Positions 1 through 34,026 of a stretch of DNA of 34,026 nucleotides are shown here, piece after piece (positions within the stretch are counted from its first letter, which is position 1; each line of letters begins with the position of its first letter). The notes under the pieces are model-generated. The model made no database searches, had not been told where the DNA came from, and saw only the letters and a program-made list of their open reading frames with translations. Made by a program: the position numbers and the translations under genes. The DNA is from Thermovirga sp. (GTDB lineage Bacteria; Synergistota; Synergistia; Synergistales; Thermovirgaceae), in the NCBI RefSeq assembly GCF_017656375.1, contig NZ_JACDOB010000016.1, positions 1-34,026 of the forward strand, given 5' to 3'.

Positions 1-16
1 TACCATCTTGAGCAAG

Positions 17-529
17 TCACATCCTGTAGTTTCTTCTTTCCAAATAAGCTCCAAGGGCTATGGAAGAAAGAACCACTAGAGGCAAGGAGACCAAAAACCT
101 TATAGCCGTAAACTTTATCCCCATGAAAGACGCTTCGTATATTGTCATAGGAATCCTGCAAATGGCGGAAGCTCCAATATATGTAAATATTACGCTGAGC
201 TTTGCTCCTTTGTTATATAAAGAATGTGCTACAGGAAAAGATACATACAGGCCCCCAACCGTAGTTCCCCCAAGCAAAATAGCCCAAATATATCCCCTTA
301 TTCCAGATTCCTGGCCAAAGTGTTTCTCTACTGTCTCTTTTTTTACCCATACTTCAAAAAGGCCTATCAACACAAAGGCACAGGGCAGGATCTTCGCCAT
401 ACTTACAGAGAAAGTTAAAAAATTTATACCCACCTGTTTCCCAAGGTCGAAACCTTTTACGAAAGAAAAGATCAGGAACGCTATATAAGCGAACAAGCCT
501 ATTACTTTTGCTCCGTTCGTCCACCGCAT
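17..529 (-). CDS. Half-size membrane permease, second gene of a split pair
   Basis: Small integral membrane protein of about 170 residues with roughly four hydrophobic segments, resembling one half of the DUF318/YraQ (ArsP-like) predicted permeases; substrate unknown. I place the start at the ATG at 529 because it overlaps the stop of the upstream gene in a TGATG junction and has GGGAG eight bases upstream; a TTG at 544 would add five residues. It aligns along most of its length with its neighbour: both carry a glycine-rich segment, an FP motif, an NKG motif and then a G-[IM]-K-x-T-x-IR motif, so the two proteins are homologous halves that probably assemble together. The stop is TGA at 17-19, and an ATG at 4-6 on the same strand might open another gene beyond the window edge. 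Family assignment is from recognition of the fold pattern only. Confidence 0.75.
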   Translation of the reverse strand: MRWTNGAKVIGLFAYIAFLIFSFVKGFDLGKQVGINFLTFSVSMAKILPCAFVLIGLFEVWVKKETVEKHFGQESGIRGYIWAILLGGTTVGGLYVSFPVAHSLYNKGAKLSVIFTYIGASAICRIPMTIYEASFMGIKFTAIRFLVSLPLVVLSSIALGAYLERRNYRM

Positions 530-1017
530 CAGAATATCTCCCAAAAGAAAACACCGGTTACCAATGCCACAATAATCGCTATTCCAAAGCTAATAACATT
601 CCTTATTACAGTGACTTTCATTCCAAAATACTTTTTCTCTAGAGGAGCGGTAAGAACTCCTACCATCATCAAGGTAGTGGTGAAAGCAGATAACACCATA
701 TACGGAACTCCCTTATTCAATAAAATTCCCGAAAGCGGAAAAGCGATAAAACCGGGCATCAACGTTATAGAACCCAAAAAAGCTGCTATCGTCATCGCCA
801 CAAACTTGTTATTACTGCTGTCAGCCAGATATTCATAAATGATCCTATCCGGTACAAAGGTAAGAGCCAAAGACACAAAAATGATCATCGTCAGCAAAGG
901 TTTTAATACCTTCACTAACTTCTTAAACGCTATTTTGAGTGCTTTGATAGTTTTTTCCCTGTCCGAAATAAACGATACAAATATGGCAAATATCGTTATG
1001 ATATACAAATAATGCAT
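529..1017 (-). CDS. Half-size membrane permease, first gene of a split pair
   Basis: A 162-residue membrane protein with an N-terminal hydrophobic segment, a basic cytoplasmic stretch (DREKTIKALKIAFKKLVK) and about three further membrane segments. It resembles half of a DUF318/YraQ-type predicted permease. The core (LGSITLMPGFIAFPLSGILL followed by NKG) is the counterpart of LGGTTVGGLYVSFPVAHSLY-NKG in the next gene. The stop codon overlaps the next gene's ATG by one base, so the two are translationally coupled and probably form a heteromeric transporter. Start is ATG at 1017; the ribosome site is weak (GTGAG). Transported substrate cannot be told from sequence. Confidence 0.75.
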   Translation of the reverse strand: MHYLYIITIFAIFVSFISDREKTIKALKIAFKKLVKVLKPLLTMIIFVSLALTFVPDRIIYEYLADSSNNKFVAMTIAAFLGSITLMPGFIAFPLSGILLNKGVPYMVLSAFTTTLMMVGVLTAPLEKKYFGMKVTVIRNVISFGIAIIVALVTGVFFWEIF

Positions 1018-1223
1018 TTTTTCTCACTCGCCAATAATATAAATTTTCAAAAGCTCTATGATGCTATTACCAATATTTCACAAAGGAATAAATTTCCTGA
1101 TCTTTTAAACTATAGCATCTTTCACATTTGCCGACAGCTACCAGCACCTATTCTCTCGCCATTAAAGAATTATATCCTTGCATGAAGGATGACTTTTTAT
1201 TTTCTTGCCCCCTTTGGTTTTTA
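1018..1223. other. Intergenic leader with nested inverted repeats
   Basis: Non-coding, A+T-rich. Ahead of the permease pair there is an outer inverted repeat GATGCTAT (1060-1067) / ATAGCATC (1112-1119) enclosing an inner one, AGGAA (1084-1088) / TTCCT (1094-1098). They could form a two-level stem in the minus-strand 5' leader of the permease operon, but there is no T-run to make it a terminator. No convincing promoter hexamers were found. Confidence 0.3.
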
Positions 1224-2267
1224 TCAGTGAGTTTTAAAAAGCGTGCCATGATATGCTCGTATCGCTGTTTTGATGAACGTCACAAGCCATAAAGCAACGA
1301 GGAGCCAATACAGAAGAAATCCAAAATAATCAATCAAAGCTATGTGAAATATAGTTGATACGACATGGCATGATGCTACATATGCTCCCAAAGGGAACGT
1401 GAACGCCCACCAAGACATGGCATATGGCAACGATAACCTCTTTATATAATGCAGCGTCATCAATATCGCCATCAGTACCCACCACACGCCAAACCCCCAA
1501 AACAGCAAGCCGAATACCATAAAGGGTTCCTTCATCGTCACAAAAGAAGAATTGCGAATCAGATTGACCAACGCTAAAGTTCCAGCTCCTATTGGCCCAA
1601 GATTGATCCATATGGTAGGAGCTAATCTCTCGGGAAGAGGATTATGGAGAATAAAACGATACATGCACACGGCCAACAACGCAAGATATACAAAAAATCC
1701 TCCTCCCCAACCAAAATAATTTACAAAAACAATAAGCTCTCTTAACCACCCTGTGTGATAGGAAATGACCAAACTTCCGGCAATCGGGATGACTATCAAA
1801 CCAACCGGAGGAATAAACCATGCCGGATTTATATGATCAAGCTTAACGTGCTCTCCCTTAAAGGTGAGATACGGCGTGAATATCCCAAAAAACATGGTGA
1901 GGAAAGCTCCCACAAACCAAAATATCTGCCCTATGAATACATTCTTCCCTATCACAATAAAATTGGCTGCAAGAACAAGCATGGCAATTGCGATAGTGGC
2001 GTAAAAATTTGATATTACAGGGTTTTCCATATCTTTTATGGCATTTTCCTTAAAGAAACACCACCTCAAACACCAAGGAATCAACAACACAAAGAACAAC
2101 ATCACGTTAAAATAAAAAATCGCGGATGCCACGCCCTTAAGGACTGGAAGATAAGTAGAGAAAAACAGTGAATCCATAGCTAATATACCTGTTCCCATAA
2201 CGCTTGCAAACCAAGAGGGTGTAAAATTCTTTATAATTTCATGTCTATGATCAATATCTTTCAACAT
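1224..2267 (-). CDS. TDT/SLAC1-family transporter (TehA-like, C4-dicarboxylate or anion)
   Basis: Integral membrane protein of 347 residues with about ten hydrophobic segments, matching the tellurite-resistance/dicarboxylate transporter family (TehA, Mae1, SLAC1). The N-terminal signature FTPSWFASVMGTGILA is typical of the family, as is the later W(F)IPPVGLIVIPIAGSLV stretch. Family members are channels or uniporters for dicarboxylates, sulfite, nitrate or chloride; the substrate here is unknown. The start is set at ATG 2267 because AAAGGTGG lies about nine bases upstream; extending to 2336 would run into the arm of a terminator hairpin. No partner gene is obvious; the half-permeases downstream are 200 bases away on the same strand. 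Confidence 0.85.
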   Translation of the reverse strand: MLKDIDHRHEIIKNFTPSWFASVMGTGILAMDSLFFSTYLPVLKGVASAIFYFNVMLFFVLLIPWCLRWCFFKENAIKDMENPVISNFYATIAIAMLVLAANFIVIGKNVFIGQIFWFVGAFLTMFFGIFTPYLTFKGEHVKLDHINPAWFIPPVGLIVIPIAGSLVISYHTGWLRELIVFVNYFGWGGGFFVYLALLAVCMYRFILHNPLPERLAPTIWINLGPIGAGTLALVNLIRNSSFVTMKEPFMVFGLLFWGFGVWWVLMAILMTLHYIKRLSLPYAMSWWAFTFPLGAYVASCHVVSTIFHIALIDYFGFLLYWLLVALWLVTFIKTAIRAYHGTLFKTH

Positions 2268-2301
2268 TATAAAATACCACCTTTCTGTCAAGGTAATTAA
2301 T

Positions 2302-2343
2302 AAAAAACCCACCACAGCTTGAGAAAGTTTTCTCAAGCTGTGG
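2302..2343 (-). terminator. Strong rho-independent terminator ahead of the TDT transporter gene
   Basis: A perfect 15-bp inverted repeat (left arm CCACAGCTTGAGAAA at 2312-2326, right arm 2329-2343) is followed on the minus strand by GGGTTTTTTA. No T-run follows on the plus strand, so it works for minus-strand transcripts. It lies 35-76 bases before the transporter's ATG and 76 bases after the end of a decayed reading frame, so it is probably the old terminator of that lost gene; an attenuator role for the transporter is the alternative. Confidence 0.85.
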
Positions 2344-2418
2344 GCATTTGAGATACTTACGATATCATGCTAAAAACATCAAGACATGAGCTTTGTTTTC
2401 AAGAGAAAACAAACATCT

Positions 2419-2721
2419 CTAGAAAACAGGAAAGGTAAAACTAATATCCAATCCACCAACAGTGGCAGGGTTTTCTTTTAGAGTAGGATCTCTTCCATCT
2501 CTTCATAACTGTAATACATCCCGCCCTATACTTATATTTAAAATATCTAACTCCTTACACAAAATTCATTATATCTCTAAGTATATTTCTCTCACAATAC
2601 TTTCTCAACCTTTAAAAATGATTATCCCTCTTCCTATATCATATCCCTCTTTTCTCCACACATACTTGCCCAATGAATTTGCACCTTTATCCACAATGTT
2701 AATGTGGAAATGTGGTATAAC
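2419..2721 (-). pseudogene. Decayed gene remnant, possible outer-membrane beta-barrel C-terminus
   Basis: The 480-bp gap between xth and the TDT gene holds one minus-strand frame that reads like protein but has four internal stop codons (at 2605-2607, 2569-2571, 2566-2568 and 2503-2505). The upstream part, codons 2721-2608, is stop-free and includes IVDKGANSLGKYVWRKEGYD. The last part, ending at a TAG at 2419-2421, reads DPTLKENPATVGGLDISF followed by TFPVF. The alternating pattern ending in a terminal phenylalanine is the usual last-strand signature of outer-membrane barrels. A strong terminator follows 76 bases later, as expected for a real gene end. No start, no upstream barrel and no homologue could be checked, so chance reading is possible. 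Confidence 0.4.
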
Positions 2722-2748
2722 TTATTATCTATTTATCATAATATTTGT

Positions 2749-3534
2749 TTACAGTGCAAACTTACCCACAACAGGAGCATGGTCTGATGGCTTTTCCCAT
2801 GCTCTAATCTCTCTCACAACGTAGGCATCAAGGGATTTTTCCGCCACTTGTGGGGTTGCCAATATGTGATCTATCCTCCAACCTATGTTTCTTTCCAAGG
2901 CATTTTTCACTCTGTAATCCCAAAAAGAAAATTCTCCTTCTTGGGGCCTGTGTTTTCTGAAGACATCCACAAACCCCCACTTTAAGAAAGCTTCAAAGGC
3001 CTTCCTGACCTCCTCGTGAAAGCATACGTGGTTTTTTTTGTTCCTGGGGTTGGTCACATCTATATCGGTGGGTGCAACATTCAAGTCCCCCACCATAATG
3101 ACCTTGCTCTTGGGAGTAAAATTCCTGTCCAAGTAATTCAAAAGCCTGTTGAAAAATTCAAGTTTCATTGCATAGTCAGGATGCTCTAAAGCTTTCCCTT
3201 GGGGAACATATAGGTTTATAACGTGAAGGTCTCCATCAAAGGCACAGTGTGCCATGCGGGTTTTGCCGTCGGGAAGCAAGCCATCGCCCAGGCCAAAAGA
3301 CACGCTAATAGGCTTTTCTCTTGATGCAACAGCCACACCGTTGTAGGATTTCTCCCCACAAAAAACCACCTCGTACCCTTTCTGGCGAAAAAACTCCTCG
3401 GGAAAAGTCGAATTCTCTGTTTTAGTCTCTTGAAGACAAAGAATATCTATATTGGTATCATTTAACCATCGATCCAATATATGAAGCCTGCTTCTTACGG
3501 AATTTACGTTGAACGTCGCAATTTCTCTTATCAC
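2749..3534 (-). CDS. xth: Exodeoxyribonuclease III (AP endonuclease)
   Basis: Mg2+-dependent AP endonuclease/3'-5' exonuclease of base-excision repair, 261 residues, the usual ExoIII length. Visible catalytic motifs in order: FNVNSVRSR with Asn9, LQETK with the metal-binding Glu36, LYVPQG with Tyr109, GDLNVAP with Asp150 and Asn152, and the C-terminal SDH with Asp251-His252. All key residues are present, so the enzyme should be active. The start is GTG at 3534, supported by AGGGGTG nine bases upstream; the nearby ATG at 3540 region is out of frame. It is divergent from the K+ channel gene, with an 84-bp A+T-rich gap that must hold both promoters. Confidence 0.95.
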   Translation of the reverse strand: MIREIATFNVNSVRSRLHILDRWLNDTNIDILCLQETKTENSTFPEEFFRQKGYEVVFCGEKSYNGVAVASREKPISVSFGLGDGLLPDGKTRMAHCAFDGDLHVINLYVPQGKALEHPDYAMKLEFFNRLLNYLDRNFTPKSKVIMVGDLNVAPTDIDVTNPRNKKNHVCFHEEVRKAFEAFLKWGFVDVFRKHRPQEGEFSFWDYRVKNALERNIGWRIDHILATPQVAEKSLDAYVVREIRAWEKPSDHAPVVGKFAL

Positions 3535-3618
3535 TAATCATCGCACCCCTTTTTAAGATTCGCTATCTTATAAATTTTAGTTTATATTTTAGTCAGGAAA
3601 AATGAAAGGAGAATTCCA

Positions 3619-4641
3619 TTGGATGGTCCTCATCACGGCCGAAATTGGCTTTTAGCAGTGTTTTTTATATTCGGTGTAGGCTCTCTAGGATTCCACTACA
3701 TAGTCAAACTTGACTGGATAGACTCAATATTCTACGCAGTAGTAACTCTGACTACCGTTGGATACAGCGCCCCTCCGGAACTTACAGAAGAAGGAAAAAT
3801 TTTCACTGTACTGCTGATAATCATGGGTATAGGAACCGCAGGCTACGCTCTCACTCAGGCAGCACGGTACCTTGTCTTGGACAAACTGTTGTCCGTCATG
3901 GGAAGGAGGAAGAACATACGCATGGAAAACCTCAAAAATCACTGGATCCTATGCGGTCTGGGGAAAATAGGAACCGAAGTTGCGCGCCATTTACACAGAG
4001 ATGGCGTCCCGTTCGTAGCACTAGAAATAGCAGAACGAAAGGTTGCATGGGCAAGAGAGCAAGGCTGGATAGCACAACAAGGCGACGCAAGAAACGAAGA
4101 AGCATTGAGAAACGTCTTCATAGAGAACGCGAAAGGACTCATAGCAGCCCTCACCGACGACTCAGATAACGTTTACGTAATACTGACAGCAAAATCCATT
4201 AAAAGTGATATCAGGATAATAGCCCGCGCTAGCGATGCACAGTCCACGAAAGTCCTTTACAGGGCTGGCGCTGACAAAGTAATAAGTCCGGTCGTTGCAG
4301 GAGCTGCAGCCATAGCAAGATCTTCGGTACAGCCTTCTGTGGCTGATTTCCTGGAGTTAGTAAACATATCCAAAGAAATAGACATAGACTTCGGATCCAT
4401 TCGTCTGGGGGGCAACAACCCCCTCATAGGAACCACCCTTGCAGAAGCTCCTCTAAGATCCAAATACAATGCCATAGTCATAGCTATCAAAAAACAAAAC
4501 GGCAAGCTCATTTATAACCCCTCCGGGCAACTAGTACTTGAAGAAAACGATGAGCTTATCGTCTTCGGAGAGAGAGCAAAGATGGCAAAATTAAAAGATG
4601 AGATAATCGAACTCAACCTAAAAAGGGAGAAGAACATGTAA
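3619..4641 (+). CDS. Two-TM potassium channel with RCK (TrkA-N/TrkA-C) domains
   Basis: MthK-like ligand-gated K+ channel subunit, 340 residues. Residues 9-28 form the first membrane helix, 38-52 the pore helix and filter, 62-85 the second helix. Residues about 107-225 are a Rossmann RCK_N domain with the nucleotide loop GLGKIG (113-118), and about 250-335 an RCK_C domain. The filter reads TTVGYSA rather than the common TVGYGD: the fourth backbone position is Ser50 instead of Gly. Start is TTG at 3619, seven bases after AAAGGAG; the ATG at 3602 is out of frame. It is the only plus-strand gene in the left arm. Its stop codon lies inside the hairpin shared with the convergent antiporter gene. 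Confidence 0.9.
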   Translation: MDGPHHGRNWLLAVFFIFGVGSLGFHYIVKLDWIDSIFYAVVTLTTVGYSAPPELTEEGKIFTVLLIIMGIGTAGYALTQAARYLVLDKLLSVMGRRKNIRMENLKNHWILCGLGKIGTEVARHLHRDGVPFVALEIAERKVAWAREQGWIAQQGDARNEEALRNVFIENAKGLIAALTDDSDNVYVILTAKSIKSDIRIIARASDAQSTKVLYRAGADKVISPVVAGAAAIARSSVQPSVADFLELVNISKEIDIDFGSIRLGGNNPLIGTTLAEAPLRSKYNAIVIAIKKQNGKLIYNPSGQLVLEENDELIVFGERAKMAKLKDEIIELNLKREKNM

Positions 4642-4654
4642 CGGTTCTTCTCCC
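4617..4654 (-). terminator. Rho-independent terminator for the NhaC-type antiporter gene
   Basis: An 11-bp perfect stem, GGGAGAAGAAC (4625-4635) with GTTCTTCTCCC (4644-4654) and an 8-base loop, is followed on the minus strand directly by TTTT. It overlaps the stop codon of the convergent channel gene. On the plus strand a T-run comes only about ten bases after the stem, so weak two-way action is possible. Confidence 0.75.
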
Positions 4655-4667
4655 CACAAAAATCTTT

Positions 4668-6320
4668 TTATACCTCTAATTCTACCGGCTTAGAAATCAC
4701 CCTGAATATTACATATATTACTCCTATTGCTATAACCAAATCCACCGAAGGAGGCAATTCAAAAGCAAAGCCTATATACCCGGAAATGGCCCCTAAAGCA
4801 GCCAAAAGGGCATAGGGGATCTGGGTAGTAACGTGGTCCATGTGGTCTGACCCGGTAAACATGGAAGACATTATGGTCGTGTCTGAGATGGGGCTACAGT
4901 GGTCACCCCAAACAGCTCCCGCCAAAACCGCCCCTATAGTAGGAAACATGTAAGGCATTGGGTCTATGCCTTGGCTAGATGCTATAGCATGGACCAGAGG
5001 CAACACTATGGGCATCAGTACAGCCATGGTTCCATAAGAAGTCCCCGTACAGAAGGACACCACAGCACCTGTTACAAACGTAATCAATGGAACCCACCCT
5101 ATGGAAAGAACATCGTGGGTCAATGAAACTATGAATTTGGCAGTTCCTACCTGCTTTACAGCAGAGCCAATTCCCCAAGCAAAGATCAGAATCAGCGTAC
5201 CATAGAATATGGACCTCATTCCTTCCATATATCCTCTGAACAGCTTGTTCCACGTGGAAATGCCCTGCAGCCTGTAGAATATCAAGGTGACAAATACAGA
5301 GCCAAAGGCACCCCAAACCAGGGCCTTTGAACTGCTGCCTTCTCCTATTGCTTCAGCAACCCCTACTCCAGGCCAACCTCCAGTTATAAGAAGGAGGGTG
5401 AAAATCAAACCAACTAAGGTAGCTAAAGGCAAAACAAAATTTATTACCCTCCTTGGGGTTTCCGGGGCCGGTCCCTCTTGCACCTGATTTGGGTTTATCA
5501 GCGGCTGAGCCCCATCTCTTAGGACTTTCCCTGTCTTTCTTGCCCTTCTTTCCGCCTTGAGCATTGGCCCAAAATCCCTGCCAGAAAAAACCACTATGGC
5601 CATCAATACCAAAGCCAATATGTTATAGAGGACGAAGGGAATGGACTTAAGATACGCAAGGTAAGGAGAAAATCCTATGCCCAGGTCATTGAACTGGGTT
5701 CCTATCTGGCCTACCATGTAAGCTATCCATGAGGATATGCCTGCAATACAGGCTACAGGAGCCGCTGTCGAGTCCACAAGGTACGAAAGCTTTTCCTTGG
5801 AAATTTTATACCTGTCCGTTATAGGAGTCATGGTTGTTCCAACCACCAAGGTATTCACGTAATCTTCAAAGAAAATTATGAACCCTGCCAGCATGGTGAA
5901 AATCTGGGCGCTTTTGGGACTTCTTATCTTGGAAGTAATCCATCCTACTACAGCATCAATCCCCCCGCCTATCTTCATTATCCCCACAAGGCCACCCATG
6001 GTAAGGCTTGTCAGAACTATCCTAGCCGACCAAGGATCTCCTAGGTTGTTCCAAAGCGATTCGACAGCTTTGCCAAAGCCCGTTATAGGGTTCCATCCTA
6101 CAAGCATGGTTCCGGCCACCCATATTCCTATAAAAAGCGACGGAATAACTTCCCTGGTTACTATGCACAACGTTATGGCTATAACAGGTGGCAAAAGGGA
6201 CAATGCACCAAAATCTACCTTTCCCTCCTCTGCGGCCAAGGCTACTCCAGAAAAAAACAACACTCCCGCTAAAACTATGAACAAAAACAACCCTCGCCTT
6301 GAAAACTTCATCTTTTTCAT
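4668..6320 (-). CDS. NhaC-family Na+/H+ antiporter-type transporter
   Basis: Large membrane protein (550 residues, about 12 or more helices) of the NhaC family (ion-transporter superfamily), exchanging Na+ or an organic ion for protons. Typical conserved stretches are FFEDYVNTLVVG in the middle and GDHCSPISDTTIMSS near residue 480. The N-terminus looks like a cleavable signal sequence (basic start, 20 hydrophobic residues, ALAAEE), which is uncommon in bacterial antiporters of this type but seen in anaerobe members. Start is set at ATG 6320, seven bases after AAGGAGG; an upstream ATG at 6377 lacks a good ribosome site. The gene follows an FCD-type regulator by 57 bases, probably in one transcript. 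Some family members carry amino acids or malate/lactate, so the true substrate is open. Confidence 0.85.
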   Translation of the reverse strand: MKKMKFSRRGLFLFIVLAGVLFFSGVALAAEEGKVDFGALSLLPPVIAITLCIVTREVIPSLFIGIWVAGTMLVGWNPITGFGKAVESLWNNLGDPWSARIVLTSLTMGGLVGIMKIGGGIDAVVGWITSKIRSPKSAQIFTMLAGFIIFFEDYVNTLVVGTTMTPITDRYKISKEKLSYLVDSTAAPVACIAGISSWIAYMVGQIGTQFNDLGIGFSPYLAYLKSIPFVLYNILALVLMAIVVFSGRDFGPMLKAERRARKTGKVLRDGAQPLINPNQVQEGPAPETPRRVINFVLPLATLVGLIFTLLLITGGWPGVGVAEAIGEGSSSKALVWGAFGSVFVTLIFYRLQGISTWNKLFRGYMEGMRSIFYGTLILIFAWGIGSAVKQVGTAKFIVSLTHDVLSIGWVPLITFVTGAVVSFCTGTSYGTMAVLMPIVLPLVHAIASSQGIDPMPYMFPTIGAVLAGAVWGDHCSPISDTTIMSSMFTGSDHMDHVTTQIPYALLAALGAISGYIGFAFELPPSVDLVIAIGVIYVIFRVISKPVELEV

Positions 6321-6377
6321 TCCCTTCCCTCCTTGATTTACATTTTTATTTTCAACTCTTATTCTTTTCTTATTCAA

Positions 6378-7055
6378 TTAAGAAGCTAACACATATTGAA
6401 AACACTTGAACAAGGCTTCTTCTGCTTTTTGAGGGTCCTTCGCCTCTATCGAGTCAAAAAGCACCATGTATGCTCCAGCAATTTCTTCTGGGTTTCCCCC
6501 TACAGGCACCTCCTTTTGAAATAAAAGTTCCATCACTGCCTCAAGAACCGCATTACCTGATGCCTTAATTAAGGCCCTATGAAAATCATGTAACACTACC
6601 TTTATCCCTTCATAGGTCTCTTGTACCTTCAGCTCCTCAACTTTTTGAGCAAGCACATGAAGGTCACTAGTTGTACGCTTCACCGCAGCAAGGCGCACAA
6701 CTGCGATCTCTATCGCGATCCTCGCTTCCAAAAAATCCTGGAAGGCTAAAGCTTCAGATGCTGCTATCTTCTCCAACAGCGCCTTGTAAGAGCTATCAAA
6801 CCTGCTTACCTCCTCAAGCTCACTAAGGCGCCTCTGCCCCAACTCCGTAAGGCGCCGTCCCTGAAAGCCTACTCGACATGTAAGCCCCCTTTTATCCAGC
6901 TCTCGCAAAAACCTCCCAACTGTAGCCTCGCTTAGCTCGTAACCGAAACTTCTAAGCTCCTCCTTGACCGTTCCAGCCCCTACCGGGCCACTAGACCTGT
7001 CAAGCAAAGAAAGAACTATTTTTTCTTGATAAGCATCATTTCCCTTTTCCTTCAT
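6378..7055 (-). CDS. Transcriptional regulator, winged helix plus FCD-like domain
   Basis: DNA-binding regulator of 225 residues. Residues 10-80 form a winged helix (VKEELRSFGYELSEATVGRF, then GRRLTELGQRRL) that looks more like the NrpR/RNase_R-type HTH than the usual GntR domain. Residues about 90-222 resemble the all-helical FCD ligand domain (FLEARIAIEIAVVRLAA; HDFHRALIKASGNAVL). The histidines normally binding metal in FCD domains, in the EHR helix and near the C-terminus, are not visible here. The ATG at 7055, after AGGTGGGGG, is favoured over ATG 7091 because the predicted transcript begins close to 7105. As first gene of the pair with the antiporter, it probably controls that transporter in response to a small carboxylate or amino acid. 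Confidence 0.75.
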   Translation of the reverse strand: MKEKGNDAYQEKIVLSLLDRSSGPVGAGTVKEELRSFGYELSEATVGRFLRELDKRGLTCRVGFQGRRLTELGQRRLSELEEVSRFDSSYKALLEKIAASEALAFQDFLEARIAIEIAVVRLAAVKRTTSDLHVLAQKVEELKVQETYEGIKVVLHDFHRALIKASGNAVLEAVMELLFQKEVPVGGNPEEIAGAYMVLFDSIEAKDPQKAEEALFKCFQYVLAS

Positions 7056-7112
7056 GCAGGAATCCCCCACCTTAATATCGCTAATCATCAATGATGAGCG
7101 ACAACCAAAATC

Positions 7113-7141
7113 ATCCTATTACCTTTATATCATCCTGTCAA
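7113..7141 (-). promoter_or_regulatory. Sigma-70 promoter for the regulator-antiporter operon
   Basis: On the minus strand TTGACA (7141-7136) is separated by exactly 17 bases from TAGGAT (7118-7113). Transcription would begin near 7105, giving a leader of about 50 bases to the ATG at 7055. A TTAACGTTAA palindrome lies upstream at 7186-7195 and could be an operator. Confidence 0.6.
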
Positions 7142-7272
7142 TTACCCAGGCTTATAAACTTTGAAGAATATATCTTTATGAATTGTTAACGTTAATTGGC
7201 TCTCTAAAACTTTTTTCTTACTGAACGCTGTTTAAAGAAAAATTTCAGGAAACTTCTGGAAGGGCATTTTCA

Positions 7273-8052
7273 CTACCTTTGTATCTTGATCCAGAAAGGC
7301 AAAAGTTCCTCTTCTTCTAATAAAATTACGTTATAAATTTTTCCTCTTTTCCTATCCCACGCATAAGGGCCCTGACTTGAGGTCTTTACTCCGCTGGCAT
7401 TGAGGAAGACCATATCCTTAAACATGGCTCTCTCAGGTGTAATATAACCTCTAACGGGATGAGCAAAAGGCAACTCTCCTACTATCTTGCCTCCAGGCCA
7501 CCCACCCACAGGGGCATATCCTGTCCTTTCGGAAATTTTTGCCGTTATTTTTTCATACTCGGCTGGAGCATTCCTCATTGCCAATGAAGCAGCCCCCTTT
7601 GAATTTTTTAGCTCTTCCATGAGAAAACATGCGAACCAGGAGCAAGGCTCTTTATCCAAGTTCAATAGGGCAATAACGGTGTAAAACACCCCATCTAAGG
7701 CAACGAGGGACCTGGGAACCATCTTAGGCATGAAAAAGCCCTTTACATCGCTCCATCTTGTGGGGTCTCCTTCAGGAAATACCTTTTCAATGAGAAGCAA
7801 GCCATTTGCCGCCCTTTGCATGTCGGAAAGCCTTTCATCCTGCAAGGAAAGCCAAAGCTCCAAGGGCTCTTTCTTTTCAGATATGGAAAGCAGATTATGT
7901 TCCAATTCTTTTCTTGCCATATAAGCTTTTTCCCTGGCCTGGTATATGGCCAACAGATCATCGTAGGACTTTTTTTGTTCCCCATACGCTAAGCCTAAAA
8001 AAGAAACCGAAAATACAATAACTAAAGGCAGTACAAAAAACTTTATTTTCAC
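7273..8052 (-). CDS. Secreted protein of unknown function
   Basis: A 259-residue protein with a clear Sec signal peptide (MKIKFFVLPLVIVFSVSFLG, cleavage near AYG-EQ at residue 25); no lipobox cysteine and no further membrane segment, so it is probably periplasmic. The first half (about 30-85) is rich in charged residues and probably helical. The second half includes a glycine-rich APVGGWPGGK segment and several aromatics, and the chain ends at IKIQR. I recognise no family or catalytic motif. Start is GTG at 8052 with AAGGGGG seven bases upstream. It begins 24 bases after the dciA stop and may be the last gene of the dnaA-dnaN-recF-mnmG-dciA run, but nothing in the sequence ties it to replication. 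Confidence 0.8.
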   Translation of the reverse strand: MKIKFFVLPLVIVFSVSFLGLAYGEQKKSYDDLLAIYQAREKAYMARKELEHNLLSISEKKEPLELWLSLQDERLSDMQRAANGLLLIEKVFPEGDPTRWSDVKGFFMPKMVPRSLVALDGVFYTVIALLNLDKEPCSWFACFLMEELKNSKGAASLAMRNAPAEYEKITAKISERTGYAPVGGWPGGKIVGELPFAHPVRGYITPERAMFKDMVFLNASGVKTSSQGPYAWDRKRGKIYNVILLEEEELLPFWIKIQR

Positions 8053-8076
8053 TAAAATTCCCCCTTCTAAGGGAGG

Positions 8077-8574
8077 CTAACTATTACTTTTCTCTTTTTT
8101 TCCAAAGCGAATCTCGTATATGGCAGAAAGCCTTGAGAGAGCTTCCTCCGCATCCTTACGGCCTATTTTACCCGCAAACATTTTTCTTTTTTCCTCAAGA
8201 ACTTTCTGTGGAACCTCAATAGGCGCTGAATGCCTCCTTGGCCTATAAGACGAAATCTTTCTTACTTTCCCTACCCTGGCCTTAACAGATTTTATCTCCA
8301 CTCCCCACAGCTTTTCTATCTTACTGGCAATACGCCCTCCCATCATGTTTATCTGGTGGGCTGCGCCGGGGCTTGAGGCACTAACATGAAGAACACCTTC
8401 CTCGAAGGAAAAGGGCATGGTGTAATTGGCCATCTTTTGGCCCACTACATTCTTCCATTTGAGGGTAACCTCAGCCATGAATATTCCCTTCTTCAAAGAT
8501 GAGCCTATTGCCCCTTCCAATATACTATTTGCCCTTCTAATCGATGACTTTCTAGGAAACCTCCTATGCACCAT
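8077..8574 (-). CDS. dciA: DciA-family (DUF721) replicative helicase loader protein
   Basis: DciA/DUF721 proteins are the ancestral partners that help load the DnaB helicase in bacteria without DnaC or DnaI. The 165-residue protein has the family's KH-like core: WKNVVGQKMANYTMPF followed by EGVLHVSASSPGAAHQIN. A basic tail follows (VKARVGKVRKISSYRPRRH) and then a helical C-terminus. The ATG at 8574, with AGGA close upstream, overlaps the end of mnmG by about ten bases, implying translational coupling; an in-frame ATG at 8607 lies deeper in mnmG and is less likely. Location in the dnaA gene cluster agrees with the replication role. Assignment is based on pattern and context. Confidence 0.75.
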   Translation of the reverse strand: MVHRRFPRKSSIRRANSILEGAIGSSLKKGIFMAEVTLKWKNVVGQKMANYTMPFSFEEGVLHVSASSPGAAHQINMMGGRIASKIEKLWGVEIKSVKARVGKVRKISSYRPRRHSAPIEVPQKVLEEKRKMFAGKIGRKDAEEALSRLSAIYEIRFGKKEKSNS

Positions 8575-10459
8575 CTTTTTCCTTTCTTTGTCTCCTTCTT
8601 TTTTCAATCTCTATCCAAAGTATTTGTATGTCCGCAGGCGTTACACCAGAAACCCTGCCCGCCTGGGCAAGATTTTGCGGTTTTATCTTCTTCAATTTCT
8701 GCTTGCTTTCGTTGAGAAGCCCTGGTATCTCGTCGTAATCTATGTCCTCAGGTATCCTAACTTTCTCCATATTTTTCATTCTTTCAACTTGCTTTAACTG
8801 GCGCTTTACGTAGCCATCGTACTTTATCTCAAGTGTTACCCTATCTATTACCTCTTTCTCCAAAACCTCATGGGGTGGAATTATTTTGCCTATTGTCTCC
8901 CACGTTATCTCTGGCCTCTTTAAAAGTTCTGAAGCCAAAATAGGCTCATCCAGCGTGGAAGACCCTGCTTCCTTCAGTATCTCATTTACGCTATCCGACG
9001 GATATACGCGAGTTCCTTCCAGCCTTTTTCTTTCCTCTTCTATAGCTTTCCATCTTTTTTTGAGCACATTCCACCTCTCATCATCTATGAGCCCAAGCTT
9101 TCTTCCAATGTGAGAAAGCCTCTTATCGGCGTTATCATGACGAAGGAGAAGCCTAAATTCACACCTGCTTGTAAGCATTCTATAGGGTTCGTTGGTTCCT
9201 TTAGTTACCAGGTCATCTATTAGAACCCCTATATAGGCTTGAGAACGGTCCAGGACAATCATATCTTCCCCCTTTACTAAAAGGGCAGCGTTTATTCCAG
9301 CTATTATTCCTTGTGCCCCCGCTTCCTCGTAACCAGACGTTCCATTTATCTGACCAGCACAGAACAATCCTTTTATTTTTTTCGTCTCAAGCCATGGATA
9401 AAGTTGTGTGGGAGGGACGTAGTCATACTCTATTGCATAGCCTGGCCTCATTATCCAAGCTTTCTCGCAGCCAGGCAGGGATCTTACCATCTCTACCTGG
9501 GCATCGAACGGCAGGCTTGTAGTGAAGTTCTGCATATATATCTCAACGCTGCTATGAGAGACTGGCTCTAAAAACACCATGTGGCTGTCCTTATCTGGAA
9601 ATTTAACGACTCTGTCCTCTATAGAGGGGCAATACCTTGGCCCCACCCCCTCTATTACACCGGTAAAAAGAGGAGACCTATCAAGATTTTTTCTTATTAT
9701 CTCATGGGTTTTCTCGTTACTCCTTGTCAAATAGCACGCATAACCTTCATATACTTTTTTCTCTCCCCAATAGCTAAAACATAAAGGCTCTCTATCACTA
9801 TCTTGCCTCATCAATCCACTAAAATCTACTGTATCCCTGTGAATTCTGGGAGTTGTTCCGGTCTTGAGCCTTCCCACTTCAAGACCTGCCTGTCTCAAAG
9901 AATTTGTTAGTTTTGTAGCTGGAATTTGGCCCAGGGGCCCTGAAGCAAAATTGGTAAGGCCTATATGCACCTTGCCCCCAAGGTAGGTACCTGTAGTTAA
10001 AATTACTGCCTTTGCCCCATAAACGTTTCCGAGGTTAGTCTTAACCCCTTTTATTACTCCCTCCTCTACCCATAAGTCCGTTACCTCTTCCTGCCTGAGG
10101 TCCAATAAAGGTATCTTCTCACAGGTCCTCTTGTAATGGCGATGATAGTCGTAAAGATCGCATTGAGCCCTCAAAGCCCTCACGGCCGGGCCCTTTGAGG
10201 TGTTAAGCCACCTTATATGTAACGTAGATGCGTCTGTTGCTTTGCCTTGTTCTCCTCCAAGGGCATCTATTTCCCTTGTAAGGTGCCCTTTTGCTGGTCC
10301 ACCTATAGAAGGATTACAGGCCATCAAGGCCATATTGTCCAGATATAAATTCAGAAGTAATGTCCTTACTCCTATCCTGGCCGAAGCTAAGGCAGCTTCA
10401 CACCCTGCATGTCCTGCTCCCACTACTATCACGTCGTACCTATTTTCTTCCGGAATCAT
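8564..10459 (-). CDS. mnmG: tRNA uridine-5-carboxymethylaminomethyl modification enzyme MnmG (GidA)
   Basis: FAD-dependent enzyme that, with MnmE, installs the cmnm5 group on wobble U34 of several tRNAs. It has 631 residues, full length. The N-terminal FAD-binding loop is VVGAGHAGCEAA (residues 12-23), followed by the family signature CNPSIGGPAKGHL. A GTYLGGKVHIG motif follows, then the second signature GQINGTSGYEEAGAQG, and the C-terminal helical domain that contacts MnmE and tRNA. The start is taken as ATG 10459, nine bases after AAAGGGTG; GTG at 10471 would add four residues. It follows recF closely and overlaps dciA. The partner mnmE is not in this window. Confidence 0.97.
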   Translation of the reverse strand: MIPEENRYDVIVVGAGHAGCEAALASARIGVRTLLLNLYLDNMALMACNPSIGGPAKGHLTREIDALGGEQGKATDASTLHIRWLNTSKGPAVRALRAQCDLYDYHRHYKRTCEKIPLLDLRQEEVTDLWVEEGVIKGVKTNLGNVYGAKAVILTTGTYLGGKVHIGLTNFASGPLGQIPATKLTNSLRQAGLEVGRLKTGTTPRIHRDTVDFSGLMRQDSDREPLCFSYWGEKKVYEGYACYLTRSNEKTHEIIRKNLDRSPLFTGVIEGVGPRYCPSIEDRVVKFPDKDSHMVFLEPVSHSSVEIYMQNFTTSLPFDAQVEMVRSLPGCEKAWIMRPGYAIEYDYVPPTQLYPWLETKKIKGLFCAGQINGTSGYEEAGAQGIIAGINAALLVKGEDMIVLDRSQAYIGVLIDDLVTKGTNEPYRMLTSRCEFRLLLRHDNADKRLSHIGRKLGLIDDERWNVLKKRWKAIEEERKRLEGTRVYPSDSVNEILKEAGSSTLDEPILASELLKRPEITWETIGKIIPPHEVLEKEVIDRVTLEIKYDGYVKRQLKQVERMKNMEKVRIPEDIDYDEIPGLLNESKQKLKKIKPQNLAQAGRVSGVTPADIQILWIEIEKRRRQRKEKDGA

Positions 10460-10484
10460 ATTTCCTAACACCCTTTCATTACTT

Positions 10485-11546
10485 CTACTTCATAGGTGAT
10501 ATTTTTCCATCTTCTACGTTCCAAACTTGCCCAGGCCAAAAGGGAGTAAAATCCTCTGCCGTGGTAACAAAGGTTTGCCACTTCGTGGATTCTACCATCT
10601 TTACTAAAATTTCCCTTCCTTCCATGTCAAGCTCTGCCATTACCTCATCAAGAAGCAATATAGGTTTTTTCCTCACTTTCCTCTCTACGGCCCATCCCGC
10701 AGCGAGCATCAAAGCCAAAGCCGTTCTTCTTCTGTGTCCTCTACTGAAAAACTCCGAAGCTCCTCTACCACTGGATTTTATTTTTATCTCATCCCTGTGA
10801 GGCCCTACTATACTCATACGATAAGTTTCCTCTTTATCTTTAAATTTTTTTATAGACTCCCAAAAATCCTCCCTTAGATCTTCAAGGCCTAAAGTTCCTC
10901 CCCTCGAAAGGAACAGTTCCACCTGGCCTGGCAGAAGCTCCCCAGTCTTTGCAAGGCCAATCTTTAAAAGATCCAACGCTGCTATCCTACACGACCATAT
11001 CCATATCGCCCTCTCAGCCATGGCCCTGTTCACTAAAGATATATTACTTCTTTTTTCAAGAGCTGCCCTTTTCTGTTTCAATATTTTTCTGTAGTCGTAG
11101 ATAGTAGAGGCATACAGTGGAAATAAAACAGCACAAAGCCTATCTATAAAACTTCTTCTCCTGGAAGGCCCTCCCTCCACCAGGGCCATATCTCCTGGAA
11201 GAAAAGAAAGTGAGGGCACTCTCATCCTTATCTCTGAAGCATTACTCAACTTACCTCCAATTTTAAATACTGTCCTCTTAAATATCCCTACAGCTGCTTC
11301 CAAAGATTCCTCACCTTCAAAGGCCCCCCATACAAAAGCTTTTTCTTTTTCCTTATTCCAGCATGGAATATCTCCGATCCCTTTGCTTCTGAAGGGTCCC
11401 CATCCCATTAAGATATTTATGCTTTCTAAAAAATTAGTCTTTCCAGCTCCGTTTTCCCCAAAAAGCAGGTGAAGCCCCTCTGCCATCTCGAGGCTATGGG
11501 GCTTCAAGTTTCTATAACCTTTTATTTTCAATCTCCTTAAAATCAT
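10485..11546 (-). CDS. recF: DNA replication and repair protein RecF
   Basis: SMC-like ATPase that helps RecOR load RecA at gaps and stalled forks. It has 353 residues, typical length. Visible motifs: Walker A GENGAGKTN at residues 30-38, the ABC-type signature region (FFSRGHRRRTALALML) and Walker B ILLLDEVMAELD near the C-terminus. The ATG lies only four bases after the dnaN stop (TGAGGAAATG), so translation is coupled to dnaN. The Walker B to D-loop order and ELD ending are as expected for an active enzyme. The operon order dnaA-dnaN-recF is the classic one. Confidence 0.96.
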   Translation of the reverse strand: MILRRLKIKGYRNLKPHSLEMAEGLHLLFGENGAGKTNFLESINILMGWGPFRSKGIGDIPCWNKEKEKAFVWGAFEGEESLEAAVGIFKRTVFKIGGKLSNASEIRMRVPSLSFLPGDMALVEGGPSRRRSFIDRLCAVLFPLYASTIYDYRKILKQKRAALEKRSNISLVNRAMAERAIWIWSCRIAALDLLKIGLAKTGELLPGQVELFLSRGGTLGLEDLREDFWESIKKFKDKEETYRMSIVGPHRDEIKIKSSGRGASEFFSRGHRRRTALALMLAAGWAVERKVRKKPILLLDEVMAELDMEGREILVKMVESTKWQTFVTTAEDFTPFWPGQVWNVEDGKISPMK

Positions 11547-11550
11547 TTCC

Positions 11551-12687
11551 TCAGAGATTTTCTCCTTCCGGCGGAAGCGTTATAGGCATCAGAACATAAA
11601 GAAAACTTTCTTCTCCCGGCTTAGATAGAAGCATTTGTCCATTAGGGCCATTGAAAGTCATGTGGGCTATATTTCCGTGCAGCGCTCTCATGCCGTCCAA
11701 CAAGAACTTTACGTTAAAGGCAACTTTGAGAGGATCTCCATCTATCTCTGCCGGAACCTCTTCCAAAGCCTCTCCTATCTCAGGAGCACTGGCCTTCACT
11801 GTCATGTTCCCTCCAGGTGATAGGTTCAAAATTACCATTTTGCTAAAGTCTCTAACAACTATCTCTGCCCTTTCAAGAGCTTCAATCATTTTACTTCTAT
11901 CAACTTCCATCCAAGTACTCTTTTCAGGAGAAAGGATTTTTTCATAAGGAGGAAATCTGGATTCTATCCTTCTAATGGAAAATTCTATATTATCCACTAT
12001 AAAATATACTTGTGCGTCGTCTTCCTTGACTGTAACTTCAGTGTCATCTTCTGCTGAGGATATTATCCTGGCTAATTCTTTCAAGCCGTTGAGAGGTAAA
12101 AGAAGTTGCTTTTCCTCAAAGTCTCCTTCAAGGGTTGCCTGGGAGAGAGAAAGCCTTCTTCCGTCGGTAGAGACTACTCTCACAAAGCCATCTTTTACCT
12201 GGAAGAGCCCTGAGCTTAAGTACTGTGGGAATTCTTCCCCGGGAGAGCCAGCAAAGGTTCCTTCGTCCAGTAATCTTTTCAGCTCAGACACGCTTATATT
12301 GAAGAAAAGCCTTCCTTCTTCAGACTTGGGAAGTTTAGGGAACTCAGAAACAGGGTATGTAGTAAATTTATAGTGATTTTTTTCTCCACAGTCTATCTTT
12401 GCCTTTCCTTCATCTACTTCTATTACAAAAGTATCGGTTGGAGCTTTTTTGAAAAGTTCCCCTACAACTTTTACAGGGAATACTGCTTCTCCTGGAGTTT
12501 GTACTTCTACCCCATTAGCTACACATCTTACAGAGGTTTTGAGATCTGTGGCTTGTAAGGTTACTGAATTTTCTTCTGCTGTACATTTGACACCTGTAAG
12601 TACTGTAAGTGCACTTCTGCTCCCGGTACTTCGTTCTGCGAGTAGCCAGCTTTTTACAAAGGAGGCCTTATTTACTAGGAGCTTCAT
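11551..12687 (-). CDS. dnaN: DNA polymerase III subunit beta (sliding clamp)
   Basis: The ring-shaped processivity clamp of the replicative polymerase; 378 residues forming three similar clamp domains (about 1-125, 126-250, 251-378). It opens with MKLLVNKASF, the middle domain has SEFPKLP and DGRRLSLS motifs, and the C-terminus ends in a VLMPITLPP stretch equivalent to the YVVMPMR-type end that contributes to the client-peptide pocket. Start ATG 12687 has AAGGGAGTG eight bases upstream. It is separated from dnaA by a 226-bp box-rich gap and coupled to recF downstream. Confidence 0.97.
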   Translation of the reverse strand: MKLLVNKASFVKSWLLAERSTGSRSALTVLTGVKCTAEENSVTLQATDLKTSVRCVANGVEVQTPGEAVFPVKVVGELFKKAPTDTFVIEVDEGKAKIDCGEKNHYKFTTYPVSEFPKLPKSEEGRLFFNISVSELKRLLDEGTFAGSPGEEFPQYLSSGLFQVKDGFVRVVSTDGRRLSLSQATLEGDFEEKQLLLPLNGLKELARIISSAEDDTEVTVKEDDAQVYFIVDNIEFSIRRIESRFPPYEKILSPEKSTWMEVDRSKMIEALERAEIVVRDFSKMVILNLSPGGNMTVKASAPEIGEALEEVPAEIDGDPLKVAFNVKFLLDGMRALHGNIAHMTFNGPNGQMLLSKPGEESFLYVLMPITLPPEGENL

Positions 12688-12913
12688 TTTTTTTCACTCC
12701 CTTCTCTCTTTCTATATGTTTTATATATTGAAAAACTTAGTAGGTCTAGTAGCAAGTATGTGTTTTTTGTGGAAAACACAAAAAAAAGAGTAATAGCAAA
12801 GAAAAAGCATGTGGAAAAATAAGTTTTATGTTGTGGGAAGTTTTCCACAAAATGAACATCTTAAAATAATACTCTTTTTTAGGTGTCTATTTTTCCACAA
12901 AAAAACACCTTAT
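12688..12913. other. dnaA-dnaN intergenic DnaA-box cluster (part of bipartite oriC)
   Basis: Non-coding and A+T-rich. Contains four exact TTTTCCACA boxes: two on the minus strand (12768-12776, 12810-12818) and two on the plus strand (12841-12849, 12891-12899), plus a TTATCTACA variant at 12910-12918. The 12832-12851 stretch is a near-perfect inverted repeat around one box. The match to the DnaA box consensus TTWTNCACA is direct; origin function is inferred. Confidence 0.65.
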
Positions 12914-14239
12914 CTACAGCTTTTCCTTTATACTATCCACAATCTGTCTAATCCTCGTGTCTTTCTTATAAGCTTCCTCTATTTTCTTGACTGCATGGAT
13001 AACGGTAGTATGGTCCTTTCTGTTAAAGGCATACCCAATGTGTTGAAGGCTAGAATCGGTATACTCTCTGCTCAGATACATGGCTACTTGCCTTGCCAAA
13101 GCTATCTCTGAGGTTCTCTTGCTGCTGGTAAGGGCACTTATAGGGATGCCAAAGGTCTCTGCCGTCAACTGCTGTATTACCTCTATACTTGCAGGTCCCT
13201 TGTTTGAGTTTCTTATTACATCTTTTAGCCACTTTGCTGCGTTTTCCACGGTCAATGGCTCATTATTTAAGTCGGAGAAGAACATGACACTGTTAAGAGA
13301 ACCTTCAAGCTCCCTTATGTTGCTTGGAATATTCTGAGCTAAAAAGAATATGACATCTTCTGGAACTTTGTAGTTTTTGAGCTCCGCTTTCTTTTTTAGG
13401 ATAGCTATTCTGGTTTCAAGGTCTGGAGGCTGTATGTCCGTCACCAAGCCCCACTCGAAGCGGCTTACTAATCGCTCCTCTATATGGTGAATATCCTTAG
13501 GAGGCTTATCTGAGCTTATAACTATCTGCTTTTTTGCGTCGTGAAGGCTGTTGAAGGTGTGGAAAAATTCTTCTTGAGTGCTCTCTTTGTTGGCCAAAAA
13601 ATGTATGTCGTCTATGAGAAGTACATCTACACTTCTGTACTTCTGCTTGAATTCGTGAGTCTTGTTGTTTTGGATAGAAAGAATGAACTCGTTTATGAAC
13701 TTTTCAGAGCTTACGTAAGCTACCCTGGCACCCTCCATCTTTTTCAGCACGTAGTTTCCTATGGAGTGCATGAGGTGCGTCTTTCCAAGGCCCACTCCGC
13801 CCCATATAAAAAGGGGGTTATATGCCACGCCTGGAGATTCTGCAACGGCAAGGCTTGCAGCATGAGCTAGCCTGTTAGATTTTCCTATGACGAAAGAATC
13901 AAATTGATAGTCAGGGTTAAGGCCGCTTCCTGGAGGAGGTGCAGGGCGATTAGTAACCTTCTCTGCCCGCTTTATCTCTTCTTTCGGGGCACCTTTACCT
14001 ACCTGAAGGGCTACTTTGGTGGCAACGTTCATTTCTGCTGCCAAGTTTTCTAGCTTTTCGAGGAACCTGTTTTGTATTTGCTCTTTTACGAAGACGTTGG
14101 GAACATCTAACACCAAAACCCCATCCTCCAACGATATTGGAAGGCAGGTTTTGAGCCAAATATCTGTAGCACCCTTTGGAAGTTTCTCTTTTCCTTCCTC
14201 CAAAAGAGTATTCCATGTCTGTTCTAGAAAATCTTTCAT
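12914..14239 (-). CDS. dnaA: Chromosomal replication initiator protein DnaA
   Basis: AAA+ initiator that binds DnaA boxes, melts oriC and loads the helicase. It has 441 residues. Domain I (1-85) mediates self-association, a short proline-rich linker (about 95-106) is domain II, and domain III begins near 110 with Walker A GGVGLGKT (147-154) and Walker B LLIDDIHF (207-214). Domain IV carries the DnaA signature SSLQHIGYAFNRKDHTTVIH near residue 405-425. Start ATG 14239 has GGGAGG five bases upstream. An extended -10 (TGG-TAAAAT, minus strand, 14311-14303) lies among DnaA boxes, so autorepression is likely. Confidence 0.98.
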   Translation of the reverse strand: MKDFLEQTWNTLLEEGKEKLPKGATDIWLKTCLPISLEDGVLVLDVPNVFVKEQIQNRFLEKLENLAAEMNVATKVALQVGKGAPKEEIKRAEKVTNRPAPPPGSGLNPDYQFDSFVIGKSNRLAHAASLAVAESPGVAYNPLFIWGGVGLGKTHLMHSIGNYVLKKMEGARVAYVSSEKFINEFILSIQNNKTHEFKQKYRSVDVLLIDDIHFLANKESTQEEFFHTFNSLHDAKKQIVISSDKPPKDIHHIEERLVSRFEWGLVTDIQPPDLETRIAILKKKAELKNYKVPEDVIFFLAQNIPSNIRELEGSLNSVMFFSDLNNEPLTVENAAKWLKDVIRNSNKGPASIEVIQQLTAETFGIPISALTSSKRTSEIALARQVAMYLSREYTDSSLQHIGYAFNRKDHTTVIHAVKKIEEAYKKDTRIRQIVDSIKEKL

Positions 14240-14569
14240 AAAAACCTCCCAGATAACCTGTAAAAATACGAAGATTAAACTTTTCCACGGAGAGCATGAA
14301 TAATTTTACCACAAATAATCCACAAAAATTATCCACATATTCACAGAAATGCGCATAACATATGTGGAAAAAAAATCCTTACAAGTAGGGCTTTTTTCGA
14401 TATGTCTTATCGGCATGTAGAAATGACTAAAATTGACCTAAAAGATTTTAAGTGGTTCTATGAGAAATCCACAATTTTTCCACATATGTGGAAAAACGTG
14501 TTTATTTCCTTACTTTGAATTTGGTGTATCATTTAAATGTAAAGAAAACTTATCCTGGAGGGAGATACT
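14240..14569. other. oriC candidate: DnaA-box cluster upstream of dnaA
   Basis: 330 non-coding bases between divergent dnaA and the DHH gene. Boxes: one perfect TTATCCACA (14329-14337), TTTTCCACA at 14363-14371 (minus), 14476-14484 (plus) and 14487-14495 (minus), the last two forming a 20-bp palindrome. A further box at 14583-14591 falls inside the next gene. Variants TAATCCACA (14316) and AAATCCACA (14465) fill in. The A+T-rich stretch between about 14375 and 14470 could serve for unwinding. Gene polarity flips across this block, supporting an origin. Confidence 0.75.
14303..14311 (-). promoter_or_regulatory. Extended -10 element, candidate dnaA promoter
   Basis: Minus-strand TGG-TAAAAT, a TGN-extended -10, placed about 60 bases before the dnaA ATG. 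No good -35 is visible at 16-18 bases. It is surrounded by DnaA boxes, which would give autoregulation. Confidence 0.35.
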
Positions 14570-15577
14570 TTGGATGGAAATCTTTTCCACATAATAAGCC
14601 ACACAGACCTAGATGGCGTGGTAGCTGCCACCGTTGCGTGGCATGCTAATTTTAATAAAAGAGATTCTGTAGTAAAAGTAAGCCTTACAGGTTATGGTGA
14701 TGTGGATAATATAGTGTTGGAAAGTATAAAAAAGAAAGAAAACTTTGTAGTGCTTGATCTTTTTTGCCAACGTGCTCAGACAGTAGATATCCTTGATAAA
14801 GAATTTGACTCTTCTTTGGAGCCCATATTCTTTGATCATCACAAGACAACCGCAGAAAGATATCCGAATAGGCCGTGGGCCTTGGTGGATACTTCTTCTT
14901 GTGCTGCTAAAGTTTACTTTCAATGGTTGGTAGAAAAAGGTTTCTTCAAGGATGACAAAGAGAAAAAATCTAGTTTGGCCACTTTGGTTGAGATTGCCAA
15001 CGACAGAGACCTGTGGATAGGCCTTATTCCTGAAAGCCGCCTGTGGCAAGCGTACATAACAATGTGTGGGCCTTACAGCCTCTTTGCCAGATTGGCGGTT
15101 GACCCTAACCCCAGATTGACCAGCTGGGAGTATAAGGCAACCACACAATTCGTGAAGAAACAGGAAAAACGCTTCAAGAAGGCCTTAGACAGCATCTTGG
15201 TGCCAGAAAAAGATCTTATGCTTGTAAGGCCAAACCTCTTGGAATTTGGGGATGTGTCTGATTTTTGCGGCCTTGTTCTGGATAGAATGGAAGACCCTCC
15301 CCTTTTGGTGGCCGTTGTCAATAAGCGCCCCCAGGGAGATTGGAGCGTCTCCTTGAGGAGCAGAAATGCCTTTGCTGGACGCGTAGTGGGGCTACTGAAA
15401 GATGGCAGGAAGGTAAAAGGTGGAGGGCATGCAGACGCTGCGGCACTTTACTTTCCTGCCAGTTACAGCGAGGAGCTTATAAAAGACTCCCTGCTATCGG
15501 CCATTAAGGCTGTTAAAGAACAAGAGCAAAATGCCGGGCCTACCCTAGGGGATCTTTTGAAAAGCATAAAAGACTAG
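14570..15577 (+). CDS. DHH/DHHA1-family phosphoesterase
   Basis: Metal-dependent phosphoesterase of the DHH superfamily (RecJ, NrnA, GdpP relatives), 335 residues. The DHH domain shows motif I SHTDLDG (10-16), motif II LDLF with Asp63, and motif III FDHH (88-91). Near residue 285 comes the DHHA1-type GGGHADAA substrate loop. It lacks the extra domains of RecJ and has no PAS or GGDEF domain, so it is most like stand-alone DHH proteins that cut short oligonucleotides, dinucleotides or similar phosphoesters; exact substrate unknown. Start is TTG at 14570, five to six bases after GGAGGGAG. It is the first gene on the right-hand arm, next to the origin, and is followed one base later by a glycosyltransferase frame. 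Confidence 0.85.
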   Translation: MDGNLFHIISHTDLDGVVAATVAWHANFNKRDSVVKVSLTGYGDVDNIVLESIKKKENFVVLDLFCQRAQTVDILDKEFDSSLEPIFFDHHKTTAERYPNRPWALVDTSSCAAKVYFQWLVEKGFFKDDKEKKSSLATLVEIANDRDLWIGLIPESRLWQAYITMCGPYSLFARLAVDPNPRLTSWEYKATTQFVKKQEKRFKKALDSILVPEKDLMLVRPNLLEFGDVSDFCGLVLDRMEDPPLLVAVVNKRPQGDWSVSLRSRNAFAGRVVGLLKDGRKVKGGGHADAAALYFPASYSEELIKDSLLSAIKAVKEQEQNAGPTLGDLLKSIKD

Positions 15578-15596
15578 ATTGAAAGAGGGAATGTAC

Positions 15597-16733
15597 ATGA
15601 AGAAGAGAATAGCCATATTATACGCATCAGTTGGAACAGGGCATAAAACGGCGGCAAAAGCCCTTTCTAAATGGTTTAATCTGGTATCTCCGGATATTGA
15701 AGTTTTGTGTTTAGATACCCTTTCCTTTTACTCTCCCATAGTAAGAGGCATATACACCAGGTCGTATTTGGAGCTTGTCCGGAAGATGCCCCAGCTTTGG
15801 GGATATTTTTACGACACCATGGATAACCCTTCTGCAAGAGAAGGTGTGCTTGCAACTCTTGCCGAACTAACAGAAAAAGTAAATACCTTGAAACTTTTGG
15901 ACGAACTGGAAAAATTTAATCCCCATGCCGTTTTGTTTACTCACTTTTTCGGTTCCCAAGTTGTCCTTGATAAATTTGGCAAGGAGATTCCTGTGTGTTA
16001 CGTAAATACCGATTTCCTAAGCCACGTCTTTCACCGGAACCCTGCCTTTTATGCATGGTTCGCGGCTTCAGAGGAGACAATTGAACAATACCTTGCTGAT
16101 GGGCTAAATCCAGAGCAGATATACTTGACAGGTATACCAGTTGATCCAGCCTATTCGAACCCCCCAAGGCAAGATGAAGCCCGGGCAAGATTAGGAATAG
16201 ACCCTTCCTTGCAGCACATTCTTGTTATGGGTGGAGGGATAGGTGTAGGCCCCATAGAGGAAGTCTTAGTGTCCCTATATAAGGATACAGATGCCCTGAT
16301 AACCGTAATATGCGGTAACAACGAAAAACTGCATCTTAAGCTCATGGAACAGTGGGAAAAAGTAGACAGGGTATCCATAAAAGGATTCGTCGATGGCATC
16401 ATAGATTATTATGCCTCAACTGACCTGGTATTCATGAAACCAGGAGGCCTCTCTACCTCTGAGCTGCTGTGTATGGGAAAACCTATAATTTTGACAGATC
16501 CAATCCCAGGCCAAGAGCAGCGAAATAGCGACTACCTGCTGGACAGGCAGGCAGCAAGAGCCCTGTTCGAGTACCGTAGGGCCGCCTCAAAAGCTAACTT
16601 TATACTTTCATCTCCAGAAGAGAGCAAAAGGCTCTCTGAATCAGCAAAAAAAATAGCCCGCCCCTTTGCAGGACGGGATATAGCGCTCAAAACTATAGAG
16701 ATAGCACAAAGGCACAAAGAAAAAAGTCAGTAA
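15597..16733 (+). CDS. MGDG-synthase-like glycosyltransferase (family GT28-type)
   Basis: Peripheral-membrane glycosyltransferase of 378 residues resembling monogalactosyl/glucosyl-diacylglycerol synthases (UgtP-like, MurG fold). N-terminal acceptor domain begins ILYASVGTGHKTAAKAL with the GTGH loop at residues 13-16. The C-terminal donor domain has VMGGGIGVGP, then KPGGLSTSELLCMGKPIIL near 281-300 and the PGQEQRNSDYL motif that contacts the nucleotide sugar. It probably moves a hexose onto diacylglycerol to make a glycolipid. Start ATG 15597 has AGAGGG seven bases upstream; TTG at 15579 and ATG at 15591 are poorer. It sits directly behind the DHH gene, likely as an operon. Confidence 0.85.
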   Translation: MKKRIAILYASVGTGHKTAAKALSKWFNLVSPDIEVLCLDTLSFYSPIVRGIYTRSYLELVRKMPQLWGYFYDTMDNPSAREGVLATLAELTEKVNTLKLLDELEKFNPHAVLFTHFFGSQVVLDKFGKEIPVCYVNTDFLSHVFHRNPAFYAWFAASEETIEQYLADGLNPEQIYLTGIPVDPAYSNPPRQDEARARLGIDPSLQHILVMGGGIGVGPIEEVLVSLYKDTDALITVICGNNEKLHLKLMEQWEKVDRVSIKGFVDGIIDYYASTDLVFMKPGGLSTSELLCMGKPIILTDPIPGQEQRNSDYLLDRQAARALFEYRRAASKANFILSSPEESKRLSESAKKIARPFAGRDIALKTIEIAQRHKEKSQ

Positions 16734-16756
16734 AAGTCAATAGCTACTAACACTTT

Positions 16757-18112
16757 TTATTGTTTTTTCTCCAACAGTTTCTTTACTGCGTCCCGTATCT
16801 GGCTGACCTCCTTGCCAAGATCCCCTGCAAGGTCCTTCAAGGGTGTGTCCTTATCCAGGTTTTCTGGCCATCCAGCCAGGATAAAGGCCTCCTCTCCGCG
16901 GATCTTGTAGGTTTCCTCTACCTGCCTCATGGTCATGCTCCCCCTTATTTCCTCCGGAGAAGGAGGCACGTAGGAAGTTTTTTTCGAGGTTTCCTTAGCA
17001 GATAGGGCCTCCCTGATGCGCTCTTTGAGCTCTTCATCGTTTACGCCGGGGATGTCTTTGACCCTAACATCAAGGGGGGTGGATTCATCCAAGCCCCCGA
17101 GCTGTAAAAGGTCCTTTGGGCTTACATGAAGGACCTCGGCCATTTGGGTTATGGTCATCCATCCGTACAAGGAATCTACGGCAGCAGGGCCTGAGAGGGA
17201 ATGAGAAGGAGGCGCAAAGGGCTGCCAGAGGCCTGTAATGCGACTAAAGGCTATGCCTCCAAAAAGCAAAAGAACTGCAGCTAAACCTACAAAGGCGACA
17301 GGGAGTTTCTTCTTCATCATCCTGAAAAACAGGGTATTCCCCACAGGACAGCTTTCGACACATCTGCCGCAGGCTATACATTCTGCGCTTCTTTCTACTT
17401 CGACGCTCTCAGGGTCAAGCTCCACGGGGCAAGTTCTGCTGCAGTTGTGACAATGAACGCAACTTTGCTCTACACGGGTTATTTTGGTTAAAGAGAACTT
17501 TTGAAGTATTGCCAAAAAAGCGCCCAGGGGGCATAGATACCTGCACCAGAACCTTTCTATGAAAAAGCTAGCTCCTATGACCAACAGGAAAAGCACAAGA
17601 AAACCACCAGGCTTTTCTGGAAAGTCCTTGAAGAATACAGAAAGATGCATCCACGCGACCCAAGGGTCGTAGTCTCTCCATACAAGGGTGCCCAACTTCC
17701 AAGTTCCCGCAATTATGGCCGCCAAAATCACGTATTTAAGGTATCGCAAGGGGCTATCTATGCTTGTAGGAAGTTTTCTTGGCTTTATATTCATTTTTCT
17801 GCCTAAAGAGGCACTCCACTCCCCCAATGTACCGAGGGGACAAATCCAACCACAGAAGACCCTGCCGAACACTAGAGTGATACCTACAAGGAGCAAAAGG
17901 AGAATTAAAGAGCTTGGAGCGAGCCTTCTCAGCCACACTCCTGACGTTAGAAATTGAAAAAGCCCTTCTAACCCTCCAAAGGGGCAAAAAGCATCCACCG
18001 GAGGGACACCGGAAGGACCTCCCCCTACGACCTGGTGCCTATAGCCTATCCAGGAAAGAAGGGCCAAAAAAGCTCCCTGAATGGAAAACCTCAAAAGCCT
18101 CGAATTTTTCAC
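16757..18112 (-). CDS. NapH/polyferredoxin-like 4Fe-4S membrane protein with duplicated C-terminal module
   Basis: Membrane redox protein, 451 residues, about five to six helices. It has CPFGG at Cys43 and two C-x3-CP motifs: CGWICPLG (Cys87, Cys91) and CRYLCPLG (Cys190, Cys194). Two ferredoxin 4Fe-4S motifs follow: CVHCHNCSRTCP (218-228) and CIACGRCVESCP (245-255). A helix at 271-290 returns the chain across the membrane. The C-terminus (317-370 and 391-447) contains two copies of an unknown ~55-residue module sharing G-x-MT-x-x-Q, a TPL motif and an RE/RDA helix. It may feed electrons across the membrane to a partner reductase, but none is encoded nearby. It is convergent with the glycosyltransferase gene. 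Confidence 0.85.
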   Translation of the reverse strand: MKNSRLLRFSIQGAFLALLSWIGYRHQVVGGGPSGVPPVDAFCPFGGLEGLFQFLTSGVWLRRLAPSSLILLLLLVGITLVFGRVFCGWICPLGTLGEWSASLGRKMNIKPRKLPTSIDSPLRYLKYVILAAIIAGTWKLGTLVWRDYDPWVAWMHLSVFFKDFPEKPGGFLVLFLLVIGASFFIERFWCRYLCPLGAFLAILQKFSLTKITRVEQSCVHCHNCSRTCPVELDPESVEVERSAECIACGRCVESCPVGNTLFFRMMKKKLPVAFVGLAAVLLLFGGIAFSRITGLWQPFAPPSHSLSGPAAVDSLYGWMTITQMAEVLHVSPKDLLQLGGLDESTPLDVRVKDIPGVNDEELKERIREALSAKETSKKTSYVPPSPEEIRGSMTMRQVEETYKIRGEEAFILAGWPENLDKDTPLKDLAGDLGKEVSQIRDAVKKLLEKKQ

Positions 18113-18256
18113 GGTCCACTCCCCCTGTCTTTAGATAAACAAAAAAATAAAAAGAAAAACCCCGTCTGGTAATAATTATATACGTAAATAAAAGGTCTTT
18201 CAGCAGAAACAGTGTTAAAATTGCCTTATAAATGCTGGGGAAGGAGGTGAACGAAG

Positions 18257-19414
18257 ATGAGTATATACATGAACAACGCTGCTACGTCGTGGCCAAAGCC
18301 TGAAGAGGTGCCGAAAGCCATGTACCAGTTCATGACATGTTCCGGGGCCAACCTGGCAAGAGGGTCGTCTAGCTCTAGAGATCTAGATACCCTGGATTTG
18401 GTCATGACAACCAGAGAAAAGCTGGCTGCCTTCTTTGGTGGCTACAGGGACGAGGACCCAAGGTATGTTACCTTCACATCCAACGTTACTGAGGCCTTAA
18501 ATGTGGTTTTGAAGGGCTTTTTAGGACCTTCCAGCAGAGTCGTTACCACGTCCATGGAGCACAACGCCGTAATGCGCCCCCTCAGGAGGTTGGAGTCGGA
18601 GGGAGGTGTTAAGGTTACCGTCGTGCCATGCTTTCCTGACGGGATCTTGGACTTGGAACGCTTCGAAAAAGCCCTGAAAGAAGGCCAAGACCTGGCGGTT
18701 ATGAGCCACTGCAGCAACGTCTGCGGCACCATTCAGCCAATTGAAGAGATATCTAGGCTTTGTAGGCTGTACGAAGTCCCATTGGTCCTGGATAGCGCCC
18801 AGACTGCGGGGGTATTGGACATATCTGCAAGGGAGCTGGGGCTCGCTGCCTTATGCTTTACTGGGCACAAAGGCCTCATGGGTCCCCAAGGTACAGGGGG
18901 CATAGTATGGGAGCCTTCCTTTGCGGAGGAAGTGAAGCCCTTCGTGGAGGGAGGAACTGGCAGTGTCTCTCACCTTCAAGTGCAACCAGAAAGCTTGCCT
19001 GACAAGTTCGAGGCCGGAACTCCTAACTTGCCTGGAATAGCGGGACTTCTGGCGGCCCTTGAATGGATAACCAAAACAGGATTGGAAAACATCCGAAAGA
19101 AGGAAGAAAACCTTGGAAAAACCCTTCTGGAGGCAATTTTGGACATCAAGGGCCTTACCCTCTACGGCAAAAAGACGATGCAAGGGCGTCTTGCCGTCTT
19201 CGCCGTCAACCCTCCAGGTGGAGACAACGCTACCCTGGCCCTTAGGCTTTCTGACGAGTACGGCATAGAGACTCGCCCAGGCTTACACTGCGCTCCAGTG
19301 GCACACGAAACTTTAGGAAGTTTCCCCCAGGGAGCCTTGAGGCTGAGCGTGGGATATTTCAACACGGAGGAAGAAATATCCAAGGTTATAGAGGCCCTAA
19401 AAGCTTTAGTTTGA
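18257..19414 (+). CDS. Cysteine desulfurase-like class V aminotransferase
   Basis: PLP enzyme of the NifS/SufS class, 385 residues, probably of the subgroup found singly in anaerobes. Starts MSIYMNNAATSWPKPEEV, a typical family N-terminus. Motifs: SMEHNAVMRPL, the PLP aspartate in VLDSAQTAG, the Schiff-base lysine Lys205 in TGHKGLMGPQGTGG, and a catalytic-loop Cys345 in RPGLHCAPVAHETLG. It should release sulfur (or selenium) from cysteine as a persulfide for Fe-S clusters, thiolated tRNA or selenium metabolism; no scaffold such as IscU is adjacent. Ribosome site AAGGAGGTGA six bases before ATG 18257 is near perfect. Its partner cannot be named from this window. Confidence 0.88.
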   Translation: MSIYMNNAATSWPKPEEVPKAMYQFMTCSGANLARGSSSSRDLDTLDLVMTTREKLAAFFGGYRDEDPRYVTFTSNVTEALNVVLKGFLGPSSRVVTTSMEHNAVMRPLRRLESEGGVKVTVVPCFPDGILDLERFEKALKEGQDLAVMSHCSNVCGTIQPIEEISRLCRLYEVPLVLDSAQTAGVLDISARELGLAALCFTGHKGLMGPQGTGGIVWEPSFAEEVKPFVEGGTGSVSHLQVQPESLPDKFEAGTPNLPGIAGLLAALEWITKTGLENIRKKEENLGKTLLEAILDIKGLTLYGKKTMQGRLAVFAVNPPGGDNATLALRLSDEYGIETRPGLHCAPVAHETLGSFPQGALRLSVGYFNTEEEISKVIEALKALV

Positions 19415-19442
19415 GGGCTTAATATAAGCCCCGGAGGGTGCT

Positions 19443-20249
19443 TTAAAGGCCTTGAAGCACGAACCTTTCCAGGGCCGCCGCTACTCCATCTTCGTAGTTA
19501 GGCGAGGTTACAGCATCTGCGCGGTCCTGGATTTCTTTTCTAGCGTTTCCCATGGCCACCGAGAAGCCTGCCATCCCAAAAAGGGGAAGGTCGTTCTCCG
19601 AATCCCCAATGGCCATCATTTCCTTGCTGGTAATGTTCATCTTATCCATCAAGATTTTTACTCCCTTGGCTTTGCTGACAGTAGGGTGAGCCATGTCCAC
19701 GAATAGCTGGTTGCTGACCGCAGCGTAAATTCTTTTGCCAAATCTTTCCTGGACTGCTTTACGTATGAGTATGGCTTCCTCTGGGCTTTCTGCGATAGAT
19801 AAAAGCTTGGTAGGGCTTTCATTTAAGGTAAAGAGCTTATCTTTCAGCTCTATAGGTTCCAGAAAAGTAAGGGCTCCGTATTCTAGGGCTGCCTTGTTTC
19901 TTTCGTACACGTAAAGGTTGTCTCCCACATATGATTGGATATACCACCCTTTGTCCCTGAAAAAAGCCATTAATTCTTTTGCCGTATTTGAGTCTATGGG
20001 CCTGAAGAATAATTGTTCGTTGGTCTTTGGGTTTCTTATATCTGCACCGTTTGCCGTTATGAGGGGGTCTTTCAGGTTTAGCTCCTTCGCAAAAGGCAAG
20101 ACAGAAGGGAAAAGCCTTCCGGTTGCGATAGTTACACAAACTTCCTTTTTGATGCACTCTTTTATAGCCTCTTGAGTTTTAGAAGATATAGTGTTGTCTG
20201 GCTGCAACAGCGTTCCATCAAGATCCAAAACTATTAATTTGAAAGTCAT
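19443..20249 (-). CDS. Cof-type HAD-superfamily phosphatase
   Basis: Cytosolic sugar-phosphate/nucleotide-type phosphatase, 268 residues, of the Cof (IIB cap) group. Motif I DLDGTLL (Asp9, Asp11), motif II TIATGR, motif III lysine within SKAKG (about 195) and motif IV GDSENDLPLF (215-224) are all present. The cap domain spans about 85-185. Substrate range in this family is broad (FMN, PLP, sugar phosphates). Start ATG 20249 has GGGAGG seven bases upstream. It is convergent with the cysteine desulfurase gene and divergent from threonine dehydratase by 64 bp. Confidence 0.88.
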   Translation of the reverse strand: MTFKLIVLDLDGTLLQPDNTISSKTQEAIKECIKKEVCVTIATGRLFPSVLPFAKELNLKDPLITANGADIRNPKTNEQLFFRPIDSNTAKELMAFFRDKGWYIQSYVGDNLYVYERNKAALEYGALTFLEPIELKDKLFTLNESPTKLLSIAESPEEAILIRKAVQERFGKRIYAAVSNQLFVDMAHPTVSKAKGVKILMDKMNITSKEMMAIGDSENDLPLFGMAGFSVAMGNARKEIQDRADAVTSPNYEDGVAAALERFVLQGL

Positions 20250-20313
20250 CCTTTACCCTCCCTGTTAGTGGGGTTATATTATCAAAAAAAGCTTTATATG
20301 AGGAGGTATTGGG

Positions 20314-21285
20314 ATGTTTATTAATCCATCCATGAAGGATCTGCTTCTTGCGGCAAGGTTCCTTAAAGGAAAGGTGAGGCACACACCAACGGAGCAATCT
20401 CTGCCACTATCGGAAATAGTCGGAGGCGAGGTTTACCTGAAATGGGAAAACCAGCAGCTTACGGGCTCCTTCAAGATGAGAGGTGCCTTGAACAAGATGT
20501 TCAGCTTGACCGAAGAGGAGAAGAAAAGAGGCGTTGTCACCGCTTCAAGTGGGAATCATGCCCAGGGTATAGCCATAGCAGCCTCCATGCTTAAAGTAAA
20601 GGCCACTATATGTGTTCCAGGGGTTTGTCCCGAGACAAAGAAAAAAGCCATAAAAAGGTACGGTGGCCAGTGGGTGGAGCTTGTGGTGGCAGGCCATTTC
20701 TATGACGACGCGGAAGCAAAGGCCCATAGTTTGGAGAAGGAAAAGGGGATGACTTACATTTCCTCTTTTGAGGATCCATACATAATTTGCGGAGCAGGCA
20801 CTGCAGGGCTGGAAATGATGATGGATGAGCCTGAAATAGATACCATCATAGTCCCTGCAGGCGGCGGTGGCCTCATCTCCGGGGTAGCCTTGGCAGCCAA
20901 GACCCTTCGGCCTGATGTTGAAATCTGGGGAGTTCAGTCAGTTTCTTCTCAACCTTATGTAGCATCCTGGCCAATTGGAAGGGTTGTCGAGGTGGAATAT
21001 AAGGATTCCCTGGCTGACGGCCTTACAGGTGGCATTCCCCAAAGCCTCCTGGACCTGTCTAGAATAAGAGTAAAAGGCTTCATAGCAGTGTCGGAAGAGG
21101 AAATAGCAAAAGCTATTGCATGGCTTTTTAGGGAACACCACCAGGTAGTCGAAGGCGCAGGAGCTGTAGGTGTAGCTGCCCTTCTTTCCGGCAAGATCTC
21201 TGGCTGGGGTCGGAAAACAGGCATAATAATATCAGGTGGCAACATCGACCACCTGACATTAGAGGAAATATTGAGAAAATACTAG
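20314..21285 (+). CDS. Threonine/serine dehydratase, catabolic type
   Basis: PLP fold-type II ammonia-lyase converting threonine to 2-oxobutyrate or serine to pyruvate. It has 323 residues, with no C-terminal ACT regulatory domain, so it is the short (TdcB/serine-racemase-like) form. Lys54 in GSFKMRG forms the Schiff base, SSGNHAQG (78-85) holds the carboxylate, and PAGGGGLISG (181-190) binds the PLP phosphate. Near the C-terminus is SGGNID. An amino-acid-fermenting anaerobe would use this to feed pyruvate or oxobutyrate into energy metabolism. AGGAGG lies seven bases before ATG 20314. Distinction from serine racemase cannot be made here. Confidence 0.9.
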   Translation: MFINPSMKDLLLAARFLKGKVRHTPTEQSLPLSEIVGGEVYLKWENQQLTGSFKMRGALNKMFSLTEEEKKRGVVTASSGNHAQGIAIAASMLKVKATICVPGVCPETKKKAIKRYGGQWVELVVAGHFYDDAEAKAHSLEKEKGMTYISSFEDPYIICGAGTAGLEMMMDEPEIDTIIVPAGGGGLISGVALAAKTLRPDVEIWGVQSVSSQPYVASWPIGRVVEVEYKDSLADGLTGGIPQSLLDLSRIRVKGFIAVSEEEIAKAIAWLFREHHQVVEGAGAVGVAALLSGKISGWGRKTGIIISGGNIDHLTLEEILRKY

Positions 21286-21295
21286 TTTTATGTAC

Positions 21296-24200
21296 TTAAT
21301 CGTTGGGTACAGATTGTTTAAATATTTGTTCCAGGATTTGCTGTTTTAACTGATCCCCAACGCTCTCATCGGACCCATTGGTGGGAAGATTTATGTTGAC
21401 CTTGGTTTGGTCATCTTCCACTGACGGGTCCGTATTATCTTCAGGTATTGGCTGGCTCTTAACAGGTTCGTAGACCTTTATCCCTGAAATTACGGGCTTT
21501 TCCCACGATCCGGAGACATGGAAGGTTACATCCCTGAAGTCCTGCTTCGATAGCCCTCCCACCAGGCCTCCTAAAAGCCCAGAAAGGAATTCCTGGGGGT
21601 TTTGAATATCTGAGCCCATTATCCCCTGTATTGCTCCCACGAGGGCATTAAGGGTTTGAATGTTTATGTTGCCGCTGCAGTTTAAGTCTATGCTCGAACC
21701 TGGCCCAATACTGCCATCAGCTGTAATGTATCGATATAAGGGGTCTTGGGGATAGGCTGTCATGCGGCTTCCAGGCATCAAGGTGATCGTGTTGCCAAGA
21801 ATATTAAAATGGGTATTAACAGTGTTATAGCGTATGGATGACATCCCGTGAGCGGCAGCTACGGCTTTTACAGCTTTAAAACCCGCTATTTCTCCATTTT
21901 TCGCAGATAATCGCCCGTTTCCTTTTATAGGCATGGGCTTGGTGAAAGAGCCTTCCAGGTTCAGGTTGAGGTCTCCTTTGCCGGTGATTTTCCCCTTGAG
22001 TTTCAAGCTATCTCTCACAACGCCCTCTATATCGGTGTTGGACGTAGCGATCATGGCGGACCATTTACCGGTCATTAAGTTGAAAAGCCCATCGGCTGTT
22101 AAGCTTCCTCCGTAGAAGGTTCCTTTAGCCTTATAGGCTTTCAAAAACTTTCCAGAGAAGGAAAGTGGCGCATAGAAATCTCGTACGGCCAAATTGAAAA
22201 TATTTATTTCATTGGAAGACATTTCCCCTTCCCCGGTCCACTCTCCACCGCTTCTAGACGCTTCCATGCTCACATTCACAAGCCCTTTGAGGTTCATGGA
22301 GCGAGCTTTTCTCAGCTCTTTGGTGAAAAGGGAGAGGTCCAGGTTTTCTCCATTTATGGACAACGATATGTCTTTTTCTTTCCCCTTCACTATGGGGAAA
22401 GAGCCTTTCACAGATATGGTACCCTCCCCTATCTGGGCACTGCTTTGTAGTATCTTCGCTACCCCATCACTTATGGAGATGCTGCCTTCTGCTTCGCCGA
22501 AAGAATAGGATCTAATCACCAGGTCATCGCAGGAGAAATCTGCCGTAACCTCTGGGGAAGAGATGGCCCCAGTTATGCGAAATGCTGCATTTAACGTGCC
22601 CGAAAGGGGGATATCAAAAACATTGCCCATTTCAGCTAGGTTGATCTTTTGCGCTGTGCCTTCAAACTCCAGTTGTGGTTTTCCCTTGGGTTCTTTGGGC
22701 ATAACAACTCTTCCTGTGGCCCCTATTTGGCTGTCCCATAGCTTGAGTGAAACATCCTCGAATTTGATTTCTCCTGGGGAATATGTGGCTTTGCCCGTTA
22801 TTTCACCTGTTTTAACCTTGTCCAGGCTGCCTCTTTGAGCTTTGAAGGATATATCTATCTTCGAAGGGGCTTTACTTATGGACGAAAGAGGAATTGAACC
22901 CCACAAGGTAGTATCCGAAAGAGTTATGTTATATGGTCCCTTTATCGCATCTGACGAGAAACTTAAAGTTAGGGTCGGATTATTTACGTTTCCTGTTAGT
23001 TTCCACGATGTAGAGACCTCCCCCTCAAGGCCAGCTAAAGTGGCAACATTAAGAGTTTTGAATATATGCGCTAAGGAAACTTTTTTTGCTGTTCCTCTGA
23101 AGTTTAACGAAGGTTTCCCAGTCCCAAGATCTAGAGCTTCCCCGGAACCTTTTATAGGCAGGCCAGCCCACTTAGCTGAGAGGCTCTTTATACTCAATAC
23201 GCTATTGTTATATGTAAATTCAACGGAAGGTTTCTCTATTAATTGCCCCATAACCCTTATCTTGTTAGACCAGAGCTTGCCCTCTGAAGATACCTTTCCT
23301 GGCGTTCCTTTTATGCGCACAGTCCCTCCTGCCAGGCCTTCAAGCTTCATGCCGCCTATAGGAATAATCTTCCAAGCTTTGTTCAAGGCTATGGCTTTCC
23401 CCGAAAGGGTGAAGTCAAAGGAAGGCCTCTTCCCTGTCCGGATTATTCCTGAGCCTGCTACCGGAGAGTTGAGCCATTTGCCAGAAAGAGACACTAAGGA
23501 AGTATCGTTGCCTTTGAATTCCAGGTGGGCTGTAAGTTTTTCTATCGGTTGTTGCGCTATGGTCACAGATGCAGCTTCTAGCTTTACAGGTCCTAGGATT
23601 TTACCTCTTTTTATGGAAAACCCGAGATGCGCCTTTTTAATATCTCCTTTTACAAAACTCAGCCAGGAAAAGTTTTTTTGCCATAATCCGAGATCTGCAT
23701 CCAGGACATTCAGGTCGAAATAAAGCTCAGGAGGTAGAGTGCTGAAGAGCATTCCTATCTTTCCAGATACCTTTGAGCTGTTGGCCAAACCAGAAATATT
23801 TTCAAACCACAGCTTCTTTCCTCTACTCCACCAATCGGACCTAAGCCCCTCTATAGGTATACCCCAAATTTTCCCCTTATCCATGCTAAGGCTCCCTCTG
23901 ATGCCTATCTCTTGCCACGGTCCCTCAGCTTCAAAAGTGGCGGAAAATTTTCCACTGAAGCCCTTATCCTTGAGATCTGGCCATAAAGCTGAAAGAACGG
24001 AAAGGTCTACATCGGACAACCTTCCCTTACAGGTTACTTTCGGGAAGATAGCTCCAAAAACCTCAATTGAACTGCTGCCTATGGTAGTTTTAAATTTCTC
24101 GAAAGAGAATACACCCTTCTGATAGGACGCTTCACCATCAAGCTGAGCGACAACCCCTCTGTAGGCAACTTTTCCGCGGAATGTAAAAGCGTGTTCTCTG

Positions 24201-24682
24201 GAAGCCACCTTTAAAGAATCCAGAAAAAAGGAAGAGTCCTTTATGTGAACTGTACTCTTAGTAAAGGAAATGCTCCCTTCGGGTAAAGTCTCGGAAACAG
24301 CAGGAGTTTGTTTTCGAAGCAGAGACAAGAGATCATCTGCGAAAAAATCCCCGCCATTTACCGAGATGCTCCTTATTTTTGCCTCACCAAAGAGGAGTGG
24401 CAATGGGGCAAGCCTAACTACCAAACTTTGAGCCCTAGCCAAGGTGCCCCCTCCCCTATCCAGAGAGATACCCAGTACAGTATATCCACGAATAGGGTTG
24501 CCGGATATTTGTTTTAATGTTAAGTCCGCGCCCAAATGCTCTTTTGCCAGGCGCTGAGCGCTGGCTTTGGCGTAATCTACCGCCACGTTTTTCTGGGAAA
24601 GGAATAAAACCCCACCCCCAAATCCTATAAAGGCTATAGAAAGCGCTACAAAAAGGGTTTTCACATATTTTTTCATTTCCAT
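21296..24682 (-). CDS. AsmA/TamB-like large envelope protein
   Basis: A 1128-residue protein with one N-terminal membrane helix (about 8-27) and then a long beta-rich periplasmic body. The body repeats weak units such as GSISISDGVAKILQSSAQIG and GTISVKGSFPIVKG, which recall AsmA/TamB/DUF748 bridge-like lipid-transfer proteins that carry phospholipids between membranes in diderm bacteria. The closing region is Asp/Pro/Gln rich and ends SVPND. Two starts are possible, ATG 24682 (four bases after AGGAG) and ATG 24676 (ten bases after). There are no enzymatic motifs. Its presence argues for an outer membrane. Family naming is by architecture, and a specific subfamily cannot be fixed from sequence reading. 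Confidence 0.75.
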   Translation of the reverse strand: MEMKKYVKTLFVALSIAFIGFGGGVLFLSQKNVAVDYAKASAQRLAKEHLGADLTLKQISGNPIRGYTVLGISLDRGGGTLARAQSLVVRLAPLPLLFGEAKIRSISVNGGDFFADDLLSLLRKQTPAVSETLPEGSISFTKSTVHIKDSSFFLDSLKVASREHAFTFRGKVAYRGVVAQLDGEASYQKGVFSFEKFKTTIGSSSIEVFGAIFPKVTCKGRLSDVDLSVLSALWPDLKDKGFSGKFSATFEAEGPWQEIGIRGSLSMDKGKIWGIPIEGLRSDWWSRGKKLWFENISGLANSSKVSGKIGMLFSTLPPELYFDLNVLDADLGLWQKNFSWLSFVKGDIKKAHLGFSIKRGKILGPVKLEAASVTIAQQPIEKLTAHLEFKGNDTSLVSLSGKWLNSPVAGSGIIRTGKRPSFDFTLSGKAIALNKAWKIIPIGGMKLEGLAGGTVRIKGTPGKVSSEGKLWSNKIRVMGQLIEKPSVEFTYNNSVLSIKSLSAKWAGLPIKGSGEALDLGTGKPSLNFRGTAKKVSLAHIFKTLNVATLAGLEGEVSTSWKLTGNVNNPTLTLSFSSDAIKGPYNITLSDTTLWGSIPLSSISKAPSKIDISFKAQRGSLDKVKTGEITGKATYSPGEIKFEDVSLKLWDSQIGATGRVVMPKEPKGKPQLEFEGTAQKINLAEMGNVFDIPLSGTLNAAFRITGAISSPEVTADFSCDDLVIRSYSFGEAEGSISISDGVAKILQSSAQIGEGTISVKGSFPIVKGKEKDISLSINGENLDLSLFTKELRKARSMNLKGLVNVSMEASRSGGEWTGEGEMSSNEINIFNLAVRDFYAPLSFSGKFLKAYKAKGTFYGGSLTADGLFNLMTGKWSAMIATSNTDIEGVVRDSLKLKGKITGKGDLNLNLEGSFTKPMPIKGNGRLSAKNGEIAGFKAVKAVAAAHGMSSIRYNTVNTHFNILGNTITLMPGSRMTAYPQDPLYRYITADGSIGPGSSIDLNCSGNINIQTLNALVGAIQGIMGSDIQNPQEFLSGLLGGLVGGLSKQDFRDVTFHVSGSWEKPVISGIKVYEPVKSQPIPEDNTDPSVEDDQTKVNINLPTNGSDESVGDQLKQQILEQIFKQSVPND

Positions 24683-24868
24683 CTATCTCCTCACAAAACT
24701 GGCCTAATAGCCAGGAATATTTTTGACTGTAGAGTCGAATCAAAAGGGAAGATTCACACTGCCATTATTGTTTCAGAAAAGAGACCAAAGAGTATCGGGG
24801 TAATTACCTAGTTAGAGCTAAGACCTCAGAATAATTATACTACCTAACGCACAGATAGGACATGCCGA

Positions 24869-24884
24869 TGTTTCACGTGAAACA
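24869..24884. promoter_or_regulatory. parS site 1
   Basis: Perfect 16-bp palindrome TGTTTCACGTGAAACA, identical to the consensus chromosomal parS bound by ParB. Lies between the AsmA-like gene and the thermonuclease gene, about 2.9 kb from parB. Confidence 0.95.
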
Positions 24885-24897
24885 TATAACACGAAAA

Positions 24898-24913
24898 TGT
24901 TTCACGTGAAACA
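24898..24913. promoter_or_regulatory. parS site 2
   Basis: Second perfect TGTTTCACGTGAAACA, 29 bp centre to centre from site 1. The pair would act as the nucleation point for ParB spreading and SMC loading near the origin. Confidence 0.95.
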
Positions 24914-24942
24914 TTACCTCATGTGTGTGGATAAGTGGAAAC

Positions 24943-24990
24943 AAACGTGGAAAGGTTTGTGGATTTGTGGATATTTCAGTGGACAAGCTG
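24943..24990 (+). pseudogene. Possible relic of a second parB (N-terminal fragment)
   Basis: Plus-strand codons 24943-24990 read KRGKVC-GFVDISVDKL, against KQDKACDGLVDISVDEL at ParB residues 25-41 (27896-27946). With one codon gap, about 35 of 48 bases match and most differences in the core fall at third codon positions. The similarity stops after this stretch and no ParB domain follows. A relic of a parB duplicate beside its parS sites is the simplest reading; chance in a TGTGGAT-rich region is the alternative. Confidence 0.35.
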
Positions 24991-25030
24991 TCAGGTAGAT
25001 GTGAAAAGCTTATGGAAAAGTGTTGTTGTA

Positions 25031-25816
25031 TCATAGCTCAACGTCCAAGATTTGGATTGGGTCTGCCAGTTTCATTTCTCCGCCAAAATAGCTTACTCTC
25101 AGCTTGCCTGCTGCTTTTATCTTGAGGCCTTTTTTGAATTTCAAGTGAGAGAACCTGGGAAGATCGTCTTTATATATCACAAGCCTCATGTGTCCCTTAA
25201 GGTCAATCAGGGATAGTCTTGTGGATGATTGCTTTATGTCCTGGATTGTAAGTTTTAGCGTTATGAATTTTCCGGATAGTGTGGGAAGTTGGCTCCATGC
25301 TTGCTCTGATGTGAAAACTCTCTGGAAGGCCCTACCCCAAAAGCCCCTTTTTCCCTTGCGGGCTAGTCGGAAGGCTTTTATTATGCGGTCTGTATATTTC
25401 ACGTTGGGAGCCAGGGTGAAAGGCATTGCAAGGCCGTTTCTTGTTATTATTTCGTTTACCAAAAGGAACCTTTCCCCCTTTTTGAGCCATACCCAGGCAA
25501 GGGTCCTTCCGTATTTGTCGCGGGGTTGCACGTCCAGCTCAAGGAATACGCGTTTTTTAAGGACTAGCTCGGCGTTAAAGGCCGCTGCTATCTTGCCGAA
25601 TTCCTCTTCGTGCCTTTGGGGGTGATGTAGCTCAGGAGTGTCTATTCCCAGATATCTTACTTTTCTGATGGTTCCGTCAGGGATAGTAACCCTTACTGTA
25701 TCACCATCGTATACATTGGTAACAAAGGCTTCCTGCAGAGAAGCTTCCGCAGGAAGCCCTATGAGCAGGTGTGCTATCAGTAAAACTGCAAGAAAAAGCG
25801 CTGGTATGTCTCGCAT
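25031..25816 (-). CDS. Secreted thermonuclease-like protein (SNase domain plus OB-like tail)
   Basis: 261 residues with an N-terminal signal sequence (about 1-26). The SNase domain (about 28-165) keeps the staphylococcal-nuclease active-site set: YDGDTVRV with Asp37/Asp39, the Arg54 and LGIDTPE motif with Asp59 and Glu62, and the Arg104 in DKYGR. Residues about 175-255 look like a second OB-type domain (VIYKDDL, LKIKAAGKLRVSYFGGEMKL). It is probably an exported Ca2+-dependent nuclease acting on extracellular DNA for nutrition. Its ATG (25816) overlaps the preceding gene's stop in a TAATG junction; the ribosome site is weak, so translation depends on the upstream gene. Confidence 0.85.
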   Translation of the reverse strand: MRDIPALFLAVLLIAHLLIGLPAEASLQEAFVTNVYDGDTVRVTIPDGTIRKVRYLGIDTPELHHPQRHEEEFGKIAAAFNAELVLKKRVFLELDVQPRDKYGRTLAWVWLKKGERFLLVNEIITRNGLAMPFTLAPNVKYTDRIIKAFRLARKGKRGFWGRAFQRVFTSEQAWSQLPTLSGKFITLKLTIQDIKQSSTRLSLIDLKGHMRLVIYKDDLPRFSHLKFKKGLKIKAAGKLRVSYFGGEMKLADPIQILDVEL

Positions 25817-26256
25817 TATTGATCTTTTTGGGGACAGAATTTTTTGTATCCTCCTTCTTCAAGGGCCTTTCTATGATAGGTTACTCCCTCGGGAACCAGA
25901 AGAACAGCCTCCAGGGTGTTATGGACTTCTCCGTGGAAAAGGTGTCCCCCTACGGTTTTGTGATCTTGGCCGGAAAGTGCCGCATGGGGGTGGATAAAAA
26001 CTCCTCCATCCTCCATGATGTTTATCGTTCCGCTTATGCTTAAGAGCTCATGTGGGTCGTGATATTCCTTTTTCACGTATCCTTCTGGCCCTAGCCATCC
26101 TATGGTGAAATTCCTGAGCATGCCTATGGCAGATAGTATCACTGCGCCCTTTATGTTCTCTTTTTCCAGTATGTGCTTGAGTTCTGGCAATAGGTCTGTT
26201 CCGTCCTCCAGCCTTAGAGAAATTATGTTGCCTGACCTTACGATTGTGTTGCCCAT
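25816..26256 (-). CDS. PPC/DUF296-domain protein
   Basis: 146-residue single-domain protein of the PPC (plants and prokaryotes conserved, DUF296) family, which forms trimers and is usually thought to bind DNA or a small ligand. Characteristic features: SAIGMLRNFTIGWL, the IHPHAALSG motif with His89 and His91, and GGHLFHGEV with His105, a likely metal-binding trio. Ribosome site AAAGGAGG nine bases before ATG 26256. It is translationally coupled to the secreted nuclease, but a functional link is not evident. The true role of bacterial PPC proteins is poorly known, so the name is only structural. Confidence 0.85.
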   Translation of the reverse strand: MGNTIVRSGNIISLRLEDGTDLLPELKHILEKENIKGAVILSAIGMLRNFTIGWLGPEGYVKKEYHDPHELLSISGTINIMEDGGVFIHPHAALSGQDHKTVGGHLFHGEVHNTLEAVLLVPEGVTYHRKALEEGGYKKFCPQKDQ

Positions 26257-26364
26257 TCGGTTCTTCCTCCTTTCTTTGCAGCAGTTTTTATATTGCTCAG
26301 AGGTGCAAAAGCTTCCTTGTGAGTGTTATTATATGAGTAAATTCTTCAAAAAGGGATATAAGGG

Positions 26365-27078
26365 GTGAAAATCATAGAAATTAAAGCAGAAATCTCCATG
26401 GATGACATCATGGAGGAAATCGAAAAAAACAAAAAAGCCCTTAAAGCTTATGCTGAAGTTTTATCAGCTATGAATTCTACTTCAAGACTCACAGGGGAAA
26501 GAGACCCTTCTAAATTATGGGAGGAGCATATACTGGATTGTGGCTTTTCCTTACCTCTTATTCCTGAGATAGGCAGTGTAGTGGACGTTGGAACAGGTGG
26601 GGGCTTGCCTGGGATACTTTGGGCTATATGTCGTCCCCACCTCAAGGTATATCTCCTTGACAGTGTGCGTAAAAAGTGTGGCGCAATAGGGGAAATAATA
26701 AGAAACTTGGGACTGGAGAATGCTTTCGTGGTATGCGACAGATCTGAGGCCTTTGCGGCGGAAAACCGCGAGAAGTTCTCTGCCGCGGCCACCCGTGCAG
26801 TGGGACACCTTGGCGTTTGTGCTGAATATATGTCTCCTCTAGTGATGAAGGGGGGGCGCCTTCTTTGTTTTAAGGGGCCTAAGGTAGCTGCTGAACTTGA
26901 AGAAATAGGCGAGACGTGGCATCATTTAGGCCTTTCAAAACCAGAGATATATTCTTATAGGCTCGGCGAAAAGAAATTGTTTTTAGTGGTGTGGAAAAAG
27001 GAGGAACATTGTCCTCCAACATTTCCTAGAAAACCTGGACGTGCGCAGAAACTGCACTGGTGGAGGTGTGTTCGTTGA
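26365..27078 (+). CDS. rsmG: 16S rRNA (guanine-N7)-methyltransferase RsmG (GidB)
   Basis: SAM-dependent methyltransferase modifying G527 of 16S rRNA; loss can give low-level streptomycin resistance in other bacteria. 237 residues, with the SAM-binding loop VVDVGTGGGLPG at 72-83 and the LLDSVRKKC segment that follows. A basic tail ends the protein (KPGRAQKLHWW). Start is GTG at 26365 with AAGGGA eight bases upstream; an internal ATG (residue 12) has no ribosome site. Its TGA overlaps parA's TTG start by a TTGA junction. The rsmG-parA-parB order is widespread near bacterial origins. Confidence 0.93.
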   Translation: MKIIEIKAEISMDDIMEEIEKNKKALKAYAEVLSAMNSTSRLTGERDPSKLWEEHILDCGFSLPLIPEIGSVVDVGTGGGLPGILWAICRPHLKVYLLDSVRKKCGAIGEIIRNLGLENAFVVCDRSEAFAAENREKFSAAATRAVGHLGVCAEYMSPLVMKGGRLLCFKGPKVAAELEEIGETWHHLGLSKPEIYSYRLGEKKLFLVVWKKEEHCPPTFPRKPGRAQKLHWWRCVR

Positions 27079-27845
27079 AGGCTGTTGCTGTTGCTAATCA
27101 AAAAGGCGGGGTTGGGAAAACTACCTGCTGTGTAAACCTTGCCGCTGAGTTAGGTCGCAAAGGGAAGAAAGTGCTGGTTATAGATATTGACCCTCAGGGG
27201 AACAGCACGAGTGGTTTGGGAATAGATGGCAAGGCAGTGAAAAAGAATATTTATCACCTGGTGCTGGACAAGGCAAAACCTAAGGATGTAATAATTCCTA
27301 CCCAGTGGGAAGGCGTATGGGCTTTACCTGCGACGCTGGATCTTGCAGCTGCTGAAGTGGAGCTCGCAGGGGTTATAAGCCGGGAGACCAGGTTGGCAAG
27401 ACATCGTGGAGCCTTTAAGGATTTCGATATAGTTTTTATAGATTGCCCACCTTCCTTGGGGCTTCTGACGGTGAATGCCCTTGTGGCAGCAGATACTATC
27501 CTTGTGCCCCTTCAGTGTGAATATTATGCACTGGAGGGACTAAGCCAGCTTATGCGCACGGTAACTTTGGTGAGGCGCTATCTTAACGAAGGCTTGGACG
27601 TGGGAGGATTGGTTTTGACCATGTTTGACGCCAGAACTAACCTTGCAAAAGAGGTGGCAGACGAGGTTAAAAGACGGTTCAATGACATTATTTTCGAGAC
27701 CATAATACCTAGGAATATTCGCCTTTCTGAGGCGCCGAGCTACGGAAAGCCTATAGGGTATTATGATCCTTCCAGCAGTGGAGCCAAGGCTTTCAGTAGT
27801 CTGGCGGAGGAGGTAATAGAGCGATGGCTCGGAAAAAGGCCTTAG
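27075..27845 (+). CDS. parA: Chromosome partitioning ATPase ParA (Soj)
   Basis: Deviant Walker-type ATPase that, with ParB-parS, segregates the origin region. About 256 residues, the compact chromosomal type without an N-terminal HTH. The deviant Walker A loop QKGGVGKTT is at residues 9-17, with IDIDPQGNSTSGL after it and the Walker B-like DIVFIDCPPSLG further on. TTG 27075 is chosen as start because GGAGGTG lies six bases upstream and it forms a four-base overlap with the rsmG stop; GTG at 27060 or 27066 would extend it into rsmG without benefit. Confidence 0.93.
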   Translation: MKAVAVANQKGGVGKTTCCVNLAAELGRKGKKVLVIDIDPQGNSTSGLGIDGKAVKKNIYHLVLDKAKPKDVIIPTQWEGVWALPATLDLAAAEVELAGVISRETRLARHRGAFKDFDIVFIDCPPSLGLLTVNALVAADTILVPLQCEYYALEGLSQLMRTVTLVRRYLNEGLDVGGLVLTMFDARTNLAKEVADEVKRRFNDIIFETIIPRNIRLSEAPSYGKPIGYYDPSSSGAKAFSSLAEEVIERWLGKRP

Positions 27846-28711
27846 GGCGAGGATTGGAAGCTATTTTTTCTGATAGTTCCCAGCTGGAAGAAAAAAAACA
27901 AGATAAGGCTTGCGACGGATTGGTGGATATTTCTGTAGATGAACTTCATCCAAGCCCTCTTCAGCCTAGGAAGTCCTTTGATAATGCTTCGCTGAAGTCC
28001 CTGGCGGCCTCCATAAAGGAGTGTGGGGTCATACAGCCTATTTTGGTGAGGCATTCAGATGGCAAGTACGAGATAGTAGCAGGCGAAAGGCGTTGGAGGG
28101 CTGCGAAAATTGCGGGGCTTAAGACGGTTCCTGTCAAGGTCGTAGCTGCAGATGACCTGTCCGTCATGGAGATATCTCTGGTAGAAAACCTTCAGAGGGA
28201 GGATCTTTCTCCTATAGAGGCTGCTTTGGGTGTTCAGGAGCTTATAAATAAGTTTTCCCTTACTCAGGAACAGGCGGCCAAAAAGCTTGGATGGAGCAGG
28301 GTAGCTGTCACTAACAAGTTGAGGCTTTTGAACCTGCCACAGCAGGTTTTGGAATACTTGGGAGGCGGTAAGATAACGGAAGGGCACGCAAGAGCCCTAC
28401 TTTCCTTAAAAAAAGAAGAGGATTGCTTAAGGCTGGCTCGCCTTGCGGCTGAGAAAGGCCTTTCCGTAAGGGAACTTGAAGATGCTGTGAGAAGGACCTT
28501 GGCTTCAGGAACTTCCAGAAAGAAATCGATAAGGGTCATGGAGGTTCCGGAGTCGGCAAAGCGCTTTGCCGAGAGGTTCGGGATAAAGGTTAAGCTGAAA
28601 GGCAGACAGGACAAGCTTCAGGTTACCCTGGATGGGCTTAGCCCTCAAGTGGCTCTGAAGCTGTTTGACTTGCTTGAGGCAAAAGGAGAGGAGCTTTTCC
28701 CGGAAGAATAA
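27824..28711 (+). CDS. parB: Chromosome partitioning protein ParB (Spo0J)
   Basis: CTP-dependent clamp that loads at parS. 295 residues: N-terminal KKALGRGLEAIF box (ParA-stimulating), then the ParB/sulfiredoxin CTPase domain from about 34. That domain includes the LQPRK motif and the arginine-rich AGERRWRAAK (86-95). An HTH region follows around 140-170 (SLTQEQAAKKLGWSRVAVTN), then a C-terminal dimerisation domain. It overlaps parA by 22 bases and has a strong GGAGGAGGT site nine bases ahead. Two perfect parS sites lie 2.9 kb upstream, beyond rsmG. Confidence 0.95.
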   Translation: MARKKALGRGLEAIFSDSSQLEEKKQDKACDGLVDISVDELHPSPLQPRKSFDNASLKSLAASIKECGVIQPILVRHSDGKYEIVAGERRWRAAKIAGLKTVPVKVVAADDLSVMEISLVENLQREDLSPIEAALGVQELINKFSLTQEQAAKKLGWSRVAVTNKLRLLNLPQQVLEYLGGGKITEGHARALLSLKKEEDCLRLARLAAEKGLSVRELEDAVRRTLASGTSRKKSIRVMEVPESAKRFAERFGIKVKLKGRQDKLQVTLDGLSPQVALKLFDLLEAKGEELFPEE

Positions 28712-28744
28712 AGGCGTTTATACGTCGTCTGTGAGGGTTATGTA

Positions 28745-28966
28745 ATGGCTTATAAAAGGAGCCTCGAGGATTTTTTAGCTTTTGGCAAGGTTATTTCGGC
28801 AGCCCTGGTGCTTTGTGGTTTTTTGATTTTAGGGCTTTTCATAGGCAGGAAATTGCAGGCAGGTGGTTGGCCTGATTGGATTGTGCCTGCCTTTTCTGTT
28901 TTTGGGGCCCTAGTGGGTTCCTGGCAGGCGTGGATCTTTGTGAAACAGACATGGAAGAAAAAATAA
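28745..28966 (+). CDS. Small two-helix membrane protein, AtpZ/AtpI-like
   Basis: 73-residue protein with two hydrophobic helices (about 13-34 and 44-66) separated by the GRKLQAGGWPDW loop, and basic ends. The glycine-spaced pattern ILGLFIGRKLQ and FGALVGSWQAW resembles the AtpZ/AtpI accessory proteins of F-type ATPases, but no ATPase genes are seen nearby. Ribosome site GAGGG seven bases before ATG 28745, close behind parB. The function is not established. Confidence 0.65.
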   Translation: MAYKRSLEDFLAFGKVISAALVLCGFLILGLFIGRKLQAGGWPDWIVPAFSVFGALVGSWQAWIFVKQTWKKK

Positions 28967-29001
28967 AAAGCCATTCTGGATGGCTAAAAAGAGGTGGTTT
29001 T

Positions 29002-29496
29002 ATGGAGCATCTTTTTGCACCCTGGAGGATGGCATACATCAAGAACGCCAAAAAGGAAGCAGGCTGCATATTTTGTCTATTCCCGGCGGAGAACGATGAT
29101 AAAAAGAGGCTTATTCTAGCGCGAGGGAAAAAGGTTTTCGTCATCATGAATGCCTTTCCTTATAACCCTGGTCATCTTATGGTGGCACCCTATAGGCATG
29201 TAGGGGATTACGAAAAGCTGCAGGATGAGGAGCTTTTGGAGATGCATAAGATGGCAGCCAAATGCATAAGGGTCCTAAAGAATGTTATGTCCCCTCAGGG
29301 GTTCAATTTAGGTGTCAACATAGGGGAGATAGCAGGGGCAGGTTTTGCTGGCCACGTTCACCTTCATATAGTCCCCAGGTGGGCAGGGGATACTAACTTT
29401 ATGCCCGTTACAGCCCAGGTTAGAGTGCTCCCTGAGGCCCTGGAAGAGACGTGGGTTAAGCTGAAAGAGGCCTGGGACAAAGCAGATGGAGAATAA
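29002..29496 (+). CDS. HIT-family hydrolase (Ap4A-type)
   Basis: Histidine-triad nucleotide hydrolase/transferase, 164 residues from ATG 29002, which has GAGGTGG five bases upstream. The catalytic HVHLHIVPR triad is at residues 118-126 with His120 as the likely nucleophile. An N-terminal CIFC pair (Cys22, Cys25) and His66 could form the zinc site known in this subgroup. Members cleave Ap4A-like dinucleotides or nucleoside phosphoramidates. A longer in-frame extension upstream overlaps the small membrane protein gene and is rejected. It overlaps the next gene by 11 bases. Confidence 0.9.
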   Translation: MEHLFAPWRMAYIKNAKKEAGCIFCLFPAENDDKKRLILARGKKVFVIMNAFPYNPGHLMVAPYRHVGDYEKLQDEELLEMHKMAAKCIRVLKNVMSPQGFNLGVNIGEIAGAGFAGHVHLHIVPRWAGDTNFMPVTAQVRVLPEALEETWVKLKEAWDKADGE

Positions 29497-30112
29497 GGAC
29501 ATATATTGGGAGCCAGCAAGAAGCGCCTCTGTGGAATTTAAAGAAAAGCGTTCCCTTTTCATTGGTCATGTGTGTGTCGCAAGAAATGAAGAGGAAGCCA
29601 GGGCTTTTGTGAGGGAGATAAGCAAAAAATATAGTGACGCTACTCATAACTGTTGGGCTTACAGGGTAGGATCGGAGAGGGTTGTAGAGTATTATTCGGA
29701 CGCTGGAGAGCCTTCAGGCACAGCAGGAAAGCCCATTCTTGGTGCTATTCAACATGCAGGGGTTACCAATGCCATAGTCGTAGTCACAAGATATTTTGGA
29801 GGTATTAAATTGGGAGTGAGGGGCCTCATAGAGGCCTATGGAAAAGGTGCGGCTATGGCCTTAGAAGAGGCAGGCAAGGTAGCGAGAAGGGTAAGTTTGA
29901 ATGCCAAAGTTGTGCTGGGATATGAGCACACGAGAAACTTTATCGCACAACTCAAAGATATGGATGTTCACGAAAACCTAATAGATGCCACCTATGAGGC
30001 AAATGTAACGCTGCGTTTCCCAGTGGCAAAAAGTTACGTAGCTCAGGCAGAGGAACTGTTCAAGGGTTATGAGGCTAGAGGACTGATAATCTCCTGGGCA
30101 TGGGAGAGTTGA
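29486..30112 (+). CDS. YigZ/IMPACT-family protein
   Basis: 208-residue protein of the UPF0029/IMPACT family. The N-terminal domain carries the signature ATHNCWAYRVG and the DAGEPSGTAGKPIL loop, then VVVTRYFGGIKLGVRGL; the C-terminal domain (about 135-208) is an EF-G domain-V-like fold (DUF1949). In other bacteria the family is linked to ribosome- or translation-related stress, but the biochemical role is not settled. The ATG overlaps the HIT gene by 11 bases, and the ribosome site is weak. Confidence 0.9.
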   Translation: MENKDIYWEPARSASVEFKEKRSLFIGHVCVARNEEEARAFVREISKKYSDATHNCWAYRVGSERVVEYYSDAGEPSGTAGKPILGAIQHAGVTNAIVVVTRYFGGIKLGVRGLIEAYGKGAAMALEEAGKVARRVSLNAKVVLGYEHTRNFIAQLKDMDVHENLIDATYEANVTLRFPVAKSYVAQAEELFKGYEARGLIISWAWES

Positions 30113-30146
30113 ATTAAAATAAATCCAAGTCAAGAAGGTGATTATA

Positions 30147-31652
30147 TTGCACGTTTATGATGAATTTCAACCATTTGTGACATCTTTGAGACATCCTCCC
30201 TGCAGGAGCCTTTTGAGAGACCTGTCCGACCAGGAGTTGGCGGCTATTGCTTCCTTTGAGTCTGTGCCTAACAATCAGGGGTCTGCGATTTATGTTACCA
30301 GGATAAGAAGCCGCAGTGCAGCCTTTACGGAGGTTATTTATTCTATAGATGAGGAATCCCTTTCCCTGTTGAAGCAGGTATGGGACTATCTTAGGTGGCA
30401 GCAGATGATAAGGGTGACTGCCCGAATAGGTGCCCACGACAAAAGCCCCATGATAGCCAACATGTACGTGACCAGGCGATATGCGAGAATAGCTCACATG
30501 TATGCTGCAAATTTCGCGACGGAGGCGGATCAGGACTCCGCAGATATAGTCACTGTTGTGGTTCCTGAATGGCATCAACGGAAGATACTGGTATTTCCTC
30601 AGTATAGGGTCACGTTTATTTTAGGGAGCGACTACTACGGAGAGGCAAAGATGGCCACTTTGAGAATGGCAATGCATATAGCGCGCGAAGAGCTTGGGGG
30701 CATTGGGTTGCATGCAGGAAGCAAAATAGTAAAAGTCAATACGCCTAGAGGTTTGGAGGAGAAGGGGGTATTAGTTTTTGGCCTTTCTGGGACGGGGAAG
30801 ACTACCATAACCACCTCGGATCATGGCCTTACTCCTCCTGAAGGGGTAGAGGTGCTGCAGGATGACATAAACCTCCTTTTGCCTAGCGGGAAAGCTCTTG
30901 GAACCGAGCAGAATTTTTACGTAAAGACGGACAATGTGATGAAGCAACCCGAAATACTTGCTGCAGCGAGCCATTCTTCGGCCATTATAGAGAACTGCTG
31001 GGTGGATGATGATGGCAACGTGAATTTTAACAATCATACTCTTACGACTAACGGAAGGGCTGTCGTGGCAAGAGCTAAGATACCCAATACGTCGGACATT
31101 ATTGACCTGGACAGGGTGGATGCAATTTTGTTCAACATGAGAAGGTACGACACCCCTCCCATTTGCAGGCTAATGTCTCCAGAGCAGGCAGCAGCTTTTT
31201 ATATGCTTGGAGAGTCTACCATTACAAGTGCAGAAGATCCTTCCAGGGTAGGGCAGGCTAAGAGAGTGGTAGGCTTTGACCCCTTCATAATAGACAATCC
31301 CCACATTAACGGGAACAGGCTCTTAAGGATCTTGCGAGATAATCCCCATATAAAATGTTACATAGTCAACACTGGCAGAATTGGAGGGAGGGATGGGGCA
31401 AACATGACGCCTGAGGTTACCTTTAAGGCCATAATAGGAGCTCTATCCGAAAAAGTGAACTGGAAATACGACGACATTTTGGGGTGCGAAATCCCGGAGG
31501 CTTTGGATATTCCTAACGCAGAGCAATACAATCCTTATAACCACTACTCTAGGGAAGAATATGCTCAAATCATGGGAGCCCTGAGGAAGGAAAGAAGGGA
31601 TTATCTAATGAGGTTCAAAGGGCTTGCCCAGGAGATAATAAGCGCTGTGTAG
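30147..31652 (+). CDS. pckA: Phosphoenolpyruvate carboxykinase (ATP-type), divergent
   Basis: Catalyses oxaloacetate + ATP = PEP + CO2 + ADP. About 501 residues from TTG 30147 (AAGAAGGTG site), somewhat shorter than the usual ~540. Kinase-1 loop GLSGTGKTT is at 212-220, kinase-2 Asp pair LQDDIN at 238-243, Mn-site region DYYGEAK and HAGSK before it, and FDPFIIDNPH further on. The motif usually read as TADAFGVLPP is replaced by LFNMRRYDTPP, so the family member is unusual. In a fermenting anaerobe it may run towards oxaloacetate or for gluconeogenesis. A strong terminator follows 35 bases later. Confidence 0.82.
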   Translation: MHVYDEFQPFVTSLRHPPCRSLLRDLSDQELAAIASFESVPNNQGSAIYVTRIRSRSAAFTEVIYSIDEESLSLLKQVWDYLRWQQMIRVTARIGAHDKSPMIANMYVTRRYARIAHMYAANFATEADQDSADIVTVVVPEWHQRKILVFPQYRVTFILGSDYYGEAKMATLRMAMHIAREELGGIGLHAGSKIVKVNTPRGLEEKGVLVFGLSGTGKTTITTSDHGLTPPEGVEVLQDDINLLLPSGKALGTEQNFYVKTDNVMKQPEILAAASHSSAIIENCWVDDDGNVNFNNHTLTTNGRAVVARAKIPNTSDIIDLDRVDAILFNMRRYDTPPICRLMSPEQAAAFYMLGESTITSAEDPSRVGQAKRVVGFDPFIIDNPHINGNRLLRILRDNPHIKCYIVNTGRIGGRDGANMTPEVTFKAIIGALSEKVNWKYDDILGCEIPEALDIPNAEQYNPYNHYSREEYAQIMGALRKERRDYLMRFKGLAQEIISAV

Positions 31653-31686
31653 CTGGACCTACAGTTGATTTAGCATGAAAGCAGTT

Positions 31687-31726
31687 AAAGTAAGGAGGCG
31701 AGAAAGTTCCGCCTCCTTACTTTTTT
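31687..31726 (+). terminator. Rho-independent terminator after PEP carboxykinase
   Basis: A 14-bp perfect stem, AAAGTAAGGAGGCG (31687-31700) with CGCCTCCTTACTTT (31710-31723) and a nine-base loop, is followed by a run of Ts. Marks the end of the parAB-to-pckA transcript. Confidence 0.93.
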
Positions 31727-31730
31727 GAGC

Positions 31731-31758
31731 TTGTAAAGGAGGAGAAAAAGAGTATAAT
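31731..31758 (+). promoter_or_regulatory. Promoter for the bioY gene
   Basis: TTGTAA (31731-31736), 16-base spacer, perfect TATAAT (31753-31758). Lies right behind the pckA terminator. Transcription would begin near 31765. Downstream, ATGGTCACC (31768) and GGTTGACAA (31791) are spaced 14 bases apart and faintly recall a BirA operator. Confidence 0.55.
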
Positions 31759-31812
31759 GTCACTCAAATGGTCACCCATATTTTAAATAAGGTTGACAAG
31801 GAGGTTTTTGTC

Positions 31813-32364
31813 ATGCGCTTTTCTGTCAAAACCATGGTTCTTGCTGCTATGTTTGCCGTTCTAACTGCTGTGGGGGCTTACATAAGGATACCTACGCCGG
31901 TAGTGCCTTTTACTCTTCAGACCATGTTTGTTCTGCTTGCTGGTGTGCTTCTGGGTGCCAGGGTAGGGGCTTTATCACAGGTGTTGTACGTTGTTATAGG
32001 GTTTTTAGGCCTTCCAGTTTTTGCGGGCGGAGTAGGGGGAGTGCAGGTAGTGTTTAGCCCTACGTTTGGTTTCCTCCTGGGCTTCATAGGGGGAGCCTTT
32101 ATGTCAGGATTTGTGTTAGAGCGGCTTAAAGCCTTTACGTTTAAAAACGTCTTGCTAGCTTGTATTGCAGGAACAGCAGCTATTTACCTGTTTGGCCTTA
32201 TGGGCCTTTACCTGAACTTGAATTTTGTTGCAGGAAAGACTGTCTCCCTTTGGAAGGTATTGAAAATAGGCTTTTTCCCATTTGTAATCACGGACTCCCT
32301 TAAGGCTTTGGGTGTAGCAGCCTTAGGAGCAAAAATTGCACCACGTCTTAAAAATCTGATGTGA
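31813..32364 (+). CDS. bioY: Biotin transporter BioY (ECF S-component)
   Basis: Biotin-binding membrane subunit of an energy-coupling-factor transporter, 183 residues from ATG 31813, about six helices. The typical IRIPTPVVPFTLQTMFVLLA stretch, the LGARVGALSQVLYVVIGFLG segment and the GGVGGVQVV-SPTFGFLLGF region are clear family marks. The start is chosen because AAGGAGG lies eight bases upstream. The upstream ATG at 31768 overlaps the likely transcript start. EcfA/EcfT partners are not in this window. Solo BioY is known to import biotin at low capacity. The cell may therefore depend on external biotin, though no biosynthesis genes were visible to judge. Confidence 0.93.
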   Translation: MRFSVKTMVLAAMFAVLTAVGAYIRIPTPVVPFTLQTMFVLLAGVLLGARVGALSQVLYVVIGFLGLPVFAGGVGGVQVVFSPTFGFLLGFIGGAFMSGFVLERLKAFTFKNVLLACIAGTAAIYLFGLMGLYLNLNFVAGKTVSLWKVLKIGFFPFVITDSLKALGVAALGAKIAPRLKNLM

Positions 32365-32503
32365 AAAGGCAGAAGAGTAAGAAAAGATTGACTTATATTG
32401 ACCAAATATCTTAATATCAATTGCTCTCCATGGTCGTAGTAGAATAGGCCTGAAGATACATTACAAAAATACATTACAGAAAAAAAGAAGTGGAGGGCCT
32501 TGC
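32365..32503. other. bioY-EamA intergenic region with a short direct repeat
   Basis: 139 bases, A+T-rich. ATACATTACA occurs twice (32456-32465, 32469-32478), a 13-bp period just ahead of the EamA gene's ribosome site. A possible TTGACT is at 32388-32393 with a poor -10. No terminator for bioY is evident. Confidence 0.35.
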
Positions 32504-33397
32504 ATGGAGCTTTTAGGGAAGCTAAAAGCTAGCAAAGGAAGGGAAGCGGAGACAGCACTTTGTCTCGTTTCCCTTTATGCTGTTTGGGGATCTCTTTTTT
32601 TGGCTAATAAGTTTTCGCTGGAGAGTTTTCCTCCTTACCAGTTGAACGCCGTGCGCTTTTTGTTTGGAGGAGCTATTTTATGTGTCCTACTGAAGGTTAG
32701 GGGCAAGAAAATGCCAACTTTGCGGGAGTGGGTTAATTCTCTGATTGCAGGGGTATTTTTGTTTGTGGGTGGTGCGGGATGGCTTACCGTGGGACAACAG
32801 TGGGTAGCTTCTGGGCTTGCGGCGACACTGATAGCCACAGTTCCCTTGTGGACAGTAGTGTTTGCAAGCATATGGGAGGGCAAGCCGAGCAGGTTGGAAG
32901 TTTTGGGTTTGTTTATAGGTGTAATCGGAGTCGCATTGCTCAACATGGAGAAGGGAATAAGGGGCAATCTCCTGGGAGTTGTTTATGTTTTGTCTGCGGC
33001 TGCTTCCTGGGGGTTCGGTTCGGCCCTCAGTAGGAAGATGGAGTGGCCTTCCGGGGAGATGGTAACGGCAGTTCAGATGATAATTGGGGGGGCAATGTTG
33101 GCTGCCATTTCCTTCTTCGTGGGCGAGAAAATGGAGCCCATCACGGTCAAGGCTGCTTGTGGAATATTTCATCTTGTTGTTCTTGGTTCGGTGGTAGGTT
33201 TTTCTTTGTACCGGCATCTTCTCAGAACAACAAGGCCAGCTATAGCTACTAGTTATGCTCTGGTTAACCCTATAGTGGCTACAGCCCTGGGAATAGCACT
33301 AGCAGGGGAAAAGTTTTCATTGGTAGGGCTTTTGGCCATGGCCGTTATCCTTTTGGGTGTGGCCCTTGTATTTAGGGCCAAGGCAAAAGAAGACTAA
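32504..33397 (+). CDS. EamA/DMT-family transporter
   Basis: Drug/metabolite exporter family permease, 297 residues, about ten helices arranged as two EamA repeats (about 20-150 and 155-292). Motifs typical of the family: AVWGSLFLANKF, FPPYQLNAVRFLFGGAILC, SGLAATLIATVPLWTVVFA and ATSYALVNPIVATALGIALA. Such proteins export amino acids or other small metabolites; substrate unknown. Ribosome site GTGGAGGG six bases before ATG 32504. Confidence 0.9.
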   Translation: MELLGKLKASKGREAETALCLVSLYAVWGSLFLANKFSLESFPPYQLNAVRFLFGGAILCVLLKVRGKKMPTLREWVNSLIAGVFLFVGGAGWLTVGQQWVASGLAATLIATVPLWTVVFASIWEGKPSRLEVLGLFIGVIGVALLNMEKGIRGNLLGVVYVLSAAASWGFGSALSRKMEWPSGEMVTAVQMIIGGAMLAAISFFVGEKMEPITVKAACGIFHLVVLGSVVGFSLYRHLLRTTRPAIATSYALVNPIVATALGIALAGEKFSLVGLLAMAVILLGVALVFRAKAKED

Positions 33398-33430
33398 CAG
33401 AAGATTGGTTCAAGTTAGGGAGTGAGGAGC

Positions 33431-34026
33431 ATGCTAGAGCAGGCGGCAAAGAAAATAGCTTCTTTTTTAAAAGCAAAAGAGGTGGTGGTCTTCACTGGGG
33501 CGGGCATGAGTACGGCGTCAGGCCTGCCAGATTTTAGAGGCAAAGATGGCTTGTGGAAGGATAGGGATCCAGCCCTTTTGGCCTCCATTGGGGCCTTTGA
33601 GAACAACTACCAGGAGTTTTGCGAGTTTTATCGCTGGAGAATAAAGGCATTGCTGGAAGCCAGGCCAAATGAGGGGCATTTTAGCCTGGCTGAATGGGAG
33701 AAAAAAGGATATTTAAAGGGCATTATTACCCAAAATGTGGATGGCTTTCATCAGGAGGCAGGAAGCAAGAACGTTTGGGAGCTCCACGGAACACTGAGGA
33801 AGGTGCGCTGCGCAAAGTGCAGGAAAAGGTATGAAAGTAGTTTATTTTTAGAAAGGGCGGATTGCCCGGAGTGTGGAGGGAAGCTAAGGCCAGATGTGGT
33901 TCTCTTCGGTGAGAGCTTGCCCAATCTAGCCCTCGAAAAGGCCGAGGAACTGTCTCTTTCGTGTGGGTGTTTTTTGGTATTGGGTTCCTCGTTGAGGGTG
34001 TCTCCGGCCAATTGGTTCCCTTCCCT
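33431..34026 (+). CDS. Sirtuin (Sir2-family NAD-dependent deacylase), partial at the window edge
   Basis: NAD+-dependent protein deacylase; 198 residues are visible and the gene runs off the window. NAD-binding motif FTGAGMSTASGLPDFRG (21-37), TQNVDGFHQEAG, the general-base histidine in WELHGTL, a four-cysteine zinc module (CAKC and CPEC), then LFGESLP and GSSLRVSPAN are all intact. The ATG at 33431 follows GTGAGGAG closely. It sits 33 bases after the EamA transporter and may be in the same transcript; acyl specificity cannot be told. Confidence 0.95.
   Translation, partial: MLEQAAKKIASFLKAKEVVVFTGAGMSTASGLPDFRGKDGLWKDRDPALLASIGAFENNYQEFCEFYRWRIKALLEARPNEGHFSLAEWEKKGYLKGIITQNVDGFHQEAGSKNVWELHGTLRKVRCAKCRKRYESSLFLERADCPECGGKLRPDVVLFGESLPNLALEKAEELSLSCGCFLVLGSSLRVSPANWFPS

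Follow-up and report, generated by a model that had tools for sequence, protein, structure and literature searches.

Here we report on two groups of predicted protein-binding sites that share one gap between genes near the replication origin of Thermovirga sp. The window that was analysed is a stretch of 34,026 nucleotides, contig 16 of a draft genome of 1.80 Mb (85 contigs, 99.2% complete). It carries, in this order, gidA-recF-dnaN-dnaA, all on the minus strand, genes for a DHH/recJ-like protein, a glycosyltransferase, a ferredoxin, an aminotransferase, a HAD hydrolase and a PALP enzyme, orf1128 on the minus strand, the gap, SNase and PCC (both minus) and the gidB-parA-parB operon (plus). The TamB/AsmA-like assignment of orf1128 (Table 1) is accompanied by a Pfam AsmA match of 1.5e-9, over the cut-off, in its homologue in a related genome (G029). 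No known RNA or tRNA genes were found in the window. The genomes of relatives used for comparison are labelled G0xx; the window genome is G000, and its genus mate T. lienii DSM 17291 (a chromosome of 1,967,774 bases and a second contig of 31,872 bases) is G001.

Table 1. Positions of genes and predicted sites in the window.
Feature	Position	Strand	Remarks
dnaA-dnaN gap, predicted unwinding half of oriC	12688..12913		DnaA-trios and box
DnaA-trios TAGTAG	12738-12743 and 12747-12752		second one 15 bases 5' of box TGTGGAAAA (12768-12776)
dnaA	12914..14239	-	TIGR00362, 8.3e-166
Predicted dnaA-upstream half of oriC	14240..14569		DnaA boxes at 14316, 14329, 14363, 14476, 14487
orf1128, large TamB/AsmA-like envelope protein, 1128 aa	21296..24682	-	TamB model 1.4e-11, below model cut-off
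Gap with parS sites and DnaA-box array	24683-25030		between orf1128 and SNase
Predicted parS site 1, perfect 16-bp palindrome	24869..24884		exact match to TGTTTCACGTGAAACA
Predicted parS site 2, perfect 16-bp palindrome	24898..24913		exact match to TGTTTCACGTGAAACA
Putative DnaA-box array	24926..24987	+	five weaker boxes of the same direction follow a perfect one (24926-24934)
SNase (staphylococcal-nuclease-like) gene	25031..25816	-	PF00565, 7.2e-20
gidB (rsmG), parA, parB operon	26365..28711	+	TIGR00138, PF13614, TIGR00180, PF17762

The original prediction placed two perfect parS sites, with starts 29 bp apart, in one gap together with a perfect DnaA box 12 bases further on, and all three sites were found as described. 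Both palindromes conform to TGTTTCACGTGAAACA, which we take to be the parS consensus of the Bacillus type, and 13 bp lie between them. Shuffled windows contained on average 0.10 parS matches at up to three mismatches, and two matches were reached in none of 100 shuffles. The pair represents the only parS with at most one mismatch in the whole draft genome, in which one more site with two mismatches was detected, the same number as with a reversed-pattern control. The palindromes are origin-proximal, some 10.6 kb away from dnaA, in a genome that contains both parA and parB, and agree in sequence and location with predicted parS sites of a ParABS system. When compared with T. lienii, site 1 is identical in 15 and site 2 in all 16 of 16 bases. 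Sites of the parS type with at most one mismatch were found in 37 of the 61 Synergistales genomes. Their position inside the gap with the DnaA boxes is restricted to G000 and G001; in other genera of the family, they occur where PALP meets orf1128 and in the parB-HIT gap, and 3.6-4.3 kb separate them from the array.

The perfect DnaA box, TGTGGATAA on the plus strand, is the first member of a larger array. Two TGTGGAT variants, which had been noted next to it, are indeed present, but belong to a set of six GTGGA motifs on the same strand (starts at 24927, 24935, 24947, 24959, 24967 and 24979), with spacings of 8, 12, 12, 8 and 12 bp, each close to one turn of the helix. Several of the boxes deviate from TTATCCACA. 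Six GTGGA in 70 bp form the densest same-strand cluster both of the window and of the 380 kb around the T. lienii origin, compared with a maximum of three in 20 Markov-1 shuffles. The array is located 3' of the SNase stop codon and 244 bp upstream of the orf1128 start, and it is identical to its T. lienii counterpart in 55 of 62 aligned bases, as against 88 of 176 aligned columns between parS and orf1128 and about half or less in the spacers (8 of 16 and 5 of 12). The DnaA protein encoded in the window aligns with DnaA chain 8btg_A through the domain-IV region and has retained the DHTT motif, which plays a role in box recognition.

The distribution of the array was determined at 38 loci with an SNase orthologue (score cut of at least 100 bits; other paralogues, second hits and a partner fragment in G005 were left out). 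An array of at least three same-strand boxes follows the 3' end of the SNase gene in 27 of these loci, representing 8 of 10 sampled families; the background frequency of similar clusters was 16 in 807 gene ends, and several of those 16 are SNase or dnaA clusters themselves. Two loci have two boxes (G017, G039), and none or one was found in the remaining nine, six in family f10 (G018, G027, G034, G041, G046, G050) and three in family f5 (G022, G044, G056). In f10, the array is missing at all six SNase loci (170 bp examined in G041), although DnaA, ParB and parS are present.

A search for GTGGA-N3-GTGGA-N6-8-GTGGA yielded 53 matches in 39 of the 61 genomes and none with the reversed-pattern control. 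The matches comprise 25 (23 genomes) that lie 12-172 bp 3' of SNase, 21 (21 genomes) upstream of dnaA, 3 located 3' of parB in genus g20, and 4 elsewhere. Their geometry differs by place, with spacings of 8+12 in 22 of the 25 matches at SNase and of 8+13 in 20 of the 21 at dnaA, and arrays of four to six regular boxes (e.g., 8, 12, 11, 12, 10) average approximately one helical turn per box. The distance between SNase and dnaA ranges from 8.6 to 154 kb in the 13 genomes (of 13) that have both on one contig. In G052, where the orientation relative to dnaA is reversed, the array is still present at an SNase gene that is 143 kb from parB. As judged by these alignments and searches, the array is conserved in geometry and position over most of the sampled Synergistales families and, unlike the parS pair, is the ancient component of the locus. 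In genus g20 (G043, G036, G055), which yielded no SNase match, an 8+11 GTGGA module occupies the parB-HIT gap, the place of parS in other genera.

The presence of DnaA boxes both around dnaA and at 24.9 kb had raised the question of which cluster is the functioning origin, to be settled by the position of the skew minimum (14.3 or 24.9 kb). In the window itself, the cumulative skew is flat from about 12 to about 26 kb. A gene-corrected skew, based on fourfold sites of the seven genes that separate dnaA from the gap, corrected for gene strand and with parameters trained on G001, gave an ambiguous result with a slight lean towards the array in G000 (-2.3 nats), so that the proposed skew test could not decide the matter locally. 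The answer came from the relatives. In T. lienii, the cumulative GC skew, computed over the 380 kb that surround dnaA, is lowest some 90 bp upstream of this gene. In G047, the minimum is at 60,075 and dnaA ends at 59,833, with the homologous array 72 kb from dnaA; in G015, the minimum is at 73,270 and dnaA at 73,688-75,007, with the homologous array 99 kb away. The raw minimum falls at 29.4 kb of the analysed piece in G023 and at 6.0 kb in G038, and coincides with neither candidate. After gene correction, the seven genes of G001 score as right arm with a margin of 9.6 nats; G047 and G001 support dnaA, and G015 is mixed, the plus-strand genes from dnaA to gidB resembling the left arm and the minus-strand genes the right arm.

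DnaA-trios point in the same direction as the relatives' skew. Strictly scored trios were found in 9 of 15 dnaN-dnaA gaps (500 shuffles: mean 0.42, maximum 4), a count to which the 13 of 15 obtained by looser scoring had been tightened, and in 2 of 27 array gaps at SNase (300 shuffles: mean 0.57, maximum 3), with the window itself below 1. At the array, there is thus neither a GC-skew minimum, judged from the relatives, nor a DnaA-trio beside a box. The skew minimum at dnaA in the relatives and the trios in the dnaA-dnaN gap place the predicted origin at dnaA and not at the 24.9-kb cluster. Despite the flat skew of the window, the lean in G000 and a density of same-strand boxes that exceeds that of either half of oriC, a functional origin at 24.9 kb is extremely improbable in view of the minima in G001, G047 and G015, the right-arm behaviour of the intervening genes in G001, and conserved trios that were not found at the array; a second origin at this position was rejected on the skew of the same three relatives and the missing trios. 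With its boxes clustered beyond chance and the skew minimum elsewhere, the array can be classed as a predicted extra-oriC DnaA-box cluster. The dnaA-upstream half of oriC contains an 8+13 module (14316-14345), which 20 genomes have conserved on the same strand as dnaA and which has a degenerate third copy here. A further small DnaA-box cluster was observed at 2652-2770, between genes for an SLAC1-like transporter and exodeoxyribonuclease III, roughly 10 kb from dnaA in the direction away from the array; in its T. lienii counterpart, TTATCCACA faces a TGTGGATATGTGGAT pair.

The array is real and conserved, and is probably a DnaA-binding control site of a known kind. The best reading, to which we assign a probability of about 0.5, is that of an extra-oriC cluster at which DnaA assembles into an oligomer and which lowers the amount of free DnaA. 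DnaA would attach to the terminal perfect box and cooperatively fill the weaker, helically phased boxes of the same direction. Because no DnaA-trio lies beside the array, such an oligomer would be a dead end, tying up or inactivating ATP-DnaA once the origin region has been duplicated, and re-initiation at dnaA would thereby be damped; for an array that lacks an unwinding element, a sink or inactivator of DnaA is the likeliest outcome, by analogy with the DnaA-box clusters of B. subtilis and datA of E. coli (PMC5295017). ParB would load onto the adjacent parS sites independently, and the contact between the two would be a lineage-specific accident or refinement. Against this reading stand the nine of 38 SNase loci that lack the array, including all six of f10, the location of the array in front of the next gene, which leaves room for a promoter role, the reversed orientation in G052 and the slight lean of the gene-corrected skew in G000; the raw skew of G023 and G038 was of no help. 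The original prediction had named both DnaA titration and the coupling of origin and segregation as possible functions; the data favour titration, and coupling is weakened by parS contact in two genomes only.

The main rival is a DnaA-responsive promoter of the downstream minus-strand gene, usually TamB/AsmA-like, by which the replication cycle would be tied to envelope synthesis. In all well-resolved cases, the array is found upstream of whichever gene follows on the SNase strand, an orf1128 homologue is downstream in 19 of the 27 array-bearing loci, and in G021, G029 and G052 only 19 bp separate the array from the start codon. Against this, the distance to the start codon (with starts assigned mechanically) ranges from -17 to 244 bp, the neighbour in G023 and G040 is an unrelated aldehyde dehydrogenase while the array is still at SNase, and SNase adjoins orf1128 in f10 without an array. 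The placement of the boxes is not constant relative to one target gene, and there are two unrelated downstream genes; regulation of a neighbouring promoter is therefore possible, yet unlikely. The possibility that the array is tied to orf1128 and nothing else was rejected because the neighbouring gene changes while SNase and array stay together. Binding of another protein, or a neutral repeat, could be argued from the boxes that depart from TTATCCACA, but is very improbable for repeats that resemble a module upstream of dnaA in 21 genomes, include perfect DnaA boxes, and are conserved above their surroundings. Moreover, the pattern is nearly missing where DnaA is missing: it was detected in 1 of 11 genomes without detectable DnaA (G026, 86% complete) and in 38 of the 50 others. 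Absence of DnaA in these 11 of 61 genomes was assessed by protein and Pfam PF08299 searches, and a weak AAA-only match in G060 was not counted.

Array-bound DnaA and parS-bound ParB might also influence each other, by ParA/Soj acting on DnaA at the array or by ParB clamps that are blocked by DnaA or displace it. The two elements are 12 bases apart and, in contrast to the intervening and flanking bases, both conserved between the two Thermovirga species. In other genera of the family, array and parS are separated by 3.6-4.3 kb, and where two parS were detected they flank the array. Contact at the base level is, however, confined to two genomes of one genus, G052 keeps the array without parABS nearby, and the control of DnaA by ParA in B. 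subtilis is, in the portion of PMC7614844 considered, independent of parS near oriC. Since the contact is restricted to Thermovirga and G052 has retained the array at a distance of 143 kb from parB, coupling is weakened as an explanation and seems very improbable; it is possible at most as a genus-specific feature. Equally doubtful is its fullest form, in which an inherited 8+12 DnaA-filament site controlling ATP-DnaA has been fused in Thermovirga with the sole centromere, filament formation and ParB clamp loading gating each other so that initiation is coupled to segregation at a 120-bp locus. The contact is a genus-level feature of uncertain meaning: its presence in both species makes it one event or one constraint, and chance could account for it, intergenic gaps near the origin being few.

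A separate observation concerns the genus of G011 and its relatives (43 genomes), in which PF08299, the DnaA C-terminal domain, was detected in 3 of 43 genomes and in 3 of 30 of high quality. The domain was not found in six members of 99-100% completeness (G011, G020, G028, G035, G042, G060), nor in G016 and G025. The genomes thus point to an apparent near genus-wide loss of dnaA. Such a loss is known in free-living cyanobacteria (parts of PMC7198777), and no report for Synergistota was found in the open-licence literature searched.

Replication-control sites outside oriC are, to our knowledge, known experimentally in few bacteria, and the open-licence literature searched yielded no description of extra-oriC DnaA arrays in Synergistota, a phylum whose replication has been little studied. 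The site, with a box geometry and a gene gap retained in 8 of 10 sampled families and up to 154 kb from dnaA, allows DnaA titration to be tested by natural comparison, and the 12 bases between the DnaA and ParB sites of Thermovirga make interference testable in vitro on one short fragment. The predicted parS sites are alike those of the Bacillus type in being 16-bp palindromes close to the origin, with a parA-parB operon about 2 kb away, and unlike them in that Thermovirga has just two, 29 bp apart, within the DnaA-array gap. The box layout of datA, which is characterised by an IHF-dependent hydrolysis of ATP-DnaA, and of DARS in E. coli differs from that of the array, and oriC-proximal DnaA-box clusters (DBCs) of Bacillus subtilis were reportedly the subject of a study by Okumura et al. 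in 2012. DnaA-trios and a DnaA box constitute the basal unwinding system outlined in sections of PMC8287927; it has its likeness in the window's dnaA-dnaN gap, where TAGTAG is 15 bases from a box, and was not found at the 24.9-kb array. In E. coli oriC, low-affinity boxes of the same direction on one helix face, beside a strong box, allow cooperative filling by DnaA (PMC4451416, in part). The Thermovirga array shares the phased same-direction boxes adjoining a strong box, but alternates between spacings of 8 and 12 instead of a constant 2-bp gap and is located outside oriC, without an unwinding element. With datA, which lowers ATP-DnaA, and DARS, it has in common that it is a non-coding DnaA-box site distant from oriC (excerpts of PMC5295017). 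According to the same excerpts, deletion of six oriC-proximal DnaA-box clusters in B. subtilis leads to early initiation; these are likewise clusters outside oriC, whereas the Synergistales have one same-direction, helically phased array, held in one gene gap across families.
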